64,000 bases of DNA from Oscillospiraceae bacterium (lineage in GTDB: Bacteria > Bacillota > Clostridia > Oscillospirales > Oscillospiraceae), in NCBI GenBank assembly GCA_902779945.1, contig CACZDN010000008.1, positions 1 through 64,000 of the forward strand, in the 5' to 3' direction. Positions 1 through 64,000 of the stretch are shown in pieces. The notes beneath the pieces are model-generated. The model made no database searches and was not told the DNA's origin. It saw only the letters and a list, made by a program, of their open reading frames with translations. Both the position numbers and the translations under genes were made by a program. Position 1 is the stretch's first letter, and the number at the start of each line of letters is the position of its first letter.

Positions 1-96
1 TTTTCGCAGATGTACTTTGTGTACCTCAAGAAAAAGGCTCGAAATCAGGGCGCAAATTTTCCAGGAGATGCCGCAGGCGAATTGCGCGGTGTTGCC
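1..96 (-). repeat. Miniature inverted-repeat element, copy 1 (cut by window edge)
   Basis: Right-hand part of the 159-bp dispersed element described under the copies at 12938 and 34101. It ends GCGGTGTTGCC at position 96 and is followed by TTAT, which would be its target duplication. The left end lies outside the window. Strand is given relative to the orientation that starts GGCAACACCGCACAATCCGCC. Nothing recognisable lies between this copy and the dpaB stop codon. Confidence 0.85.
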
Positions 97-203
97 TTAT
101 AAAAAAAGTGACAGCCTTACCGTCAGACTATCACAGAGAGAAAGCCCTGTCAATTCACAGACAAGCGGGCCCTGTCAAGTATTTTTATGTTACGCTCACC
201 GCG

Positions 204-776
204 TCAGCACAGGATCGGCTGGAGCTGCTCACCCTGCAGGGCGGCGTCCAGCGCGGCTTCGAGGAGGGTGAAATCCGCCTGGAGGGAGCTCGGCTTCCTT
301 TGTGGATCGTCCTGCCGGAAGGGGACGAAGTAGACGCTTTTGCGGTTCAGGAGCCGCGCGATGTTCTCCGCCGAGCCGGACAGCCCGTCGTTGGTTGAAA
401 ACGCGATCAGCAGCGGCCTGCCGTTTCTGAGATGCGCCTTGGCCGCCATGGTGACGGCGCTGTCCGTGATCCCGCGGGCGAGCCTTGCGAGCGTGCTGCC
501 CGTGCACGGCGCGATCACGAGGGCGTCCATCGGCTGCGCCGGGCCCAGCGGCTCCGCCTGCGCGATCGTCGTCACGACCTCGCGGCCCGTGAGCTCCCGC
601 AGTCGTCTGATGTGCTCCGCCGCGGCGCCGAAGCGTGTGTCGGTGGCGGCCGCGGTCTCGCTCATGATGGGGACGAGCGCATAGCGCTCTGCAAGCTTTT
701 CCGCCTCCGGAAAGACCTGTGCGTAGGTGCAGTAGGACCCGCAGAGCGCAAGCCCCACCCGTTTTTTACTGTCCAT
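204..776 (-). CDS. dpaB: Dipicolinate synthase subunit B
   Basis: 190 residues, the usual length for DpaB (SpoVFB). The family is a flavoprotein-fold subunit that works with DpaA to turn the dihydrodipicolinate-pathway intermediate into dipicolinic acid, made in the mother cell and stored in the spore core. Visible are the N-terminal GLALCGSYCTYAQV loop, the central VIAPCTGSTLARLA motif and the MAAKAHLRN segment typical of this fold. The start has a GGGAGGAACGCC ribosome site and lies 11 bases inside the end of dpaA, so the two are translationally coupled. Its presence is the best sign in the window that the host sporulates. Confidence 0.93.
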   Translation of the reverse strand: MDSKKRVGLALCGSYCTYAQVFPEAEKLAERYALVPIMSETAAATDTRFGAAAEHIRRLRELTGREVVTTIAQAEPLGPAQPMDALVIAPCTGSTLARLARGITDSAVTMAAKAHLRNGRPLLIAFSTNDGLSGSAENIARLLNRKSVYFVPFRQDDPQRKPSSLQADFTLLEAALDAALQGEQLQPILC

Positions 777-1635
777 GGCGTTCCTCCCTTTCCCGTATCA
801 CGGCATAGACCGTATCCCGCATGAGAGAGGCTGCGGCACAGGGCGCGCTCCTGCCCGGAAGCCCTGCGGCATAGACGGCGCGCAGCCCCAGCTCCGCCGC
901 GCGCTCCCGGTCGAAGCCCGTCTCGGACGCGAGCTCCAGCAGCACACAGTCCGGCCGCAGCCGCTCCAGCGCCTCCTTCGGGATCACCGGCGCGGGCACG
1001 GTGTTGATGAGATAATCCAGTTCCCCGGCGTGCTCCGCGATCTCCCCGAACGGGCAGGCGCGAAGCCCGAAGCCCTCGGCCGCCGCCCGGTCCCCGGCCT
1101 TGCGCGCGGCGACCAGGGTCTCGCACCCGAGCGCGCGCAGTCTCGGCGCGAGCTGCGAGGCGATCCGGCCCCAGCCGGTGACCAGCGCGCGGCCCTTCCA
1201 GAGACTGCGCGGGCTTTCCCGGATCAGAACGCCGACCGCTCCCTCCGCGGTCAGCGCCGCGTTGCCGACGGTGAAGTCCCGCCGGGTCATCAGGTCGCAG
1301 ACCGAGAGACCGGCCCGCACCGCTTCAAGCGCCGTCTCCTGCTCCAGCCGTCCGCCGCACAGGGTCTGCCCCGGCCACAGCGCCGTCAGCAGCTCCTCCG
1401 TCCGGATACGCTGCACCGAGAGAGGGGAGAGCACCTCGCCGTCCTTCTCCGCAGGCAGCCCCAGCAGCACCCAGTCCGCCCCGTAGACGCAGGCGTCCAG
1501 CGAGCTGCACGGCACGACCCGCTGCGGCAGCGCCGCCTTCTCGAGCGCGAAGCTCCGCACCGTATGTCCGTCCCCGGCCAGGAGCGCCGCCAGCCATCCG
1601 GCTCGCGCGTCCCCGCCGATCACCGCAAATTTCAA
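766..1635 (-). CDS. dpaA: Dipicolinate synthase subunit A
   Basis: 289 residues from a TTG start. It is the NAD(P)-binding partner of DpaB in dipicolinate synthesis. The N-terminus KFAVIGGDARAG is the expected first strand and loop, and a second Rossmann-type motif, GWGRIASQLAPRLRALG, lies near residue 150. I chose TTG at 1635 because it follows GGAGGTGGTGCC at good spacing and gives the family-typical start MKFAVIGGD; a GTG at 1644 in the same frame would add three residues. dpaA and dpaB overlap and form a two-gene unit. A sporulation sigma factor is the known regulator in Bacillus, but no promoter was identified here. Confidence 0.92.
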   Translation of the reverse strand: MKFAVIGGDARAGWLAALLAGDGHTVRSFALEKAALPQRVVPCSSLDACVYGADWVLLGLPAEKDGEVLSPLSVQRIRTEELLTALWPGQTLCGGRLEQETALEAVRAGLSVCDLMTRRDFTVGNAALTAEGAVGVLIRESPRSLWKGRALVTGWGRIASQLAPRLRALGCETLVAARKAGDRAAAEGFGLRACPFGEIAEHAGELDYLINTVPAPVIPKEALERLRPDCVLLELASETGFDRERAAELGLRAVYAAGLPGRSAPCAAASLMRDTVYAVIREREERHGQ

Positions 1636-1718
1636 AGGCACCACCTCCGCATTATCCTATGCCGGACAGTGCGGGGCGGTGAAACAGGGGAGAGGAGCGG
1701 CCCGGACCTGCGCTGCCG

Positions 1719-2684
1719 TTACCGCTCCTGCTCCTCCCAGGTGCGCGCGCTGATGATGTAGCGCGGGCGCTGCTTGGTCTCCATGTAGATCTTGCCGACG
1801 TACTCGGCGATGATGCCGAGGCAGACGAGCTGCACGCCGCTGACAAAGCAGATGATGCAGGTCATGCTGGCCCAGCCGGCGACCGACCTGCCGCACAGCG
1901 CGGTGATCAGCGCCCAGATGCAGAACGCGAAGCTCACCAGCGCGATCACGAGGCCGATCCCGAAAATCAGGCGCAGTGGCTTGACGGAGAGGCTTGTCAC
2001 TCCGTCCACCGCCAGGGCGATCATCTTTTTGAGCGGGTAGTGGCTCTCCCCGGCGACGCGCTCGGAGCGCGTGAAGCTCACCGTGGTGGACTTGAAGCCC
2101 ACCAGGGGCACGAGGCCGCGCAGGTAGAGGTTGACCTCCCTGAAGTTTGCAAACTCATTGAGCGCTCGGGCGCTGATGAGTCGGTAGTCCCCGTGGTTGA
2201 AGATGACCTCCGCCCCCATCATGGCGAGGAATTTGTAGAAGCTCTCCGCGGTGAAGCGCTTGAAGAAGGTGTCCGAGTCCCGGTTGTCGCGCACGCCGTA
2301 TACCAGCTCGCAGCCGTCGAGATAGGCGTCCACCATCTTGTCCATGGCGTTGATGTCATCCTGGCCGTCGCAGTCGATGGAGATGGTGATGTCGCACTTG
2401 TCGCGGGCCTCCATGAGTCCGGCCAGCACCGCGTTCTGGTGGCCGCGGTTGCGGCTCTGGCTGATGCCGATATAGTGCTCGTCCTCTTTGGCGAGCATAC
2501 GGATGATCTCCCAGGTACGGTCGCGGCTGCCGTCGTTGACGAAGAGGACGCGGCTGTCCGCGGAGATCTTGCCCTCGGATGCAAGCTGGAGGAGCTTGTC
2601 CCGGAAGCCCGGCGCGGTGATGGGCAGGACCTTCTCTTCGTTATAACAGGGGATGACAATAAAAAGTCTCGGTACTTTGGTCAT
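1719..2684 (-). CDS. Family 2 glycosyltransferase, GtrB/DPM1-like, membrane anchored
   Basis: 321 residues. The catalytic GT-A domain fills the first ~225: IVIPCYNEE at the nucleotide-binding edge, FVNDGSRD, and the metal-binding SIDCDGQDD. Two C-terminal membrane helices follow (about 228-255 and 262-290), then a short cytoplasmic tail GKIYMETKQRP, the arrangement of GtrB/ArnC-type enzymes that load a sugar onto undecaprenyl phosphate. The start overlaps the stop of the upstream GT-C-like gene by ATGA and has an AAAGGAG site. Together they look like a charging enzyme plus a membrane transferase that uses the lipid-linked sugar on the outer face. The sugar is unknown. Confidence 0.88.
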   Translation of the reverse strand: MTKVPRLFIVIPCYNEEKVLPITAPGFRDKLLQLASEGKISADSRVLFVNDGSRDRTWEIIRMLAKEDEHYIGISQSRNRGHQNAVLAGLMEARDKCDITISIDCDGQDDINAMDKMVDAYLDGCELVYGVRDNRDSDTFFKRFTAESFYKFLAMMGAEVIFNHGDYRLISARALNEFANFREVNLYLRGLVPLVGFKSTTVSFTRSERVAGESHYPLKKMIALAVDGVTSLSVKPLRLIFGIGLVIALVSFAFCIWALITALCGRSVAGWASMTCIICFVSGVQLVCLGIIAEYVGKIYMETKQRPRYIISARTWEEQER

Positions 2685-4096
2685 GGAAGACTCCTTTCCT
2701 CCCCGGTCAGACCGAGGACGGCGATGATGATGAGAACAGGGATGAGCGAATAGTGATAGCGGTCGGCGACCTCCACCAGCATATGCGCCAGCGTCAGCCC
2801 CAGAAAATACAGCGGCAGCAGCAGCCCCGGCGACAGTGCGCGCGAGCGGATCATGCGCAGCACGCCGAGAATCCCGGCGAGGAAGACCCCGTAATAGAAC
2901 ACGTTGCAGATGACCATGCAGAGCTTCACAAAGCGCTCCGGTCTCGTGAAGCGGTAGGTGTAGCCGCCAAGCTGGTCCGCCCCGAGGAAGGAGAAGAGCT
3001 TGACGGAGAGCAGGGCCCGGAAGTCGATCCCGGCGGCAAGGCGCTCTCTGATGTGGGGGATCATGCTCCGCTGCGCCTCGTCCGCGCTCTGACCCTGCCG
3101 GAGATAGGCCGTGAGCAGGTCCATGTCCGCGTCAGTATAGCGGCCGCCGGTCTCCTCGTTGAGGCCGACGTAGATGTTGTACCAGGGCACCGAGGCGGCC
3201 TCCTGGCCGAGGGTGCGCTCGACATGCCCGTCCCAGAGCAGAAGGGCCCCGCGGTAGAGCCCCAGCATCACGGCGAGGATCAGCAGCCACCTGGCCCAGA
3301 GACGCAGGTCCTTCGCCTCGTCCCCGCGCAGGAAGACGAGCAGGAGCGTGAGGGCGATCAGCAGGATCGGGGCGATGGGCCGCACGATGTTGACCGCCGC
3401 GAGCAGCAGTCCCAGAAGCGCAAGGCCGCAGGCGGCGGGCACGGAGCCCGCGCGCAGCTCCTTTTCCAGCCGCAGGAAGAGGTAAAAAAACAGCAGGATC
3501 AAAAAAGTGTAGATCGGCTCCGAGAACACGAGCGAGCCCAGCATCAGCTTGCACGGGGCGACGGCCCAGAGCAGCGCCGCGAGAAAGGCGGCCCTTTCGG
3601 AGACGAGCTCCTCTGTGAGAAGCCAGATGAGTCCGCAGCTCAAGGCGGTCAGGACGGCGTTGAGCACCGTGACCGCGAAGACGGACTCCCCGAACACCCG
3701 CACGAGACCGCTCAGAACCGTCGCCGTGCCGAGGATGTGCGGGTACATGGCAACATACCAGGCGTCCGGGATCGGCGCGCCCTTCGCCAGCGCACACGCC
3801 ACGTCCCAGTATTCGGCGTAGTCGCTGAAGGGCTCGATGCGCACGGCGATCACCCAGGCGAGGTTCAGAACAAGGCACAGCAGCATCGCCCAGATGACGG
3901 CGTGCTTCGGCGGCGCCAGCCTGTATTTCCGCAAAAGCGCATACAGGCACGCGCACCACGCCCCGCCCGGGATGAGCGCCGCAAGATAGGAGCGCGCCGT
4001 CAGCCCCTCGCGCAGGACAAGCCCCAGCGTGAGCAGCAGCAGCGCGAGCAGGACGCCCAGCATGATTCTCTTGAAAAAAACGGAGGCTCTCTCCAT
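2681..4096 (-). CDS. Polytopic membrane glycosyltransferase, GT39/ArnT-like
   Basis: 471 residues with about 11-12 predicted membrane helices. The first extracytoplasmic loop carries the acidic pair of the GT-C fold (PFSDYAEYW, about residue 90) followed by PHILG, as in the PMT/ArnT superfamily. These enzymes move a sugar from a polyprenyl-phosphate donor to a cell-surface acceptor. The start has a GGGAGATCGCC site. The ATGA overlap with the downstream GT2 gene supports a shared pathway. The acceptor cannot be read from sequence; wall polymer or protein are both possible. Confidence 0.8.
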   Translation of the reverse strand: MERASVFFKRIMLGVLLALLLLTLGLVLREGLTARSYLAALIPGGAWCACLYALLRKYRLAPPKHAVIWAMLLCLVLNLAWVIAVRIEPFSDYAEYWDVACALAKGAPIPDAWYVAMYPHILGTATVLSGLVRVFGESVFAVTVLNAVLTALSCGLIWLLTEELVSERAAFLAALLWAVAPCKLMLGSLVFSEPIYTFLILLFFYLFLRLEKELRAGSVPAACGLALLGLLLAAVNIVRPIAPILLIALTLLLVFLRGDEAKDLRLWARWLLILAVMLGLYRGALLLWDGHVERTLGQEAASVPWYNIYVGLNEETGGRYTDADMDLLTAYLRQGQSADEAQRSMIPHIRERLAAGIDFRALLSVKLFSFLGADQLGGYTYRFTRPERFVKLCMVICNVFYYGVFLAGILGVLRMIRSRALSPGLLLPLYFLGLTLAHMLVEVADRYHYSLIPVLIIIAVLGLTGEERSLP

Positions 4097-4146
4097 GGCG
4101 ATCTCCCTGATCGTAGCATATACTTGTCGGCCCGGATAATACCCCT

Positions 4147-4202
4147 GTCATTCCGGGCGCTGCGAAGATTTTTCAGATCCTTCGACTCCGCTCAGGATGA
4201 CA
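4147..4202. repeat. GTCATYCTGAG palindromic repeat, family B, copy 1
   Basis: Imperfect palindrome starting GTCATTCCGG and ending CTCAGGATGACA, with GAAG/CTTCGACT-like arms inside. The same GTCATCCTGAG...GAAGGATC unit recurs at 15982, 18566, 23103, 35398 and 48100, always between genes. This kind of palindrome is common in many bacterial phyla; its role is unclear. Confidence 0.75.
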
Positions 4203-4213
4203 AGCCCCGATGC

Positions 4214-4429
4214 TTACTCCGGCCTTTTGCCCTTTCTCGGCAGGGGGTGCTTTTTCCCGTCGGGGGTCTGGATCCAGGTGTTCTCCAGAAGCTCGATGGT
4301 GCCGCGGCGAAATGCCGCGATGTACTCTTTCCGCAGGGCGTCGCGCTCGGCAAGCTCCTCCCCGGTCAGCGCCCGCTCCTTCGCGAGACGGGCAAGGGCG
4401 TTGATGCGGTCGATTTTCGCTTTTTCCAT
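4214..4429 (-). CDS. DUF896 (UPF0291, YnzC-like) protein
   Basis: 71 residues, matching the 70-80 residue DUF896 family. The N-terminal half is a helical hairpin with INALARLAK and LTGEELAERDALRKEYI, the family signature; the basic C-terminus ends in KKHPLPRKGK. Bacillus YnzC is a small cytoplasmic protein in the LexA regulon; its biochemical role is unsettled. The gene begins three bases after the stop of the HD-domain gene and is the last member of that minus-strand unit. Confidence 0.85.
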   Translation of the reverse strand: MEKAKIDRINALARLAKERALTGEELAERDALRKEYIAAFRRGTIELLENTWIQTPDGKKHPLPRKGKRPE

Positions 4430-4432
4430 ATG

Positions 4433-5023
4433 CTAATCCTCTATGGTGCCCAGCTCGTCGAGCGTCAGCTCGAAGGCCGGGATGAAATACAGCAGGAAGT
4501 AGTCCACCTCCGGGAGATGGTAGTTTTCCAGCGCCTCGCGGGTCTGGCGCTCGGCCGACAGAAAGTCGCTGTTGCCGGCCTTGCGTTCCTCGATGCACTT
4601 GATGTAGGCCGAGAGCTTGTCCGCCGCCTTGACGAGATCGTGGCAGCGCGCCGCCGTCTCCCCCGTGAGATACGGGGCGAACGCCCCCTTCAGCTCGTCC
4701 GGCAGGGTCGAGAGGAGCTTGTCGCTGGCAAGGCTCTCCACCTCGCGGTACGCGCCCTTGATCTGGGCGCTGTGGTATTTGATGGGCGTGGGCAGGTCGC
4801 CGGTCAGGATCTCGGAGCAGTCGTGGTAGAGGGCGACGACGGCATACTCCTCGGGATTGCAGGGAATGCCGTACACGTCCCGCCGGATGACGCCCAGGGC
4901 GTGGGCGATGACCGCCACGGCGTGGCTGTGCTCCTGGATATTCTCGGGCATGGCGTTGCGCATGAGGCTCCAGCGTCCGATGTAGCGCATACGCGAGAGA
5001 TAGGCAAAAAAGTTATAGCTCAT
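4433..5023 (-). CDS. YfbR-like HD-domain 5'-deoxynucleotidase
   Basis: 196 residues, the size of E. coli YfbR, a metal-dependent 5'-nucleotidase specific for deoxyribonucleoside monophosphates. Metal ligands are visible in order: His in NIQEHSHAVAV, the HD pair in ALYHDCSEIL and the late Asp in LVKAADKLSAYI. RWSLMRN near the N-terminus matches the family substrate loop. It has a GAGGAGG site and its ATG overlaps the stop of the upstream membrane protein. A role in dNTP pool control is known for the family; why it sits with a glycosyltransferase-like gene is not clear. Confidence 0.87.
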   Translation of the reverse strand: MSYNFFAYLSRMRYIGRWSLMRNAMPENIQEHSHAVAVIAHALGVIRRDVYGIPCNPEEYAVVALYHDCSEILTGDLPTPIKYHSAQIKGAYREVESLASDKLLSTLPDELKGAFAPYLTGETAARCHDLVKAADKLSAYIKCIEERKAGNSDFLSAERQTREALENYHLPEVDYFLLYFIPAFELTLDELGTIED

Positions 5024-6924
5024 GAATCAGCCTCCTCTTTGTCAAGCAGGGTGAGCCGTTCTTCCACCCGGTAGAGCCGCTTGTCCGCGGGCTCCGATCC
5101 CGGGGCGAAGAGCGACGAATAGTTCTCCAGAAAATAGTCGTCGATGTGTTCAAGATAGAGATAGTCGTAGCCCTCGTGCAGCTCGTCCATCCACTCCCCG
5201 GCGCTCAGATAGTGGTCGGGGTAGATGCCGTTTCCCACCGTGATGGCCGTCTTGCCGAGAAACCATGCGTGCAGCGGGATGCCGGTGTTGGGCCGCAGGA
5301 TGTAGCGCACGCCGTAATACTCCTCGCCCCAGCTGCCCTGGTTGATCCAGTAGACGCGCGCGGGGCGGCCGCCCGTCTCCCCGGCGAGCCGCGCGGTCAT
5401 GGCGCGGTACTCCATGTAGGTGGGGTTCAGGTCCCGCATGTCCGTGCGGCGCAGCACGTCCAGCGCTCTGCCAAAGGGGGACAGCACGAGCAGCACCGCG
5501 ACCGCAAGGCAGAGGGAGAGCCGCCCCGTGTCGGCCTCGGTGAAAAAACGCACCAGACTCAGAAGCGCCGCCGTGTATACCGCGTAGAGGACGATGCCGA
5601 TATAGCGGTCCAGGGATGCGAGCTTGAGGGCCTCCCAGTAGTCAAACTTGAAGATATAGGTGTAGCACATGCTGATATAATATCCCGCCGTGATCAGCAG
5701 CAGGACCCAGGGCAGAACGCGCACCGCCGGCCGAAGCCGGGGGCAGCGGCGGCTCATCCCGTACGCGAGGGCGAACAGCGCCGCCGCGGAGAAGAGGAGG
5801 AGCAGCCAGTAGGGGCACGGGAAGCCCTTGACGCGCACCGTGTCCGTGAAGAGGCGGGCATAGTAGTCGTCATGCACGATCTGCTGCCAGCTCTCGCCCT
5901 CCCGGTGGAGCATGAGGCGCAGGATGAGCCCGAAGTCCACCGCGCCCTCCTTGCTCGAAAAGCTCTGCGTCACGCCGTCGAGCGCCTTGCGCAGCGTCCA
6001 CAGCCCGACGGGGCCGAGGACCGCGAGCGCCGCGCCGGCGAACTTCCGGGGCCGTCTCTCGCCTCTGCGCAGCAGCAGCTCGCCGCTGTAGGCCGCGGCG
6101 AGGAAGAAGGCCAGCAGCAGCCCCGCGGGCTTTGCCAGCACGAGCATCACACAGGCGGAGAAGACATAGAGCTCATAGCGCGCCCGCTCCTTCTGCGGCT
6201 CCGTGAACACCGCGGCGAGACCGCCGCCGAGGGCCGCGCAGAGGAAGGGGTCGATGTACAGGGAGCAGTAGGGCTGGCTCGCGTCCATCATCAGCGGGCA
6301 CAGCAGCACCAGCGCCGCGGCGAGGGCAAGGCGCAGCGGCCTTTTATAGTCCAATGCGCGCAGGAAGGGAAAGCTGAACGAGAGCAGAAAGCTCTGATAC
6401 GCCGCGTACATCACCCACTCGGTATAGCCCTTGCCGGGGTTCAGCAGGCTGTAGAGGCGCAGGAAGAGATATTCCATCAGCCCCATGCCGGGCGGGTAGG
6501 CGGGAAAGTCCGTCGCGCAGACCTTTGCCGAGGGGAGCAGGTCCGCGTAGTACATGGCCTTGACGCTGTCGGCCCAGTGGGTCATCTCGTCGATGCGCAT
6601 GGGCAGGCGGCCGTAGTTGAGCGCGAAGAGCAGCGCGAGGACCGCGGCGAACAGGAGCGCCGCGGGCGTGAACACACGGCCGGCGGCCCCCGCCCGCCGC
6701 CCTGTCCAGGCCATCCCATGGAGTCCGGCGGCGAGGGCGCAGAGAACGTACACGCCGGTCAGAAGCCGCCCCATCACGCCGAAGACGAACAGGACGAGGA
6801 CCGCGCCGGTCAGCCAGACGGGCAGCGCCTCCTCAAAGCGCAACCCAAAGCGCGCCGCGGCGAAGACGGCCCCGGCCGACAAAAGCAGCAGGCACACAAA
6901 ATAAAACAGCAAAACCGACCACAT
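5020..6924 (-). CDS. Large polytopic membrane protein, GT-C glycosyltransferase-like
   Basis: 634 residues from the ATG at 6924, which has GGAGGAAAACGCT upstream; an in-frame ATG at 6981 has no ribosome site and was not used. About 12-13 membrane helices fill residues 1-480. A short loop after the third or fourth helix holds RIDEMTHWA followed by YPPGMGLMEYLF, which resembles the acidic loop of GT-C transferases. The last ~140 residues (RVYWINQGSWGEEYYG onward) look like a soluble outer-face domain. It leads a three-gene unit with the HD nucleotidase and the DUF896 protein. Family assignment below GT-C level is not possible here. Confidence 0.7.
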   Translation of the reverse strand: MWSVLLFYFVCLLLLSAGAVFAAARFGLRFEEALPVWLTGAVLVLFVFGVMGRLLTGVYVLCALAAGLHGMAWTGRRAGAAGRVFTPAALLFAAVLALLFALNYGRLPMRIDEMTHWADSVKAMYYADLLPSAKVCATDFPAYPPGMGLMEYLFLRLYSLLNPGKGYTEWVMYAAYQSFLLSFSFPFLRALDYKRPLRLALAAALVLLCPLMMDASQPYCSLYIDPFLCAALGGGLAAVFTEPQKERARYELYVFSACVMLVLAKPAGLLLAFFLAAAYSGELLLRRGERRPRKFAGAALAVLGPVGLWTLRKALDGVTQSFSSKEGAVDFGLILRLMLHREGESWQQIVHDDYYARLFTDTVRVKGFPCPYWLLLLFSAAALFALAYGMSRRCPRLRPAVRVLPWVLLLITAGYYISMCYTYIFKFDYWEALKLASLDRYIGIVLYAVYTAALLSLVRFFTEADTGRLSLCLAVAVLLVLSPFGRALDVLRRTDMRDLNPTYMEYRAMTARLAGETGGRPARVYWINQGSWGEEYYGVRYILRPNTGIPLHAWFLGKTAITVGNGIYPDHYLSAGEWMDELHEGYDYLYLEHIDDYFLENYSSLFAPGSEPADKRLYRVEERLTLLDKEEADS

Positions 6925-7071
6925 AGCGTTTTCCTCCGAAATCCGTACCGGTATTCTACCATGCCGCGCTGCAGATTTCAACCATGGGCGGAGAAACGAG
7001 GGGGGCTGAGGCCCCTCTGAACTCCCTGAGGGGTTTTTGTGAAACGCCCGCGCGTATTTACAAGCAATGTG

Positions 7072-7100
7072 TGGACTTTTCGCGAAGGCTGCTGTATAAT
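7072..7100 (+). promoter_or_regulatory. Sigma-A-type promoter for the Pro-Thr-linker membrane protein
   Basis: TGGACT, a 17-base spacer and a perfect TATAAT at 7095-7100, about 55 bases before the start codon. The region just upstream (about 7000-7045) holds a GAGGCCCCTCTGA...CTGAGGGG palindrome resembling the one near 15915. Confidence 0.65.
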
Positions 7101-7154
7101 ATCCAAGATACGCGGCTGCGAAGAGCCCGCGCTGCCTTAAAAAGGAGATACGTT

Positions 7155-7838
7155 ATGCGAAAAGGAAGAATCAAAGCGCTCTTGTTTATCGTCATTTTTC
7201 TGCTGGTGATGGCCACGGCCATTACCCTGCTTCTGGATATGGAGTCTGAACGGAGGGAGGTTGAGCAGCTCGGCTATGATCCCTACGCGGCCACCCCGAC
7301 GCCGACCGCGCCGCCCGTCGTGACCCAGGCCCCGGTCTCCACCATCATGCCGACCCCGTACCAGCCGACGCCGGCCCCCACGCCCGTGCCGACGCCGACG
7401 CCGGCCCCCACGCCGGTCCCGACGCCGACGCCCGTGCCCTTCGGCCAGACCATCGGCTCCGGCGTCTTCGAGTCCGAGACCGGCGTCCCGCTGAACATAC
7501 ACGCCGTCTGGACGGCAAAGACCCTGGATGAAAACCGCGTCTGCGTGCGGGTGGAGGTCTCGCTGGTCTCTTATTCGCTGCAGATCATCGCCGCGCACAA
7601 CGCCGTCAACGTCAGCGTGGGCGACAGCTACCAGTCTTCCGACACGCCGGACGTGAATCTGGACGACAACGCCGCGCTCCACACCACCCCCATCGCCGTC
7701 ACGGACCACATCATCGAGCTGCCGGCCGGCCAGTCGCACAGCTTCCCGGTGCAGATCCAGTACCTCTTCCGCGGGGTGTACTTCAACCAGGAGATCGACA
7801 CCATCGAGTGCGGCGGCAGCATCCAGCTCTCGCGCTGA
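7155..7838 (+). CDS. Membrane-anchored protein with Pro-Thr-rich linker, function unknown
   Basis: 227 residues from the ATG at 7155, which follows AAAAGGAGATACGTT. The short basic N-terminus and a single helix (about 7-26) indicate an anchor or uncleaved signal. Residues about 45-97 are a low-complexity linker of TPTP/APTPVP units, typical of cell-wall-spanning spacers. The remaining ~130 residues form a beta-rich domain (NIHAVWTAKTL, VRVEVSLVSYSL, HSFPVQIQYLF) with one cysteine near the end. I do not recognise the domain. It has its own promoter and lies 104 bases before nth. Confidence 0.75.
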   Translation: MRKGRIKALLFIVIFLLVMATAITLLLDMESERREVEQLGYDPYAATPTPTAPPVVTQAPVSTIMPTPYQPTPAPTPVPTPTPAPTPVPTPTPVPFGQTIGSGVFESETGVPLNIHAVWTAKTLDENRVCVRVEVSLVSYSLQIIAAHNAVNVSVGDSYQSSDTPDVNLDDNAALHTTPIAVTDHIIELPAGQSHSFPVQIQYLFRGVYFNQEIDTIECGGSIQLSR

Positions 7839-7942
7839 ACCGGTCCCGGAGCCGGCAAAAGCCGCCTGTCACCGCGGGGGAAGGCCCCGCCGGATTCCGG
7901 ACCCTTGCACAGCCCCACGCAAAACGGGAGGAGAGACCGACC

Positions 7943-8578
7943 ATGAGAACACCCGAACAGGTCAGCGAGATCGTGCGCCTGCTGCTGGAGGAATATCCCG
8001 AGGCGGGATGCACCCTCGACTGGGGCAGGGATTACGAGCTGCTGTTTTCCGTGCGCCTCGCCGCCCAGTGTACGGACGAGCGCGTCAACCATATCACCCC
8101 TGCCCTCTTTGAACGCTTCCCGACGCTCGAGGCCTTCGCGGAGGCGGACGTGCAGGAGGTGGAGCGCTGCGTCCACTCCTGCGGCTTCTACCGCGCCAAG
8201 GCGAGGGACATCGTCGCCTGCGCCCGGGTGCTGCTCGAGAAGTACGGCGGCGAGCTGCCGCGCACCATGGAGGAGCTGACGGCCCTGCCCGGCGTCGGGC
8301 GCAAGACCGCAAACCTCATCCTCGGGGACGTGTTCAAGGTCCCCGGCTCCACGGTGGTGGACACCCACTGTATCCGGCTCACGAACCGCATGGGACTGGT
8401 GGACGGGCTCAAGGACCCGGCAAAGATCGAGATGGCGCTGCGCAGGCTCCTGCCGCCGGAGAAATCCTCGGACTTCTGCCACTGTCTCGTTCTCCACGGC
8501 AGGGCGGTCTGCGACGCGAGAAAGCCCCGGTGCGAGGCCTGCTGCGTCCGCCACCTGTGCCGGCACTTCTCGGGATAA
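7943..8578 (+). CDS. nth: Endonuclease III (DNA glycosylase/AP lyase)
   Basis: 211 residues, the normal size of Nth. It removes oxidised pyrimidines and nicks the abasic site in base excision repair. The helix-hairpin-helix LPGVGRKTANLIL contains the catalytic Lys, and VVDTHCIRLTNRMGL supplies the catalytic Asp. Four cysteines in C-x6-C-x2-C-x5-C spacing at the C-terminus form an intact 4Fe-4S site. The start at 7943 follows GGGAGGAGAGACC; an upstream in-frame start was rejected because it runs into the preceding gene. No operon partner is evident. Confidence 0.95.
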   Translation: MRTPEQVSEIVRLLLEEYPEAGCTLDWGRDYELLFSVRLAAQCTDERVNHITPALFERFPTLEAFAEADVQEVERCVHSCGFYRAKARDIVACARVLLEKYGGELPRTMEELTALPGVGRKTANLILGDVFKVPGSTVVDTHCIRLTNRMGLVDGLKDPAKIEMALRRLLPPEKSSDFCHCLVLHGRAVCDARKPRCEACCVRHLCRHFSG

Positions 8579-8640
8579 GACTCCCTCAGTCACGGCGCTT
8601 GCGTGAGACGCGCCGTGCCAGCTCCCTCAGAGAGGGAGCC
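8579..8640. repeat. CTCCCTCA-type palindromic intergenic repeat
   Basis: CTCCCTCAGTCACGGCG...CGCCGTGCCAGCTCCCTCAGAGAGGGAGC: an outer ACGGCG/CGCCGT stem and an inner GCTCCCTC/GAGGGAGC stem. It fills the gap between nth and the ACT-domain gene. A related palindrome is at 53757. Confidence 0.6.
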
Positions 8641-8661
8641 TGTAAGGAAAGGATTGAAAGT

Positions 8662-8931
8662 ATGAAAGCAATCGTCAGTGTGTTCGCGCAGGACAGCAAG
8701 GGAATTATCGCGTATGTGACGCGGCTGCTTGCCGAGAAGGAGATCAACATCCTCGACATCAGCCAGACCATTCTGCAGGAGTATTTCGCCATGATCATGC
8801 TGGTGGATCTCAGCGACTGCGGCATGTCCTTTGTGGAGCTCAGCAGCTTCCTCGAGGCCAGGGGCCGCGAGCGCGGTCTGGACGTGCACATCCAGCGTCA
8901 GGACATCTTTGACGCCATGCACAGGGTCTGA
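8662..8931 (+). CDS. ACT domain protein (UPF0237)
   Basis: 89 residues making a single ACT domain: KAIVSVFAQDSKGIIAYVTRLLAEKEINILDISQT is the classic beta-alpha-beta ligand-binding half, written here only to show the family pattern in pieces (SVFAQDSKGIIA; NILDISQTI). Stand-alone members are thought to bind amino acids or similar small molecules. It sits nine bases before the PFL-like (UPF0210) gene, an arrangement found across Firmicutes, Bacteroidetes and archaea, and heads a unit that continues into the iron transporter. AAGGAAAGGATTGAAAG precedes the start. Confidence 0.9.
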   Translation: MKAIVSVFAQDSKGIIAYVTRLLAEKEINILDISQTILQEYFAMIMLVDLSDCGMSFVELSSFLEARGRERGLDVHIQRQDIFDAMHRV

Positions 8932-8940
8932 GGTGGCGGC

Positions 8941-10296
8941 ATGAGCTATCTGATGAACAGCGGCGAGATCCTGCAGACCATCCAGATGATCAACCGGCAG
9001 CATCTCGACGTGCGCACGATCACCATGGGCATCAGCCTTCTGGACTGCGCGGATGCGGAGCTGGACGCCTGCTGCCGGAAAATCTACGACAAAATCTGCC
9101 GCTGCGCGGGGAATCTGGTGCAGACCGGCTGCGATATTGAAAACGAGTTCGGCATCCCCATCGTGAACAAGCGCATCTCCGTCACGCCCATCTCCCTCGT
9201 GGCGGCGGCCTGCGCCGCCGAGAGCTACGCGCCCCTCGCCCGCACGCTCGACCGGGCAGCGAAGGAGACCGGCGTGAACTTCATCGGCGGCTTCTCGGCC
9301 CTGGCACAGAAGGGCTTCACCGAGAGCGATCTGCGCCTCATCCGCTCCATCCCCGAGGCGCTGAGCGAAACCGAGCTCGTCTGCGGAAGCGTGAACCTCG
9401 CCTCCACGCGCTCCGGCATCAACATGGACGCAGTCCGTCTCATGGGAAGGATCATCAAGCAGACCTCGGAGCGCGGCCCCATGGGCTGCGCCAAGCTCGT
9501 GGTCTTCGCCAACGCCGTGGAGGACAACCCCTTCATGGCGGGCGCGTTCCACGGCGTGGGCGAGCCGGAGACGGTCATCAACGTGGGCGTTTCCGGCCCC
9601 GGCGTCGTGGCCCACGCACTCAAGGAGTGCAAGGGGGCGAGCTTCGACGTGGTGGCCGAGACCATCAAGCGCACCGCCTTCAAAATCACCCGCATGGGCG
9701 AGCTGGTGGCGCAGGAGGCGTCCCGCCGGCTCCAAGTTCCCTTCGGCGTGGTGGACCTGTCCCTGGCCCCCACTCCCGCCGTGGGCGACAGCGTGGCCGA
9801 GATCCTGGAGATCATGGGCCTGGAGCGCTGCGGCGGCCACGGGACGACGGCGGCGCTGGCCCTTTTGAACGACGCGGTCAAGAAGGGCGGCGTCATGGCC
9901 TCGTCCCATGTGGGCGGGCTCTCCGGTGCGTTCATCCCCGTGTCGGAGGACGCCGGCATGATCGCCTCGGCCCGGGAGGGAACGCTCTGCCTCGACAAGC
10001 TCGAGGCCATGACCTGCGTATGCTCCGTGGGGCTCGACATGATCGCGGTCCCGGGTGACACGGAGGCCGACACCATCTCCGCGATCATCGCGGACGAGGC
10101 CGCCATCGGCATGGTCAACAACAAGACCACCGCCGTGCGCATCATCCCCGTCAAGGGCAAGACCGTGGGCGACAGCGTGGACTTCGGCGGTCTCCTCGGC
10201 TCCGCGCCCATCATGCCGCTGCACACGGGCAGCGCGTCCGAATTCATCGCACGCGGCGGGCGCATCCCCGCCCCGCTGCACAGTCTGAGAAATTGA
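8941..10296 (+). CDS. PFL family protein (DUF711/UPF0210)
   Basis: 451 residues, full length for UPF0210. The family has a glycyl-radical-enzyme-like barrel but no demonstrated reaction. Features seen: GISLLDCAD near residue 30, the Gly-rich [14 protein letters not shown] segment near 200, [13 protein letters not shown] and a Gly-rich C-terminal region ending [14 protein letters not shown] start directly after the ACT-domain stop implies joint expression and perhaps a physical or regulatory link. The next gene begins 12 bases downstream. Confidence 0.9.
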
Positions 10297-10308
10297 GAGA
10301 AGAAAGCC

Positions 10309-12648
10309 ATGAAGCTGAGTGAACTGAAGCCGGGCCGTTCCGCCCGTGTGACGAGCATCGGCGGCGAGGGCGCGCTGCGGCAGCATTTTCTGGACATGGG
10401 TCTCATCCCCGGCGCGGAGGTGACCATGATCCAGCTCGCCCCCCTGGGGGACCCCATGGAGCTGCGCCTGCGCGGCTATGAGCTGACACTGCGTCTCAGC
10501 GACGCGGAGAAAATCGAAATCACCGAGGCCGCGGCGGCGACGGAGCCCTCCCGCAGCGGGACGGCCCGCAAGCCCGCCGACCACCCCGGTCTGGGCGAGG
10601 AGGGCAGGTTCCATCCCCCGGGCACGGGCAACCCCCTGCCGGAGGGGACGACGCTGCGCTTCGCGCTGGTGGGCAACCAGAACTGCGGCAAGACCACGCT
10701 CTTCAACCAGCTCACGGGCTCCAACCAGCACGTGGGCAACTTCCCGGGCGTGACGGTCGACCGCAAGGACGGCGTCATCCGCGGGCACGACGATACCTCC
10801 ATCACCGACCTGCCGGGCATTTACTCCATGTCGCCCTATTCGAGCGAGGAGCTGGTCTCCCGCGACTTTGTGCTCAAAAGCAAGCCGAGCGCCATCATCA
10901 ACATCGTGGACGCGACCAATATCGAGCGCAACCTCTATCTCACCATGCAGCTTCTGGAGATGGACGTGCCCATGGTCGTCGCCCTCAACATGATGGACGA
11001 ACTGACCGGCAACGGCGGCACCGTGGACGTCAACCGCATGGAGTCCATGCTGGGGGTGCCTGTGGTGCCGATCTCCGCCGCCAAGAACCACGGCGTGGAC
11101 GAGCTTGTGCGCCATGCCGTTCACATCGCGAAATATCAGGAAAAGCCGCTGCGCCAGGACTTCTGCAGCGCGGAGGACCACGGCGGCGCGGTACACCGGG
11201 CGCTGCACGCGGTGGGCCACCTGATCGAGGACCACGCCGAGCGCGCGGGGCTGCCGCTGCGCTTTGCGGCCTCGAAGCTCATCGAGGGGGACGAGCACAT
11301 CGCGGCCCAGCTCGAGCTCGACCGCAACGAGCGCGAGCTGCTCGAGCACATCGTGCTGCAGATGGAGACGGAGCGCGGCCTCGACCGCAGCGCCGCCATA
11401 GCGGACATGCGCTTCGATTACATCGGCAGGGTCTGTCAGGCCTCCGTCATCAAGCCCCGCGAGAGCAGGGAGCACATACGCAGCCGCCGCATCGACGCGG
11501 TGCTGACCGGCAAGTATACCGCGATCCCCCTGTTCATCGGCATCATGGGGCTGGTCTTCTTCCTGACCTTCATGCTCCTCGGCCCCATCCTGCAGGACTG
11601 GCTCGCCTGCGGGATCGGGGCGCTCGGGCAGCTTGCCGCGCGCGCCATGGAGGCGGGGGACGTGAATCCCGCCATCCGCAGTCTCGTGCTGGACGGCATC
11701 TTCGAGGGCGTTGGCAGCGTGGTGAGCTTTCTGCCGCTCATCGTGACGCTGTTCTTCTTCCTGTCGCTACTGGAGGACAGCGGCTACATCGCCCGTGTGG
11801 CCTTCTTCATGGATAAGCTGCTGCGCAGGATCGGCCTTTCGGGGCGGAGCATCGTCCCCATGCTCATCGGCTTCGGCTGCACGGTGCCGGCGGTCATGTC
11901 CACCCGCACCCTGCCCAGCGACCGTGACCGGCGCATGACCATCCTGCTCACACCCTTCATGTCCTGCACGGCCAAGCTCCCGATCTACAGCTTCTTCGCG
12001 GCCGCCTTCTTCCCGCGCCGCGCCTGGCTCGTCATCACGGGGCTGTACGTGCTCGGCATCGTATGCGGCATCCTGGCGGCGCTGCTGTACAAGAAGACGC
12101 TCTTCCAGGGCGAGGCCGTGCCCTTCGTGATGGAGCTGCCGAACTACCGCCTGCCCAGCGCCAAAAACGTCGCCCTCCTGCTCTGGGAGAAGGCGAAGGA
12201 CTTTTTGCAGCGCGCCTTCTCGGTTATCCTGATCGCGACCATCGTGGTCTGGTTCCTCCAGAGCTTCGACTTCCGCTTCGACCTTGTGGAAAGCTCCCAG
12301 GACAGCATCCTCGCCTCCCTCGCGGGCTTGCTGGCGCCGGTGATGCGGCCCGTCGGCCTCGGTGACTGGCGCATCGTCACCTCGCTCATCAGCGGCTTCA
12401 TGGCCAAGGAGAGCGTGGTGTCGGTCATGGAGATGCTCTTCGCGGAGGAGGGCCTTCAGACCGCCCTCTCCACGCTGACGGCCGCGTCGCTGCTGGTGTT
12501 CAGCCTGCTCTACACGCCCTGCGTGGCGGCGGTCAGCTCCATCCGGCGCGAGCTCGGACGGCGCTGGGCGATCTGTGTGGTGCTGTGGCAGTGCGCCCTC
12601 GCCTGGGTCGCCGCGTATCTTGTGCGCCTCGTCGGCCTGCTGTTTTGA
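10309..12648 (+). CDS. feoB: Ferrous iron transporter, FeoA-FeoB fusion
   Basis: 779 residues. Residues 1-75 are a FeoA SH3-like domain (MKLSELKPGRSARV, HFLDMGLIPGAEV). After a linker comes the FeoB G domain: G1 GNQNCGKTT, G2 around GVTVDRKDG, G3 DLPGIYSM, G4 NMMDE. A helical regulatory domain follows, then about 10 membrane helices from residue ~405 with the Gate segments (FGCTVPAVMSTRTL; FMSCTAKLPIYSFF) that carry the conserved cysteines. It imports Fe(II) across the cytoplasmic membrane. FeoA fused to FeoB is known in other anaerobes. A FeoB-associated Cys-rich protein follows after eight bases. Confidence 0.95.
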   Translation: MKLSELKPGRSARVTSIGGEGALRQHFLDMGLIPGAEVTMIQLAPLGDPMELRLRGYELTLRLSDAEKIEITEAAAATEPSRSGTARKPADHPGLGEEGRFHPPGTGNPLPEGTTLRFALVGNQNCGKTTLFNQLTGSNQHVGNFPGVTVDRKDGVIRGHDDTSITDLPGIYSMSPYSSEELVSRDFVLKSKPSAIINIVDATNIERNLYLTMQLLEMDVPMVVALNMMDELTGNGGTVDVNRMESMLGVPVVPISAAKNHGVDELVRHAVHIAKYQEKPLRQDFCSAEDHGGAVHRALHAVGHLIEDHAERAGLPLRFAASKLIEGDEHIAAQLELDRNERELLEHIVLQMETERGLDRSAAIADMRFDYIGRVCQASVIKPRESREHIRSRRIDAVLTGKYTAIPLFIGIMGLVFFLTFMLLGPILQDWLACGIGALGQLAARAMEAGDVNPAIRSLVLDGIFEGVGSVVSFLPLIVTLFFFLSLLEDSGYIARVAFFMDKLLRRIGLSGRSIVPMLIGFGCTVPAVMSTRTLPSDRDRRMTILLTPFMSCTAKLPIYSFFAAAFFPRRAWLVITGLYVLGIVCGILAALLYKKTLFQGEAVPFVMELPNYRLPSAKNVALLLWEKAKDFLQRAFSVILIATIVVWFLQSFDFRFDLVESSQDSILASLAGLLAPVMRPVGLGDWRIVTSLISGFMAKESVVSVMEMLFAEEGLQTALSTLTAASLLVFSLLYTPCVAAVSSIRRELGRRWAICVVLWQCALAWVAAYLVRLVGLLF

Positions 12649-12656
12649 GGTGCGGC

Positions 12657-12809
12657 ATGAATATCTGGGATGTTCTGATCCTGCTTCTCGTGGGCCTTCT
12701 GGTGTATCTCGCGGTCCGGGCCATCCGCTCCGGGAGGGGAAGCTGCCGCTGCGGCGGCTGCGGGCATGACTGCGCAAGCTGCGCAAACCGTTGCGAGAGC
12801 CGCAAATAA
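12657..12809 (+). CDS. FeoB-associated Cys-rich membrane protein
   Basis: 50 residues from the ATG at 12657, with GAGGTGCGGC upstream. One N-terminal membrane helix (about 5-23) is followed by a cytoplasmic tail with six cysteines, including CRCGGC and CASCANRC. This is the layout of the small proteins often found after feoB in Clostridia. They are presumed to help the transporter, perhaps as metal ligands, but their action is unproven. Confidence 0.88.
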   Translation: MNIWDVLILLLVGLLVYLAVRAIRSGRGSCRCGGCGHDCASCANRCESRK

Positions 12810-12837
12810 GGACTGCAGAAAACATATACAGACGCAA

Positions 12838-12930
12838 AACCGCAGGGGCCGATCCCCGGATCGACCCGCCGAATGACGCACTGTGCTGCAAAAACGGCGG
12901 GCCGATGAAGGCATCGGCCCCTGCGGTATT
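12838..12930 (+). terminator. Nested hairpin, likely terminator of the feo unit
   Basis: ACCGCAGGGGCCGAT at about 12839-12853 pairs with ATCGGCCCCTGCGGT at 12913-12927, and an inner ATCGACCCGCCG/CGGCGGGCCGAT stem lies inside. ATTTCTTTT follows the outer arm. The structure is larger than a usual intrinsic terminator and may be another dispersed repeat serving that role. A miniature element begins at 12938. Confidence 0.5.
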
Positions 12931-12937
12931 TCTTTTA

Positions 12938-13096
12938 GGCAGCACCGCACAATCCGCCTTCGGCGTCTCCAGGAAAAATAGTGCCCTGACTTCGAGCCTT
13001 TTTCTTGCAATACACAAAGTATTCCTGCGAAAAACTGCCATTGCCAGAACCCAATTTTTCTCAGGATTCGCTCTCGCCGAATTGTGCGGTGCTGCC
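12938..13096 (+). repeat. Miniature inverted-repeat element, copy 2, full length with TTTA duplication
   Basis: 159 bp, starting GGCAGCACCGCACAATCCGCC and ending GCGGTGCTGCC. The ends are imperfect inverted repeats of about 21 bp. TTTA at 12934-12937 is repeated at 13097-13100, a 4-bp target duplication, and the right-hand TTTA contains the stop codon (complement) of the CDF gene. No protein of its own; one frame is open through it, which creates false N-terminal extensions on neighbouring genes. Confidence 0.92.
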
Positions 13097-13097
13097 T

Positions 13098-13997
13098 TTA
13101 TTTTGAGATAACTTTTTCCGCGTACGGATTGACGTGCACCATGATGTGCTTGACGCTGGGGAACTCGCGCTCGATGCGGTCGTGGACCTGTTCGGCAATG
13201 GCGTGGGCCTCGGTGAGGGAGAGGCTGCCGTCGAGGGAGATCTCGAGATCCACATAGATGCGGCTGCCGAACTCGCGGGTCTGCAGGCGGTCGACGCCCC
13301 GGACCTCCGGCTGGGCGCGCACGCAGTCGGCCAGGCGCTTTTCCGTCTCGCCGTCGCAGGCGCGGTCCACCATCTTTTCGGTCGCGTCGTGAAAGATGTC
13401 GTAGGCGGCCTTGAGGATGAAGCCGCAGATCACGAGACTTGCGATCGGCTCCATCACGGGATAGCCGAGGCGCGCCCCGGCGATGCCGATGAGCGCGCCG
13501 ACGGAGGACAGCGCGTCGCTGCGGTGGTGCCAGGCGTTGGCCATCAGGGACGGGGAGCTGAAGCGCTTTGCGCAGGCGCGGGTGTACCAGTACATGGCCT
13601 CCTTCGCCGCGATGGACACCGCCGCCGCGACCAGCGCGGCGAGCCCCGGCGCCGTCTGCCCCGACGCCCCGGCGCGTATCGTCTCCACCGCCCTGTACCC
13701 GATCAGAAGACCGGTCATCGCCAGCACGACGGAGAGGATGATCGCTGCCACGCACTCGAAGCGCTCGTGCCCGTAGGGGTGCTCCCGGTCGGCGGCGCGG
13801 ACCGAGAGCTTCACGCCGATGATGACGATGAAGCTGCTGAACACATCCGAGGCGGAGTGTACCGCGTCGCTGATCATCGCGCCGGAGTGGGCCAGGATGC
13901 CGGCGACGAGCTTGAACGCCGAGAGCGCCGTATTCCCCGCCACGCTCACCAGCGACACGCGGGTGGCGCAGCGTTCAAAATCTGTTTCCTGAGTCAA
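13098..13997 (-). CDS. Cation diffusion facilitator family metal exporter
   Basis: 299 residues from a TTG start at 13997 that follows AAGAAGGGTTTGTC. A reading frame open further upstream was rejected because it translates the miniature element at 14025. CDF exporters use proton exchange to push Zn(II), Fe(II) or Mn(II) out of the cell. The two metal-site helices show SDAVHSASDVFSS (His/Asp) and HHRSDALSS; DREHPYGHERFE marks the loop after the second helix. A C-terminal ferredoxin-like dimer domain (VRGVDRLQTREFG region) completes it. Metal specificity is not readable. It is flanked by two miniature elements. Confidence 0.92.
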   Translation of the reverse strand: MTQETDFERCATRVSLVSVAGNTALSAFKLVAGILAHSGAMISDAVHSASDVFSSFIVIIGVKLSVRAADREHPYGHERFECVAAIILSVVLAMTGLLIGYRAVETIRAGASGQTAPGLAALVAAAVSIAAKEAMYWYTRACAKRFSSPSLMANAWHHRSDALSSVGALIGIAGARLGYPVMEPIASLVICGFILKAAYDIFHDATEKMVDRACDGETEKRLADCVRAQPEVRGVDRLQTREFGSRIYVDLEISLDGSLSLTEAHAIAEQVHDRIEREFPSVKHIMVHVNPYAEKVISK

Positions 13998-14024
13998 GAC
14001 AAACCCTTCTTTTACAAATGTCAA

Positions 14025-14164
14025 GGCAATACCGCATAATTCGGCAAGAGCAGATCCTGAGAAAATTTGGGTTCTGATAAAGGCGCTTTTTCGCAGATGT
14101 ACTTTGTGTACCTCAAGAAAAAAATTTTCCAGGAGATGCCGCAGGCGGATTGCGCGGTGTTGCC
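14025..14164 (-). repeat. Miniature inverted-repeat element, copy 3, TCAA duplication
   Basis: 140 bp in the opposite orientation to copy 2, starting GGCAATACCGCATAATTCGGC and ending GCGCGGTGTTGCC. It lacks about 19 bp between the CCTCAAGAAAAA and AATTTTCCAGG segments. TCAA at 14021-14024 is repeated at 14165-14168. It lies between the PAP2 gene and the CDF start. Confidence 0.9.
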
Positions 14165-14174
14165 TCAAGCCATT

Positions 14175-14855
14175 CTATGCCGCAGGCCTCCACCGCGGCA
14201 GCCAGCAGTCCTTCCCGTAGACCACGGCCTCCGCCAGAAGTCCCACGGGGAGAGCCGCCAGCACGTCGACGGCGGAGTGCTGCTTGACAAAGCACACCGA
14301 CGCGCAGACGCCCAGCGTGAAAAGCACCGAGCCGATCTTCCACACCGCGGGCAGCCGCTCATCCTTGAGGGCGACCGAGACGATGCCCAGCGAATACGCC
14401 ACATGCAGCGAGGGGCAGACGCCGGTGCTCGTATCAAAGGAGTAGATGAAGGCCATGAGCGCGGTGAGCACGTTCTCGCGCGGGAAGACCTCGGGCCGCA
14501 GGTCCTGGCGGCTGGGCCAGAGGATGTAGCAAAGCATGGCGGCGGCCTGCGTCACTATGATGAAGCACTGGAGTTTTTTGAAGCGCTCCACATCGTAAAA
14601 CAGGGTGTAGGCCAGAGCCCCGAACACGAAGAAGTACCAGCCCACATAGAAGAACACAAACGCCTCGTTGAAGGGGATCAGGTCGTCCAGCGCACAGTGG
14701 ATCGGGCGGCAGCGCTCCGCGGGGATCAGGTTCTCCGTGATGAAGTACAGGATGAAGTAGGCGATCCAGCCGCCGAGCAGCCTGAGGTGGGCAAAGCGCG
14801 GCTCGTTCAGCTTTTTCAGGGAAAAGCCGCTGTAGTCATACGGCTGCTTTTTCAT
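14175..14855 (-). CDS. PAP2-superfamily membrane phosphatase / phosphotransferase
   Basis: 226 residues with about six membrane helices. Two of the three PAP2 motifs are clear: CPSLHVAYS (motif 2, catalytic His) near residue 147 and KQHSAVDVLAALPVG (motif 3, His and Asp) near 190; motif 1 is degenerate. It resembles the inositol-phosphorylceramide-synthase-like branch, which either dephosphorylates lipid phosphates or transfers a head group. Its start lies 20 bases inside the end of the acyltransferase gene, so the pair probably acts on one lipid intermediate. Confidence 0.8.
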   Translation of the reverse strand: MKKQPYDYSGFSLKKLNEPRFAHLRLLGGWIAYFILYFITENLIPAERCRPIHCALDDLIPFNEAFVFFYVGWYFFVFGALAYTLFYDVERFKKLQCFIIVTQAAAMLCYILWPSRQDLRPEVFPRENVLTALMAFIYSFDTSTGVCPSLHVAYSLGIVSVALKDERLPAVWKIGSVLFTLGVCASVCFVKQHSAVDVLAALPVGLLAEAVVYGKDCWLPRWRPAA

Positions 14856-15630
14856 TTCTCAGATCCTCCAGAGGGATGTTTTTGGGGTAGAGGCGCCTGG
14901 GGACGTTCGGATACGGGACCACCGTGTGCTCCGGCTGGGCGACGGCGATGTCCGTGATGGCGTCCATCAGCGCGTCGCAGATGCGGCGGCGCTCCCCGGC
15001 GATCGGGGCGTCGGGCCGGAAGCGGACCGGCTCGCCGAAGAAGAGGGTCGCAAGCCCCGGCGCGACATAGAGCGGCACAAAGCAGAGGGCCTTTCCGCTC
15101 TTCTTGTAATAAAAGCGCGCCAGGTCCACAAACTTGTCCTGAAAATCGTGGACGATGTTGTTGTGCTCGTCGTAATGCTCGGGGAAGATGACCATGCTGT
15201 ACCCCTCGGCCAGCTTCTCCATCGACGTGCGGAAGGTGGTGATGAGCCGCGTATCGTGGTAGACGGGCACGGTGTGAGCGCTGTTGAAGATCAGCAGGCA
15301 CAGCGGCGTGATCAGATGGCTCAGGAGCCTGTAAAACCAGCGGACGCCCTTCGGCTTGCCGGACCAGAAATCCTGATAGGCGTAGGCGGATACCTCCTCG
15401 CGGTGCATCATCTCTCCCGCGCACCAGACGCAGTGCGGCACGGGCATATACAGCTCCCCGGCGATGGGACCGTACATCTGGCTGTGGTTGCCGACGATGA
15501 CGCAGGGCTCGTCCGGCAGCTTCTCCGCGCCGACCAGCCGGTACTTCGGCGAAAACAGCCATACCAGAAAACGCACGAGCCTGTATGTCCAGGGCGTCTT
15601 CTTGTCGTTCAGCTTCTCAAATGCTTTCAT
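14836..15630 (-). CDS. PlsC-like acyltransferase with altered HX4D motif
   Basis: 264 residues. The fold of 1-acylglycerol-3-phosphate acyltransferases is recognisable: VIVGNHSQMYGP sits where motif I should be, and VIFPEHYDEHNN matches the FPEG motif. The catalytic His is present but the Asp of HX4D is replaced by Gly. I infer an acyl transfer role on a membrane lipid with unusual chemistry, or a related non-acyl function. GAGGTAATGTGCC precedes the start, and a promoter is visible at 15678. Co-transcribed with the PAP2 gene. Confidence 0.75.
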   Translation of the reverse strand: MKAFEKLNDKKTPWTYRLVRFLVWLFSPKYRLVGAEKLPDEPCVIVGNHSQMYGPIAGELYMPVPHCVWCAGEMMHREEVSAYAYQDFWSGKPKGVRWFYRLLSHLITPLCLLIFNSAHTVPVYHDTRLITTFRTSMEKLAEGYSMVIFPEHYDEHNNIVHDFQDKFVDLARFYYKKSGKALCFVPLYVAPGLATLFFGEPVRFRPDAPIAGERRRICDALMDAITDIAVAQPEHTVVPYPNVPRRLYPKNIPLEDLRNEKAAV

Positions 15631-15677
15631 GGCACATTACCTCAATACATGATCTTGCAAAGCGGCATATCACAATC

Positions 15678-15706
15678 ATTATACCACCGGAAAACAAAAG
15701 AATCAA
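15678..15706 (-). promoter_or_regulatory. Sigma-A-type promoter for the acyltransferase-PAP2 unit
   Basis: Read on the minus strand: TTGATT (15706-15701), a 17-base spacer and TATAAT (15683-15678), about 48 bases before the start codon. Confidence 0.65.
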
Positions 15707-15737
15707 TCGTATCGGAAGGGGCGCCACATTCGTTTCA

Positions 15738-15869
15738 CAAAAATGCCTTTGGGCATTTTTGCGAAGCGAGAAGGCTTGCAGCCTGCTGCGCGCACTCGCT
15801 TGCGGGGGACGCTCGCACACTTGCAGGCTGAGAGGTGTTTTTTGCGAGGTACACGCCCTCGCAAAAAAC
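15738..15869. repeat. Three-hairpin structured repeat, copy 1
   Basis: Hairpin CAAAAATGCC/GGCATTTTTG at 15738-15761, a middle palindrome built on CTTGCAGGCT arms (about 15772-15829), the linker GAGAGGTG and hairpin GTTTTTTGCGAGG/CCTCGCAAAAAAC at 15837-15869. The linker next to the last hairpin and the order of the parts match copies at 26089 and 62447, while the paired stem bases differ. A separate TTTTTCGCC/GGCGAAAAA hairpin follows at about 15883-15907. Confidence 0.6.
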
Positions 15870-15981
15870 AGATTGTATTGGTTTTTCGCCTTATGAGGCG
15901 AAAAATCAGAGGGGCATTGGCCCCTCTGAAGGGATTTTATGAAATGAAAGTGAAGGGGCGGCCGCGGGCGAAGCAAAGCGG

Positions 15982-16036
15982 AGACGAAGGATCTTTTTGG
16001 AGAAAGATCCTTCGTCACTTTGTTCCTCAGGATGAC
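15982..16036. repeat. GTCATYCTGAG palindromic repeat, family B, copy 2
   Basis: GACGAAGGATCTTTTTGG and its partner AGAAAGATCCTTCGTC form a long stem, followed by CTCAGGATGACA. It lies directly after the 3' end of glgA. Confidence 0.7.
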
Positions 16037-16085
16037 AAAACGGGAGACGCGTTGGGCGACACCGCAGCGGGCGGCCTTCGGGAGC

Positions 16086-18449
16086 TTACGGCCTGAGCTG
16101 GAGGTACAGGTCGCGGTACTGCCTGGCGGAGTTCTCCCAGGAGACGTCCTTCTCGAGATCGCGGCGGACCATATCGTCCCAGCGGTCGCGGGCGGTGAAG
16201 TACAGGGTCTTGGCGCGGTTGACCGCGTCGAGCAGCAGGCCCGCCTCATAGCGGTCGAAGGTGAAGCCGTTGCCCTCGTTGCTGAACTCGTTGTAGGGCT
16301 GCACGGTGTCCTTGAGACCGCCGGTCTCGCGCACGACGGGGATCGTGCCGTAGCGCATGGCGATGAGCTGGGTGAGGCCGCAGGGCTCGAACAGGCTGGG
16401 CACCAGCAGGGCGTCCGCGCCGGCGTAGATCAGATGCGCCAGGCTCTCGTTGTAGGAGATATAGGCGCAGACCGTGCCCTTGTTGGCGTTCTCATAGTAG
16501 CGGAAGGCGTCCTCGTAGCGCTTGTCGCCGGTGCCGAGGACCACGACCTGGGTGTTGCCGTCGATGAACTGCTGGAAGACCGCGTTCACGAGGTCCAGGC
16601 CCTTCTGGTCGGTCAGGCGGGAGATGAGGCCGATGACCATCTTGTTCTCGTCCTGCTCCAGCCCCAGCTTTTCCTGCAGGGCGCGCTTGTTGGCCTTCTT
16701 GCCCTCGACGGCGCCGGAGACGTCGTAGCGCTCGGCCAGCAGCTCGTCGGTCGCGCTGTTCCAGAGCTCGACGTCGATGCCGTTGACGATGCCGCGCAGC
16801 TTGCCCGCGTGGTGGCGCAGGTGCGCGTCCAGATTCTCGCCGTAGAAGCCGGTCTGGATCTCCCAGGCGTAGGTGTTCGAGACGGTGGTGATCATGTCGG
16901 CAAAGGCGAGGCCGCCCTTGAGCATGTTGGCGTCCTCATAGCCCTGCTTCATGAAGCCGTAGCCGAAGACATAGCCGGGCAGGCCGGTCCAGTACTGGAG
17001 CGTGGGGATGTTGTAGATGCCCTGGAAGCGCAGGTTGTGAATGGTGATCATGCTCCTGGCCCGGCCGACGGGCGTGTTGGCAAAGAGGGTGCGCAGATAT
17101 ACAGGCGCGAGCGCGGCCTGCCAGTCATGGCAGTGGATCACGTCGGGGATCCAGTCCATGTAGTTGAGCGCCGCCAGCGCCGCCTTGGCAAAGTAGCAGT
17201 ACTTGGGGATGTCGCGCACGAGGTCGGTGTAGGGATTGCCCCAGCTGAAGAAATCGTTGTTGTCAATGAAGTCGTAGACCACGCCGTCCCAGACGTACTC
17301 CATGATGCCGACATAGAAGCTGCGGCCGTCAGAGCAGAGATCCATCATGAACGCGCCGCGGTAGACCATCTTCTCCTGATACTTCTGCGGGATGCAGGCG
17401 TAGCGGGGCAGGATGACCTTCACGTCGCAGTTCTGCTTGACGAGGGCGCGGGGCAGGGCGTACATCACGTCGCCCAGACCGCCGGTCTTGATGAACGGAT
17501 AGCACTCCGAGCCGATGAACGCGACGCTGCGCCGCGGCTGCGGCAGCTGCTCCTCTGTGACAACTTCTTCTTCCATAACAGTTTCCTCCACAACAGTTTC
17601 TTCGACAGGCTCCTCGACGACAGGCTCCTCAACGACAGGTGCCTCGACGACAGGCTCCTCAACGACAGGTGCCTCGACGACAGGCTCCTCGACGACAGGT
17701 GCCTCGACGACAGGCTCCTCGACGACAGGCTCCTCAGCGACAGGCGCCTCGACGACAGGGGCCTCAGCGACGGGGGCCTCCGCGACAGGCGCTTCAACAG
17801 CAGGCGTTTCCGTCTTCTTCAAGGTCTTTTTACGGGCGGGGGCTTTTTTCTTCGCAGGGGCCTTTTTCTTCGCAGGGGCCTTCGGAAGCTCAAACTTCGA
17901 AGCCGCCTGCTCCTCAGCGACAGGCGCTTCAACGACAGGCTCCTCAACGACAGGCTCCTCAGCGACAGGGGCCTCAGCGACAGGCTCCTCGACGGCAGGT
18001 GCCTCCGCGACGGGGGCCTCAACGACGGGCGCTTCAACAGCAGGCGTTTCCGTCTTCTTCACGGTCTTTTTACGGGCGGGGGCCTTTTTCTTCGCAGGGG
18101 CCTTCGGAAGCTCAAACTTCGAAGCCGCCTGCTCCTCAGCGACAGGGGTCTCAACGACGGGCTCCTCGGCGACAGGGGCCTCAGCGACAGGCTCCTCGGC
18201 GACAGGGGTCTCAGCGACAGGGGCCTCGACGACAGGGGCCTCAACGACGGGCTCCTCGACGACAGGGGCCTCAGCGACAGGGGCTTCAACAGCAGGCGTT
18301 TCCGTCTTCTTCAAGGTCTTTTTACGGGCGGGGGCCTTTTTCTTTGCAGGGGCCTTCGGAAGCCCAAACTTCGAAGCCGCCGGTTCCTCCGCCGCGGGTG
18401 CCTTGGCAGCGGGCGCCTTCTTTTCCGCGGCTTTCTTCTTGTCAGGCAT
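16086..18449 (-). CDS. glgA: Glycogen synthase with a ~300-residue repetitive N-terminal extension
   Basis: 787 residues, against about 480 for ordinary GlgA. The C-terminal part from about residue 306 is a complete GT5 enzyme that adds glucose from ADP-glucose to the growing glucan: SVAFIGSECYPFIKTGGLGD with the KTGGL donor loop, and SLFEPCGLTQLIAMRYG with the catalytic Glu pair region. The extension consists of three units, each an AASKFxLPKAP segment, a Lys/Ala-rich block (KKKAPARKKT) and a run of PVVEAPVAEEP-type five-residue units. The start at 18449 follows AAGGAGAACAAAC. It stands alone, with no glgC, glgB or glgP next to it. Confidence 0.9.
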   Translation of the reverse strand: MPDKKKAAEKKAPAAKAPAAEEPAASKFGLPKAPAKKKAPARKKTLKKTETPAVEAPVAEAPVVEEPVVEAPVVEAPVAETPVAEEPVAEAPVAEEPVVETPVAEEQAASKFELPKAPAKKKAPARKKTVKKTETPAVEAPVVEAPVAEAPAVEEPVAEAPVAEEPVVEEPVVEAPVAEEQAASKFELPKAPAKKKAPAKKKAPARKKTLKKTETPAVEAPVAEAPVAEAPVVEAPVAEEPVVEEPVVEAPVVEEPVVEAPVVEEPVVEAPVVEEPVVEEPVEETVVEETVMEEEVVTEEQLPQPRRSVAFIGSECYPFIKTGGLGDVMYALPRALVKQNCDVKVILPRYACIPQKYQEKMVYRGAFMMDLCSDGRSFYVGIMEYVWDGVVYDFIDNNDFFSWGNPYTDLVRDIPKYCYFAKAALAALNYMDWIPDVIHCHDWQAALAPVYLRTLFANTPVGRARSMITIHNLRFQGIYNIPTLQYWTGLPGYVFGYGFMKQGYEDANMLKGGLAFADMITTVSNTYAWEIQTGFYGENLDAHLRHHAGKLRGIVNGIDVELWNSATDELLAERYDVSGAVEGKKANKRALQEKLGLEQDENKMVIGLISRLTDQKGLDLVNAVFQQFIDGNTQVVVLGTGDKRYEDAFRYYENANKGTVCAYISYNESLAHLIYAGADALLVPSLFEPCGLTQLIAMRYGTIPVVRETGGLKDTVQPYNEFSNEGNGFTFDRYEAGLLLDAVNRAKTLYFTARDRWDDMVRRDLEKDVSWENSARQYRDLYLQLRP
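17560..18385 (-). repeat. Coding repeats in the glgA N-terminal extension
   Basis: Three unequal units begin at AASKF-coding sites near 18381, 18130 and 17908, about 250 and 220 bases apart. Within each unit 15-base steps encode PVAEA, PVVEE, PVVEA and similar pentamers. The spread of near-identical nucleotide steps suggests growth by slippage or unequal exchange. Confidence 0.85.
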
Positions 18450-18565
18450 TGTTTGTTCTCCTTCTATTGTCATATGATGCAAAGTCTGATTTTCAGCTGC
18501 CGTTTCTGAAATTCAGAATACCACAGCGGCGGGAATATGTCCAGCGCAAGATTTGCAGAAAGGCC

Positions 18566-18641
18566 GTCATCCTGAGCGCGGCGAAGGATCGTCTGTGCCC
18601 GCGTGTACCGGGGAGAGTCCTTCGCTTCGCTCAGGATGACA
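18566..18641. repeat. GTCATYCTGAG palindromic repeat, family B, copy 3
   Basis: GTCATCCTGAGCGCGGCGAA...TTCGCTTCGCTCAGGATGAC, a nearly perfect long palindrome between the glgA start and the diguanylate cyclase stop. A second, partial CTCAGGATGATATG follows at about 18655. Confidence 0.8.
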
Positions 18642-18719
18642 TGGAATAAAGCGCTCAGGATGATATGAAACAGAGCGCGCGGATCGAGGCGGGTTGAGAG
18701 CACCCGGGACATGGGCGGA

Positions 18720-20228
18720 TTATGCGTGCACCCTGATTTCGCCCTCGAAGAGAGTGACGCCGCGGCGGCCGCTGCGCTTGGTCTCGTACAGGGCCTTGTC
18801 CGCGCGGTTGAACCAGTCGTTCGGGCCGGAGACCGACGCGCCGTGGGCCGCGCCCACGCTGACGGTAATGGCGGGCACGCCGTCATCCGCCCGCGTCAGG
18901 TCCTCGTTGATCCGGCGTATCTTCTTCTCGATGAGGCCGCGCTGCTTCTCGTCCGAATGGAGCATGAACACCACAAACTCGTCCCCGCCGATGCGGCAGA
19001 CGTAGTCCTCCGAGCGGAAATGGTGCGTGAGCGTGTCGGCGATCTTCTGAAGGACCTTGTCGCCGATCTCGTGGCCGTAGGTGTCGTTGACCTCCTTGAA
19101 GAAGTCACCGTCAAAGAGGAGGAGCCAGGTGCTCCGGTAGTCGATGCTGGAGAAGAGCAGATCGTAGCCCGCGCGGTTGTAGACGTGGGTGAGGCTGTCG
19201 TGCGTGGCGTTGTAGATTTCGCGCTGGAGGGTGCGCTGTTCGATCGTGTTGTCGCGCACGCTGATGAAGGAGCCCGCGAGGCGGCCCTTCGTGTCGGCGA
19301 GGGTGTGCTTGTCCAGCACATAGGATTTGATCCCCGTGCTGTCGTTCATCGTCTTGCCCATCGACCAGTCGCCGCCGGACAAGTCAAGCTCGCCGAAGAG
19401 CTCGCCCAGGCGCTCGTTCACGTGGTGGAAGCTGTCCTCCACGACGCCGGTGAGCTCCATCCCGGGCTTGTTGGCCCAGATGCACTGGCCGCTTTCGTCA
19501 AAGAAGAACAGGGCCTCGGGCAGCTCAGACGCGATGTTGGAGAGCATACGGTCCAGCAGCAGCAGCGGGCGGTAGTAGAGCGCAAAGTAGAAGACCAGCA
19601 GGCCGAAGAGCCCGTAGCAGATCATGGAGCGGTCGATGGGCGTGCGGGAGAAGATGAAGAAGCTCTGGATCACGCCGGTGACCACCATGCTGACAAAGAT
19701 GACCGCGTAATGCTCGGAATTGATGCGGGAGCTGCGGAGCGTCTTCACGAGGAAAATCACCAGCACGGAAAAAAAGATCGTGTAGCCCAGAAGCCGGTGG
19801 AAGGTTTGCCCAAAGTAGGGGATCAGGCGATAGTAGGGCGAACCGTCTGTGAAGATGCGGTCGAGCGCGAAGGCATGGTGAAAGACGAAGTTCAGAAGCA
19901 GCTGCGCCACGTCCACCCCCATCAGGGCCAGCAGGCCGAAACGACAGCTGTTTTTGAGCTTCGGGAGGTGGCAGTAGGCGAAGGTGAAGCGCAGCAGGCC
20001 GTACAGCACCACGTCCATGCCGATGAAGTAGATGTAATAGCCGATCGTGGCCTGCCACTCCCTGGTGGCCAGGACGATGATCAGGTTGCCGAGCACCGGC
20101 GGGATCAGCTCGATGAGCAGCAGCTCAACGGGACGGCTGATCGCCTTGGAGGAATGCCGCGCGGCCCAGGCACAGATCCCCAGCGCAAACGCGATGGCGA
20201 AGAAGAAAAGGGCATACTCGGTTCTCAT
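18720..20228 (-). CDS. Membrane diguanylate cyclase (7TM-like sensor, PAS, GGDEF)
   Basis: 502 residues from the ATG at 20228, preceded by GGGGAGTTTTGC; longer readings run into a miniature element. About seven membrane helices fill residues 1-220, a layout seen in histidine-kinase-type 7TM sensors. A PAS-like domain follows (LPEALFFFDESGQCIWANK, near 245), then GGDEF. The active loop reads IGGDEF and an RxxD inhibitory site (RSED) lies five residues before it, so the enzyme should make c-di-GMP and be feedback inhibited. No EAL partner is nearby, and the sensed signal is unknown. Confidence 0.92.
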   Translation of the reverse strand: MRTEYALFFFAIAFALGICAWAARHSSKAISRPVELLLIELIPPVLGNLIIVLATREWQATIGYYIYFIGMDVVLYGLLRFTFAYCHLPKLKNSCRFGLLALMGVDVAQLLLNFVFHHAFALDRIFTDGSPYYRLIPYFGQTFHRLLGYTIFFSVLVIFLVKTLRSSRINSEHYAVIFVSMVVTGVIQSFFIFSRTPIDRSMICYGLFGLLVFYFALYYRPLLLLDRMLSNIASELPEALFFFDESGQCIWANKPGMELTGVVEDSFHHVNERLGELFGELDLSGGDWSMGKTMNDSTGIKSYVLDKHTLADTKGRLAGSFISVRDNTIEQRTLQREIYNATHDSLTHVYNRAGYDLLFSSIDYRSTWLLLFDGDFFKEVNDTYGHEIGDKVLQKIADTLTHHFRSEDYVCRIGGDEFVVFMLHSDEKQRGLIEKKIRRINEDLTRADDGVPAITVSVGAAHGASVSGPNDWFNRADKALYETKRSGRRGVTLFEGEIRVHA

Positions 20229-20310
20229 GCAAAACTCCCCATTCATAGGAAACCGGTATTCTCCCCGCCCGTCGGTACAGGAGGGCGGTCCGTCCAAGTC
20301 GTATTTTATA

Positions 20311-20406
20311 GGCAATACCGCATAATTCGGCAAGAGCAGATCCTGAGAAAATTTGGGTTCTGATAAAGGCACTTTTTCGCAGATGTACTTTGTGTACCTC
20401 AAGAAA
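20311..20406 (-). repeat. Miniature inverted-repeat element, copy 4 (right end lost)
   Basis: Starts GGCAATACCGCATAATTCGGC and matches the family until CCTCAAGAA near 20406, then breaks off into TGCTGAAAAACC. TATA precedes it. It lies between hypB and the diguanylate cyclase start. Confidence 0.85.
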
Positions 20407-20518
20407 TGCTGAAAAACCGAACATCCGGCAAACCGTGCGGCATAAACGGCAGGGGAGGGGCGAGCCCCTCCCCTGTACAGCGGTGACCGGGCTGAGAAGC
20501 GGCCCGGTTCCGCGTCTG

Positions 20519-21193
20519 TCATGCCTGCCCGTTCCAGGCCCTGATCTCACTGCGGAGCCAGTCGGCAAAGACGTCGATGCCCTCGCCCGTTCTGGCGCAG
20601 ATCGGGATGATCTTCATGTTCGGGTTGAGCCGCCGGACGTACTCCCTGCACTTCTCGATATCAAAGTCGAAATAGGGCAGCACGTCGATCTTGTTGATGA
20701 GCAGCACATCGCAGATGGAGAACATGAGCGGGTACTTGAGGGGCTTGTCATGCCCCTCGGGGACGGAGAGGATCATCGCGTTTTTCACAGCGCCGGTGTC
20801 AAACTCCGCCGGGCAGACGAGGTTGCCGATGTTCTCCAGAATGGCGAAGTCCACATCGTCCACGCCCAGGCCCTCGAGGCCCTGCTTCGTCATGCCCGCG
20901 TCCAGGTGGCACATGCCGCCGGTATGGAGCTGTATGACCTTGACGCCGGTCTTCTCGATGGCCGCGGCGTCCACGTCGGAGTCGATGTCGGCCTCCATGA
21001 CGCCGATGCGGAACTCGTCCTTCAGCGCGGCGATGGTCCTGCCGAGGGTCGTGGTCTTGCCGGAGCCGGGGGAAGACATCAGGTTCAGCAGGAAAACCCG
21101 GTCCTTTTTCAGCTGCTCGCGCAGCTTGTCCGCCTCGCGGTCGTTGTTCTCGAATACGCTCTGCTTGATCTCAAGCACTCTGAATCCTTCCAT
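20519..21193 (-). CDS. hypB: Hydrogenase nickel incorporation GTPase HypB
   Basis: 224 residues from the ATG at 21193 (GATGAGGTGCGAT upstream). HypB is the SIMIBI GTPase that, with HypA, loads nickel into NiFe hydrogenase. Seen: P-loop SSPGSGKTT, the Asp-rich ADIDSDVDAA switch, the metal-site segment GGMCHLDAGM with its Cys-His pair, and the NKID guanine motif. The His-rich N-terminal nickel store is absent, as in many HypB. No hypA, other maturation gene or hydrogenase is in the window, so its client is elsewhere on the chromosome. Confidence 0.93.
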   Translation of the reverse strand: MEGFRVLEIKQSVFENNDREADKLREQLKKDRVFLLNLMSSPGSGKTTTLGRTIAALKDEFRIGVMEADIDSDVDAAAIEKTGVKVIQLHTGGMCHLDAGMTKQGLEGLGVDDVDFAILENIGNLVCPAEFDTGAVKNAMILSVPEGHDKPLKYPLMFSICDVLLINKIDVLPYFDFDIEKCREYVRRLNPNMKIIPICARTGEGIDVFADWLRSEIRAWNGQA

Positions 21194-21214
21194 ATCGCAC
21201 CTCATCACATTGTA

Positions 21215-21244
21215 ATTATATCAGTATCGGCGTCTGAACGTCAG
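21215..21244 (-). promoter_or_regulatory. Probable promoter of hypB
   Basis: Minus-strand TATAAT at 21220-21215, with CTGACG-type -35 sequence about 18 bases further upstream. Confidence 0.5.
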
Positions 21245-21254
21245 TATACCATCG

Positions 21255-22277
21255 TCAGGCGAGCAAATCAAGGGCCTCGCGCAGGGCGCGCTCACAGGAG
21301 GCGCGGTTTCGATAGAAGGGCTCCGCCGTGTCGGGCCAGTAGAGCGCGCCGCGGGAGGAAAGCTCCGCAAGCGTCCGGCCGGGGGCCGTGTCCGCCTGCG
21401 CGCCCCCGTCCGGCACGAGACCCGCGGCGCTGGCTGTCTCCGCGCCGCGGCCGTCCAGCCAGCGCAGAAAGAGCTCCGTCGCCTTCGCGTCCGCCCTGTC
21501 CAGCACGGCAAAGCCCATGCGCTCGGCGGGGTACCGTGTCTCCCCGCCCTCCGGCAGCGGCAGGGGCCGGAGCGCAAAGCCCTCCCCCTTCATGCCCGCG
21601 GCGGACGAGGAATAGACCACAGCGCAGGGGACGAGACCCTGCCGCACGTACTCCGCCGCGTTTTCGCACACGGCGAGGCCGCCGCGGAAGGAGGCCAGCG
21701 CCAGACGGTTGTAGAGCTCCGCCCAGGCGGCGTTCTTCGCATCCTGTTCGGGGTCGCCGAGCATCGTCTCCCCCTCGGAGGAGAGGGCCGCGTACAAAAG
21801 ATCGGCCCAGCAGCCGCCGGCGAGAAAGGGCGTGTCCGTATTCGCCGCTTCGAGGAGCGCCTCGATGCTCTCAAAATCTGCGTCCGTCAGGGTCGTGTTC
21901 ACCGCAAGCAGCGGCACGCGCGACCCGATCGCGTGGAAGTCCGTGCCCGGCGCGTCGCTGTCCGTCGCGACGCCCCCGCCGAGCAGCACCGCGCGGCTCT
22001 GCGCGCAGTAGAGCAGGTCCGGCCTGCCGCTCTCGAAGGCCGCGCCGAGCGCGTCCTCGTCGGGGTAGCCTGTCGCCTCGACCCGCAGCCCGGTGTCGCG
22101 GAAGCAGGAGGACAGCAGGCTCTCCATCACGTTCTGCGGGCAGTCCGTGAGACTGAACCAGAGCGTGAGCCGCCCGGTCCCGGCGCGCTCCCCGCCGTAG
22201 CTCACCCGGGCCATCACAAGACAGAGCAGGGCCGCGGTCATGAGAATGAGCACGCGTCTCAGCCGGTTTTGATTCAC
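21255..22277 (-). CDS. Membrane-anchored solute-binding-like protein
   Basis: 340 residues from a GTG at 22277 that follows AGGGGGGCGGGACAT; ATG codons further upstream lack ribosome sites. One N-terminal helix (about 9-25) without a lipobox Cys suggests an anchored outer-face protein. The rest resembles the extracellular solute-binding fold: TLWFSLTDCPQ at the first strand, DLLYCAQSRA, AVNTTLTDADFES, and GFAVLDRADAKATELFLRWL near the end. No transporter permease or ATPase is adjacent, so the ligand and partner are unknown. The assignment rests on overall pattern and is moderate. Confidence 0.65.
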   Translation of the reverse strand: MNQNRLRRVLILMTAALLCLVMARVSYGGERAGTGRLTLWFSLTDCPQNVMESLLSSCFRDTGLRVEATGYPDEDALGAAFESGRPDLLYCAQSRAVLLGGGVATDSDAPGTDFHAIGSRVPLLAVNTTLTDADFESIEALLEAANTDTPFLAGGCWADLLYAALSSEGETMLGDPEQDAKNAAWAELYNRLALASFRGGLAVCENAAEYVRQGLVPCAVVYSSSAAGMKGEGFALRPLPLPEGGETRYPAERMGFAVLDRADAKATELFLRWLDGRGAETASAAGLVPDGGAQADTAPGRTLAELSSRGALYWPDTAEPFYRNRASCERALREALDLLA

Positions 22278-22432
22278 ATGTCCCGCCCCCCTGTCGATAA
22301 GGTAATGGAACGCCGCCATGGCTTCGCGGAGCCGAAGGGCCTTCATCGCGGGCGTCCCGCGCGTCAGGATTGCAATACGGTTTGCTTTTTGCCCGCGTAC
22401 ATGGTACAATCTCCGCAACGGGAGGCGATACC

Positions 22433-23083
22433 ATGCGCTGCAAGGCGGTTTTATTCGATATGGACGGCACGGTGCTCGACACGCTTGCCGATCTGACCAA
22501 CGCCGTCAACCATGTCCTCGCGCTGTATGACATGCCGGCGCGCAGCCCGCGCGAGGTGGCCGGCTTTCTCGGCAACGGCGCGGCCCGGCTTCTGGCCGAA
22601 GCCGTTCCGGCGGGCACGCCCAGGGAACAGCTCGGGGAGATGCTGCAGGTCTATCAGCCCTGGTACGACAGCCACTGCGCCATCCTCACCGCGCCCTATC
22701 CCGGCATCCTGCCTCTGATGGAGGCGCTGAAGGAGGCGGGAATCAGGCAGGCGGTCATCTCCAACAAGCAGGACAGCGCCGTGCGGCGGCTGGCCGCGCA
22801 GCACTTCCCGGGGCTGCTGGAGACCGCCGTCGGCGAGAGCGCGGCCGTGCGCCGCAAGCCGAACCCGGACGCGGTGCTCGCCGCGCTGCGGGAGATGGAC
22901 GTGAAGCCGGAGGACGCCGTCTACGTCGGGGATACCGAGGTGGACCTGCGCACCGCGGAGAACGCGGGGCTGGACTGCGCCGCCGTCGGCTGGGGCTTCC
23001 GCACCGAAGAGCAGCTGCTGCGGGCCGGCGCGCATCGCGTATTTCACACTGCCGAAGAGCTGCTTGCCTGGCTGCTCGCCTGA
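22433..23083 (+). CDS. HAD-family phosphatase, phosphoglycolate phosphatase-like
   Basis: 216 residues from the ATG at 22433, with GGGAGGCGATACC upstream. All four HAD motifs are visible: DMDGTVLDT (nucleophile Asp), ISNKQ, the Lys in RRKPNPD and VGDTEVDL. A C1-type helical cap lies between motifs I and II, as in Gph/PGP enzymes that clear phosphoglycolate; related members hydrolyse other small phosphates or pyrophosphate, so the substrate is not certain. It is transcribed alone and converges on the PHP-domain gene. Confidence 0.87.
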   Translation: MRCKAVLFDMDGTVLDTLADLTNAVNHVLALYDMPARSPREVAGFLGNGAARLLAEAVPAGTPREQLGEMLQVYQPWYDSHCAILTAPYPGILPLMEALKEAGIRQAVISNKQDSAVRRLAAQHFPGLLETAVGESAAVRRKPNPDAVLAALREMDVKPEDAVYVGDTEVDLRTAENAGLDCAAVGWGFRTEEQLLRAGAHRVFHTAEELLAWLLA

Positions 23084-23102
23084 CGCCGTCGGCCGGGTGT
23101 AT

Positions 23103-23176
23103 GTCATTCTGAGGAACGAAGTGACGAAGAATCCTGGAGAGATCCTTCGGCTCCGCTTCGCTGCGCGCAGGATGAC
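23103..23176. repeat. GTCATYCTGAG palindromic repeat, family B, copy 4
   Basis: GTCATTCTGAGGAACGAAGT...CTCCGCTTCGCTGCGCGCAGGATGAC in the convergent gap between the HAD and PHP genes, where it could act as a two-way terminator, although no T-run is present. Confidence 0.75.
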
Positions 23177-23208
23177 ATGTTTATTTTGCCGCGCGAAGGC
23201 TGACGGGT

Positions 23209-24045
23209 TTATTTCGTGACGCCGGCGGCCTTTTTCAGCTCTTCGAGCCAGGCGTAGGGCACGTCGAGCTCGTTGTCGATGCCGGTGCCGAGGCGGATGT
23301 GGGGCTTGTTGTCGCCGTGAAAGTCGCTGCCGCCGGTCCTGATCAGGCCGTACTCGTCCGCAAGGCCCTCGAGATAGGCGACCTGTTCTTCGTCGTAGCC
23401 GCTGTAGCGGCACTCCATCCCGCGCAGACCGTGGTCCATGCAGAGCTCAATGAGCTCGCGCAGCTCACGGTCGTTCTTTTTGTACTGGAAGGGGTGGGCC
23501 AGCACCGGCACGCCGCCGGACTCCACAATGGCCTCCACCGAGGTCTCGATGGGGATGATCGTGCGCGGCACATAGTAGCGCTGCCCGCGGTCGACAAAGC
23601 GCGCGAAGGCGTCGTTCATGTTCTCGGCCAGACCCAGCTCCACCAGGATGCGCCCGAAGTGGGGGCGGCCGATCACCTCGCCGAAGCGCTCCTTCATATT
23701 CTGATAGCTCACGGGCAGACCGTCGGCGGCCATGAGCGCGGCGATCTTCTCGTTGCGGCGGTCGCGGTCGTCGATGACGTCCGCCAGCAGCGGGATCAGG
23801 TTCTCGAGGTAGTAGCCCAGGATGTGCACCGACACGCCGTATTTCGTGCTGACCTCGATGCCGGGCACGACCTCCACGCCGTAGTCCAGCCCGGCGGAGA
23901 GCGCTTCGCCGTGGCCGAGTATCGTGTCGTGATCCGTGATCGCGATCGCCCGCAGGCCCTTCTCCGCCGCGAGGCGCACGACCTCCCGGGGCCGGCAGGT
24001 GCCGTCCGAGGCCGTGGTATGGATATGCAGATCAATTTCTCTCAT
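23209..24045 (-). CDS. PHP-domain phosphoesterase
   Basis: 278 residues. Metal-binding motifs appear in order: DLHIHTTASDG, TDHDT, PGIEVST, LAHPFQY and GGSDFHGDN. This is the stand-alone PHP type (YciV/RNase AM-like), which removes phosphate from 3',5'-nucleoside bisphosphates or trims short RNA 5' ends. An insertion between motifs III and IV is usual in the group. Its ATG overlaps the stop of the amidohydrolase gene by ATGA, making it the last gene of the murT-gatD unit. Confidence 0.88.
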   Translation of the reverse strand: MREIDLHIHTTASDGTCRPREVVRLAAEKGLRAIAITDHDTILGHGEALSAGLDYGVEVVPGIEVSTKYGVSVHILGYYLENLIPLLADVIDDRDRRNEKIAALMAADGLPVSYQNMKERFGEVIGRPHFGRILVELGLAENMNDAFARFVDRGQRYYVPRTIIPIETSVEAIVESGGVPVLAHPFQYKKNDRELRELIELCMDHGLRGMECRYSGYDEEQVAYLEGLADEYGLIRTGGSDFHGDNKPHIRLGTGIDNELDVPYAWLEELKKAAGVTK

Positions 24046-25310
24046 GGGTTCATTCGCCTGATTTCTCTGTTTGCTTTTTCGTAGATCATTTCCGGCTCCT
24101 CGCCGATGAAGAATTCCCCGTTTTCATAGAGCACGCGGCCCGCCACCATGGTCAGGCGCACGTTCTCCTTCGAGCCCGCGTAGACGATGTTGCGCGGGAT
24201 GTTGTGCAGCGGCTGCATGTTGGGCCGCCGCAGGTTCAGCACGACGAGGTCGGCCCGCTTGCCGGGGGCGACGTCGTCGCAGTCCGAAAGGCCCATCGCG
24301 CGCGCGCCGCCGACACAGGCCATCTCCAGCACCCGGTCCGCGCCGCCCGCCGCGGCGTCAGAGCGCGTCACCTTCTGCAGGACGCTTGCAAGGTACATCT
24401 CCCGGAAAAAGTCGAGGGCGTTGTTGCTGGCCGCGCCGTCGGTCCCAATGGCCATGGGCACCCCCGCCTCCGCGAGCCTGTCCAGCTCCGCCACCCCGCT
24501 TGCGAGCTTGAGATTCGAGCAGGGGTTGGTGACCGCCCAGAGCTTTTTCTCCGCGAAGAGCCTGACGTCCGCGTCGCTCATCCACACGCAGTGGAAGCCG
24601 CCCCCGCCGTAATCGAAAAAGCCGATGCTGTCCAGAAGCTGCGGCGGCGTCATGTGATAGCGCTCCACACAGCCCTGCACCTCCGCCCTCGTCTCGCACA
24701 GATGGGTGAAGCAGGGCTCTTTGTATTGATGCGCAAGCTCCGCCATATAGCGCATCCGCTCCATGCAGGTGGTGTACTCCGCGTGGATGCCGAGGCGGTA
24801 GGACACCAGCTCATGCAGGGAATTGAATTTGAGATATTCCCGCTCGATGTCCTTCGGGTCCCTGTCGAAGTTGTTGAGACCCGAGCAGATCACCGTGCGA
24901 AAGCCGCTGTCGATGTTGGCGGCGGCGTAGGCGTCGTTTTTGACGTACATGTCAAAGCTCGCCGTAATGCCGGAGGAGAGGTATTCGAGAATGCCGAGGC
25001 GCGCGAAGAGGTACACCGCGTCGGGCGTGAGCTTCGCCTCGTTCGGAAACACCTGGCGGGTGAGCCAGTCCTGCAGGGGCATATCGTCCGCAAAGGAGCG
25101 CAGGAAGGTCATCGCCGTGTGGGTGTGGGCGTTTTTGAAGCCGGGCAGCAGAAGGTCCCCACGAAGGTCGATCTCCCGCTCAAAGGCCGGCAGGGTCCCG
25201 GGCCGCGGCCCCGCGAAGCAGATGCGCCCGCCGTCGGTCCAGACCTCGTCCTCCGTCACGCGCATCCCGCCCTCAAAGCGCAGGACGCGCCCGTTGTAAA
25301 AGCGTATCAT
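24042..25310 (-). CDS. Amidohydrolase, SAH/MTA deaminase-like (TRZ/ATZ family)
   Basis: 422 residues from the ATG at 25310 (AAAGGAGCGGCAA). Metal ligands: HTHTAM, the mid His in GIHAEYTTC, His in FTHLCETRAEV and Asp in TDGAASNNALDFF. Members deaminate S-adenosylhomocysteine, methylthioadenosine, guanine or related purines. FADDMPLQDWL after the first motif matches the MtaD/SsnA branch. It overlaps gatD by four bases, which is unusual company for a lipid II amidation gene; it probably reflects shared promoter use rather than pathway. Confidence 0.85.
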   Translation of the reverse strand: MIRFYNGRVLRFEGGMRVTEDEVWTDGGRICFAGPRPGTLPAFEREIDLRGDLLLPGFKNAHTHTAMTFLRSFADDMPLQDWLTRQVFPNEAKLTPDAVYLFARLGILEYLSSGITASFDMYVKNDAYAAANIDSGFRTVICSGLNNFDRDPKDIEREYLKFNSLHELVSYRLGIHAEYTTCMERMRYMAELAHQYKEPCFTHLCETRAEVQGCVERYHMTPPQLLDSIGFFDYGGGGFHCVWMSDADVRLFAEKKLWAVTNPCSNLKLASGVAELDRLAEAGVPMAIGTDGAASNNALDFFREMYLASVLQKVTRSDAAAGGADRVLEMACVGGARAMGLSDCDDVAPGKRADLVVLNLRRPNMQPLHNIPRNIVYAGSKENVRLTMVAGRVLYENGEFFIGEEPEMIYEKANREIRRMNP

Positions 25311-26047
25311 TTGCCGCTCCTTTCCAGTCTCGCGCACATCTCGTCGTGGGCCATGAGCTCGAGCGTGTCGTCCAGAGGCGAAAGCTCCCCGCTGCCGGTT
25401 TTCCGCTCCAGCGCGCGCCGCAGCAGAAGGTCGGCGAAGGCCGGGTTTTTCGGCAGCAGCGGCCCGTGGCTGTAGGTGCCGAAGACGTTTTTGTAGCGCG
25501 CGCCCTCCGTGCCGTCCTCGCCGTTGTTGCCGAAGCCCGCGAGGACCCTGCCCAGCGGCTCGACTCCGGAGCCGAGACGGGTCTTGCCGCTGTGGTTTTC
25601 AAAGCCAACCACGGTGAAGCCGCCGAGCTCCTCCGGAACTCTGAACATGTAGTTTCCGATCATGCGCTTTTTCGCGCCCACGGTGCAGAGGTCGAGCGCG
25701 CCCACAAAGTCGCAGCGCTCCCCCTCGTGCGTCTCGTAATACGCGCCGAGCATCTGGTAGCCGCCGCAGATGGCGAGCACGCACACCCCGTCCTCGATCG
25801 CCGCGACAAGCTCGCGGTCGCGCCCGCGGTGCAGATCGTCCAGCAGCACCTGCTGCTCGAAGTCCTGCCCGCCGCCGATGAACACGAGGTCGAAGCCAGC
25901 CAGGCTCTCCCTTGCGCCGATGGGCATTTTCGTGACCGACGCGCCGATCCCGCGCCAGTGCAGGCGCTGCGTCAGACAGCGGATGTTGCCGCCGTCACCG
26001 TAGAGGTTCAGCACGTCGGGATACAGATGACAGATTTTCAGTTCCAT
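25307..26047 (-). CDS. gatD: Lipid II isoglutaminyl synthase, glutaminase subunit GatD
   Basis: 246 residues from the ATG at 26047 (GAAAGGAAGACT). A class I amidotransferase of the CobB/CobQ type that hydrolyses glutamine and feeds ammonia to MurT, converting D-Glu to D-isoGln in lipid II. The nucleophile Cys is in LAICGGYQMLG and the catalytic His in TYSHGPLLPKNP; HLYPDVLNLYGDGGN is the family N-terminus. murT lies just upstream, separated by about 180 bases that contain a three-hairpin repeat. Confidence 0.93.
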   Translation of the reverse strand: MELKICHLYPDVLNLYGDGGNIRCLTQRLHWRGIGASVTKMPIGARESLAGFDLVFIGGGQDFEQQVLLDDLHRGRDRELVAAIEDGVCVLAICGGYQMLGAYYETHEGERCDFVGALDLCTVGAKKRMIGNYMFRVPEELGGFTVVGFENHSGKTRLGSGVEPLGRVLAGFGNNGEDGTEGARYKNVFGTYSHGPLLPKNPAFADLLLRRALERKTGSGELSPLDDTLELMAHDEMCARLERSGK

Positions 26048-26088
26048 AGTCTTCCTTTCATGAGCGCTCCCCGAGGAAAATACAAATC

Positions 26089-26229
26089 GTTTTTGCCGCA
26101 GCCTGGCCACGGCAAAAACACCACGAGGGGGGCAGAGCGAACCCTCGCGCCGACCGGGCACGGCGCCTCTCACGCGGAGCCGTGCGCGATAAGCGCGGGT
26201 CCTCGATTGCGATCTTTGGGCGCAATCGA
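26089..26229. repeat. Three-hairpin structured repeat, copy 2
   Basis: Opposite orientation to copies at 15738 and 62447. Hairpin GTTTTTGCCG/CGGCAAAAAC (26089-26119) followed by CACC, then CTCGCGCCGACC, a GCACGGC/GCCGTGC stem, GCGCGATAAGCGCGGGTCC and hairpin CGATTGCG/CGCAATCG (26204-26228). It fills the murT-gatD gap and must be transcribed with them. Confidence 0.6.
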
Positions 26230-26230
26230 A

Positions 26231-27604
26231 TCATACCCAGAATTCGTCGCCGCCGCAGTGGCGGATCAGCGTCTCGCGCAGCTCCAGCATGGCGGTGTAG
26301 GTGGGGATCATGCAGACAAGGCGATCCTCGGACTCGAGCGCCGTCACCAGCTTCTCATAGTCCCGCTCAATCTCCACAAAGCGCGGGTCGACGCCGGCGT
26401 ATTTGATGCGCACGGCCATGTCGGGTGCCCGGTCGCCCGAGACGATCACCTTCTCCAGCCTGCCGGAGAGGGCGCAGAGCTTTTCAAAGCCCGCGTCCCA
26501 GATCCAGGAGACGTCCGTCCCGTCGGCCGCGCGGTCGTTGAGACAGACGACGAGGACGAATTTCTCCTTCACGTTCTGCAGAAAGTCCAGCACCTGGTTG
26601 CAGCCGGCGGGGTTTTTCACCAGCATGAGCTTGGCCCCGACCCTGCCGAGGGCAAAGTTCTCCATGCGCCCGAAGCCGCATTTGAAGCTCGCCACCGCGG
26701 AGATCGCGGCCTCCGTGCCGAGACCCATCTCCGTCACCGCGGCGACGGCCCCGATCGCGTTGTAGACGTTGTACATGGCGGGCAGATTGACCTCGGCGAG
26801 ATACCGCTTCCCACGCGCGCGCAGGACGATGCTGCTGCCCTCGGCGGTCTGGGCCGGGATGTCGGTCACGGCGTAGTCCGCGTCGGGCCTGCGGTAGCCG
26901 CAGGCCGGACAGCGGTAGCCGCCAAGATGGCCGTAGGTGATGTAGTCGTATTCGTATTCCGTCTTGCAGCGGATGCAGTGGCTGGCGTCGGAAAGCTCGC
27001 TCCGCTCGCCCGAGGGGACCGCGCCCCGGTCGATGCCGAAGAAGCGGATCTCATGGTGCAGCTCCCGCAGCGAAGCGGTCAGCGAGCAGTCGGCGTTGAG
27101 GCAGACAGTGATCGGCTCGCGCAGCGACGTGAGGGCCGTGCGGATGTTCTCCAGCGTGTGCGTCACCTCGCCGTAGCGGTCGAGCTGGTCGCGGAAGAGA
27201 TTCGTCACCACGACCACCTGCGGCCTGAGCTGGGGGAAGACCTTCACGGCGGCGGCCTCGTCGCACTCGATGACGGCGTATTCCTTCCGGCATTTGCCGA
27301 GGAGCGTGGAGTTCATCACAAACTCCGTCGTGATGCCGGAGATGAGGTTTGCGCCGGAGCGGTTGGCAAAATAGCTTTTGCCCTGCTCCGTAAAGGCCTG
27401 CTCGATCATGCGGGCGGTGGTGGTCTTGCCGTTGGTGCCGGTAATGGCGACGGTCTTCACGCCCCGCGCGAGGATCGAAAGCAGCTCCGGGCACACTTTC
27501 AGCGCCCAGCGTCCGGGCATGGCGGTCCCGCCGCGGCGCAGCACGCGCGAGAGGCCGCGCAGCAGCTTGCACAGACAGATCGCGACAAACGCACGAAAAG
27601 ACAT
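26231..27604 (-). CDS. murT: Lipid II isoglutaminyl synthase, Mur ligase subunit MurT
   Basis: 457 residues from the ATG at 27604 (AAGGAGAACGTTTTT). MurT activates the D-Glu carboxylate of lipid II with ATP and accepts ammonia from GatD. ITGTNGKTTTARM is the Mur P-loop. A four-Cys zinc ribbon inserted in the ligase domain (CIRC and CPAC, about residues 205-235) separates MurT from true Mur ligases, and a C-terminal DUF1727 region (about 310-430) is present. A hydrophobic N-terminal helix (AICLCKLL) is typical. Confidence 0.94.
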   Translation of the reverse strand: MSFRAFVAICLCKLLRGLSRVLRRGGTAMPGRWALKVCPELLSILARGVKTVAITGTNGKTTTARMIEQAFTEQGKSYFANRSGANLISGITTEFVMNSTLLGKCRKEYAVIECDEAAAVKVFPQLRPQVVVVTNLFRDQLDRYGEVTHTLENIRTALTSLREPITVCLNADCSLTASLRELHHEIRFFGIDRGAVPSGERSELSDASHCIRCKTEYEYDYITYGHLGGYRCPACGYRRPDADYAVTDIPAQTAEGSSIVLRARGKRYLAEVNLPAMYNVYNAIGAVAAVTEMGLGTEAAISAVASFKCGFGRMENFALGRVGAKLMLVKNPAGCNQVLDFLQNVKEKFVLVVCLNDRAADGTDVSWIWDAGFEKLCALSGRLEKVIVSGDRAPDMAVRIKYAGVDPRFVEIERDYEKLVTALESEDRLVCMIPTYTAMLELRETLIRHCGGDEFWV

Positions 27605-27647
27605 AAAAACGTTCTCCTTGCGATTTTGAATTTCAAAACAGGAAATG

Positions 27648-27677
27648 ATTATAACACAGCAAATCCCCATGCGGCAA
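27648..27677 (-). promoter_or_regulatory. Probable promoter of the murT-gatD unit
   Basis: Minus-strand TATAAT at 27653-27648 with TTGCCG at 27677-27672 (18-base spacer), about 44 bases before the murT start. Confidence 0.55.
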
Positions 27678-27780
27678 GCCCCGCCGCAATAAATAAAAGC
27701 TGATTCATGGGGATTTACATGTGCGTGAAATCCGGCTGCCGTGTAAGCGGCGAGGATTTCGCACGCTCAAAAACAACTAT

Positions 27781-27939
27781 GGCAACACCGCACAATCCGC
27801 CTTCGGCGCCTCCTGGAAAAATTGCGCCCTGACTTCGTCATTTTTCTTGAAATATACAAAGTATCCCTGCAAAAAACTGCCTTCATCAGAACCCCAAATT
27901 TTCTCAGGATTCGCTCTCGCCGCATTATGCGGTGTTGCC
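27781..27939 (+). repeat. Miniature inverted-repeat element, copy 5, full length with CTAT duplication
   Basis: 159 bp, exactly the length of copy 2, starting GGCAACACCGCACAATCCGCC and ending ATGCGGTGTTGCC. CTAT at 27777-27780 is repeated at 27940-27943. It lies in the divergent gap between murT and the inositol monophosphatase gene. The rest of this 470-base gap holds the two promoters and a GTGCGTGAAATCC/GGATTTCGCAC hairpin at 27721-27766. Confidence 0.92.
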
Positions 27940-28011
27940 CTATAGAGGCGTCAGCTTTTATAGTATATTCCCCACGGCAGGCAATTTGCGCCGGAAAAAG
28001 AAAGTTCCCCC

Positions 28012-28040
28012 TGTACGTCCGGGCGTTTTTCGGCTATAAT
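28012..28040 (+). promoter_or_regulatory. Probable promoter of the inositol monophosphatase gene
   Basis: Perfect TATAAT at 28035-28040; the -35 region (TGTACG at 28012) is weak. The start codon is 38 bases downstream. Confidence 0.5.
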
Positions 28041-28077
28041 GGACGCGCATTTCAAGATAGAAGGAAGGCCATTTGCC

Positions 28078-28860
28078 ATGCATGACAGCGATATACCGGC
28101 ACTGCTGTGCCAAACCGAGCGCGAGGCGGCGGCGCTCATCCTCCAGGCCCACGACATCCTGGCCGAGAAAAAGACCGACCGGCGCGACGTGGTCACCGCC
28201 TACGACAAGCGGGTACAGGAGCTGCTGATCGAGCGCCTGTCCGCCGCCGTCCCCGGCGCGCGCTTCTTCTGCGAGGAGAACGACCGGCACGACGATCTGC
28301 ACGCCGAGCACGTCTTCATTATCGACCCCATCGACGGGACGATGAACTTTGTGCGCGGCTTTCACCACAGCTGCATTTCCATCGCGTACATGCGCCGGGG
28401 CGCGCTGCGCGCCGCGGCGATCTGCAACCCCTATGTAAACGAGCTCTTCACCGCCGTCAAGGGCGAAGGCGCGTTCCTCAACGGGCGGCCCATCCATGCC
28501 TCGGAGGAGGCCCTGGGCGAGACGCTGGTCTGCTGCGGCACAGCGCCGTACGACACCGGACTTGCCGACCGGAGCTTCGCCCTGATGAAGAAGGCGTTTC
28601 TCAAGGGCCTTGATATCCGGCGCGAGGGGGCGGCGGCGCTGGACCTCTGCTCGGTCGCGGCGGGCCGGGCCGGCGTGTATTTCGAGCTGGGCCTCTCGCT
28701 CTGGGACTACGCGGCGGGCAAGCTCATCGTTGAGGAGGCCGGCGGCGTCTGCTGCACCATCGACGGCGATCCCATGCCTCTGGACCCCTCGCGCCCCACG
28801 GTGGTCGCGGGCGGCAGGCGCGCGGTCGAGGAGTTCCTGGCGCTCGCGCGGGAAGCGTAA
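28078..28860 (+). CDS. Inositol monophosphatase family phosphatase
   Basis: 260 residues from the ATG at 28078 (AAGGAAGGCCATTTGCC). The Mg-binding motifs are complete: Glu pair in FFCEEN, IDPIDGTMNF and SLWDYAAGKLIVEEAGG. Family members hydrolyse myo-inositol phosphates, fructose bisphosphate, NADP or 3'-phosphoadenosine phosphate; nothing here fixes the substrate. It is a single-gene unit with its own promoter and a strong terminator at 28893. Confidence 0.9.
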   Translation: MHDSDIPALLCQTEREAAALILQAHDILAEKKTDRRDVVTAYDKRVQELLIERLSAAVPGARFFCEENDRHDDLHAEHVFIIDPIDGTMNFVRGFHHSCISIAYMRRGALRAAAICNPYVNELFTAVKGEGAFLNGRPIHASEEALGETLVCCGTAPYDTGLADRSFALMKKAFLKGLDIRREGAAALDLCSVAAGRAGVYFELGLSLWDYAAGKLIVEEAGGVCCTIDGDPMPLDPSRPTVVAGGRRAVEEFLALAREA

Positions 28861-28892
28861 GCCCCGGCGCCAAAACGGACGACAACAGAAAA

Positions 28893-28935
28893 AGCGTGCG
28901 GCAAATTCCCAATTGAATTTGCCGCACGTTTTCCA
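28893..28935 (+). terminator. Intrinsic terminator after the inositol monophosphatase gene
   Basis: CGTGCGGCAAATT and AATTTGCCGCACG form a 13-bp perfect stem followed by TTTTCCATTTT. It also has an A-run before the first arm, so it may serve the converging DUF4250 gene as well. Confidence 0.85.
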
Positions 28936-28984
28936 TTTTCACGCGCCCGCGCGCACCGCCGATGGCGCCGTTACACCGGCGCCG

Positions 28985-29158
28985 TCAGTGAAACCGGTTC
29001 TGCCCTGCGTCGTAGCGGAAGCCCGCCTCGGCGAGTGTTTCCTCCAGCGCGGCGCGGTCGAGCTCCCGGTCCTCGCACAGGGCGTCGAGGTCGGGGTATT
29101 CGTCCCGCAGGCGGGTGTTGACCCAGCTCAGCAGGATCATGGGGTCCTTTGGGATCAT
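28985..29158 (-). CDS. DUF4250 small protein
   Basis: 57 residues from the ATG at 29158. MIPKDPMILLSWVNTRLRD is the start typical of DUF4250, a family of ~55-65 residue proteins with no known function, common in Clostridia. The ribosome site is weak (CTGAGACTGCC), but the gene starts seven bases after the stop of the upstream small gene, so coupling is likely. Confidence 0.8.
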   Translation of the reverse strand: MIPKDPMILLSWVNTRLRDEYPDLDALCEDRELDRAALEETLAEAGFRYDAGQNRFH

Positions 29159-29165
29159 GGCAGTC

Positions 29166-29378
29166 TCAGAGAAGCTCGTTGATTTTGGCCTCGATGGTCC
29201 TGGCCACATCCTCGGGGACGATCTTCTTTTTGACGACGAGATCGAAGATTTCCCCGCAGGTCTTCCTGTTGAAGAGCTTGATGGGGTACTTCATGATCTG
29301 GGGCGCGTACTGCTCGATGATGGCCTTGCACTGGGGGTTTGCAAAGCAGTCCTTTACGGTCAGACTTCTGAAATCCAT
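29166..29378 (-). CDS. Small protein of unknown function
   Basis: 70 residues, with a good GGAGGTGGACCC site. It reads as a compact, mostly helical, basic protein with two cysteines (DCFANPQC, then KTCGEIFDL) and the tail KKKIVPEDVARTIEAKINELL in pieces. I do not recognise the family. It forms a two-gene unit with the DUF4250 gene. Confidence 0.7.
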   Translation of the reverse strand: MDFRSLTVKDCFANPQCKAIIEQYAPQIMKYPIKLFNRKTCGEIFDLVVKKKIVPEDVARTIEAKINELL

Positions 29379-29432
29379 GGGTCCACCTCCAAATGATTCG
29401 TATAGTCAGTTTACCACGGAAGCGCCCGCCGG

Positions 29433-30548
29433 TCAAGCGTGGGCCTCGAAGGAGGCGTGGGGGTTGGTGGCCTCGGTCTGCTCGAGCATGGCGGCGGCCC
29501 ACTCGCTGCCGCCCTCCTTGGCGCGGGTATACCAGCGGCCCGCCTCGTCTAGATTCTGCGTCACGCCGAGACCGTTCTGGTACAGGTAGCCGATCTGGGC
29601 CTGGCCCTGGGCGTTGCCCTGCTGGGCAGCGCGGTTGTTCCACTCCATGGCGCGGGCGTAGTCGATGTCCGTGCCGAGACCGTTCTGGTACATGTACCCG
29701 AGCTGGGCCTGCGCGCCGGCTTCATCCTCGTCGGCGGCGCGGAGATAGTACTCCATCGCTTTCGCGTAGTCCTGGGTCAGACCGCCCCGACCGTCGAGAT
29801 ACAGGTCGCCCAGCAGCTTCATCGCGGCGGGATTGCCATCGTCCGCGAGATTCTGCAGACCGGGCACGGCGCGGGCGCACAGCTCCTCCGCCTTCGCGGC
29901 GTCGACCTTGCGGGCGGTCTCCACGGCGTAATTACCGGTGGCGTCGGCGGCGTTGCTTACGTGGTTGGGCGCGGCGGCGTTGAAGAAGTCCGCCAGACTC
30001 ATGAGCTCAAAGGGCGTGAGGTTCGAAGCGCCCGCGGCTTTGGTTGCGGCGTCGAGGGCGAGGTCGTGGTTTTTCTCCACGCCGCGGCCCTTCGCAAAGC
30101 ACTCGCTGAGGTAGCACATGCTCATGCCGTAGTCCGGCGAAGCGGGGTCCACCTCGTCCGCGACGGCGACGAACTTGATGTAGCGGCGGGTCGCCTCATC
30201 CTGATCCATCGCGCGCCCGTTGCCGAAGCGTGCCGCGTCGGCCAGCAGGTAGGCGGCGCTGGGAATGCCGCCCGCGGCGGCGATCTCCAGAAAGTGGAGG
30301 GCGCGGCTCTGGTTCATCCGGATGCCGAGACCGAGGTAGTACGCCTTGCCCAGCAGCGCCGCGACGGAGGCGTCCCCACTGTCGGCCAGGGTGCTGGCCT
30401 TCTCGAAGGCTTTGGCATAATCGCCGCTGTCAAACAGGGCCGAGGCTTCCGCGGCGAGGGACGCGACATCGGCGCTCTCCGCGCAGGCGGGGGCGCACAG
30501 GGACAGCGACAGAACAAGCAGCAATACGGCTGCGATGATTCTTTTCAT
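29433..30548 (-). CDS. Secreted Sel1-repeat (TPR-like) protein
   Basis: 371 residues from the ATG at 30548 (AAAGGAGTCTTGTGTC). A cleavable signal peptide covers about 1-24 (cleavage near ACAES). Sel1 repeats follow: GKAYYLGLG, ADAARFGNGRAM, SECFAKGRGV, GDLYLDGRGG, GYMYQNGLGT and GYLYQNGLGV mark successive units, interrupted by a looser region near residues 170-240. Sel1 arrays are protein-binding scaffolds; the partner is unknown. Single-gene unit. Confidence 0.88.
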   Translation of the reverse strand: MKRIIAAVLLLVLSLSLCAPACAESADVASLAAEASALFDSGDYAKAFEKASTLADSGDASVAALLGKAYYLGLGIRMNQSRALHFLEIAAAGGIPSAAYLLADAARFGNGRAMDQDEATRRYIKFVAVADEVDPASPDYGMSMCYLSECFAKGRGVEKNHDLALDAATKAAGASNLTPFELMSLADFFNAAAPNHVSNAADATGNYAVETARKVDAAKAEELCARAVPGLQNLADDGNPAAMKLLGDLYLDGRGGLTQDYAKAMEYYLRAADEDEAGAQAQLGYMYQNGLGTDIDYARAMEWNNRAAQQGNAQGQAQIGYLYQNGLGVTQNLDEAGRWYTRAKEGGSEWAAAMLEQTEATNPHASFEAHA

Positions 30549-30711
30549 GACACAAGACTCCTTTGACATTTTCGGTAACTTTGCTATTATAGTACGCTCT
30601 CCCGCGGTTTTCAACTGACGAAACAGGGCGGGGCGTAAATTTTTTGCAAACTGACAGACGACAGGGAGGCGGGATTTGTTCCAAACACTGTGTTTATATG
30701 GATTTTTCCTA

Positions 30712-30740
30712 TGGATTTTTCACGCGCATCCTGTTATACT
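30712..30740 (+). promoter_or_regulatory. Probable promoter of the YdjGHI-like unit
   Basis: TGGATT, a 17-base spacer and TATACT at 30735-30740, 60 bases before the start codon. In Bacillus the matching operon is under SigW; the bases here do not fit a clear SigW consensus. Confidence 0.4.
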
Positions 30741-30799
30741 GTCACTGTTAGAAAGGATATGGCCGGGCTCTGCCCGGATAATGGAAAGGAGATAAAACC

Positions 30800-32119
30800 A
30801 TGGGTCTTATCAAAGCAGGCCTGAGCGCCGTCAACAGCGTGCTCGCCGATCAGTGGAAGGAATATTTTTACTGCGATTCCCTCGACAGCGACGTGCTGGT
30901 CGTCCGCGGCCAGAAGAAGCAGAGCAAGGGCTCCGGAAACCGCGGCAGCGACAATGTCATCTCCAACGGCTCCATCGTCGCCGTGGCCGACGGCCAGTGC
31001 ATGATCATCGTCGATCAGGGCAAGATCACCGAGCTCTGCGCCGAGCCGGGCGAGTTCCAGTATGACGCCTCCAGCGAGCCGTCCATCTTCTCCGGCAGCC
31101 TGGGCGAGAGCATCAGGGAGACCTTCAAGGTCCTCGGCAGGCGCTTCACCTTCGGCGGCGAGATCCCCAAGGACCAGCGCGTGTACTACTTCAACACCAA
31201 GGAGCTCGTCGGCAACAAGTACGGCACCCCTTCGCCCGTGCCCTTCCGCGTGGTCGACCAGCGCGCCGGCATCGACATCGACATCGGCATCCGCTGCTTC
31301 GGCGAGTACTCCTACCGCATCGAAAACCCCATCCTTTTCTACACCAACGTATGCGGCAACGTGAGCACCGCCTACACCCGCGACCAGATCGACAACCAGC
31401 TCAAGACCGAGCTGCTCACCGCTCTCCAGCCCGCCTTCGCCAGGATCTCCGACATGGGCATCCGCTACTCCAGCCTGCCCGGACATACCACCGAGATCGC
31501 CGACGCCCTCAACGAGGTGCTGTCCGCCAAGTGGCGCGATCTCAGGGGTCTCGAGATCGTCTCCTTCGGCGTGTCCAGCGTCAAGGCCAACGAGGAAGAC
31601 GAGAAGATGATCAAGGAGCTGCAGCGCAACGCGGCCTTCCGCGATCCCACCATGGCGGCGGCGCACCTCGTCGGCGCGCAGGCGGCGGCCATGCAGGACG
31701 CGGCCAACAACGCTTCCGGCGCGGCGGTCGGCTTCATGGGGATGAACATGGCGGCCCAGGCCGGCGGCGTGAACGCGGCGAATCTCTACGCCATGGGCAG
31801 CGCCCAGCCCGCGCAGCAGCCCGCAGCGCCCGCACCCCAGGCTGACGGCTGGATCTGCCCCGCCTGCGGCAAGCAGGCCTTCGGCAAGTTCTGCACCGAG
31901 TGCGGAGCCAAAAAGCCCCAGGCCGACGGCTGGACCTGTCCCTCCTGCGGCGCGGTGAACAAGGGCAAATTCTGCGCCGAGTGCGGGGCCAAAAAGCCCG
32001 CGGAGGCGCTCCTGTACAAGTGCGACAAGTGCGGCTGGGAACCGGAGGACCCTGCCCATCCGCCGAAGTTCTGCCCCGAGTGCGGAGACCCCTTCACCGA
32101 GGAAGACGCCGTAAAGTGA
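30800..32119 (+). CDS. SPFH-domain protein with C-terminal zinc ribbons (YdjI-like)
   Basis: 439 residues, AAAGGAGATAAAACC before the start. Residues about 45-290 form an SPFH/virion-core-like domain. An Ala/Met/Gln-rich stretch follows, then three zinc ribbons: CPACGKQ...CTECG, CPSCGAV...CAECG and CDKCGWE...CPECG. In Bacillus subtilis the homologue YdjI is brought to the membrane by YdjG and YdjH and recruits the phage-shock protein PspA. Here the order is YdjI-like, YdjG-like, YdjH-like and no pspA gene is present. Confidence 0.88.
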   Translation: MGLIKAGLSAVNSVLADQWKEYFYCDSLDSDVLVVRGQKKQSKGSGNRGSDNVISNGSIVAVADGQCMIIVDQGKITELCAEPGEFQYDASSEPSIFSGSLGESIRETFKVLGRRFTFGGEIPKDQRVYYFNTKELVGNKYGTPSPVPFRVVDQRAGIDIDIGIRCFGEYSYRIENPILFYTNVCGNVSTAYTRDQIDNQLKTELLTALQPAFARISDMGIRYSSLPGHTTEIADALNEVLSAKWRDLRGLEIVSFGVSSVKANEEDEKMIKELQRNAAFRDPTMAAAHLVGAQAAAMQDAANNASGAAVGFMGMNMAAQAGGVNAANLYAMGSAQPAQQPAAPAPQADGWICPACGKQAFGKFCTECGAKKPQADGWTCPSCGAVNKGKFCAECGAKKPAEALLYKCDKCGWEPEDPAHPPKFCPECGDPFTEEDAVK

Positions 32120-32147
32120 GCATGACGCCGCAAGTGAGGTGATTCCT

Positions 32148-33242
32148 GTGGCAGACCAGATCAGCAATTACCAGTGCCCGTCCTGTACGGGACCCCTGCG
32201 CTTCGACGGAAAGACCGGCAGGCTCCAGTGCGACTACTGCGGCAGCAGCTTCAGCGTGCAGGAGATCGAGGCGCTCTATCAGGAAAAGGACGAGGCGGCG
32301 GCCCAGGCCATGGAGAACACGGTCAGCGCCGAGGGGGAGTGGAGCGGCGCAAGCGCGAGCTGGGCAGGCGAAGAGGGCCTGCGGGCCTACAACTGCCCGA
32401 GCTGCGGAGCGGAGCTTATCTGCGACGAGACCACCGCCGCGACCTCCTGCCCCTATTGCGGCAACCCCTCCATCGTGCCCGGCCAGCTCAGCGACATGCT
32501 CAGGCCCGACTACGTCATCCCCTTCAAGCTCTCGAAGGAGGAGGCCAAGGCCGCGCTGAAAAACTACTACCGCGGCAAGAAGCTCCTGCCCCGGGCCTTC
32601 TCCGATCAGAACCACATCGAGGAGATCAAGGGCGTGTACGTGCCCTTCTGGCTCTTCGACGGCAAGGCGGACGCGGACATGCAGTTTCAGGGCACCCGCG
32701 TCACGTCCATGCCGCAGGGCAACGCCATGGTCACTACCACGGATTTCTTCCGCATCCTGCGCTCCGGCACGGTGAGCTTTGAGAAGATCCCCGTCGACGC
32801 CTCCAGCAAGATGCCGGACGCGCATATGGACGCCATCGAGCCCTATGATTACAGCGAGCTCAAGCCCTTCTCCAACGCCTACCTGCCGGGCTTTCTGGCC
32901 GACAAGTACGACGTGGAGCCCGAGGCCTGTTATGCCCGCGCGGACGAGCGGGCGGAGAACACCGCGGTCGATCTGGTATCCCGGACCGTCAGCGGGTATT
33001 CCAGCGTCGTCCCCCAGGGCCGGCAGGTCCACATCCGCCGCGGCAGGGTCAGCTACGCGCTGCTGCCCGTCTGGATGCTCTCCACGCGCTGGAACGGCAA
33101 GAGCTATCTCTTCGCCATGAACGGCCAGACCGGCAAGCTCATCGGCGACCTGCCGGTGTCCTCCGGGCGGGCCTTCGCGTGGTTCGCGGGGCTGACGGCG
33201 GCGTTCACGGCGCTGCTGTCCGTCATCATGTACTTTTTCTGA
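32148..33242 (+). CDS. Zinc-ribbon membrane protein (YdjG-like)
   Basis: 364 residues from a GTG at 32148 that follows GAGGTGATTCCT; an in-frame GTG nine bases earlier is less well placed. Two zinc ribbons open the protein (CPSC...CDYCG and CPSC...CPYCG), joined by a linker, and one hydrophobic helix closes it (about 340-362). The middle is a beta-rich domain (YVPFWLFDGKADADM). In the Bacillus system YdjG and YdjH form the membrane complex that holds YdjI. Confidence 0.85.
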   Translation: MADQISNYQCPSCTGPLRFDGKTGRLQCDYCGSSFSVQEIEALYQEKDEAAAQAMENTVSAEGEWSGASASWAGEEGLRAYNCPSCGAELICDETTAATSCPYCGNPSIVPGQLSDMLRPDYVIPFKLSKEEAKAALKNYYRGKKLLPRAFSDQNHIEEIKGVYVPFWLFDGKADADMQFQGTRVTSMPQGNAMVTTTDFFRILRSGTVSFEKIPVDASSKMPDAHMDAIEPYDYSELKPFSNAYLPGFLADKYDVEPEACYARADERAENTAVDLVSRTVSGYSSVVPQGRQVHIRRGRVSYALLPVWMLSTRWNGKSYLFAMNGQTGKLIGDLPVSSGRAFAWFAGLTAAFTALLSVIMYFF

Positions 33243-33254
33243 GGAGGGGCGCGC

Positions 33255-34100
33255 ATGAAAAAGCTTTGGATCTCCCTCCTCCTCGCCCTCGCGCTGCTGC
33301 TGAGTCTCGGCGCGGGCGCCTTTGCCGAGGCGCGGCTCGAGTATGTGACGGACGAGGCGGGCATACTCTCCGAGGACACGCGCCGGGAGCTCAACGAGAG
33401 GGCGCGGCAGATCTCCGAGGACACGGGCTGCGGCGTGTACGTCGTCGTGGTCAAAGACTGCCGTGACTACGTCAACGGCGGCATCGAGACCTTCGCCGAG
33501 GAGGTCTTTGAGGAATACGGCCTCGGCTATGGCAGCACGCACGACGGCGTGATGCTCGCCATGAGCATGTCGGAGCGGGACTACGACATCTACGCCCACG
33601 GCGATTTCGGCAACTACGCGTTCACCGACTACGGCAAGGAACAGCTTGCGGAGAGCTTTCTGGACAACTTCCGCCGCAACGACTGGGCGGGCGGCTTCCG
33701 GGACTTCGTTGACAACAGCGAAGATATGATCCGCCGCGCGAAGAACGGCGACCCCGTGGACCAGTGGATCCCCGATCCGGTGCAGGACCCGGGGCCGAGT
33801 CTCAGCGCCGGCGAGCTGGGCCTGAGCGCGCTCATCGCCGCCGTCTTCGGCGGGACCATGGTGGGCGGCATGAAAAGGCAGATGAAGACCGCCGTCAGGC
33901 AGACCCGCGCGGAGAACTACGTGGCCCAGGGCGGCGTGAAGCTCAGCCGCCAGGACGACCAGTTTGTCAACCGCACAGTCAGCCGCCAGGTGATCCGGCG
34001 CGACCCGCCGAGCGGCGGCAGCCGCCCGGGCGGAGGCCACTACGGCGGCACCACCATCAGCGGCAGCCACGGCGGCTCCCACCACAGCGGAAAGTTTTAG
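33255..34100 (+). CDS. TPM-domain membrane protein (YdjH-like)
   Basis: 281 residues. Signal peptide about 1-24 (cleavage near GAFAEA), then a TPM domain (VTDEAGILSEDTRREL; VYVVVVKDCRDYV; STHDGVMLAMSM) facing outside, a membrane helix near 195-215, and a Gly/Ser/His-rich tail (GGGHYGGTTISGSHGG). The last codon and stop (TTT TAG) overlap the TTAG target duplication of a miniature element, so insertion left the protein end intact. Third gene of the YdjGHI-like unit. Confidence 0.85.
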   Translation: MKKLWISLLLALALLLSLGAGAFAEARLEYVTDEAGILSEDTRRELNERARQISEDTGCGVYVVVVKDCRDYVNGGIETFAEEVFEEYGLGYGSTHDGVMLAMSMSERDYDIYAHGDFGNYAFTDYGKEQLAESFLDNFRRNDWAGGFRDFVDNSEDMIRRAKNGDPVDQWIPDPVQDPGPSLSAGELGLSALIAAVFGGTMVGGMKRQMKTAVRQTRAENYVAQGGVKLSRQDDQFVNRTVSRQVIRRDPPSGGSRPGGGHYGGTTISGSHGGSHHSGKF

Positions 34101-34363
34101 GGCAACACCGCATAATTCGGCAAGAGCAGATCCTGAGAAAATTTAGGGCAATACCGCATAATTCGGCAAGAGCAGATCCTGAGAAAATTTGGGTTCTGAT
34201 AAAGGCACTTTTTCGCAGATGTACTTTGTGTACCTCAAGAGTTGCCTTAGGTTCTGATAAAGACACTTTTTTGCAGATGTTCTTTGTGTACCTCAAGAAA
34301 AAGGCTCGAAATCAGGACACATATTTTCCAGGAGATGCCGCAGGCGGATTATGCGGTGTTGCC
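34101..34363 (-). repeat. Miniature inverted-repeat element, copy 6, interrupted by another copy
   Basis: Outer copy. TTAG at 34097-34100 and 34364-34367 is its target duplication. Left part 34101-34146 and right part 34251-34363 together make 159 bp, the standard length, once the inner copy and one TTAG are removed. Fills the gap between the YdjH-like gene and the methyltransferase gene. Confidence 0.93.
34147..34246 (-). repeat. Miniature inverted-repeat element, copy 7, nested in copy 6
   Basis: 100 bp, starting GGCAATACCGC and ending AAGAGTTGCC, flanked by TTAG at 34143-34146 and 34247-34250. It is internally shortened: the right half is reduced to GTTGCC. Same orientation as the outer copy. 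Confidence 0.92.
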
Positions 34364-34401
34364 TTAGATATACGCAAATACGCGCCGCATCGCGGCGCGT
34401 A

Positions 34402-35337
34402 TTATTTTTTTCGTTTCTGCATGGCGTAGGTGTTGCGCTCCCAGAAGACGCCGTCGGCGTAGCCCTGGATGTTCCCATCCCGCGCCGCCATCTCTAGGCG
34501 CTTTTCGCACCAGACACAGTAGCGCGGGTTCTGCTCGATCCCGATAAAATGCCGGCCCAGCTTCTTCGCCGCGACGGCGCTGCTGCCGGAGCCGAGGAAG
34601 GGGTCGAGCACCACGCCGCCCGGCGGGCAGCTCGCGAGGATGAGCTTGGCCATGAGCTTTTCCGGCTTCTGTGTGGGGTGGGCGGTATTCTCCGGCATGG
34701 ACCAGTAGGGGACGGAGAGATCATCCCAGAAGTTGGAGGGCGCGGTGTCGCGGAAGCGGCCGTCCGCCGTCTCCTCCCAGTCCTTCGGCTGCCCGTCCTG
34801 CCGGTAGGGGGCCAGGACGCGGCGGCGCTGTCGGACCGCCCCGGCGTCGAACCAATAGCTGTCCGACGCTGTGGCAAACCAGATGTCCTCCAGGGCGTTT
34901 TTCCAGTTCCTGCTTGCGCCGCGGCCCTTCTCGCGCTGCCAGGTGATGCGGTTTCGAAGCGTCAGCCGCTCGCTCAGCAGCGGCCCGATCACAAGACTCG
35001 AACGCCAGTCGCAGCAGACGTAGACGCTGCCGTCCGGCTTCAGAAGCGGCAGGGCGAGGTCGAGCCAGCGGGCGGTATACGCCGCGTAGTCCTCGTCCCG
35101 CATACGGTCGAAGCGCACGCCGTGGTAGTCCTTGCGCAGATTGTAGGGGGGATCGGCGATCAGCAGGTCCGCGCACGAGCGCGGCAGCAGCGGCAGCACG
35201 TCGAAGCAGTCGCCGCAGATCGTGCGGTCGAGCGCGTCCCCGAGCGCGCAGGGCGTATCCGCGCGCAGACAGCGGGCGAGGTATGCGCCCCCTTCGTCGA
35301 GCGGGAGGTCGATGGTCTTGTTCTTCGGCGCTTTCAC
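34402..35337 (-). CDS. DNA methyltransferase, N6-adenine/N4-cytosine type
   Basis: 311 residues from a GTG start that follows AAAGGGGCGATCCT. Catalytic motif IV is DPPYN (IADPPYNLRKDY) and the SAM-binding motif I, LDPFLGSGSSAVAA, comes after it, so this is a beta-class enzyme. The target-recognition part lies between (about residues 120-215). No restriction endonuclease gene flanks it, so it looks solitary; regulatory or phage-protective methylation are both possible. Target sequence not predictable. Confidence 0.9.
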   Translation of the reverse strand: MKAPKNKTIDLPLDEGGAYLARCLRADTPCALGDALDRTICGDCFDVLPLLPRSCADLLIADPPYNLRKDYHGVRFDRMRDEDYAAYTARWLDLALPLLKPDGSVYVCCDWRSSLVIGPLLSERLTLRNRITWQREKGRGASRNWKNALEDIWFATASDSYWFDAGAVRQRRRVLAPYRQDGQPKDWEETADGRFRDTAPSNFWDDLSVPYWSMPENTAHPTQKPEKLMAKLILASCPPGGVVLDPFLGSGSSAVAAKKLGRHFIGIEQNPRYCVWCEKRLEMAARDGNIQGYADGVFWERNTYAMQKRKK

Positions 35338-35397
35338 AGGATCGCCCCTTTGCAGTTTGTCCGAAACATCTTCTGCCTGTTATGTGCAGCGCTTGCC

Positions 35398-35468
35398 GTT
35401 CTGAGAGACGAAGCGACGAAGAATCTTTGCTTTTTGGCAAAAGCTCCATCGCCTGTGCCCAGGATGAC
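35398..35468. repeat. GTCATYCTGAG palindromic repeat, family B, copy 5 (diverged)
   Basis: GTTCTGAGAGACGAAGCGAC...GCCCAGGATGACA between the methyltransferase and phosphopantetheinyl transferase genes. Confidence 0.6.
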
Positions 35469-35476
35469 ACGGGGAT

Positions 35477-36136
35477 TCACAGCGCCTCCGGCGAGACGCG
35501 CACGAAGGGCGCATCCTCCACACCCTCAAGGCCGCAGAGGGCATAAAAGGCGCCGCCGTCCCGGAGGCTCCGCAGCCGCCAGGGGCGCGCGTCCACGCCC
35601 TGCCGGAGCGTGACCGCATCCCCGAGGGAGACGGAAAAGTCCTCCAGCGGCAGGGCGAGACCAAGCCCGACGGCCTTGATGAAGCTCTCCTTGCAGGTCC
35701 AGAGACGGAGAAAGGCGGCCTCCCGTTCGCCCTCCGGCAGGGAGAAGAGCCACGCGCGCTCCTCCGGGTGGAAGAAGCGCCGCGCGACGGCGAGGTCGAT
35801 CCCGCTCGCCGTCTCCACGTCACAGCCAACCGGGGCGGGGGAGACCGCGCAGAGCGCAAGCTCCCCGCTGTGGGAGAGATTGAAGTGAAAATCCGGCAGC
35901 GCCGGGAAATACGGCTTCCCGTTCTCCGACACGGCGGGCTCCGTGACCGGCAGCCCCTGCGCCGCGAGGGCATAGTTCAGAAGCAGCCCCGCGCCCAGCG
36001 AGAGCCGCCGCGCCCTCGCAACGCGAAGGCGCCCGATCTTCTCCTGCCGCGACGTGGGCACGGTCCGCAGCAGCCGCGCAAAAAGCGCCGCGTCCTTCAG
36101 CGCCTCCGTCGAGGCGAGATAAAGCGTCGTACGCAT
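35477..36136 (-). CDS. 4'-phosphopantetheinyl transferase, Sfp-like
   Basis: 219 residues from the ATG at 36136 (GGGGAGGCGCGGAC). It transfers phosphopantetheine from CoA to a carrier-protein Ser. The core motifs are VGCDVE (Mg ligands) and LWTCKESFIKAVG (Glu and Lys), with FNLSHSG upstream. The two-lobe length marks the Sfp group, which acts on secondary-metabolite or broad carriers, rather than the short AcpS type. No NRPS or PKS is in the window; an ACP gene lies at 41885. Confidence 0.9.
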   Translation of the reverse strand: MRTTLYLASTEALKDAALFARLLRTVPTSRQEKIGRLRVARARRLSLGAGLLLNYALAAQGLPVTEPAVSENGKPYFPALPDFHFNLSHSGELALCAVSPAPVGCDVETASGIDLAVARRFFHPEERAWLFSLPEGEREAAFLRLWTCKESFIKAVGLGLALPLEDFSVSLGDAVTLRQGVDARPWRLRSLRDGGAFYALCGLEGVEDAPFVRVSPEAL

Positions 36137-36183
36137 GTCCGCGCCTCCCCGTGCCGTTTTGGGATCAGCGCAGACGCGTCCTG

Positions 36184-36256
36184 CCTCTCTCCGAAAAGGG
36201 GAGGGGTCGATCCCCCACCCGCTTCGCGGGAGCCCCCTTTTTCGAAAGGGGGCTCG
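36184..36256. repeat. CCCCCACC-GCTTCGCGGGAG repeat, family C
   Basis: Palindromes CTCTCCGAAAAGGGGAG and GCCCCCTTTTTCGAAAGGGGGC joined by CCCCCACCCGCTTCGCGGGA. The same CCCCCACCTGCTTCGCGGGA joint occurs in the cluster at 47364. Confidence 0.65.
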
Positions 36257-36363
36257 GATGGCGCGCTGCCGAACGCTGATTTCCGGGAAATACTTTACCA
36301 CACGCGCACCGAAAGCACAACCAAAACAATGCGGACGGCTGGCAGAGGCATGTCCGGCGGCGC

Positions 36364-36394
36364 AAAAAATCTCCCCCGCCGTGTGGCGGGGGAG
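36364..36394 (-). terminator. Intrinsic terminator of the surface protein gene
   Basis: CTCCCCCGCC and GGCGGGGGAG form a 10-bp perfect stem; on the minus strand it is followed by ATTTTTTG. It lies 36 bases after the stop codon at 36430. Confidence 0.9.
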
Positions 36395-36429
36395 AAGCTG
36401 TGTTATGGGGTTTCCGGATGCCGCTTATC

Positions 36430-38205
36430 TCAGATGTCGTGCTTTCTGAGCTTGGGGATCAGGACGACGACCGCGGTGCCGGAGAGCAGGAGGAAGGCCG
36501 CCCACAGGCCGAGATTGCTCTCGTCGCCGGTCCTCGGGCTCGCGCCGCCCTGCGCGGTGGTCAGGATCTGGAAGGTGGTGCTGCAGTAATCGCCGTAGCT
36601 GGTCAGCGCCTTGAGAGTGTAGGTGTTGCCGGCGCTGCGCTTGTTCAGGAACTCATAGCTCAGGGTGATGGTCTTGCCGTTGGCGGACAGGGCGTAGTCC
36701 ACACCGTACTCCAGCGGGATGTTGCCGACGTACACCTGGGCCACGGGATCGTCGCACAGGAAGCGGAGGTTCCGGATGCTGTTGATGACGTGCTTGTCGG
36801 AGTCGATCGGGACGAGCTTCGCGCCGATGCGGAAGGTGACCGTGTTGGTGCACATGCCGTACTTCATCTCGACAACCTGCAGGGTGTAGGTGCCGGAGGG
36901 CAGGCTGTTCAGGAAGTTCGTGCCGAGGGCGAAGTTGCCGTTGTCAAAGTCCCAGAACTGGTTGTAGTTGACTTCCTTGGTGGGGATGGAGCCGGCGCCG
37001 TAGCCGTAGCGGAGAATGACGGTGTACTGGTTGGGGAAGCGGCGCAGATTCATCAGATCAGACCAGAACATCAGGTAATCGTCGCCGCTGGTCCAGGCGT
37101 AGGAGTAGCTGGGCTCCAGATACCAGTTCTGACCGGTGTAGGGATTCAGGGAGCCGTTGTCCTCGGAGGTCTTGACAATGAAGGTGTTGGTGGACTTTAC
37201 ATACTCGCTGGTGTCCGACGCGTTGGGGAAACCGATGAAGTAGTAGGTATCATCGGGCATGGAGTCCAGATAGGTCTTGGACAGGGTCACGGTGTTGCCC
37301 GCCAGGCTGTACTCACTTACCGCGAGAATGTGGGTGTAGGAGCCGGTGATGGAGGCGACACCGAAGCGCTTCATCTGGGAAATGCCGACGCCGGTGACGG
37401 CGATGGCCATGGAGTTGTCCTTATACTTGGTGTAGGTGGCGGGGCTGGCGGAGAAGGCGTACTTGCTGGAGTCGCTGTAGTCGCCCGCGTTGACCGTGAC
37501 ATAGGCCATCTTCACAGGCACGTCGTCCCTGCGCAGACCGTAGAAGAAATAGGTGTTGGGCGTCAGGGTCTTCAGCCAGGAGCCGCGGAGGATCATCTTG
37601 TCCGTGCCCATATCGTAGTTCTGACCGGCAGACATGTTGACCAGGTTCGCACCGGTGGAGGAGGTGCTGTAGGCATAGCCCGCGGGGAAGCTGTCGCCGG
37701 CAAGACCGAAGGTGCCCTTGATTTCGACGGTCGCGTCAGCATCGGTGTCGGTCTTGCGGATGACCGTCTTGTTCTGGGAGAAATCGTTGTAGGTCACATT
37801 GGCGGGGGCGGGAGACGCAAACGTCTCCTTGTCGGACACGCCGGAGCCGAACACGAACTCGGTTTCGCCGTCCTTGGACTTGTCCTGCTGCTCAGCGTCG
37901 CCCTTGAAGTCGAAGCTGTCGCCTGCGGGCTGGGCCGCCGGGGCGTCGCCGAAGGCAAACTCGGAGCCGGCGTTGTCGTTGGAGCTGCTGCCTGCGACGG
38001 AGCTGCTGCCCGCATCAAAGCTGAAGCCGCTGTCGCCGTCGAAGCTGAAACCGCTGTCGCCGCCGAAGTCGGAGCTCTGGGCGAAGCCTGCGCTGTCGCC
38101 GCCGTCACTGAAGCTGAATTCCGCCGCGAATGCGCTCCCTGCGAAGAGGCCGAAGCACATTACGCCGACCAGAATCATAGACAAGACTTTAGAAAAAGTT
38201 TTCAT
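36430..38205 (-). CDS. Sortase-anchored surface protein with Phe/Asp/Gly/Ser-rich N-terminus
   Basis: 591 residues, GGAGAGGACATC before the start. Signal peptide about 1-27 (cleavage after SAFA). Residues about 28-130 are low-complexity with spaced FxF motifs (FSFSDGG, GFSFDGDS, GFSFDAGS, EFAFGDA, SFDFKGD, EFVFGSG). The next ~430 residues look like several beta-sandwich units with repeated phrases such as YYFIGF/YFFYGL. The C-terminus has SPRTGDE, a hydrophobic helix and KLRKHDI, an (S/P)PxTG-type sortase signal. Cell-wall anchored; binding partner unknown. No sortase gene is in the window. Confidence 0.85.
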   Translation of the reverse strand: MKTFSKVLSMILVGVMCFGLFAGSAFAAEFSFSDGGDSAGFAQSSDFGGDSGFSFDGDSGFSFDAGSSSVAGSSSNDNAGSEFAFGDAPAAQPAGDSFDFKGDAEQQDKSKDGETEFVFGSGVSDKETFASPAPANVTYNDFSQNKTVIRKTDTDADATVEIKGTFGLAGDSFPAGYAYSTSSTGANLVNMSAGQNYDMGTDKMILRGSWLKTLTPNTYFFYGLRRDDVPVKMAYVTVNAGDYSDSSKYAFSASPATYTKYKDNSMAIAVTGVGISQMKRFGVASITGSYTHILAVSEYSLAGNTVTLSKTYLDSMPDDTYYFIGFPNASDTSEYVKSTNTFIVKTSEDNGSLNPYTGQNWYLEPSYSYAWTSGDDYLMFWSDLMNLRRFPNQYTVILRYGYGAGSIPTKEVNYNQFWDFDNGNFALGTNFLNSLPSGTYTLQVVEMKYGMCTNTVTFRIGAKLVPIDSDKHVINSIRNLRFLCDDPVAQVYVGNIPLEYGVDYALSANGKTITLSYEFLNKRSAGNTYTLKALTSYGDYCSTTFQILTTAQGGASPRTGDESNLGLWAAFLLLSGTAVVVLIPKLRKHDI

Positions 38206-38609
38206 GATGTCCTCTCCTTATATACTGATTTGTTTTGAGCTGTTATGATACAACGCAAAAGCAAAGCCTGCAGTTCTCTACTGTTGCGGTGCAGCTATAA
38301 TGTAACACGGTCGTCCGGAAAATGCAAGAGTTTTTTCATTTATTTGCGGTAAGTTTTTTCCTGTTTGTAACCAAAATGAAAATCACGCAGGTTTTCCGCC
38401 GTCATTTTTCGAGCGGATCAGCGCAGCGCAGGCCGCTTTTTCAGTGCCCTCGCGCATCCCGAAACCGGGAAGGGGGGGCTCGCCATGCCGCCCTTGCTCC
38501 GCCTGTGCTTATATGACGGCAGGATGTGCGCGTTTGTTCCGGGGCGGGAGAAAAAATTTTTGTGTTGGGACGTGTTTTTTAACGTATTCTATAAAGTAGA
38601 AGATTTTTA

Positions 38610-38639
38610 TTGACAAAACGCTTGCGCTTCTATTATAAT
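38610..38639 (+). promoter_or_regulatory. Strong sigma-A promoter for rpmH
   Basis: TTGACA, an 18-base spacer and TATAAT, both perfect hexamers. It lies in a 548-base gap (38206-38753) that is AT-rich for this genome, holds a CCGGCCTCCCGGCCGG hairpin in the rpmH leader, and shows no gene. No DnaA boxes (TTATNCACA) were seen there. Confidence 0.88.
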
Positions 38640-38753
38640 ACCAATTCGGCGGCCCCTGCCGCTCAGGAACTGTCAACTGCTTCGCCGGCCTCCCGGCCGG
38701 GGATGTTGAGTAATTTTGTGAATCCCAAGGATTCAAAGAAAGGAGTGCACCCC

Positions 38754-38888
38754 ATGCTTCGTACCTATCAGCCCAAGAAGCTCCAGCGCAAGAAAGAGCA
38801 CGGCTTCCGCAAGAGAATGAAGACCGCGAACGGCCGCAAGGTTCTCGCCCGCCGCAGAGCGAAGGGCAGAGCGCAGCTCAGCGCCTGA
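38754..38888 (+). CDS. rpmH: Ribosomal protein bL34
   Basis: 44 residues, standard length and sequence for L34 ([20 protein letters not shown], then [17 protein letters not shown]). AAAGGAGTGCACCCC precedes the ATG. First gene of the conserved rpmH-rnpA-yidD-yidC-jag unit. Confidence 0.98.
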
Positions 38889-38976
38889 GGCGCACCGTGA
38901 ACAGAATCGGGAATATTTCACAGGGCGGAGAGATCCGCCCTTTAGGCGCTTATGCGGGCAAAAAGCGGGGAGAGAC

Positions 38977-39324
38977 GTGAACAAGAGCTATACCCTGAAA
39001 AAGAACAGCGACTTTCGCCGCCTCTACGGAAAAGGGAAGAGTACGGCGACGCCGTATCTCGCGCTCTACTGCCGGAAAAACCGGCTGGACCACAACCGCG
39101 CGGGCTACACCGTGTCCACAAAGCTCGGCCATGCCGTGGTGCGCAACCGGGTCCGCCGCCGCTTTCGGGAGATCGTGCGCCTGAACCGGGAAAGACTCCT
39201 GCCGGGCTACGATCTCGTGCTCGTCGCGCGCAGCCGCGCCGTGGATGCGGAGTACCGCAAGCTCGAGCGCGCCTATCTCACGGCGTGCCGGAAGCTCGGT
39301 ATCCTGCGGGAGGGCGCGGAATGA
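38977..39324 (+). CDS. rnpA: Ribonuclease P protein component
   Basis: 115 residues from a GTG start after GGGGAGAGAC. It binds RNase P RNA and helps 5' maturation of tRNA. The RNR motif region reads [15 protein letters not shown] and the N-terminal [16 protein letters not shown] is family typical. yidD overlaps its stop by four bases. Confidence 0.97.
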
Positions 39325-39539
39325 AGCAAGTCCTGCTGGCCCTCATCCGCTTTTACCGGCGCTTTCTCTCGCCCCTGCGCCAGCCCTGCTGCCGCTTTAC
39401 CCCGACCTGTTCACAGTACGCCATGGAGGCCATCGAAAAATACGGCGCCCTGCGGGGCGGCTGGATGGCTCTCCGCCGTATCTGCTGCTGCCACCCGTTC
39501 TATCACGGGCGGCGCGGCCTCTACGACCCCGTACCCTGA
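39321..39539 (+). CDS. yidD: Membrane protein insertion efficiency factor YidD
   Basis: 72 residues. The family signature is intact: [26 protein letters not shown] and [15 protein letters not shown], with the four conserved cysteines. A peripheral inner-face membrane protein that supports YidC-dependent insertion. Translationally coupled to rnpA. Confidence 0.97.
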
Positions 39540-39576
39540 GGGGTCCATCTCAAAGAATTGAACTGAGGAATGAATT

Positions 39577-40962
39577 ATGTCATTTGGGGAAATCATTACC
39601 TGGCCCTTTGCCAAGCTGATGGTCTGGCTCTATGAGCTGACCGGCAACTACGGCGTGGCGCTGTGCCTGTTCGCGCTGGCCGTCAACCTCATCATGACCC
39701 CCTTCATGGCCAAGAGCAAAAAGAGCATGATGCGCTCCTCCCGCCTCCAGCCCAGGATCCAGGAGCTGCAGAAGCGGCACGAGGGCAACCAGCAGAAGCT
39801 CAATGCCGAAATGCAGAAGCTCTATCAGGAAGAGGGCATCAACCCCATGTCCGGCTGCCTCTGGTCGCTGATCCCCTTCCCCATCCTGATCGCCCTCTAC
39901 TCCGTCGTCCGCCAGCCCCTGACCCGCATGATGTTCGTGGCCCAGGACTTCGTGACGACGCTGCAGGACTATTTCGTGGGCAAGGGCCTCTTTGAAGCGG
40001 CCGCCGGCCGCGCGGGCGCCTATCAGGAGATCGAGCTTGCCAGACTCACCCACGCCAACTGGGCCTCTGTGACCGCCGATCTGGCAGACAAGCTGGACCC
40101 CAATCTCATCGACCTGGACTTCAGCTTCCTCGGCCTGAACCTCGGCGACCAGCCCCAGTGGAATTTCTTCACCAGCACCGACTGGTCCGACGCCTCCGTC
40201 TGGGGTCCGGCTCTGGGCCTGTTTCTGATCCCGTTTATCTCGGCCGGCCTCTCGTGGGTCTCCATGAAGATCAGCTCCGCGTCGAACCCCACCACGGACA
40301 ACAACGCCCAGGCCGCCGCCACCATGAACACCATGAATCTCATGATGCCGCTGATGAGCGTCTGGATCTGCTTCATCATGCCCGCCGCCATGGGTATCTA
40401 CTGGATCGCAAACTCCGTCTTCGGCATGGCCCGCGACTACTTCCTCACGAAGAAGTACAAGGCCGAGCTTGACGAGGAGGACAAGGTCAAGGAGGCCCAG
40501 CGCGCCGTCAAGGAGGCCGAGATCGAGGCCAAGAAGGCGGAGTACGAGAAGCTCAAGGCCGAGGGGAAGACCCCCCTCAACACCAACACCAGCAAGAAAA
40601 AGCTTCAGGCCAGCGAGAAGCAGAAGCTGGACGAGCGCAAGGCCGCGCTCGACCGCGCCGACCGCGCCGCCAGACGCGAGCGCCTCGGCATCAAGGAGAA
40701 CGAGATCCCGGCCTCTCAGGTCGGCAACCGCCGCTACGCCAGAGGCCGCGCCTACGTCCCCGACCGCTTCAGCAATCCCGAGGGCGCGGAGGAGGCGACT
40801 CTCGCGGCTGCCGCCGCGTCCGAGAACGCCCCCGCCATCGACGAGAACATCGAGGAGCTGAACGCCGCCGCGGAGGACATCACGGAAGCCGCCGCCGCGG
40901 AAGAGGTCGCGGAAGTCCCCGCGGAGAGCGAGGAACAAGAGTTAACAGGAGAGTCTGAATAA
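39577..40962 (+). CDS. yidC: Membrane protein insertase YidC/OxaA with long acidic C-terminal tail
   Basis: 461 residues. The Oxa1-type core has about five or six helices: NYGVALCLFALAVNLIMTPF with the conserved helix, the cytoplasmic hairpin MRSSRLQPRIQELQKRH, and IMPAAMGIYWIANSVFG. There is no lipobox Cys. After about residue 295 comes a 165-residue cytoplasmic tail, first a Lys/Glu coiled coil, then Ala/Glu-rich. Such tails are usually basic and ribosome-binding in Gram-positive YidC2; here the end is acidic. Confidence 0.95.
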   Translation: MSFGEIITWPFAKLMVWLYELTGNYGVALCLFALAVNLIMTPFMAKSKKSMMRSSRLQPRIQELQKRHEGNQQKLNAEMQKLYQEEGINPMSGCLWSLIPFPILIALYSVVRQPLTRMMFVAQDFVTTLQDYFVGKGLFEAAAGRAGAYQEIELARLTHANWASVTADLADKLDPNLIDLDFSFLGLNLGDQPQWNFFTSTDWSDASVWGPALGLFLIPFISAGLSWVSMKISSASNPTTDNNAQAAATMNTMNLMMPLMSVWICFIMPAAMGIYWIANSVFGMARDYFLTKKYKAELDEEDKVKEAQRAVKEAEIEAKKAEYEKLKAEGKTPLNTNTSKKKLQASEKQKLDERKAALDRADRAARRERLGIKENEIPASQVGNRRYARGRAYVPDRFSNPEGAEEATLAAAAASENAPAIDENIEELNAAAEDITEAAAAEEVAEVPAESEEQELTGESE

Positions 40963-40963
40963 T

Positions 40964-41812
40964 ATGATCAACACACTGGAAAAGTCCGCCAAAACGGTGG
41001 ACGCCGCCATCGACGAAGCCCTCAAAGAGCTGGGGATGAGCCGGGACGACGTCTCGGTCGAGATCCTGGAGATGGGCAAGACCGGCTTTCTCGGCTTCGG
41101 CGCGCAGCCCGCGCGCGTGCGCGTGAGCTACGAGACCCCGGACCCCGAGCCCGTCAGACCCGCGCCCAGGAAGGCCGAAAAGCCCGCGCCCGCAAAGCCG
41201 GAGAAGCCCGCCGCGCCCAAGGCTGAAAAGCCCGCCGCGCCCAGGACCGAAAAGCCCGCCCCCGCCAGAGACGAGGAGAAGGCCCTGGCCCCCGTGCCCG
41301 CGGCGAACGGCGAGGAGAACCCCGATTACGCCGCGATCCGCAGCTTCCTGGAGGGACTGCTCGAGCGCATGGGCGTGAGCGCGGACATGGAGATCAGCCC
41401 CCGCGACAACGGCGGCATCAACGTCAACCTCACGGGCTCTGCCATGGGCGCGATCATCGGCCGCCGCGGCGAGACCCTGGACGCCATTCAGCACCTGACC
41501 AACTACGTCGTCAACAAGGACAGCGAAAAGCGTCTGCATATCTCCGTCGACGCGGAGGCCTACCGCTCCAAGCGGGAGGAGTCGCTGACGAAGCTGGCGG
41601 AGAAGATGGCGGAGAAGGCCATCAAGTACAAGAGAAGCATGGCTCTCGAGCCCATGAATTCCTACGAGCGCCACGTGATCCACACCGCGCTCCAGAATTA
41701 CGAGGGCGTGACCACGAGCTCTACCGGCGTCGAGCCGAACCGCCGCGTCGTCGTCTCCTACGTCAAGCCCGAAAAGCCCGACAACAAGCCCAAAAGCCGC
41801 GAGTGGGCCTAA
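40964..41812 (+). CDS. jag: Jag/KhpB RNA-binding protein (SpoIIIJ-associated)
   Basis: 282 residues, starting one base after the yidC stop. Jag-N domain (EMGKTGFLGFGAQPARV) at 1-55, an Ala-Pro-Lys-rich linker built of EKPAAPKA-type repeats (about 60-105), a KH domain (GAIIGRRGETLDAIQHL) and a C-terminal R3H domain (NSYERHVIH). Family members bind RNA and act in cell-wall growth and division. The usual next genes mnmE and mnmG are not here; acpP follows. Confidence 0.95.
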   Translation: MINTLEKSAKTVDAAIDEALKELGMSRDDVSVEILEMGKTGFLGFGAQPARVRVSYETPDPEPVRPAPRKAEKPAPAKPEKPAAPKAEKPAAPRTEKPAPARDEEKALAPVPAANGEENPDYAAIRSFLEGLLERMGVSADMEISPRDNGGINVNLTGSAMGAIIGRRGETLDAIQHLTNYVVNKDSEKRLHISVDAEAYRSKREESLTKLAEKMAEKAIKYKRSMALEPMNSYERHVIHTALQNYEGVTTSSTGVEPNRRVVVSYVKPEKPDNKPKSREWA

Positions 41813-41884
41813 TTCGCTCTTGCATCCGGACGCTGTTTGTAGTACCATGTGATCGCAAAGGATTTGGCTTCGGAGGAGAAACAA

Positions 41885-42112
41885 ATGATTTTTGAAAATG
41901 TCAGAGACGCCCTTGCCCAGCAGTTTGAGGTCGACCCGGAGACCATCACGCCGGACACCAGCCTGATCGACGATCTCGGCGCGGACTCCCTCGACGTGGT
42001 CGAGCTCATCATGTCCCTCGAGGATATGTACGGCATCTCCATCACCGACGAGGACGCGGCCCAGCTCTACACCGTGCGCCGCATCGTCGAGTATCTGGAA
42101 AAGCTACAGTAA
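41885..42112 (+). CDS. acpP: Acyl carrier protein
   Basis: 75 residues from the ATG at 41885 (GGAGGAGAAACAA). The phosphopantetheine attachment Ser is in LGADSLDVVEL. Sequence and acidic composition match the fatty-acid ACP. It is a lone gene here, not next to fab genes; it may be served by AcpS or by the Sfp-like enzyme at 35477. Confidence 0.95.
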   Translation: MIFENVRDALAQQFEVDPETITPDTSLIDDLGADSLDVVELIMSLEDMYGISITDEDAAQLYTVRRIVEYLEKLQ

Positions 42113-42121
42113 CCCCCCTAG

Positions 42122-42215
42122 GGCAACACCGCACAATCCGCCATTGGCGCCTCCCGGAAAAATCGTGCTCTGGTTTTTCTCGGAATTCGCTCTCGCCGAA
42201 TGATACGGTGCTGCC
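42122..42215 (+). repeat. Miniature inverted-repeat element, copy 8 (internal deletion)
   Basis: 94 bp, starting GGCAACACCGCACAATCCGCC and ending TACGGTGCTGCC. The middle 65 bp are lost. The flanking tetramers (CTAG and CCAA) do not match, so this copy is old or rearranged. Confidence 0.85.
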
Positions 42216-42217
42216 CC

Positions 42218-42255
42218 AATAAAAAAACGCTGCGAAAACGCAGCGTTTTTTTATT
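42218..42255. terminator. Two-way intrinsic terminator between acpP and the secreted protein
   Basis: AATAAAAAAACGCTGCG and CGCAGCGTTTTTTTATT form a perfect 17-bp stem around AAAA, giving a T-run on both strands for the converging genes. Confidence 0.93.
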
Positions 42256-42262
42256 GGAAAAA

Positions 42263-42874
42263 TCACATTTCCCAGGTGTAATTGTAGTAGGTGGTCCAGC
42301 CGCCCTCGGAGGTGTACTTGATCTCAAGGAACTCTGCATCGGGATAGTCCGCGCAGAAGTCGCCGAAGCCGACCTTGTCGTCAAACCAGATGTCGCCGAC
42401 CTTATAGCTCAGGTCATACCTGCCCGACGGAAGATAGAGCGTGAAGCTCTCACCCTCGCGGATGAAGACGCGGACCGTCTCCTTCGTGTCGCGATCGACG
42501 GCCTTCATCTCCACATTGCCGCTGCGCGCGGTCATGAGAAGCGTGTTCCCGCCCTCATACTTGAAGGTGCGCTCCAGCTCTCCGGTCTTCGGCAGCTTTT
42601 TGGCGCAGGCGTCGGTGATCTCGTCCCAGAGCGCCTCAAACTCGTCCTGCGCGTCAGGATAATCGTAATAGCCGTCGTAGCAGGCGAGGGCCGCGTCGTA
42701 CATCTTTCCCTGGTCCATGAGCTTTTTGACGTCCTGCAGGACGGCGGCGGAGTCCGCTGCCGCCGCTCTGGGCTTGAGGGAGGGTTTCGTGTCCGCAAAG
42801 GCCTGCGCGCCGCAGCACAGGCAGAGGGCGAGACACAGGCAGAGGGCAAGGATGCGCGTGATGTGTCTGTTCAT
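42263..42874 (-). CDS. Secreted protein of unknown function
   Basis: 203 residues with a signal peptide (about 1-27, cleavage near AQAFADT). A helical TPR-like stretch (residues ~40-95, LMDQGKMYDAALACYDGYYDYP) is followed by a beta-rich domain (GNTLLMTARSGNVEMKAV, FTLYLPSGRYDLSYKVG). Such short helix-plus-beta secreted proteins are frequent in Oscillospirales. It lies 82 bases after ccsA on the same strand and may belong to that unit, but no link to cytochromes is visible. Confidence 0.75.
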   Translation of the reverse strand: MNRHITRILALCLCLALCLCCGAQAFADTKPSLKPRAAAADSAAVLQDVKKLMDQGKMYDAALACYDGYYDYPDAQDEFEALWDEITDACAKKLPKTGELERTFKYEGGNTLLMTARSGNVEMKAVDRDTKETVRVFIREGESFTLYLPSGRYDLSYKVGDIWFDDKVGFGDFCADYPDAEFLEIKYTSEGGWTTYYNYTWEM

Positions 42875-42956
42875 ACTCTCTTTCTCCTTTCTGCAATATT
42901 CCGTATTTTGTCCGGCGTGCGCCGGATAAAATATTATCCCGGTGCGGGGGAAGGGT

Positions 42957-43745
42957 TCAGCCGTAGGTGTGCAGGCCGTGCATCAGGGTGTTGACCCCGG
43001 CGAAGGTGAAGAACACCACCGGCACCGCGATCACGAGGAACCACGCCATGGCCGTGCCGCGTTTTTTCATGCGCAGGCGCAGGTGCAGGTAGACCGCGTA
43101 GATGAGCCAGGTGATGAGCGCCCAGACCTCCTTGGGGTCCCAGGTCCAGAAGGCGGACCAGGCCTGCTCGGCCCAGATCGCCCCGGAGAGGAGGACCACC
43201 GTCAGAAACAGAAAGCCGAACGCGACCATGCGGTAGCTGAGATAGTCCATCTGCCCCAGCGCCCGCTCGTCCGCGCTCCCCTTCCGCACCGCGATCAGGT
43301 AGCGCAGGCTGATGCTGCCCGCGATGACAAAGGCGGAGTAGCTCAGAACCGCGGAGCCGATGTGCACCCCGAACCAGGCGCTGCGCAACGCGGGCATGAG
43401 ATCGTGGATCTCCATGGGCTGGAGCGCGGCATAGACCATCACCAGCAGCACCGCCGGCATCGCGGCCACCGTGAGCCAGTCCGTCCTGAGCCGTGCGCGC
43501 ATCACGACCAGCATCAGCGCCACGCCCCAGGCAAAGGCGTTGGCAAACTCAAACTGATTCGAAAGCGGCAGCCGCTTCGCCGCAACGCCGCGCACGATGA
43601 GAAAGAGCGTGTGCAGCGCGAAGGCCCCGAGAAACACATACCAGGCCGCGCCGAGGAGCTTATCCCGCTTGAAGGCCGTGCCGCTGAACTGCAGAATAAC
43701 GGCGACGGCGTAAACCGCAAAGGCCGCAAAAAACAGTGCTTTCAT
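42957..43745 (-). CDS. ccsA: Cytochrome c assembly protein CcsA/ResC
   Basis: 262 residues, about eight membrane helices. The Trp-rich haem-handling motif reads WSAFWTWDPKEVWALITW, and conserved His residues lie in FGVHIGSAVLSYSAF and in the last loop (NTLMHGLHTYG). With ResB it forms System II synthase, which exports haem and joins it to CxxCH proteins outside the membrane. It follows resB and the nrfA fusion on the same strand, which explains its job here. Confidence 0.92.
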   Translation of the reverse strand: MKALFFAAFAVYAVAVILQFSGTAFKRDKLLGAAWYVFLGAFALHTLFLIVRGVAAKRLPLSNQFEFANAFAWGVALMLVVMRARLRTDWLTVAAMPAVLLVMVYAALQPMEIHDLMPALRSAWFGVHIGSAVLSYSAFVIAGSISLRYLIAVRKGSADERALGQMDYLSYRMVAFGFLFLTVVLLSGAIWAEQAWSAFWTWDPKEVWALITWLIYAVYLHLRLRMKKRGTAMAWFLVIAVPVVFFTFAGVNTLMHGLHTYG

Positions 43746-43802
43746 ACCCTATCCCCTCACAATTTCAATCTGTCCCCAAAGGGGACACCTTCACTCCACG
43801 CT

Positions 43803-45050
43803 TCACTCTTCACGCGATACTTCATATTCCCTCAGCTCCTCGCCGAGCTCGACGCGCATGTGCTCCGGCTTCGGGCCCGCTACCGCGTAGCCCTCGGCAT
43901 CGAGCTTCACGACCACCGGCTCACAGAAGAAGGTGATGAAAAGCCCCGCGATCATCAGCGTGAAGGCAGCAACCAGAAGGGCGTTGCACAGCGGCGAGAC
44001 GTGCTTGACGCGGATGCCGGGGTACTCCACCGGCGCGTTGAAGCGAAAACGCAGGCCCATCACCGTGAGCTCGTCCCCGGGTACGGCCAGCGTCGGCGTG
44101 AAGACCCCGTCGGAGATCACCTGCACCTGGTAGATGGGGTTGGGATAGCTGCCCTCGGTGACAGTGATGAGCGTCACATCGCCGCCGGGGCCGCGAAGGT
44201 AGTCGGGGTAGAGCGTGTCGTAGAAGATGCCGTTCACGCCGTCCGCGGAGAGATAGGTCTGCTCGGTCAGAAGAAAGTCGTCCGAGCCGCCGGTCTCCTC
44301 GTTCGTCACCGTGACGGAGCCCGCCGTGCCGAAGGTCTGCTGAAAGAGCTTGTACGCTCCGAAGGAGAAGGGGTGGTTGACCTTGAGCTCGGCGATCCCG
44401 CTGCGGCGGCCGTCGGGGAGGGTGACCTGCACGCGGCTCCGGTAATCGAGGCGGCCCGTCTCGTCCGCGATGTGGAAGTCGTGGACATGGATCTCCGTCC
44501 CGTCCTCCATGAAGATGGACTCGCCCGGCATACAATCGCGGTCCGTCACCGTCGGCGTGTAGAGGGCGAGGGCCCCGAAGACCACCGTCAGCAGGATGGA
44601 CAGGTGCGTGATGAAGGTCCCGTAGCGGCCGAAGCCGTGCCTGCGGTAGACCTCGACGCCGCCCGCGGTCTCGCGGCTGCAGCGCAGGTCCGTGAGCCGG
44701 GCGCGCAGCTTCTCCACGCCCTCGGGCGTGAGAAGGACGGTATCGGGCAGCGAGGCCGCGCGCTCCGCCTCGCCCCCTGACGCGCGGACGACGGTGCGGA
44801 TGCGCAGCAGGGAACAGAGGCTGAGATTGAGGCACAGCAGCACAAGAAGCGCGATGAAGTACCAGCTCTCAAACACGCGGTGGAGCCGCAGGAGCAATAT
44901 CGCGCCGTGGAAGGACGGGTAGCTCCGGGCGTACCATGCGATCTCGCGGCCCTGGGGGATCACGGTGCCCGCCACGGAGCAGGCGGCGATCAGCGCCAGC
45001 AGGAGAATGCCGAAGCGCATGGAGCGCAGAAAGGCAAAGACTTTTTTCAT
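43803..45050 (-). CDS. resB: Cytochrome c assembly protein ResB
   Basis: 415 residues from the ATG at 45050 (AAAGGGGAAATACCC). Three N-terminal membrane helices (SMRFGILLLALIAACSVAG; FIALLVLLCLNLSLCSLL; LTVVFGALALY), a large outer domain, and a fourth helix near 375-397 match ResB/CcsB. HLSIL near residue 165 and GTVIPQG are family marks. It works with CcsA. Located between ccsA and nrfA. Confidence 0.92.
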   Translation of the reverse strand: MKKVFAFLRSMRFGILLLALIAACSVAGTVIPQGREIAWYARSYPSFHGAILLLRLHRVFESWYFIALLVLLCLNLSLCSLLRIRTVVRASGGEAERAASLPDTVLLTPEGVEKLRARLTDLRCSRETAGGVEVYRRHGFGRYGTFITHLSILLTVVFGALALYTPTVTDRDCMPGESIFMEDGTEIHVHDFHIADETGRLDYRSRVQVTLPDGRRSGIAELKVNHPFSFGAYKLFQQTFGTAGSVTVTNEETGGSDDFLLTEQTYLSADGVNGIFYDTLYPDYLRGPGGDVTLITVTEGSYPNPIYQVQVISDGVFTPTLAVPGDELTVMGLRFRFNAPVEYPGIRVKHVSPLCNALLVAAFTLMIAGLFITFFCEPVVVKLDAEGYAVAGPKPEHMRVELGEELREYEVSREE

Positions 45051-45156
45051 GGGTATTTCCCCTTTATAGGGGCTGTGAAAAAAACATGTTATATGGTTTT
45101 CCCTGCAGGGGCGGCTATTAGCCGCCCGGCAGAAAGCCAAATGATTTATTGGCAAA

Positions 45157-45202
45157 GTTGGGTAAATTCGTAGCAATTTTGCGAATTTACCCAACCTTTT
45201 TT
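45157..45202 (+). terminator. Strong hairpin between nrfA and resB
   Basis: GTTGGGTAAATTCG and CGAATTTACCCAAC form a 14-bp stem, followed on the plus strand by CTTTTTTG. The flanking genes are on the minus strand, so its T-run points the wrong way for them; it may instead be part of a repeat. Two GGCGGCT/AGCCGCC palindromes (45108-45127 and 45227-45245) frame it, and the same AGCCGCCCCTACGG appears at 58707. Confidence 0.4.
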
Positions 45203-45293
45203 GCAATCTAAATTGGTTCACGGCAAGGGCGGCTGACAGCCGCCCCTACGGCTTGACCGGTCTTTTTTCGCAGCCCCTGTGCTATGGTTCCGT

Positions 45294-46664
45294 TCAGCGG
45301 GTGAGCGCGAGGAGGAGCCCGGTCGCCTCGGCGCAGAGCGCGTCGGCCCGGTCGAGGCAGTCATAGGTGAGGGCCGGGTTGTGCGCGCCCTCGGCGTTCT
45401 CCACAAAGACGAAGTCCCAGTAGAACTGGCTGTCGCGGGCGAGCTGGCGGATCCGGGCAAGCTGCTCGTCGGTGTACGCGCCGCTCTCCACCGCCTGGGC
45501 CAGCAGCTCCGTGAGATACTCGAGCTCGTAGCCGACTTCATAGGTGCGGGTCTCCACCTTCTGCTGCAGGGCCTTCACCTCGCTTCTGAGGTCCGCGTGG
45601 CAGAGGGAGCAGCTGTTGTCCAGAAGCTCCTGATTGTCCAGCGGGCTGATCAGATTGTGGCTGTGGTAGGTCGTGCCGTCCGCCGCGGTCGCGGTGGGCA
45701 TGTGGCAGTCCGCGCAGGTGAAGGTGCCGGCGTGGGGGCTGCCCGCGCCGAGGAAGGTCTCAAACTCGGGGTGCTGGACCTTGATCTGTCTGACGCCGGT
45801 GCGGGGGTTGGTCCAGTCGGCAAAGGGTTCGCCGTTCGGGAAATTCGCGCCGTCGTTGAAGAAGGCCAGCATGGTCTCGGGCGCCATGCTCTCCAGACTG
45901 TTGTGGGCGATGGTGGTGGCCTTCGTGTCGGGGGCGAAGTAATACTCGTTGTGGCACTGGCCGCAGGCGAGATTCGCCGGGGCGATCCTGTCAAAGTCGT
46001 CGCCCACCGCGTCGATCCAGTAGGTATGGGTCACGGTGATGGGGCCGGGGGTATTGGCGTGGCAGGTGTAGCAGGAGATACCCTCGGTGATCTGGGCCTG
46101 CACCTCGGTCCAGTCCTTCTGGTAGGCGCTGATGCCCTCCTCGTTCACCATGTTGGTGAAGTCGGGGGTCTTGCAGGTCCAGCAGTTTGCCAGCGGGTGC
46201 GGACGGCCGGTGGCCTCGATGTCCTGCACGTCGTAGTAGTGGCCGCGGGCCGCCTTGTAATCCTTGGCGAAGCCGTAGCCCTCATACAGGCCGCGGAGCA
46301 TGGGGTAGATTTCAAGGTAATCCTCGGCCTCGCTGCTCTCCTTTGTCATCATGAAGCTCTCGTACTGGTCGGGGAACTGCTCCTTCCAGTCGGCCGCGTG
46401 CATCACGGTGACGCCGGACATGGTCTGCACCTTCATCGCACCGCTTCCCGCAGCAGCGGGCTCGGCGGGAGCGGCGGCAGCAACGGCGGCGCCCTGATAG
46501 GAGGCGGGGTCAAAGCCCATGGCGGTCAGCGCCTCGGAGACGGCGGCCTTGATGGCGTCGCTCGAGACGGTCGCGCCGGTGACGCCGTCGACCTCGAGGG
46601 AGTTTGCCTCGACGATGGCGGCGGGGAGCTTTTCGACGGTTGACCTCGTAGATGGTGTTCGCAT
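45294..46664 (-). CDS. nrfA: Ammonia-forming cytochrome c nitrite reductase (3' part of a split gene)
   Basis: 456 residues in this frame. Five haem sites: CWTCK (the catalytic Lys-ligated haem unique to NrfA), CYTCH, CGQCH, CADCH and CSLCH. QCHNEYYF supplies the active-site Tyr and QHPEFETF the active-site His. NrfA reduces nitrite to ammonium outside the membrane using six electrons. The first ~45 residues are the end of an FMN-binding domain with TGATVSSDAI. The true start is in another frame: the FMN-binding gene ending at 46510 reads into this one, and one domain is broken near 46636-46648. It has no signal peptide of its own, so it needs that upstream part for export. Confidence 0.85.
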   Translation of the reverse strand: MRTPSTRSTVEKLPAAIVEANSLEVDGVTGATVSSDAIKAAVSEALTAMGFDPASYQGAAVAAAAPAEPAAAGSGAMKVQTMSGVTVMHAADWKEQFPDQYESFMMTKESSEAEDYLEIYPMLRGLYEGYGFAKDYKAARGHYYDVQDIEATGRPHPLANCWTCKTPDFTNMVNEEGISAYQKDWTEVQAQITEGISCYTCHANTPGPITVTHTYWIDAVGDDFDRIAPANLACGQCHNEYYFAPDTKATTIAHNSLESMAPETMLAFFNDGANFPNGEPFADWTNPRTGVRQIKVQHPEFETFLGAGSPHAGTFTCADCHMPTATAADGTTYHSHNLISPLDNQELLDNSCSLCHADLRSEVKALQQKVETRTYEVGYELEYLTELLAQAVESGAYTDEQLARIRQLARDSQFYWDFVFVENAEGAHNPALTYDCLDRADALCAEATGLLLALTR

Positions 46665-47217
46665 CGGCTTTGACCTCGACGACGATTTTGCCGTCGATAC
46701 CGGTGCCGGAGCCCTGCGCGGTCTGCGCACCGCCCGCGGGAGCGGCGGCAGCGGGCGTCGGCTGCGGGGTCGGCTCCGGCGTCGGGGCGGGCGTGGGCTC
46801 CACATAGCCGAAGTCCGCCGGATTGTAGCCGGCTTCGCTGAGCGCCGCGCAGACGGCGGCCTTGATGGCGTCGCTCGTCACGGTGGCGCTGGCAACGCTG
46901 TCAACCGCGACGGAGTTGGCCCCGACGATGGCGGCGGGAAGCTGCTCCACCGCGAGGGAGCCGATGCCCGGGGTCTCATTCTGATCGAGAATCTTGACGG
47001 AATAGATATTGCTCTTGTCGGCGGTGACCTCCACGACCACGTCGCCGACTTTGCCCGCGCCGGTGCCCGTGACGGTGACGGCGTCGCGCGAGGCCATACG
47101 CATACCGGGATCGGGGAGCCTGCCGCTCACGGCAATGTTGATCACCAGAACGACGAGAAGCGCCGCGATCAGCAGCATGTCGAACTTGCTGAATTTACTC
47201 TCCAGATTGCGTTTCAT
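46510..47217 (-). CDS. Membrane-anchored FMN-binding domain protein (5' part of the split nrfA fusion)
   Basis: Starts at the ATG at 47217 after GGAGGAAATGCA. One membrane helix (about 14-32), an FMN-binding domain (about 47-122) with NETPGIG and a flavin-attachment-like SATVTSDAIKAAV, a Pro-rich linker (EPTPAPTPEPTPQPTP) and a second FMN-binding domain that reads normally to ADANTIYEV, then shifts into a basic nonsense tail before stopping. The matching continuation (VEKLPAAIVEANSLEV) is in the nrfA frame. Compared with domain one, domain two lacks about 14 residues around ETPGIG. These domains carry covalent FMN in RnfG/NqrC-type proteins. Confidence 0.82.
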   Translation of the reverse strand: MKRNLESKFSKFDMLLIAALLVVLVINIAVSGRLPDPGMRMASRDAVTVTGTGAGKVGDVVVEVTADKSNIYSVKILDQNETPGIGSLAVEQLPAAIVGANSVAVDSVASATVTSDAIKAAVCAALSEAGYNPADFGYVEPTPAPTPEPTPQPTPAAAAPAGGAQTAQGSGTGIDGKIVVEVKADANTIYEVNRRKAPRRHRRGKLPRGRRRHRRDRLERRHQGRRLRGADRHGL

Positions 47218-47363
47218 TGCATTTCCTCCAGAAAGGTGATGGCAGGGGAAGTATACATAAATTGTACAGGAAAACGCCGCGCTTTGCAAGAGCAAATGTG
47301 CATTTTTGTCAAAGCAAAAAAGATCTTTTCGGAACGATAAGCAGCAAAAGTAAAAATGAAAAA

Positions 47364-47611
47364 GCCCCCCTTGCCTAAAGGGGGGTGCCCCAGTGCGCAC
47401 ACTGGGGCGGGGGGATTTGGTGACGAACAGCGAGGAAAAGAATGGAATCCCCCAGTCATGCATCGCTGCGCTCGCATGACAGCCCCCTTTAGGCAAGGGG
47501 GCCGAATCCCCCACCTGCTTCGCGGGAGCCCCCTTCAGGCAAGGGGGCCGAATCCCCAGTCACAGCCTCGCGGGGGATCGGCCATGCCGGCCCCCTTCAG
47601 GCAAGGGGGCC
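47364..47611. repeat. Cluster of CCCCCTT-x-AAGGGGG palindromes, family C
   Basis: At least four copies of GCCCCCTT(C/T)AGGCAAGGGGGC or its TTGCCTAAAGGGGG variant, joined by CGAATCCCCCACCTGCTTCGCGGGA-like links split here as CGAATCCCC and GCTTCGCGGGA. This fills most of the 412-base gap (47218-47629) between the nrfA fusion and tadA. The rest is the short AT-rich nrfA upstream region. Confidence 0.75.
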
Positions 47612-47629
47612 GAATCACCAGGCCGGGGG

Positions 47630-48076
47630 TCAGCGCTTCTCTTCAAAAAAACCGCGCAGCAGAGCGGCGCACTCCTCGCGGCGCACGCCGGGGTAGACCG
47701 CCGGTCGGTGGCCGAAGCGCTCGGAAAACAGGTCGATGACGCTGCCGCAGGAGCCGGACAGGCTCTCCCGCGCGCCGAAGATCACGGTGGGCACGCGCGC
47801 GTTGATGATGGCCCCGGCGCACATGGGGCAGGGCTCCAGCGTGACGCAGAGCGCGCAGCCCTCGAGCCGCCAGCCGCCGAGTGCTCTGCACGCCTCGCGT
47901 ATCGCCTCGAGTTCCGCGTGGGCTGTGGCGTCGCCCGTCTCCTCGCGCCGGTTGCGGCCGCGGCCGATCACATTCCCCTCCGGGTCCAGAACGACGCAGC
48001 CGACCGGCACCTCGCCGTGCTCGTATGCCTCCCGCGCGAGGGCGAGGGCGAGGGCCATGCTCTCCTCCCGGGTCAT
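47630..48076 (-). CDS. tadA: tRNA-specific adenosine deaminase
   Basis: 148 residues, standard length. Zinc and catalytic residues are in TAHAELEAI (His, Glu) and LEPCPMCAGAI (two Cys). TadA converts A34 to inosine in tRNA-Arg(ACG). NRREETGDATAHAE and FGARESLSGSCGS are typical loops. The N-terminus of the stop-side region overlaps the end of the family C repeat cluster. Confidence 0.95.
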   Translation of the reverse strand: MTREESMALALALAREAYEHGEVPVGCVVLDPEGNVIGRGRNRREETGDATAHAELEAIREACRALGGWRLEGCALCVTLEPCPMCAGAIINARVPTVIFGARESLSGSCGSVIDLFSERFGHRPAVYPGVRREECAALLRGFFEEKR

Positions 48077-48099
48077 CCATGCACCTCCCTTTCAAAGCG

Positions 48100-48173
48100 G
48101 TCATCCCGGGCGGAGGCAAAGGACCTTTCCGCGTATACCGGGGGAAAGGTCCTTCGCTTTGCGCGGGATGACG
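48100..48173. repeat. GTCATYCTGAG palindromic repeat, family B, copy 6
   Basis: GTCATCCCGGGCGGAGGCAA...CTTCGCTTTGCGCGGGATGAC, with a CCTTTCCGC/GGGGAAAGG inner stem, between the sugar-binding protein and tadA. Confidence 0.75.
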
Positions 48174-48215
48174 CACAATTTCGTCGGATGATTTTTCAAG
48201 CGGCAGCGCTCAGGA

Positions 48216-49199
48216 TCAATACTCCCGCGCGGCCAGAAACGCCGGCGTCAGATCGTCGGCATCGTAGACCGATTCCAGCACGTAATTGAGCTTGCCGGGG
48301 GTCTTGCCCTCCTCCATCTGGCGGATCAGCGCGGCCACGCGCGGGCCGTGGAGGGGGTTGCACTCGGCGCAGGCGTCGATCTTCCCGTCCATGCACAGCT
48401 GCAGCGCCTCGCGCACAGCGTCGAAGGAGAGGATGGTCACGTCCCCGCCGGGGCCGTAGCTGATGCCCGCCTCGTCCAGCGCCCGCATTGCGCCGAAGCT
48501 CATGTTGTCGTTCTCGCTGTAGATGACCTGGATGTCCCGGTCCTCCCGGAGATAGTCGCGCACGAGCTCATAGCTCTTGGCCTCGGTGAACTCGCCGGGC
48601 AGGACGGCGGCGACGCTCCAGTTCGGATGCGTGCGCACGGCGTTTTCGAGGGCCTTCGTGCGGCCGAGCTGCGCGCTCGAGCCGTCGGTGCCCCGGATGT
48701 GCAGGATGCGCAGGGGCTCAGACGCACGGCCCCGGCTCTCGAGCGTCTCCTCCAGCCAGCGCAGGACCTGCTCGCCCTCCGCCTGGAAGTCGGAGCCGAC
48801 CCAGCAGACATAGAGATCCCGGTCCTCCGCCGCGATCTGCCTGTCCACCAGGATGACGGGGATGCCCGCCGCCTGGACCTCGCGCAGCACGTCCTCCCAG
48901 CCGGCCTCCGCGATGGGGGCCAGGACGAGGTAGTCCACGCCCTGCTGGATGAAGTTGCGGATGGCGACGAACTGATTCTCCTGGCGCTGCTTGGCGTTGT
49001 CGAAGAGAAGCTCAAAGCCGTTTTCCTCGCACAGCGCGCCGATCATGGAGACGGTGTTCGCCACGCGCCAGTCCGACTCCGCCCCGACCTGGGAGAAGCC
49101 CACGCGGATGAGCTTTTCCTCCGCCGCCGGGACCGCCTGCCGGGCGCAGCCTGACAGCAGCAGCGCCGCCAGCAGCAGAAGGGCGATCGTTTTTCTCAT
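48216..49199 (-). CDS. Sugar-binding lipoprotein (periplasmic-binding-protein type 1 fold)
   Basis: 327 residues. Lipobox LLSGC near residue 18. The type I binding fold is clear (RVGFSQVGAESDWRVANT; LVLAPIAEAGWEDVL; IPVILVDRQI; YSENDNMSFGAMRALDEAG), closest in pattern to ribose/galactofuranose binding proteins such as YtfQ. No permease or ATPase gene is in the unit. It overlaps the histidine kinase gene by four bases, so it more likely presents a sugar to the sensor than to a transporter. Confidence 0.88.
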   Translation of the reverse strand: MRKTIALLLLAALLLSGCARQAVPAAEEKLIRVGFSQVGAESDWRVANTVSMIGALCEENGFELLFDNAKQRQENQFVAIRNFIQQGVDYLVLAPIAEAGWEDVLREVQAAGIPVILVDRQIAAEDRDLYVCWVGSDFQAEGEQVLRWLEETLESRGRASEPLRILHIRGTDGSSAQLGRTKALENAVRTHPNWSVAAVLPGEFTEAKSYELVRDYLREDRDIQVIYSENDNMSFGAMRALDEAGISYGPGGDVTILSFDAVREALQLCMDGKIDACAECNPLHGPRVAALIRQMEEGKTPGKLNYVLESVYDADDLTPAFLAAREY

Positions 49200-50620
49200 A
49201 GCTTTTCCTCCGTGCAGCGGGGAAAGCGGATGGTGATGACCGTGCCCCGGTTCTCCGCGCTGTCGATCTGAAACTCCAGCTCTTTTCCGTACATCAGCCG
49301 CAGCCTCTTGTAGGAGGCCAGCAGGCCGAAGCCCGTCCCCTCGTCCTCCTCGAGCGAGCGGCGCAGGGCCGCGAGCGCGGTCTCGTCCATGCCGACGCCG
49401 GTGTCGCGCACCTCAAGCTCGGCAAGCCCGCCCCGGCAGACGCTGCTGATGCGCAGCAGGCTGACGCCGCGGCGGGGCTTGATGCCGTGGTAGATGGCGT
49501 TTTCCACCAGCGGCTGCAGCGTCATCTTGGGGATGCGGCAGTCGTCGAGGGCGGGGTCCATGCTGAGCTCGAAGCGCAGGATGTCCTTGTAGCGCACCTG
49601 CTGGATCTCCAGATAGCTGCGCACATGCAGGGCCTCCTCACGCAGGGTGATGATGTCCTTGCCGTTGGAGAGGAAGGAGCGGAAATAGGTGGAAAGGCTG
49701 GACACCATCTGCACCGCCTGGTCGTTCTTCCCGGTCTCGACAAGCCAGGTGATCGCGTCCAGGGTGTTGTAGAGAAAGTGGGGATTGATCTGCGCCTGAA
49801 TGAGACGCAGCTCCATGCTCCGCAGCCGGATCTGTTCCTGACGGTTGAGCTCCATCTGCTCGTTGAGGCGGGTGACCGTCTCCTCCAGGCCCTCGCCCAG
49901 GGCGCGGAGCTTGTCGTCCTCAGCCTCCACCGGAGGCTTGGGGGAGAGGTCGCCGCTGCCGATCTCGAGCACGCGGCCGTACAGCTCGTCGATGGGTCTC
50001 GTGATGCTTCGTGTGAGCGCGATGCTGCGGCGCAGGGAACAGACGATGACCGCCACCATCACGCCCGCCGAGAGGATCAGACCCACGGTCACCAGGACGT
50101 TCTGGCGCTGCCGCAGGGCGGCGAGCTGCCCCGCCTCGTGGAAGAGGTAGGTGTACATGTAGTCCTGGATGAGCTTGGTGATGACGTAGATGTTGGTTTC
50201 CAGCTGGTGTATGCGGCGGTCGTAGCCCTCGGTGCTCTCGATCTCATAGATGCAGCTTTTGAGATTTTCGCACAGGTCGAGCACACTGCTGACCGCGCGC
50301 AGACTCTCACGGCTGCGGGCCGTGCCGATCAGCGTCGTGGCGAGCTCCCGGGCCTTCTCCACCTCGTCCAGCGGCAGCTCGTCGCTGCTGCCGGTGACGA
50401 AGTAGTACATCTTCAGGTCGACCTCGTCCTTGAAGTTCTGGTTGAACTGCGAGGCCGTGGAGATGTTGCTGCTGACCTGGGCAAAGCGGAGGCTGTACAG
50501 GAAAAACAGCAGCAGCACAAATACGGCGAGCACACACAGCGGCAGCGCAAGCTGCACAATGAGGGCGCGGATCTTCTCGCTGATGGAATGGCGGCCGCGG
50601 AGGACGGGCGTGCGTATCAT
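49196..50620 (-). CDS. YesM-family sensor histidine kinase
   Basis: 474 residues. Two membrane helices (about 23-45 and 175-197) bound an outer sensor domain of ~130 residues. HAMP follows, then the LytS/YesM-type phospho-acceptor QINPHFLYNTLDAI and ATP-binding motifs VENAIYHGIKP, DTGVGMD and GTGFGLLASYKRL. It phosphorylates the AraC-type regulator encoded just upstream, with which it overlaps by four bases. Confidence 0.93.
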   Translation of the reverse strand: MIRTPVLRGRHSISEKIRALIVQLALPLCVLAVFVLLLFFLYSLRFAQVSSNISTASQFNQNFKDEVDLKMYYFVTGSSDELPLDEVEKARELATTLIGTARSRESLRAVSSVLDLCENLKSCIYEIESTEGYDRRIHQLETNIYVITKLIQDYMYTYLFHEAGQLAALRQRQNVLVTVGLILSAGVMVAVIVCSLRRSIALTRSITRPIDELYGRVLEIGSGDLSPKPPVEAEDDKLRALGEGLEETVTRLNEQMELNRQEQIRLRSMELRLIQAQINPHFLYNTLDAITWLVETGKNDQAVQMVSSLSTYFRSFLSNGKDIITLREEALHVRSYLEIQQVRYKDILRFELSMDPALDDCRIPKMTLQPLVENAIYHGIKPRRGVSLLRISSVCRGGLAELEVRDTGVGMDETALAALRRSLEEDEGTGFGLLASYKRLRLMYGKELEFQIDSAENRGTVITIRFPRCTEEKL

Positions 50621-52218
50621 CGCTCCTGCTCGCCTCCCCGGTACTCGCGGGGCGTGCAGCCCTGGGTCTTTTTAAACACAAAGCTGAAGTAGCGCGGGTC
50701 CTTGTAGCCGACCTCGGCGGCGATCTCGCCGGTGCGCTTGCGGCTCTGGCGCAGAAGCTGCTTTGCCCGGGTCATGCGCTTCTGCGTGAGATATTCGACA
50801 AAGCTCAGGCCCATCTTCTGGCTGAAGACGGCGCTGAGATAGTTGGTGCTGACATTGATGGCGCGGGCGACCACGTTGAGGGAGATGCTCTCGTCGGCGT
50901 AGTGCCGGTCGATGTATTCCAGCGCGCTCTCGACGATCCAGCTGCTCTGCTTCTGGGTCTCCTCGTCGCGGGCGGCGATGCAGACGCGCAGCACCTCCGT
51001 GAGATAGCGGGGCAGCTCCTCGGCGGCGTCCAGCTCCGGCGCGGGCAGGCGCGGCGCGACAGACGCGCGCGAAAGCCCCAGCTCCTCCATCGCGCTCAGG
51101 GCGCTGATGCGGGCGCTCAGAAGAAGATAGTGCCGGAACATCAGGGAGCCCGGCGCGTCGCCGAGGGTGCCGAAGTATTCGGAGACGAAATCGCCAATCT
51201 CGCTCTCAAGCCCCTTCAGGAGAAATCGCCGGATCAGCATGGGGTCGGCGGCCCCGCTGTCGGCCGCGCCGCAGCTCTCCGTCTCGCCGCTGCGGATGAC
51301 CATGTCCGCGGTCAGCACATGGCTGCGCGGCAGCAGATGGCGGTAGGCCAGGGCGTGGCCCGCCGCGGCGTAGCACTGGGGCAGGCCGCTCAGCCGCACG
51401 GTGGACACGCCGACGGCGGCGTACCACTCCAGCGGGAAATCCGCGCGCGCGCAGTGCGATTCGATCACGCTCAGACAGCGCCGCGTCAGGGCGTCCATAT
51501 ACTCGGGCGTGCCCTTGATGAGGACCGCGTAGCTCAGAACGCTGCCGCGGAAGACGAGAAAGTCCGGGCTCTGCAGCAGCTCCTGGATCAGAGAATCCTG
51601 CAGGAGGGAGAGCTTTTCGGAATAGACGGCGGCGTTGTCCTTCGACTGCAGCGTAAAGAGGACGATGTTGTAACAGCCCGCGTCCAGCTCGATTTCAAGC
51701 CGGGAGGCCTGCTCAAAGATCTCCGGCACGCGCATCTCCCCGCTCACAAGGCGCTCGAAGAAGACGCGGCGGGCGTAATGCTCGTAGGCCTGGGATTCGC
51801 GGGAGTAGTGGCGCAGGAAATCCTGCTGCTCCTGCTCCTCCTCGATGTGCTTCTTGGTCAGCTCCAGAGCCTGGATCATGCTGGCCTTGGTGATGGGCTT
51901 CAGAAGATACTGGTCCACGTGCAGCTCGATGGCCTGGCGCGCGTACTCAAAATCGTCATAGCCCGAGAGAATGATGATTTTGGTCCGGGGCAGCTCCCGG
52001 CTCACAAGACGGCTGAACACCAGCCCGTCCATAAAGGGCATTTTGATATCCGTGATCAGGATGTCGGGCTTGATGCGGCGCACCATGGGCAGGGCCATCT
52101 CCCCGTCCGAGGCCTCCCCGGAGAAGACAAAGCCGTACTGCTCCCACGGGATCATGTCCCGCAGGCCCTCGCGGACGATGCTCTCATCCTCGGTGATAAA
52201 TACCTTGATCGGCTCCAT
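50617..52218 (-). CDS. YesN-type response regulator with AraC output domain
   Basis: 533 residues from the ATG at 52218 (GGAGTGAATTGC). Receiver domain at 1-120 with acidic pocket EDES, phospho-Asp in ITDIKMPFMDG and the Lys in LLKPI. A long middle region (about 150-420) is typical of this group. The AraC helix-turn-helix pair closes it: NVVARAINVSTNYLSAVF and GEIAAEVGYKDPRYFSFVF. It usually controls carbohydrate uptake genes. The start is only five bases after the thrB stop. Confidence 0.92.
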   Translation of the reverse strand: MEPIKVFITEDESIVREGLRDMIPWEQYGFVFSGEASDGEMALPMVRRIKPDILITDIKMPFMDGLVFSRLVSRELPRTKIIILSGYDDFEYARQAIELHVDQYLLKPITKASMIQALELTKKHIEEEQEQQDFLRHYSRESQAYEHYARRVFFERLVSGEMRVPEIFEQASRLEIELDAGCYNIVLFTLQSKDNAAVYSEKLSLLQDSLIQELLQSPDFLVFRGSVLSYAVLIKGTPEYMDALTRRCLSVIESHCARADFPLEWYAAVGVSTVRLSGLPQCYAAAGHALAYRHLLPRSHVLTADMVIRSGETESCGAADSGAADPMLIRRFLLKGLESEIGDFVSEYFGTLGDAPGSLMFRHYLLLSARISALSAMEELGLSRASVAPRLPAPELDAAEELPRYLTEVLRVCIAARDEETQKQSSWIVESALEYIDRHYADESISLNVVARAINVSTNYLSAVFSQKMGLSFVEYLTQKRMTRAKQLLRQSRKRTGEIAAEVGYKDPRYFSFVFKKTQGCTPREYRGGEQER

Positions 52219-52223
52219 GCAAT

Positions 52224-53105
52224 TCACTCCATCTGTACGGCGCCGGTCCCGTCCGGCGAGAGGGGCAGGACGGTCCAGGCGTGGGGAAGCTCTTCCACGG
52301 CGGCGGAGAGCCGGGACGAGAATCCCGCGTCGTCCGTGATACACAAAAGACTCGGCCCCGCGCCGCTGATGCAGAAGGCCCGGCAGCCGAGGGCTTCGGC
52401 GGCTTTCCGCACCTCGTCCATGCCGTCGATCAGGGGGCGGCGGAAGGGCTGGTGCAGTCTGTCGTCCAGACAGAGGGCCAGCAGCTCGAGATCGCCGTCG
52501 CGAAACGCGGTCGGAAGCAGGGCGAGGCGCGAGAGCTCGAACACCGCGTCGGAGAAGGGCACCTGCTTCGGCAGGGCCGCCCGCGACACGGCGGTCGGGA
52601 GGGTATAGTCCGGGTACAGCGCCGTGAAGCGCAGCGAGGGGTGGAGGGACCACGGGGCGCAGCGCACCCGCTCCCCGTCCCGCATGGAGGCGACGAGGCC
52701 GCCGAAGAACGCGGGGGCCAGGTTGTCTGGGTGCCCCTCGATGGGCGTGACAAGCTCCAGAAGCGCCGCCTTCGAGAGCCCCGCGCCGGACAGGGCGTTC
52801 GCCGCCATGGCCCCCGCCGCGAGCACCGCGGCCGAGGAGCCGAGCCCGCGGGAGAGCGGGATCTCCGCCCGGATGTCGATGCGTACCTTCGGCGGGGTCT
52901 GTCCGAGTCCGCGGTAGACCGCCTCAAAGGCCCGCCAGGCGAGGTTGTCTTCGTTCTGCAGCGCAGCGCCGCAGCCCGAGAAACAGAGCGCGTCGGACCT
53001 CGTATAGCGCAGGGTGTCGTAGAGCGTCCAGGCGCAGCCCAGCACGTCGAAGCCGCAGGCAAAGTTCGCGCTCGTCGCGGGGACGCGGACGGTCACGCTG
53101 TTCAT
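52224..53105 (-). CDS. thrB: Homoserine kinase
   Basis: 293 residues, GHMP kinase family. N-terminal VRVPATSANFACGFDVLG and the ATP loop PLSRGLGSSAAVLAAGA are intact, and CISGAGPSLLCI is the C-terminal motif. It phosphorylates homoserine for threonine synthase. Its ATG overlaps the thrH stop, and the YesN-type regulator follows five bases after its stop. Confidence 0.95.
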   Translation of the reverse strand: MNSVTVRVPATSANFACGFDVLGCAWTLYDTLRYTRSDALCFSGCGAALQNEDNLAWRAFEAVYRGLGQTPPKVRIDIRAEIPLSRGLGSSAAVLAAGAMAANALSGAGLSKAALLELVTPIEGHPDNLAPAFFGGLVASMRDGERVRCAPWSLHPSLRFTALYPDYTLPTAVSRAALPKQVPFSDAVFELSRLALLPTAFRDGDLELLALCLDDRLHQPFRRPLIDGMDEVRKAAEALGCRAFCISGAGPSLLCITDDAGFSSRLSAAVEELPHAWTVLPLSPDGTGAVQME

Positions 53106-53710
53106 GCTTCCGCCTCGGCGGCCCGGATGAGCCTCAGCAGCTCGTCATATTCCTCGCAGGCGGGGATGTCGGGGTATTGAGCCTTGATGCTCTCGGGCGC
53201 ACGGAAGAGGAAGCCCGCCCTGCTCGCCTGGATCATGGCGAGATCGTTGAAGCTGTCGCCGGCGGCGATGGTCCGGTAACCCACGGACTGGAAGGCGCGG
53301 ACGGTGGAGAGCTTCGTCTCCCTGCAGCGCATACGGAAGTCCACGACCTCCCCGTCGGGGGCGACCACCAGCTCGTTGCACAGCAGCGTCGGCCAGCCCA
53401 GCTTCTTCATCAGCGGCTGGGCAAACTGGGTAAAGGTGTCGCTGAGGATGACGGCCTGGGATGTGGAGCGCAGCTCGTCCAGAAATTCCTTCGCGCCGGG
53501 CAGCGGGTCGATCGTGGCGATGACGGCCTGGATCTCCCGGAGCCCGAGGCCGTGCTCCTTCAGAATGCCGAGACGCCAGCGCATCAGCTTGTCGTAATCC
53601 GGCTCGTCCCGGGTGGTGCGCCGCAGCTCGGGGATGCCGCTGGCCTCCGAAAAGGCGATCCAGATCTCCGGGACCAGCACGCCCTCCAAATCCAAACAGG
53701 TGATATACAT
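53102..53710 (-). CDS. thrH: Phosphoserine phosphatase / homoserine phosphotransferase ThrH
   Basis: 202 residues. HAD motifs: DLEGVLVPE (nucleophile Asp), SDTFTQF, the Lys in RETKLSTVRAF and GDSFNDLAM. The sequence MYITCLDLEGVLVPEIW-type start is specific to ThrH, which in Pseudomonas can move phosphate from phosphoserine to homoserine as well as hydrolyse phosphoserine. Being placed between thrC and thrB supports the homoserine role. Whether both thrB and thrH are needed is not known. Confidence 0.9.
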   Translation of the reverse strand: MYITCLDLEGVLVPEIWIAFSEASGIPELRRTTRDEPDYDKLMRWRLGILKEHGLGLREIQAVIATIDPLPGAKEFLDELRSTSQAVILSDTFTQFAQPLMKKLGWPTLLCNELVVAPDGEVVDFRMRCRETKLSTVRAFQSVGYRTIAAGDSFNDLAMIQASRAGFLFRAPESIKAQYPDIPACEEYDELLRLIRAAEAEA

Positions 53711-53756
53711 GGTGAATCTGTCCTTTCTGTTGTAGTACGCGGCAGCATTTTGCCCC

Positions 53757-53877
53757 GGCTCCCCCTCCGGGGGGAGCGGTCACCAGTTCGCAGACCGGTG
53801 ATCGAGAGGGCGTTCGCCATCGCGCCGGCCCTCTCCGCCCGGGTGTGCGCCGGAGCAGCTCTCCCGAAGGGAGAGGC
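53757..53877. repeat. Palindrome cluster between thrC and thrH
   Basis: Three adjacent hairpins: GCTCCCCCTCCGGGGGGAGC, GGTCACCAGTTCGCAGACCGGTGATC-type arms and GCTCTCCCGAAGGGAGAGGC. They separate thrC from thrH by 180 bases within the apparent operon and could reduce readthrough. Confidence 0.55.
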
Positions 53878-53890
53878 AGGACCCGGAGCT

Positions 53891-55345
53891 TCAGGCCCAG
53901 GTGCTTTTCTCCTTCTGCGCCCTGACGTATTCGAGCATGTCGGCGGGGGCGACGGTGTCGCGGTGGCGGACAGGGCGCTCGCGCAGGCCGCGGAGGTTTT
54001 CGGGCAGGGGGACCTTCGTGTATTCCTCCAGCGCGTCCATCATCCCGAACTCGTCGAGCCCGCAGGGGACGCCGATGGCGGAGAGCACCGCCGCCGGGAA
54101 CTTGTAGGGCGAGGCCGTGGAGAGGATCACCACGGGCCCGTTTTCCGTGCCGAAGAGAGAAGCTGCGCGCCGGGCGACGGCGGTGTGCGTGTCGCAGAGG
54201 TAGCCGCGCTTTTCCCACACGTCGGCGATGGCGGCTTTGGTCTGCGCATCGTCGCAGCAGGTCCCGACGAAGCGGTCCTGAATCTTTTGCAGCAGCGCTG
54301 CCGGGATCTGATAGTGCCCCTCGGTCCTGAGCTTGTCCATCAGGGAGGCGACAAGGGCACTGTCCCCGCTCATGAGGTACAGCAGGCGCTCGAGATTGCT
54401 GGAAATCAGAATGTCCATGGAGGGCGAGAGCGTCTTGTGGAAGGGGCGGCGGCGGTCATAGACGCCGGTTTTGATGAAGTCGGTGAGGACGTTGTTGGCG
54501 TTCGAGGCGCAGATGAGCTTGCCGACGGGCAGGCCCATCTCCCCGGCGAGCCAGCCCGCCAGAATGTCTCCGAAGTTGCCGGTGGGCACGGCGAAGTTCA
54601 GCGCGTCGCCGGGCCGGATCTTCCCCGTCCGCACCGCGTCGAAGTAGGCGGAGAAATAGTAGACGACCTGCGGGACGAGCCTGCCGATGTTGATGGAGTT
54701 TGCCGAGGACAGCCCCTCGGGCATCGCGGAGAAGACGGCCTTGACGCCGGTCTGCGCGTCGTCAAAATTCCCCTCCACGGCGCAGACCTTGACGTTGCCG
54801 CCCGCCTGCGTGACCATCTGGGCCTTCTGCACGGGGCTGACCCCGTCGCGCGGGTAGAAGACGAGGATGCGGATGCCCGGCACGTCCCGGAAGCCCTCGA
54901 GCGCGGCCTTGCCGGTGTCGCCGCTGGTGGCGGTGAGAATGAGGATGTCGCCCGTGTCGCCGCATTTCGAGGCCGCGCGCTTCATCAGGTACGGCAGCAG
55001 GCAGAGCGCCACGTCCTTGAAGGCCGAGGTGGGGCCGTGAAAGAGCTCCAGAAAGAGCTCGCCCCCCGCGTCATGCAGCGGGGCGATGCGCGCGTCGGAG
55101 AATTTGCCCCGGTAGGCGGCCTCCACCAGCTCCTTCGCCTCGCCCTCACCGAAGTCCGGCAGCAGGGCGGAGAGCAGCTTCGCTGCGAGAGAGGGGTAGT
55201 CGAGGTCCATGAGCGCGCGCCAGTCGAGCTTCGGGATCTCGCCCGGCGCCATGGTGTAGAGCCCCCCGTCGGGGGCCAGGCCGTCCACGATCGCGCGGGC
55301 GGAGGAGACGGCGGGCGAACCGCCGCGGGTGCTTTGATAGAGCAT
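53891..55345 (-). CDS. thrC: Threonine synthase
   Basis: 484 residues, the long (yeast/E. coli-type) form. PLP Lys lies in the segment GPTSAFKDVAL, and the phosphate loop is TATSGDTGKAALEGF. Makes threonine from phosphohomoserine. First gene of the thrC-thrH-thrB unit, with a strong promoter at 55526 and a leader of about 180 bases. The leader holds hairpins, but no T-box (GGGTGGNACCGCG-type) sequence was found in it. Confidence 0.95.
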   Translation of the reverse strand: MLYQSTRGGSPAVSSARAIVDGLAPDGGLYTMAPGEIPKLDWRALMDLDYPSLAAKLLSALLPDFGEGEAKELVEAAYRGKFSDARIAPLHDAGGELFLELFHGPTSAFKDVALCLLPYLMKRAASKCGDTGDILILTATSGDTGKAALEGFRDVPGIRILVFYPRDGVSPVQKAQMVTQAGGNVKVCAVEGNFDDAQTGVKAVFSAMPEGLSSANSINIGRLVPQVVYYFSAYFDAVRTGKIRPGDALNFAVPTGNFGDILAGWLAGEMGLPVGKLICASNANNVLTDFIKTGVYDRRRPFHKTLSPSMDILISSNLERLLYLMSGDSALVASLMDKLRTEGHYQIPAALLQKIQDRFVGTCCDDAQTKAAIADVWEKRGYLCDTHTAVARRAASLFGTENGPVVILSTASPYKFPAAVLSAIGVPCGLDEFGMMDALEEYTKVPLPENLRGLRERPVRHRDTVAPADMLEYVRAQKEKSTWA

Positions 55346-55525
55346 ACGATCACTTCCTATTCATCATATTGCTTTCCCAATCAATTCTTGAATTTGGCGG
55401 GGAGCAATTTCGCCGTGTTTCGCGGCTGCCCCGCGCAGGGGCGAGCAAAACGGTTATTGATGCGCCGGAGAAATGCTGCGTCTTGATTCCAGATTCAATT
55501 GCCACATCAATAAAACAGTGGGCCT

Positions 55526-55554
55526 ATGATACAATGTGCGCACTGAAAAGTCAA
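55526..55554 (-). promoter_or_regulatory. Sigma-A promoter for the thr unit
   Basis: Minus strand: TTGACT (55554-55549), exactly 17 bases, then TATCAT (55531-55526). Confidence 0.75.
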
Positions 55555-55586
55555 GTGTAGCTCGTATACGGACACACTCCGTACTG

Positions 55587-55916
55587 TCAGAATGTGACGC
55601 CGAGCTGGGTGCAGAGAGCGTCGAGCCAGCGGGCCATGGCCTCCTCGGAGTCGAAGCAGGGGAGCATCCCCGCGGGCGGATGCAGGATCTCGTTGAGGGC
55701 CGCGCCGTCGGCCTGCCGCTCCATGCGTGAGACGGGCATGTCGAGGTAGAAGTGCTCCCGGCGGATGTGGCGCAGCTCGTGCTCCAGCGTCTCCTGCTGG
55801 CGGGCGGGGGAGAGGCGGGCGTTGATGTAGATGTCAAAGCTGCCGTCGTCGTTCGGGAGTGTCACGCCCTCCACCTTCACGGGCAGAGGGATGAGGCGGA
55901 CGTAGGTCTCAGCCAT
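55587..55916 (-). CDS. ImmA/IrrE-family metallopeptidase
   Basis: 109 residues. The zinc motif HELRH lies in TLEHELRHIRREHF near residue 46, with MERQADGAAL as the downstream third-ligand helix typical of ImmA/IrrE. These proteases cut phage or ICE repressors to release lysogeny or conjugation. The start overlaps the end of the repressor gene, and both sit at the left edge of the prophage, so the likely target is that repressor. Confidence 0.88.
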   Translation of the reverse strand: MAETYVRLIPLPVKVEGVTLPNDDGSFDIYINARLSPARQQETLEHELRHIRREHFYLDMPVSRMERQADGAALNEILHPPAGMLPCFDSEEAMARWLDALCTQLGVTF

Positions 55917-56271
55917 GGCCCCTGAGTGCCTCGATGATCGCGACGGCCTTGCGCACGTCCTCGGGCGAGGCGTCCTGCGCCAGCTTGAAGAGCATACGCA
56001 TATCCTCCCGCTCCCGCAGGGAAGTGAGCAGCGCCTCCATCTCCCCGTCCTCCTGCGGGAAGGGCGAGGGGTCGTCCGTCTCCCCGCGCAGATAGGCGGG
56101 CGTGGTGCCGAGGATGCGCGCCACCTCCCTGAGCTGCGCCTCGCTCGGCTGGGATTTGCGCTGCTTCCAGTCCTGGCAGAGCGTGGCGCTGCGCCCGAGA
56201 GACTGGGCGATAAAGGTCTTGGTGACGCCGCTCTTCATACGCAGCGCCTCGAATCTATCATATTGGAACAA
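55909..56271 (-). CDS. XRE-family phage repressor
   Basis: 120 residues from a TTG at 56271, chosen because it gives the normal start LFQYDRFEALRMKSG and follows a GGGGTGGGAAA stretch; a GTG nine bases upstream is possible, and longer readings enter the miniature element. Helix-turn-helix: VTKTFIAQSLGRSATLCQDWK and AQLREVARILGTTPAYLRG. The Glu-rich C-terminal helix may be the dimer part or the cleavage region. Coupled to the ImmA-like protease; presumed to keep the plus-strand phage genes off. Confidence 0.85.
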   Translation of the reverse strand: MFQYDRFEALRMKSGVTKTFIAQSLGRSATLCQDWKQRKSQPSEAQLREVARILGTTPAYLRGETDDPSPFPQEDGEMEALLTSLREREDMRMLFKLAQDASPEDVRKAVAIIEALRGHG

Positions 56272-56408
56272 ATTTCCCACCCCGTTCTTGTGCAACCCAC
56301 ACAAATCTGAAAAAAGCACGAGCGCAACCTTGAAAATCTGAAAAATATGGGATATACTGCGAAGCGGATCTGAAAGATTCAAGAGTGCGCTCCGCGGTTT
56401 TCTCTTAG

Positions 56409-56558
56409 GGCAACACCGCACAATCCGCCTTCGGCGCCTCCTGGAAAATTCGCGCTCTGATTTTGTCACTTTTTCTTGAAATACACAAAGTATTCCTGCA
56501 AAACATCAGAACCCAAATTTTCTCAGGATTCGCTCTCGCCGAATTATGCTGTGTTGCC
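56409..56558 (+). repeat. Miniature inverted-repeat element, copy 9
   Basis: 150 bp, GGCAACACCGC to TGTGTTGCC, in the 358-base control region between repressor and first plus-strand phage genes. CTTA occurs at 56404-56407 and 56559-56562; one extra G sits at the left edge, so the duplication is slightly blurred. Nothing else recognisable lies in this gap apart from promoter-like AT-rich sequence before 56630. Confidence 0.85.
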
Positions 56559-56629
56559 CTTATTTTAGGCTAAAAACGCGGACTTGTCAAGAGATAATCT
56601 TAAATATATGAGAGAAAGGAGACGGGGAT

Positions 56630-56770
56630 TTGAAGCTGATCGGGGATGATCCGATTGTGCGCTGCATCGAGCGCAGCGGCTACCCGCCCTGGTACTTCCC
56701 CGGCGGGACAGATTACGGCGAGCGGGACGGCGAGGCCGACTGCGGGAAGGATAACGATGGGAAACTATAA
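56630..56770 (+). CDS. Small phage protein (TTG start)
   Basis: 46 residues from a TTG at 56630 with AAAGGAG eight bases upstream. The sequence is rich in Gly, Asp, Pro and aromatic residues (SGYPPWYFPGGTDYG) with two cysteines. Its end overlaps the next gene by 14 bases, a phage-like packing. No family recognised; the ribosome site and the overlap are the reasons for calling it. Confidence 0.55.
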   Translation: MKLIGDDPIVRCIERSGYPPWYFPGGTDYGERDGEADCGKDNDGKL

Positions 56771-56996
56771 AAAACAGAGCTGGACGGACGCGGACGTGCG
56801 CTGCCCCTTCTATGTGTCGGACAGCAGATCGGCGCGCAGCATCTGCTGCGAGGGCTATGAGAAGGGCGTGGATGCGGTCAGCCGCTTTCGCAGTCTCACG
56901 CTCCGGGACCGCCACATGGGGCGCTACTGCGTGGGGCGCTTCGAGGACTGCCCGGTGTACCGCTGCACCTATGCGAGCAAGTACGCGGACCGATGA
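56757..56996 (+). CDS. Cys-rich small phage protein
   Basis: 79 residues from the ATG at 56757 (GGGAAGGATAACG). Six cysteines in pairs that could bind zinc (RCPFYV, SICCEG, RYCVGRFEDCPVYRCTY). The pattern is seen in small genes ahead of terminase in clostridial prophages; function unknown. The next gene starts at the overlapping ATGA. Confidence 0.65.
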   Translation: MGNYKKQSWTDADVRCPFYVSDSRSARSICCEGYEKGVDAVSRFRSLTLRDRHMGRYCVGRFEDCPVYRCTYASKYADR

Positions 56997-57232
56997 GCGG
57001 GCGGGAGGAGCGGGGCGGGGCGTCGGAGGATCTGGAGGCGCTGCGCCGCGTGGCGCGGAAGCTTTTGAGCAGGATGGAGCGCTTCATCGACGAGGACGCG
57101 CTGGAGCTCAAGGAGCTCAAAACCATGACAGGGGCGCTCAAGGAGCTGCAGGGTCTCTGGGACGGCGGCGGCGAGAGCGGCGCGCCGCTCACGGTCCGCT
57201 TCGAGGGGGAGACGGAGGAGATGAGCATGTGA
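56993..57232 (+). CDS. Small phage protein, possible terminase small subunit
   Basis: 79 residues, mostly a coiled-coil helix (LEALRRVARKLLSRMERF; LKELKTMTGALKELQGLW). Its place directly before the large terminase gene is where the small subunit normally lies, but no DNA-binding helix-turn-helix is evident and it is short, so the role is a guess. Confidence 0.55.
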   Translation: MSGREERGGASEDLEALRRVARKLLSRMERFIDEDALELKELKTMTGALKELQGLWDGGGESGAPLTVRFEGETEEMSM

Positions 57233-57263
57233 TCGTTTTGCCGTCACGGAAGGGAGCCGGGCG

Positions 57264-58694
57264 ATGGCGGAGCTGAGACTGCCGGCGCCGAGCGAGAAGC
57301 AGAAGCTGTTTCTGCGGGACCGGCATAAGTATGTCGGCTACGGCGGCGCCCGCGGCGGCGGGAAGAGCTGGGCCGTGCGCGTCAAGGCGGTGCTGCTGTG
57401 CCTGCGGTACCCGGGGATCAAGGTCATGATCGTGCGCAAGACCTATCCGGAGCTCCAGGAGAACCACATCACTCCGCTGTGCGAGATGCTGGGCTGCTTT
57501 CTCGACGGGGAGGAGCGCATCGCCGCCTACAACGACACAAAAAAGCATATGGTCTTCCCCAATGGCAGCCGCATCCTCTTTCGCTATCTCGAAAACGAAA
57601 AGGACGCGCTGCGCTTCCAGGGCACGGAGGTGGACGTCCTGTTCGTGGACGAGGCCACCCACCAGAGCGAGAGCCGGATGCAGAAGCTCCGCGCCTGCGT
57701 GCGCGGCGCGAACGACTTCCCCAAGCGCATCTACATCACCTGCAATCCGGGCGGCGAGGGCCACGCCTGGGTCAAGCGCCTGTTTATCGACCGGCGCTTT
57801 CAGGAGGGGGAGGAGCCGGAGGAGCACAGCTTCATCCAGGCTCTCGTCACGGACAACCGCGCCCTCATGGAAAAGGACCCGGACTATGTCAGACAGCTCG
57901 AGTCCCTCCCGCCCAAGCTGCGCGAGGCGTGGCTCCGGGGAAGCTGGGACATCTTCGAGGGCCAGTTCTTCGAGGACTTCCGCATCGAGCCGGACATGAA
58001 GGCGGCGCTGGAGCACGGCTGCGAGCTGACGCGCGACGAGCTCAGAGCTCAGGGGCGCTGGTGCCATGTGATCGCGCCGCTGGACCTCACGAGCGGGCCG
58101 CGGCGCGGCTGGACCGTACTGCGCAGCTACGACTTCGGCTACGGCAAGCCCTTCTCCTGCGCGTGGTGGGCCGTGGATTACGACGGCGTGCTGTACCGCG
58201 CGCTGGAGCTCTACGGCTGTACGGGCACACCGAACGAGGGCCTGCGCTGGACCCCGGACCGGCAGTTTCAGGAGATCGCCCGCGTCGAGCGGGAGCACCC
58301 GTGGCTCCGCGGCAGGCGCATCGAGGGCGTGGCGGACCCCGCCATCTGGGACGCCAGCCGCGGCGAGAGCGTGGCCGAGACCGCGGCGCGCTATGGCGTC
58401 TACTTCACGCCGGGGGACAACAAGCGCATCGCCGGCTGGATGCAGTGCCACTACCGTCTCCAGTTCGATGGGGAGGGGAGAAGCCGCATGTATGTGTTCG
58501 ACAACTGCAGGGCCTTCGTCCGCACGGTCCCGCTCCTGCGGTTTTCCGACACGGAGCCCGAGGACCTGGACAGCGCGCAGGAGGACCACGCCGCCGACGA
58601 GTGGCGCTACCTCTGCATGGCAAGGCCGGTCACGCCGCTCAGACCCGTGGAGACGAAGGCGCTGATGGTGGATCCGCTGAAGACAAGACCGTAG
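57264..58694 (+). CDS. Phage terminase large subunit
   Basis: 476 residues. N-terminal packaging ATPase: Walker A YGGARGGGKSWA, Walker B VDVLFVDEATH and the coupling motif ITCNPGGEGHAW. The C-terminal RNase H-like nuclease shows SYDFGYG and the late acidic residues in GVADPAIWD. It cuts and pumps phage DNA into the prohead. Its 3' end is followed by an AGCCGCCCCTACGG palindrome piece and then the miniature element at 58719. Confidence 0.95.
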   Translation: MAELRLPAPSEKQKLFLRDRHKYVGYGGARGGGKSWAVRVKAVLLCLRYPGIKVMIVRKTYPELQENHITPLCEMLGCFLDGEERIAAYNDTKKHMVFPNGSRILFRYLENEKDALRFQGTEVDVLFVDEATHQSESRMQKLRACVRGANDFPKRIYITCNPGGEGHAWVKRLFIDRRFQEGEEPEEHSFIQALVTDNRALMEKDPDYVRQLESLPPKLREAWLRGSWDIFEGQFFEDFRIEPDMKAALEHGCELTRDELRAQGRWCHVIAPLDLTSGPRRGWTVLRSYDFGYGKPFSCAWWAVDYDGVLYRALELYGCTGTPNEGLRWTPDRQFQEIARVEREHPWLRGRRIEGVADPAIWDASRGESVAETAARYGVYFTPGDNKRIAGWMQCHYRLQFDGEGRSRMYVFDNCRAFVRTVPLLRFSDTEPEDLDSAQEDHAADEWRYLCMARPVTPLRPVETKALMVDPLKTRP

Positions 58695-58718
58695 GGCCTG
58701 CTATCAGCCGCCCCTACG

Positions 58719-58816
58719 GCAATACCGCATAATCCGCCTGCGGCATCTCCTGGAAAATATGTGTCCTGATTTCGTCACTTTTTCTTGAGGTACACAAAGT
58801 ACATCTGCGAAAAAGT
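58719..58816 (+). repeat. Miniature inverted-repeat element, copy 10, fused to the portal gene
   Basis: Starts GGCAATACCGCATAATCCGCC and matches the family through TACATCTGCGAAAAAGTG, where it stops at about 58816 and portal coding sequence begins. The right ~60 bp and any target duplication are missing. CTAC precedes it. Confidence 0.87.
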
Positions 58817-60629
58817 GGAGTTTACCCGCATCCTCCAGCGCTACAAGGCCGGGAAGGCCAGCATCGAGCGGCGCGCGGTGGCGGCGGAGAACTGGTGGAA
58901 GCTGCGCAACAGCGCCGAGGAGCGCAGGACGCATGAGAAGGACGGAGGCTTTCAGGCCGTGTCCGGTTGGCTGCACAACGTGATCGTCTCCAAGCACGCC
59001 GACGCGATGGACGCCTTTCCGGAGCCGAACATCCTGCCGCGCGAGCCAGACGACCGCCGGGAGGCGCGGGTGCTGTCGAAGATCCTGCCCGTCATCCTTG
59101 AGCAGAACGCCTTCGAGAAGACCTACTCCGACGGTATGTGGCAGAAGCTCAAGACCGGTACGGGCGTCTACCGCGTGGGCTGGGATGCGGAGAAGGCCGG
59201 CGGCCTCGGCGACATCGCGATCGAGCGCGTCGACCTGCTCAACGTCTTCTGGGAGCCCGGTGTGCGCGACGTGCAGGACAGCGCCTATTTTTTCCACACC
59301 AGGCTGGAGGATAACGACGCCCTCGCGGCGCGCTACCCGGAGCTTGCGGGAAAGCTGAAGGGCACGGGCTTCGCCCCGACGCGCTTTCTGTACGACGACA
59401 GCGTCCCGGTCGACGGGAAGACCACGGTCATCGACGTGTATTACAAGAGGAGGCATCAGGGCCGCGACGTGCTGCACTTCTGCAAGTACGCGGGCAATAC
59501 GCTCCTGTGCTCGACGGAGAACAGCGACGCGCTGCGCGAGAGCGCGGGCGAGACGGATTTCCCCCGCGGGCTCTACGGCCACGGGCGCTATCCCTTTGTT
59601 TTCGACAGCCTCTTTCCCATCGAGGGCAGCCCCTGCGGCTACGGCTTCATCGACCTCTGCCGCAACGCCCAGACGCAGATCGACATGCTGCAGACCGCCT
59701 TTCTCAAAAATTCGATGGTGGGCGCGGTGCCGCGCTATTTCCAGCGGGCCGACGGCGCGGTGAACGAGGAGGAGTTTCTGAACCTGAATAACCCCATCGT
59801 CCACGTCAGCGGCAACCTGGGCGAAGACAGCCTGCGCATTGTGGACTACCGCCCGCTCAGCGGCAACTATCTCGAGATGCGCTCGAGCGTCATCAACGAG
59901 CTGCGCGAGACCTCGGGCAATACGGAGACCTCGGCGGGGCTCGTCAACGCGGGCGTCACCGCCGCCTCGGCCATCGCGGCCCTGCAGGAGGCCAGCGGCA
60001 AGGGCAGCCGCGACGCGACCCGCGCAAGCTACCGCGCCTACGCGGAGATGATCGAGCTGTGCATCGAGCTCATCCGCCAGTTCTACGACCTGCCGCGCCA
60101 GTTTCGCATCACGGGCGGGCTGGGACTCGAGCAGTTCGTGAGCTTTGACAACGCGGGGCTGCGGGACCAGCCGCTCGAGGGCCCCGAGGGCGTGGACCTC
60201 GGCCTGCGGCGGCCGGTCTTCGACGTGCGGGTCATCCCGCAGCGCGGCAGCGCCTACACCCGCATGAGCCAGAACGAGCTGGCCCTGCAGTTTTACCAGC
60301 TCGGCTTCTTCTCCGCGGACAGGAGCGACCAGGCTCTCGCCTGCATGAGCATGATGGAGTTCGAGGGCAAGGACGAGCTGATGCAGCAGCTTTTCTACAA
60401 CGGGAACCTGCAGAAGCAGCTCGCCCTCTATCAGCAGTACGCCCTGGCCCTGACGCAGAAGTACGAGCCGGACAGAGCCGGGGCACTGATGGCGGGCATC
60501 ACGGGGCACGCGGATAGGCCGGTCAAAGCCGCCGCGGCCGGGAAACGGAAGACCCCGCGCGAGGCGTCCCATATGGAGCGGGCGAGAGCGCGGGCGGCCG
60601 GCGCGTCCCTGCCGGGAGACGGAAGATGA
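58785..60629 (+). CDS. Phage portal protein, N-terminus encoded by a miniature element
   Basis: 614 residues from a TTG at 58785, or 604 from a GTG at 58815; neither has a good ribosome site. Residues 1-10 (LRYTKYICEK) are translated from the inserted repeat, and true homology seems to begin at EFTRILQRYK. The body looks like a large portal of the P22-like/podovirus group: VYRVGWDAEKAGG, an NVFWEPGVRDVQD segment, NTETSAGLVNAGV and a long helical stem. Twelve copies normally form the DNA gate. The original 5' end appears lost, so translation may be weak or the prophage defective. Confidence 0.85.
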   Translation: MRYTKYICEKVEFTRILQRYKAGKASIERRAVAAENWWKLRNSAEERRTHEKDGGFQAVSGWLHNVIVSKHADAMDAFPEPNILPREPDDRREARVLSKILPVILEQNAFEKTYSDGMWQKLKTGTGVYRVGWDAEKAGGLGDIAIERVDLLNVFWEPGVRDVQDSAYFFHTRLEDNDALAARYPELAGKLKGTGFAPTRFLYDDSVPVDGKTTVIDVYYKRRHQGRDVLHFCKYAGNTLLCSTENSDALRESAGETDFPRGLYGHGRYPFVFDSLFPIEGSPCGYGFIDLCRNAQTQIDMLQTAFLKNSMVGAVPRYFQRADGAVNEEEFLNLNNPIVHVSGNLGEDSLRIVDYRPLSGNYLEMRSSVINELRETSGNTETSAGLVNAGVTAASAIAALQEASGKGSRDATRASYRAYAEMIELCIELIRQFYDLPRQFRITGGLGLEQFVSFDNAGLRDQPLEGPEGVDLGLRRPVFDVRVIPQRGSAYTRMSQNELALQFYQLGFFSADRSDQALACMSMMEFEGKDELMQQLFYNGNLQKQLALYQQYALALTQKYEPDRAGALMAGITGHADRPVKAAAAGKRKTPREASHMERARARAAGASLPGDGR

Positions 60630-60967
60630 CGCGCGTGCGCTATGACCGGGCCGCTCTCCGTCTCGAGATGGAGGGCCACGCCGGTGCGGGGGCATACGGC
60701 GCGGATACCGTGTGCGCTGCGCTGAGCATCCTGATGATGGCGCTCGAGCGGCGCATGGAGGAGCGGGCCGAGAAAACGCTCCCGGTGATCCGCCGTGGTG
60801 CGGGCAGCTTCATGCTCGAATGCCGGCCCGAGGCGGAAGACGAGGCGCTCTGCCGCGAGAGCTTCGACACCGTGGCTGCGGGCCTTGCCCTCCTGGCGGA
60901 GAACCGGGCGGACTGCGTATGCTTTCGCATGGAGGGAGAAGATTTGGAAGAGGAGGACGAGGGATGA
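60626..60967 (+). CDS. Prp-like cysteine protease encoded by the prophage
   Basis: 113 residues. GHAGAGAYGADTVCAALSIL is the Prp (YsxB) active-site segment: catalytic His and Cys are 12 residues apart, as in Staphylococcus Prp. Prp is known to trim the N-terminal extension of ribosomal protein L27 and the capsid and scaffold proteins of phage 80alpha. Here the gene overlaps the portal stop by four bases and lies three genes before the capsid gene, so capsid maturation is the likely task. The C-terminus is very acidic (EDLEEEDEG). Confidence 0.85.
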   Translation: MTRVRYDRAALRLEMEGHAGAGAYGADTVCAALSILMMALERRMEERAEKTLPVIRRGAGSFMLECRPEAEDEALCRESFDTVAAGLALLAENRADCVCFRMEGEDLEEEDEG

Positions 60968-61623
60968 GCGGAAACCAGGACGAGAGAAGAAGGGCGGCGT
61001 ATGCCGACACGATGGAGGCGCTGCGCATGGCGGAGAGCGCCCTGCCGGATTTCACAAGCGACTACGACGGACAGATCGCGAGCCTCTATGAGAAGATCGT
61101 CAACAGGCCGGCCTTCCGCTATGACCCGGTCGCCGACCCCCTGTACCGGTATTACCGGGACGAGATGCTGACCGAGGGCGGCCGCGCCATGCGCGACGGG
61201 ATGGGCCAGGCGGCGGCGCTCACGGGGGGCTACGGCTCCAGCTACGCCGAAAACGCGGGCCGGCAGCAGTACGGGCTGTATCTGGAGAAGCTGGGCCAGG
61301 TGATGCCGGAGCTCTACCAGGCCGCCTACGAGCGCTACCGCGACGAGGGGAACGCCCTGTACCGCAGCCTGAACACGGCGAAGGGTCTCGCCGAGAGCGC
61401 GTATGCACGCAGGAACGAGCGCTTTGAGCAGGCGTCCCGGCTCGAGCAGCAGCAGTATGAGCGCGGTGAAAAGAGCTACGACAAGCTCGTGAGCCTCATC
61501 GCCCAGACCGGCTACCAGCCCGAGGACAAGGAGCTCGAGGCGGCGGGTCTCAGCCGCGCGCAGGCCGAGGCGCTGCGCAGCGCGTACCTGCTGCAGAACC
61601 CGCTGGCCGCAGCAATATTATGA
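60964..61623 (+). CDS. Phage structural-region protein of unknown function
   Basis: 219 residues from the ATG overlapping the Prp-like stop (ATGA). Charged and helical, with a Gly/Tyr-rich centre (ALTGGYGSSYAENAGRQQYG) and a coiled-coil second half (ERFEQASRLEQQQYERG). Genes like this lie between portal and scaffold in many clostridial prophages and may encode an internal head or connector protein. No firm family. Confidence 0.65.
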   Translation: MSGNQDERRRAAYADTMEALRMAESALPDFTSDYDGQIASLYEKIVNRPAFRYDPVADPLYRYYRDEMLTEGGRAMRDGMGQAAALTGGYGSSYAENAGRQQYGLYLEKLGQVMPELYQAAYERYRDEGNALYRSLNTAKGLAESAYARRNERFEQASRLEQQQYERGEKSYDKLVSLIAQTGYQPEDKELEAAGLSRAQAEALRSAYLLQNPLAAAIL

Positions 61624-61688
61624 AGAAAGCCCTTCCCCGGCGAAAACGCCGGTTCCCCGCTGCAGAGGGGATAGATAAGGAGGAGAAC

Positions 61689-62441
61689 ATGCACAGCGAA
61701 GACATCAAAAAGCCGGCCGAAGAGCCGGTCACGGGCGAAACAGCCGAAGCGCCGCAGGGCGCGGAGGAGAACGCGGCCCCGTCTGCCGACGCCGGGCAGG
61801 AAGACGAGGGGCCAAAGACGCGCCCGAGCTGGGAGGAGATCCTGCAAGACCCCGATTACAGGAGCCGCTACGACGCGGCGGTGCAGGGCATCGTCAAGGC
61901 GCGGCTGCGCGGCAGAGCGCAGGCCGAGGAAAAGCTGCAGCGGCTTGAGCCGGTGCTGCGGGCGCTGGAGGAGGCCTACGGTCTCGCGGAGGACACGGAC
62001 GCCTCCGCCCTCGCCGAGACCCTGCGCGAGAGCGCCGGTCTGCGCCGTCCGCGCGCGGAAGAGATCGAGCAACACCTGCAGGGCCTTCTGAGCGAGGCCG
62101 AGGCCCTGCGCCGGAGCGTGCCGGACTTCGACCTGCTGCGCGAGCTGGAGGACCCGGATTTCCTGCGCCTGACCGCGCCGCACAGCAAGGTCTCCCTTGA
62201 GGACGCCTATTACGCGAGACACCGCCGGGCGCGCGAGCAGGAGACCGCGCGGCGCAGTCTCGAGGCGGTCAGCCGGAGCCTCCAAAGTCTCGGCGCGAGG
62301 CCGCGCGAACTCCGGGAGACCACAGCGGGCGCGCGCTTCACCGTCGATCCCCGGTCCATGACGAGACAGGAGCGCGAGGACCTCAAAAAGCGCATCCGCA
62401 AGGCCGGCGCCGAGGGGAGGAGCCTCGGCGTCGGGGAGTAA
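61689..62441 (+). CDS. Phage capsid scaffold-like protein
   Basis: 250 residues from the ATG at 61689 (AAGGAGGAGAAC). An acidic, disordered N-terminus (residues 1-45) leads into long charged helices (RAQAEEKLQRLEPVLRALEE; RRAREQETARRSLEAV) and a basic C-terminal helix (MTRQEREDLKKRIRKAG), the usual build of a scaffolding protein whose basic end touches the capsid. Position directly before the capsid gene fits. It has no LQxFA-type cleavage motif at its N-terminus. Confidence 0.75.
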   Translation: MHSEDIKKPAEEPVTGETAEAPQGAEENAAPSADAGQEDEGPKTRPSWEEILQDPDYRSRYDAAVQGIVKARLRGRAQAEEKLQRLEPVLRALEEAYGLAEDTDASALAETLRESAGLRRPRAEEIEQHLQGLLSEAEALRRSVPDFDLLRELEDPDFLRLTAPHSKVSLEDAYYARHRRAREQETARRSLEAVSRSLQSLGARPRELRETTAGARFTVDPRSMTRQEREDLKKRIRKAGAEGRSLGVGE

Positions 62442-62446
62442 AAAAC

Positions 62447-62585
62447 CGATTGCAAACTCTGTTTGCAATCGAGGGACTCGCGCATATCGCACGCGGCGGT
62501 GCGTAACACGCCGCGTTTGGTCGGCGCGAGGCCTCGCATTGCTCGGCTCAAGGTGTTTTTGAAGAAGCAACGCTCCTTCAAAAAC
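62447..62585. repeat. Three-hairpin structured repeat, copy 3, inside the phage structural genes
   Basis: Hairpin CGATTGCAAAC/GTTTGCAATCG (62447-62471), GGGACTCGCGCATATCGC, a CGCGGCG/CGCCGCG stem, GGTCGGCGCGAG and hairpin GTTTTTGAAG/CTTCAAAAAC (62555-62585) preceded by AAGGTG. Lies between scaffold and capsid genes, in the orientation of the copy at 15738. A further hairpin, TTTGAAAAC/GTTTTCAAA, begins at about 63975 after the capsid gene and may be the start of a fourth copy cut by the window edge. Confidence 0.6.
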
Positions 62586-62663
62586 GGTTTGGATTCCCTG
62601 CGGGACCCATATCCAATGCTTTCACAATCGCCTGAATGATAAAAGAAAGGATGATTCTGCAAT

Positions 62664-63968
62664 ATGAAATTTGACCTTCAGCATTTTGCCGAGGCGGGAA
62701 CGCTGGTCAACGCCACCGGCAGCTTTGTCAACGCCGCCACCGGCGAGACCACCGCGTTTGACAGCGCGCACACGCTGACGCCGGAGCTCAAGGCCTTCTA
62801 CGACACGGAGCTGCTGGAGAATGCGCGGGCGGAGCTCATCTACGCGCAGTTCGGCAAGCGCCAGCCCCTGCCGAAGAACCACCACGGCAGCGTCGAATGG
62901 CGCAAGTGGAACACCTTCGAGAAGGCCGCGAGGCTCACCGAGGGCGTGATCCCCACGGGGCAGAAGTTCGGCGTGACCGCGGTGACCGGCAGCATCGACC
63001 AGTACGGTACGTACACCGCCATCACCGACAGACTGGAGCTCAGAGCCTATGACGACGTGATCCTCGGCGCGACCGAGGAGATGGGCGCCTCCGCCGCCGA
63101 GACCCAGGAGGCCCTGATCCGCGACGCGCTGTATACCAACACCAACGTCCTCTACTGCGACAAGACCGCCTGCGCGGACGGCAGCGTCGTCTCGACGCCC
63201 GTCAGGCAGAGCGAGCTCACCGAGGACGCGACCTATCATTGCCGCCTCACGCCCGAGATGGTCAACAGGGCCGTCACCGTGATGAAGAAAAATCGCGTGC
63301 CCAAGATCGGCGGCAAGTACTTCGCGGTCGTCCATCCGTCGGTGGCGCACGACCTGCGCTCCGACGAAAGCTGGATCGCGGCGCACAAGTACGCCTCCCC
63401 CGAGGAGATTTTCAACGGCGAGATCGGCGAGCTGCACGGCGTGCGTTTCATCGAAGACGTCTTCGCCCCCATCCTACAGGGCGAGAACCTGGCGGCCGAC
63501 AGCCGCACCCTCACGGTCGACCACGCGGCGGGCTACAGCGGCACGATCACCAGCGTCGCCTTCGACGGCGGCACGGTGGAGGCGGATGCGCTGATCGGCA
63601 GGACCATCCTGATCAACGGCGTGACGGCGGTCGTCACCGGCAACACCGCAAGCTCCATCAGCTTTGCCGGCACCAACTTCGGCTCCGTCGCGGACAACGC
63701 GGTCATCTACCCCGGCGAGGGCGCGGGCGGCGGCGTGGCGGCCTACGCCTCCTACTTCTTCGGAAAGGACAGCTTCGGGATCATCGACCCAGAAGGCGGA
63801 GCGCTCGAAATGATCGTCCACGACAAGGGTGAGATCGGCGGCCCGCTCAACCAGTTCAGCACCATCGGCTACAAGTTCGAGACCAACGGCGCCACCATCC
63901 TCTACCCTGAGCGCCTGCTGCGCGTGATGAGCACGTCCAGCTTCTCGGCAACCGATCAGGCCAACTGA
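62664..63968 (+). CDS. Major capsid protein, N4-gp56 family
   Basis: 434 residues. The pattern matches N4-gp56-type capsids: ELLENARAELIYAQFGKR, NHHGSVEWRKW, TEGVIPTG, TAITDRLELRAYDD, GGKYFAVVHPSVAHDL and ASPEEIFNGEIGELHGVRF. A Thr/Gly-rich insertion lies at about 275-355. The N-terminus MKFDLQHFA looks like the LNLQFFA cleavage motif of Prp substrates, and a Prp-like protease is encoded upstream. An AAAGAAAGGATGATTCTGCAAT stretch, with AAAGG about 15 bases before the ATG, provides a weak ribosome site. Confidence 0.9.
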   Translation: MKFDLQHFAEAGTLVNATGSFVNAATGETTAFDSAHTLTPELKAFYDTELLENARAELIYAQFGKRQPLPKNHHGSVEWRKWNTFEKAARLTEGVIPTGQKFGVTAVTGSIDQYGTYTAITDRLELRAYDDVILGATEEMGASAAETQEALIRDALYTNTNVLYCDKTACADGSVVSTPVRQSELTEDATYHCRLTPEMVNRAVTVMKKNRVPKIGGKYFAVVHPSVAHDLRSDESWIAAHKYASPEEIFNGEIGELHGVRFIEDVFAPILQGENLAADSRTLTVDHAAGYSGTITSVAFDGGTVEADALIGRTILINGVTAVVTGNTASSISFAGTNFGSVADNAVIYPGEGAGGGVAAYASYFFGKDSFGIIDPEGGALEMIVHDKGEIGGPLNQFSTIGYKFETNGATILYPERLLRVMSTSSFSATDQAN

Positions 63969-64000
63969 TCCCGCTTTGAAAACCGCGTTTTCAAAACGGC

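Follow-up and report, generated by a model that had tools for sequence, protein, structure and literature searches.

Head Module of the Prophage

The window, that is, the whole stretch of 64,000 nucleotides that was analysed, carries a prophage whose head genes, as given below, are all read from the + strand. First comes the terminase large subunit (TerL, 57264..58694; PF03237, 5.6e-17; phrog_979/phrog_2), followed by a P22-like portal (58785..60629; PF16510, 1.7e-27; phrog_156, 5e-71), the start codon of which is uncertain, 58785 being that of the open reading frame as listed. The next gene (60626..60967) encodes a Prp cysteine protease of 113 aa, and its first 4 nt overlap the end of the portal gene, which, with the portal confirmed by both profiles, bears out the adjacency proposed by the sequence-only reading. 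It is followed by a conserved head-module protein of 219 aa (60964..61623), which has relatives on many related phage stretches, with no match in Pfam and only chance-level matches in PHROG. A probable scaffold (61689..62441) lies directly before the capsid gene; it belongs to phrog_13908 (5.7e-23), a family of unknown function, and its start is likely at MHSEDIKK, as judged by reading the sequence. The major capsid protein (62664..63968, 434 aa), whose gene lies two further on from that of Prp, is of the N4-gp56 family (TIGR04387, 177.4 bits against a cut-off of 60; phrog_1357, 1.4e-61).

The gene at 60626 had been called a true Prp, and this identification holds: its product matches Pfam PF04327 (Peptidase_Prp) with an E-value of 6.2e-11 and 42.8 bits, above the curated cut-off of 27, as well as phrog_4478 ("peptidase"), and its catalytic pair, His18 and Cys30, stands 12 residues apart and is invariant in the 13 phage Prps aligned. 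The loop between them is of the H-x11-C type, and G17, H18, G25 (C-5), D27 (C-3) and C30 are all present in the alignment. Moreover, a profile built from the 13 phage Prps retrieved the solved Prps 2g0i, 2idl, 4peo/7kld and 7jvs from the PDB with E-values of 5e-9 or lower, and 1s12 at 0.02. The NCBIfam Prp equivalogs, with cut-offs of at least 133 bits, gave the protein at most 28 bits, and a tblastn search of INPHARED with it returned no match.

The capsid protein begins with MKFDLQHFA, so that the earlier description of an N4-gp56-type capsid with a true Prp-type motif stands. By analogy with known substrates and with the N-termini of relatives, the cut is predicted at F8/A9 (FDLQHF'A, the apostrophe marking the bond), and the codons of the predicted prosequence MKFDLQHF occupy 62664..62687. 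The bond A9/E10, which had been named before, has to be given up, because published Prp cuts fall between Phe and Ala (PMC9405229 Table 1; PMC5744158). The scaffold of this prophage was also searched for the Prp motif and none was found; in many related phages the scaffold bears it too.

Host Genome and Ribosomal Protein L27

In the host genome, which is 85.8% complete, the prophage Prp is the one Prp match, and it lies on a different contig from the L27 gene. The host L27 starts with MAHKKG, without an extension, from a ribosome-binding site immediately upstream and 41 nt past the stop codon of L21, and no prp was found between the two genes. The short-L27 pattern was matched in 32 of the 36 relatives of the same genus. 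Across the order, a Prp match was present in 103/103 genomes with long L27 and in 2/31 with short L27 only, both of the latter matches adjoining phage heads.

The ribosomal Prp (ysxB) shares with the prophage enzyme its family, catalytic pair and H-x11-C loop, and the L27 motif LQFF'A is of the same type as that of the prophage capsid; however, ysxB sits between rplU and rpmA, whereas the prophage gene adjoins the portal, and the host L27 is not extended. L27 is the best known substrate of the Prp family (PMC9405229), and a rival reading is that the phage enzyme acts on the host ribosome, or, as suggested before, competes with or bypasses the enzyme that ripens L27. In this host the reading is contradicted by the short L27 and by the lack of a second Prp match in a genome of 85.8% completeness. 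In addition, one branch of an 83-row Prp tree (SH-aLRT 90, few columns, unrooted and weakly resolved) parts phage from host Prps, and the prophage Prp groups with the former. A ribosomal target is thus regarded as very improbable, and the prophage Prp would have no ribosomal task in this host. The presence of a phage Prp together with the absence of a host Prp describes only the case of the window: as a general rule, that phages bring Prp since their hosts have none, it was rejected, for phages with their own Prp also occur in Prp-bearing genomes with long L27 (e.g. G144, G076, G090, G055 and G146).

Co-Occurrence of Prp and Capsid Motif in Related Phages

Prps were found in 16 of the 36 same-genus relatives, at 18 places, and a P22-like portal and TerL were present on 18/18 of these stretches. 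With the window included, 15 of 19 Prp places had a capsid of the N4-gp56 family on the stretch examined, 14 of the 15 starting with [LI]QxFA and one with the variant LKLF'S; on the stretches examined beside the Prps of L035, L038, L039 and L042 no capsid of the family was detected. In IMG/VR, among the loci listed, the portal was present in 80/80 of those found via Prp, and Prp in 69/80 of those found via the capsid. The two genes are usually about 1.3 kb apart.

The motif was counted in 143 nonredundant capsids accompanied by Prp and a complete interval from portal to capsid; L230, where the portal frame continues into that of the capsid, was attributed to deletion or to misassembly and does not appear in the interval table. 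Among the 143, 129 were Q-type (121 of them [LI]QxFA), 13 were Q-less, and L232, scored as "none" by the regular expression, reads LMF'D by eye. Since 129/143 bear the Q-type motif near the N-terminus, its occurrence beside Prp exceeds chance in these sequences, as judged against capsid relatives without Prp. Enrichment in Prp-bearing relatives had been set beforehand as a test, and the outcome was positive.

Many relatives without Prp also lack the prosequence. L390, L393 and L397 have the motif and the portal and no phage Prp, and each of their genomes has long L27 and one Prp, adjoining L27; that is to say, they keep the prosequence in Prp-bearing hosts. L384 and L405, in short-L27 genomes without a Prp match, have no motif. 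There are also exceptions. L385 has motif and portal, no adjoining Prp and a short-L27 host, with one Prp elsewhere on another contig; L395 has the motif in a genome without a Prp match, where the L27 pattern was not found. L247 has motif and portal, with no Prp in a 25-kb record of unknown host, and L300 the motif, with no Prp in a 9.5-kb fragment. In L068 a Q motif stands beside a Prp-like open reading frame of 14.6 bits, under the Pfam cut-off, whose loop is much longer and lacks the Asp.

Several regular-expression matches were discarded on reading by eye: AQSLE, GQPFG, AQALA and KQFFD in scaffolds, PMQTLT (L070) and IEKFG (L252) in capsids, AGQDLS/ANQDLS in L232 and L239, and the labels "Q" of L384 and "nonQ" of L405, both of which have no motif.

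Co-Variation of the His-Cys Loop and the Capsid Motif

What is new here is that loop length and capsid motif co-vary across the Prp-capsid pairs compared. Q-type capsids mostly carry [LI]QxF'A, and Q-less ones LxLF' followed by D/G/E/S, without that Gln. Among 153 nonredundant pairs, the 11-residue loop was found with 133/135 Q-type and 0/18 Q-less capsids, the 18 including L232 (LMF'D) and L236 (LRAF'D), reclassified from "none" by eye. When the 44 pairs found with a search pattern containing the canonical loop were removed, the remaining 109, some of which came from Pfam-based Prp searches, gave 89/91 and 0/18. With 42 pairs from named genomes added, the counts were 173/177 and 0/18, and Asp at C-3 was present in 177/177 Q-type Prps vs 8/18 Q-less; L347 (NLQYYA), with Tyr at P1, is counted as Q-type in the set of 177. 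The Q-type capsids paired with a loop of another length are L185, L277, L392 and L404.

In the crystal structure of SaPrp, the P3 Gln contacts Gly29/Asp31 of the loop (PMC9405229 section 3.4.1), and these correspond to Gly (C-5) and Asp (C-3) of the phage Prps.

It could be argued that Prp and motif were merely co-inherited in one phage clade and are functionally unlinked, since these are related phages, both traits occur in most of the members sampled, and on the capsid-only tree, with 3 supported independent pairs, the co-variation is not significant (p 0.25). On the two concatenated trees, however, with 7 and 6 supported independent pairs, loop and motif change together on independent branches, and for the 109-pair set 6/6 supported pairs were concordant (p 0.031, concatenated tree). 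Moreover, motifs on the separate scaffold protein tend to change the same way, and many members without Prp have no prosequence, so that mere co-inheritance is given almost no credence. The comparison thus lends strong support to a link between Prp and capsid.

Comparison with Known Systems

The capsid of Staphylococcus phage 80alpha has the N-terminus NLQHF'A (PMC9405229 Table 1), which is of the same type and has the same Phe/Ala bond as that of the prophage, and its scaffold bears the motif, as in many relatives of the prophage. However, 80alpha encodes no protease and relies on the Prp of its host, as L390, L393 and L397 may do in keeping the prosequence, whereas the prophage encodes a Prp that is the sole Prp match in the host genome. 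The capsid and portal families, N4-gp56 and P22-like, also differ from those of 80alpha, and cleavage has been shown for 80alpha and is predicted for the prophage.

A phage-encoded Prp is not new in itself. According to PMC12445089, the protease of Streptococcus phage Cp-1 is placed in the Prp family (MEROPS C108) and, as proposed for the prophage, acts on the major head protein of its own phage, from which it removes 48 residues. The capsid of Cp-1 is of the phi29 type (PF25622) vs N4-gp56 in the prophage; no [LI]QxF was found in the first 130 residues of the head protein, and YQDF at 53-56 lies past the reported cut. Orf13 of Cp-1, which we take to be this protease, matches PF04327 weakly (18.5 bits, under the cut-off) and has 7 residues from His to Cys, vs 11 in the prophage Prp.

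Among the relative genomes, phage L078 also has its own Prp, with the motif on capsid, scaffold and major tail protein, but is of another phage type (SPP1-like portal, PF14265 scaffold, phrog_544 capsid). PF14265 is called "Capsid assembly scaffolding protein Gp46", and Gp46 is also the name of the 80alpha scaffold (PMC9405229 Table 1).

Proposed Role of the Prophage Prp

With the motif enrichment and the co-variation taken together, the best reading of these sequences is the one proposed at the outset, namely that the Prp of the prophage very probably serves as a head-maturation protease dedicated to the phage capsid. Prp would be made in step with the portal, bind the N-terminus of newly made capsid protein and cut MKFDLQHF'AEAG behind Phe8, which would leave Ala9 as the first residue of the mature capsid. 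The site would be on the capsid only here, the scaffold being without it, while many relatives would have it on both. That the capsid is cut, at which stage, and with what part in assembly, we infer from these comparisons. Cleavage may be non-essential, because both pre-cleaved and uncleavable capsid mutants of 80alpha are viable (PMC5744158).

Alternatively, Prp might be mainly a chaperone, binding capsid and scaffold by the N-terminal motif and keeping hold of them until assembly, with cutting secondary or dispensable. SaPrp has been proposed as a chaperone of L27, and its cleaved peptide is a competitive inhibitor (PMC9405229 section 3.3); in 80alpha, cleavage of the capsid is dispensable and an intact scaffold N-terminus is needed (PMC5744158). 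This is nevertheless judged distinctly unlikely, since His and Cys are kept in all 57 aligned Prps, and since P1 is Phe in 134/135 and P1' Ala in 132/135 Q-type capsids, constraints that are expected of a cut site.

Origin and Significance

A more speculative proposal, which we consider rather unlikely as a whole, is that Prp arose in phages as an enzyme of head maturation and that the Firmicutes-type pair of Prp and long L27 is a domesticated copy of such a protease and of the tag on its substrate; the phages of this group would still be of three kinds, with a Prp of their own, with one borrowed from the host, or without any prosequence, and the length of the His-Cys loop would predict the tag cut by each enzyme. 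A phage origin is compatible with the one branch that parts phage from host Prps, but the direction of transfer is not readable from it, because this tree has no root and little resolution.

The observation provides many natural pairs of enzyme and substrate whose partners usually lie close together, and with them a published structural claim, according to which the catalytic loop of Prp is held by the P3 Gln, becomes readable from evolution. Because no ribosomal use of Prp is visible in this host, the phage role of the enzyme can be set apart from its ribosomal one. Prp is also a proposed antibiotic target, and the finding may matter in this respect, as phages can bring Prp into bacteria that are without one.

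The Phage Prp and Its Capsid

The head module of the prophage begins at the end of the window on the forward strand, and consists of TerL (57264–58694) and a P22-like portal (58785–60629), both assigned by family match, Prp (60626–60967, PF04327 match), a 219-amino acid protein with no assigned function (60964–61623), a probable scaffold, named from its position before the capsid (about 61689–62441), and a capsid matching the N4-gp56 family (62664–63968). The portal stop codon and the Prp start codon share a 4-nt overlap, as coupled genes would show. Between scaffold and capsid, about 220 bases (62442–62663) carry no evident gene, with a short inverted repeat near the start (ttgcaaactctgtttgcaa).

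The protein scores 42.8 bits against PF04327 (cut-off 27) and at most 28 bits against the NCBIfam ribosomal Prp equivalogs, whose cut-offs are at least 133; it is therefore a Prp outside the annotated ribosomal subgroups. A profile built from 13 phage Prps matched solved Prps, including that of Staphylococcus aureus (SaPrp). The presence of Prp and of the capsid motif in this prophage, noticed in the sequence-only reading, is borne out and the finding is real. In that reading the phage Prp matured the capsid (MKFDLQHFA) by cutting between A9 and E10; judged from sequence, maturation of the capsid is very likely right, with the predicted cut moved by one residue, between F8 and A9. According to PMC5744158, phage 80alpha depends on the Prp of its host; the cut in both capsid and scaffold falls between F and A, and the phage can do without cleavage of the capsid.

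Ribosomal L27 in the Host and Its Order

Competition of the phage Prp with the ripening of host L27 had also been proposed, and this is contradicted in this host. The only Prp match in its genome (85.8% complete) is the prophage Prp itself. The L27 gene starts ATG GCA CAT AAA AAA GGT behind a GGAGGA ribosome-binding site, with the L21 stop codon 41 nt upstream, so that there is neither an L27 extension nor a prp in the operon.

When 147 genomes of the order, this one included, were surveyed by pattern searches, the long (extended) L27 was found in 103, and each of these (103/103) also gave a Prp match in its genome; the presence of Prp in every species with long L27 had been published before (PMC9405229, section 3.1). 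The short pattern alone occurs in 31 genomes, and only two of these have Prp, namely the window's genome and G159, both adjoining phage heads. Neither pattern was found in 13 genomes (2 with Prp, 11 without); pattern searches can miss variants. Both patterns occur in two genomes, G067 (C1:174406, C31:2118) and G120 (C119:205, C128:6436), as second L27 copies or mixed assemblies.

Prp, Portal and Capsid Motif in Related Phages

Among 36 relatives of the same genus, Prps lie in 16 genomes at 18 places, always with P22-like portal and TerL. With the window added, 15 of 19 stretches carry an N4-gp56 family capsid, whose N-terminus is [LI]QxFA in 14 and LKLFS in one; none was found on the examined stretches of L035, L038, L039 and L042. 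On L039:9065-18001 (G019:C1), portal and Prp are followed by ORFs of 574 and more than 1,900 amino acids, and a search of this stretch gave no capsid of this family. In IMG/VR, among the matches listed, the portal accompanies Prp in 80/80 loci found via Prp, and Prp is present in 69/80 found via the capsid. Close capsid relatives occur at no fewer than 79 loci in named genomes. Most of these genomes are assemblies under the labels Oscillospiraceae, Ruminococcaceae, Clostridiales or Clostridia, and many come from ruminant guts.

The interval from portal to capsid is whole for 148 of 195 unique capsid cores. By the stricter motif count, 129 have Prp with a Q-type motif ([LI]QxFA in 121), 13 have Prp with a Q-less motif (LxLF|D/G/E/S), one has Prp with a motif scored as none (L232; LMF|D by eye), one has a motif without Prp (L247), and three have neither (L066, L249, L253). 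The remaining interval, L068, holds a divergent Prp-like ORF behind the portal (10848-11189; 14.6 bits, below cut-off), whose GH...CC loop is very long and lacks an Asp ahead of Cys; its capsid and probable scaffold both carry Q-type motifs. Over 193 rows, without deduplication, Prp and capsid lie at a median distance of 1.3 kb and never more than 2.9 kb apart. On L043:1908-3039, the capsid is broken over two reading frames, with Prp and a motif-bearing probable scaffold alongside; on L230:3087-5969, the portal continues in frame into the capsid with no Prp, scaffold or prosequence between, by deletion or misassembly.

Relatives without an Adjacent Prp

In L066, whose short-L27 host has no Prp match, the capsid starts MSNTQTT..., near the cut position expected from relatives, and no motif was found in the scaffold. 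Neither motif nor Prp match was found for L070 and L075, in genomes 77% and 55% complete, the L075 contig being short, or for L254, L303, L310, L311 and L322 of IMG/VR. INPHARED holds 78 records with a related capsid, and among the seven examined, Bacillus phage Pony, Paenibacillus API480, Pseudoalteromonas Y3, Streptomyces Kumquat and Pseudomonas Rollin gave no Prp match and no motif; MT835607 (L247) has the motif without Prp, and MT839259 (L246) is a 4.4-kb piece carrying it. The fragments L300 and L172 have the motif and no Prp; L235, L319 and L320 have the motif and a Prp elsewhere on the record. L059, L062 and L072 have the motif and at least 8 kb upstream without Prp; their genomes (G140, G098, G064) have long L27 with adjoining Prp and further Prps on other contigs.

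Of 76 unique capsids scored in named genomes, 53 have Prp and a Q motif (loop 11 in 51, loop 13 in 2), L347 has Prp and reads NLQYYA (scored as none), eight bear the motif on records that reach too short a way upstream for Prp to be scored, and 14 lack Prp over an upstream stretch of 2.9 kb or more. For these 14, the genomes were searched. L390, L393 and L397 have motif and portal in long-L27 genomes whose single Prp match adjoins L27; by analogy, these phages would depend on the host Prp as 80alpha does, the assemblies being drafts. Read by eye, the capsids of L384 and L405 show no motif; their genomes gave no Prp match and have short L27. In the L405 host, the L27 start codon is TTG, preceded by GGAGGT, and no prp separates the gene from L21. 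For L332, L360, L372, L374, L391 and L399, Prp lies further off on a contig of equal length, presumed to be the same one; L386 comes from a 7.6-kb fragment, and its genome has Prps elsewhere, and L385 and L395 are unexplained exceptions.

No portal was detected just upstream of the motif-bearing capsids of L332, L360, L372, L374, L391 and L399 or of L059, L062, L235, L319 and L320, and in G140 (L059/L079) and G098 (L062/L082) Prp is on another contig, together with a portal. That is to say, the head gene arrangement differs in part of the capsid family.

Co-variation of the Protease Loop and the Motif

The loop between the catalytic His and Cys of Prp and the capsid motif vary together. Among 153 nonredundant pairs, 133 Q-type motifs go with the canonical 11 residues and two with another length, while all 18 Q-less motifs (two reclassified by eye) go with other lengths and none with 11. 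The search pattern of the IMG/VR Prp-first loci includes the canonical loop and is biased toward it; leaving out these 44 pairs gives 89, 2, 0 and 18 (Q-type with 11, Q-type with other, Q-less with 11, Q-less with other). Fisher p values, uncorrected and ignoring relatedness, are about 1e-18 and below. On FastTree trees of portal, TerL and capsid, all six independent supported pairs are concordant without Prp-first rows (96 rows, p 0.031), and on average 6.8 of seven with them (138 rows, p 0.016); the capsid-only tree gives just three supported pairs (p 0.25).

With 42 pairs from named genomes added, loop 11 occurs in 173/177 Q-type Prps versus 0/18 Q-less ones (L347 counted as Q-type), Asp three positions before the Cys in 177/177 versus 8/18, and Gly five positions before it in 176/177 versus 9/18. 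Host Prps adjoining long L27 also have loop 11 (16/19 by regular expression; L003, L006 and L019 by eye, since the expression had matched from too early a position in these three). In the SaPrp structure, the P3 Gln holds loop L2 via Gly29 and Asp31, placing His22 near Cys34 (PMC9405229, section 3.4.1); the co-variation falls at this published contact.

The scaffold, taken as the ORF directly before the capsid and assigned by position rather than homology, was found in 120 of 135 Q-type phages, with a Q-type match in 84 (at least one spurious, AQSLE), a Q-less match in one and none in 35; no motif was found in the window's scaffold. For the 18 Q-less phages, there are ten Q-less matches (LRLF|D and similar), four scaffolds without a match and one ORF not found; three Q matches were read as spurious.

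Streptococcus phage Cp-1 encodes a protease placed in the same MEROPS family as Prp, which takes 48 residues off the head protein (PMC12445089). We take orf13, whose PF04327 similarity is weak and below the cut-off, to be this protease; it has seven residues between His and Cys, and residues 1–130 of the Cp-1 head protein contain no [LI]QxF, though YQDF is present at 53–56. Cp-1 lies beyond the window's phage family and agrees with the loop rule, as a single, weakly matched case. L078:3683-8202 (G140:C75), an SPP1-portal phage of a different type, also has its own Prp, in a genome with another Prp adjoining long L27, so phage-encoded Prp extends beyond the window's phage family. It has three LQLF-bearing proteins, the capsid (phrog_544), the scaffold (PF14265) and the major tail protein (PF06199, LQLF|G).

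No description of the loop–motif co-variation was found in the literature searched, including the available text of PMC9405229, PMC5744158, PMC6893505 and PMC12445089. This co-variation of enzyme and substrate adds value to the finding of the phage Prp.
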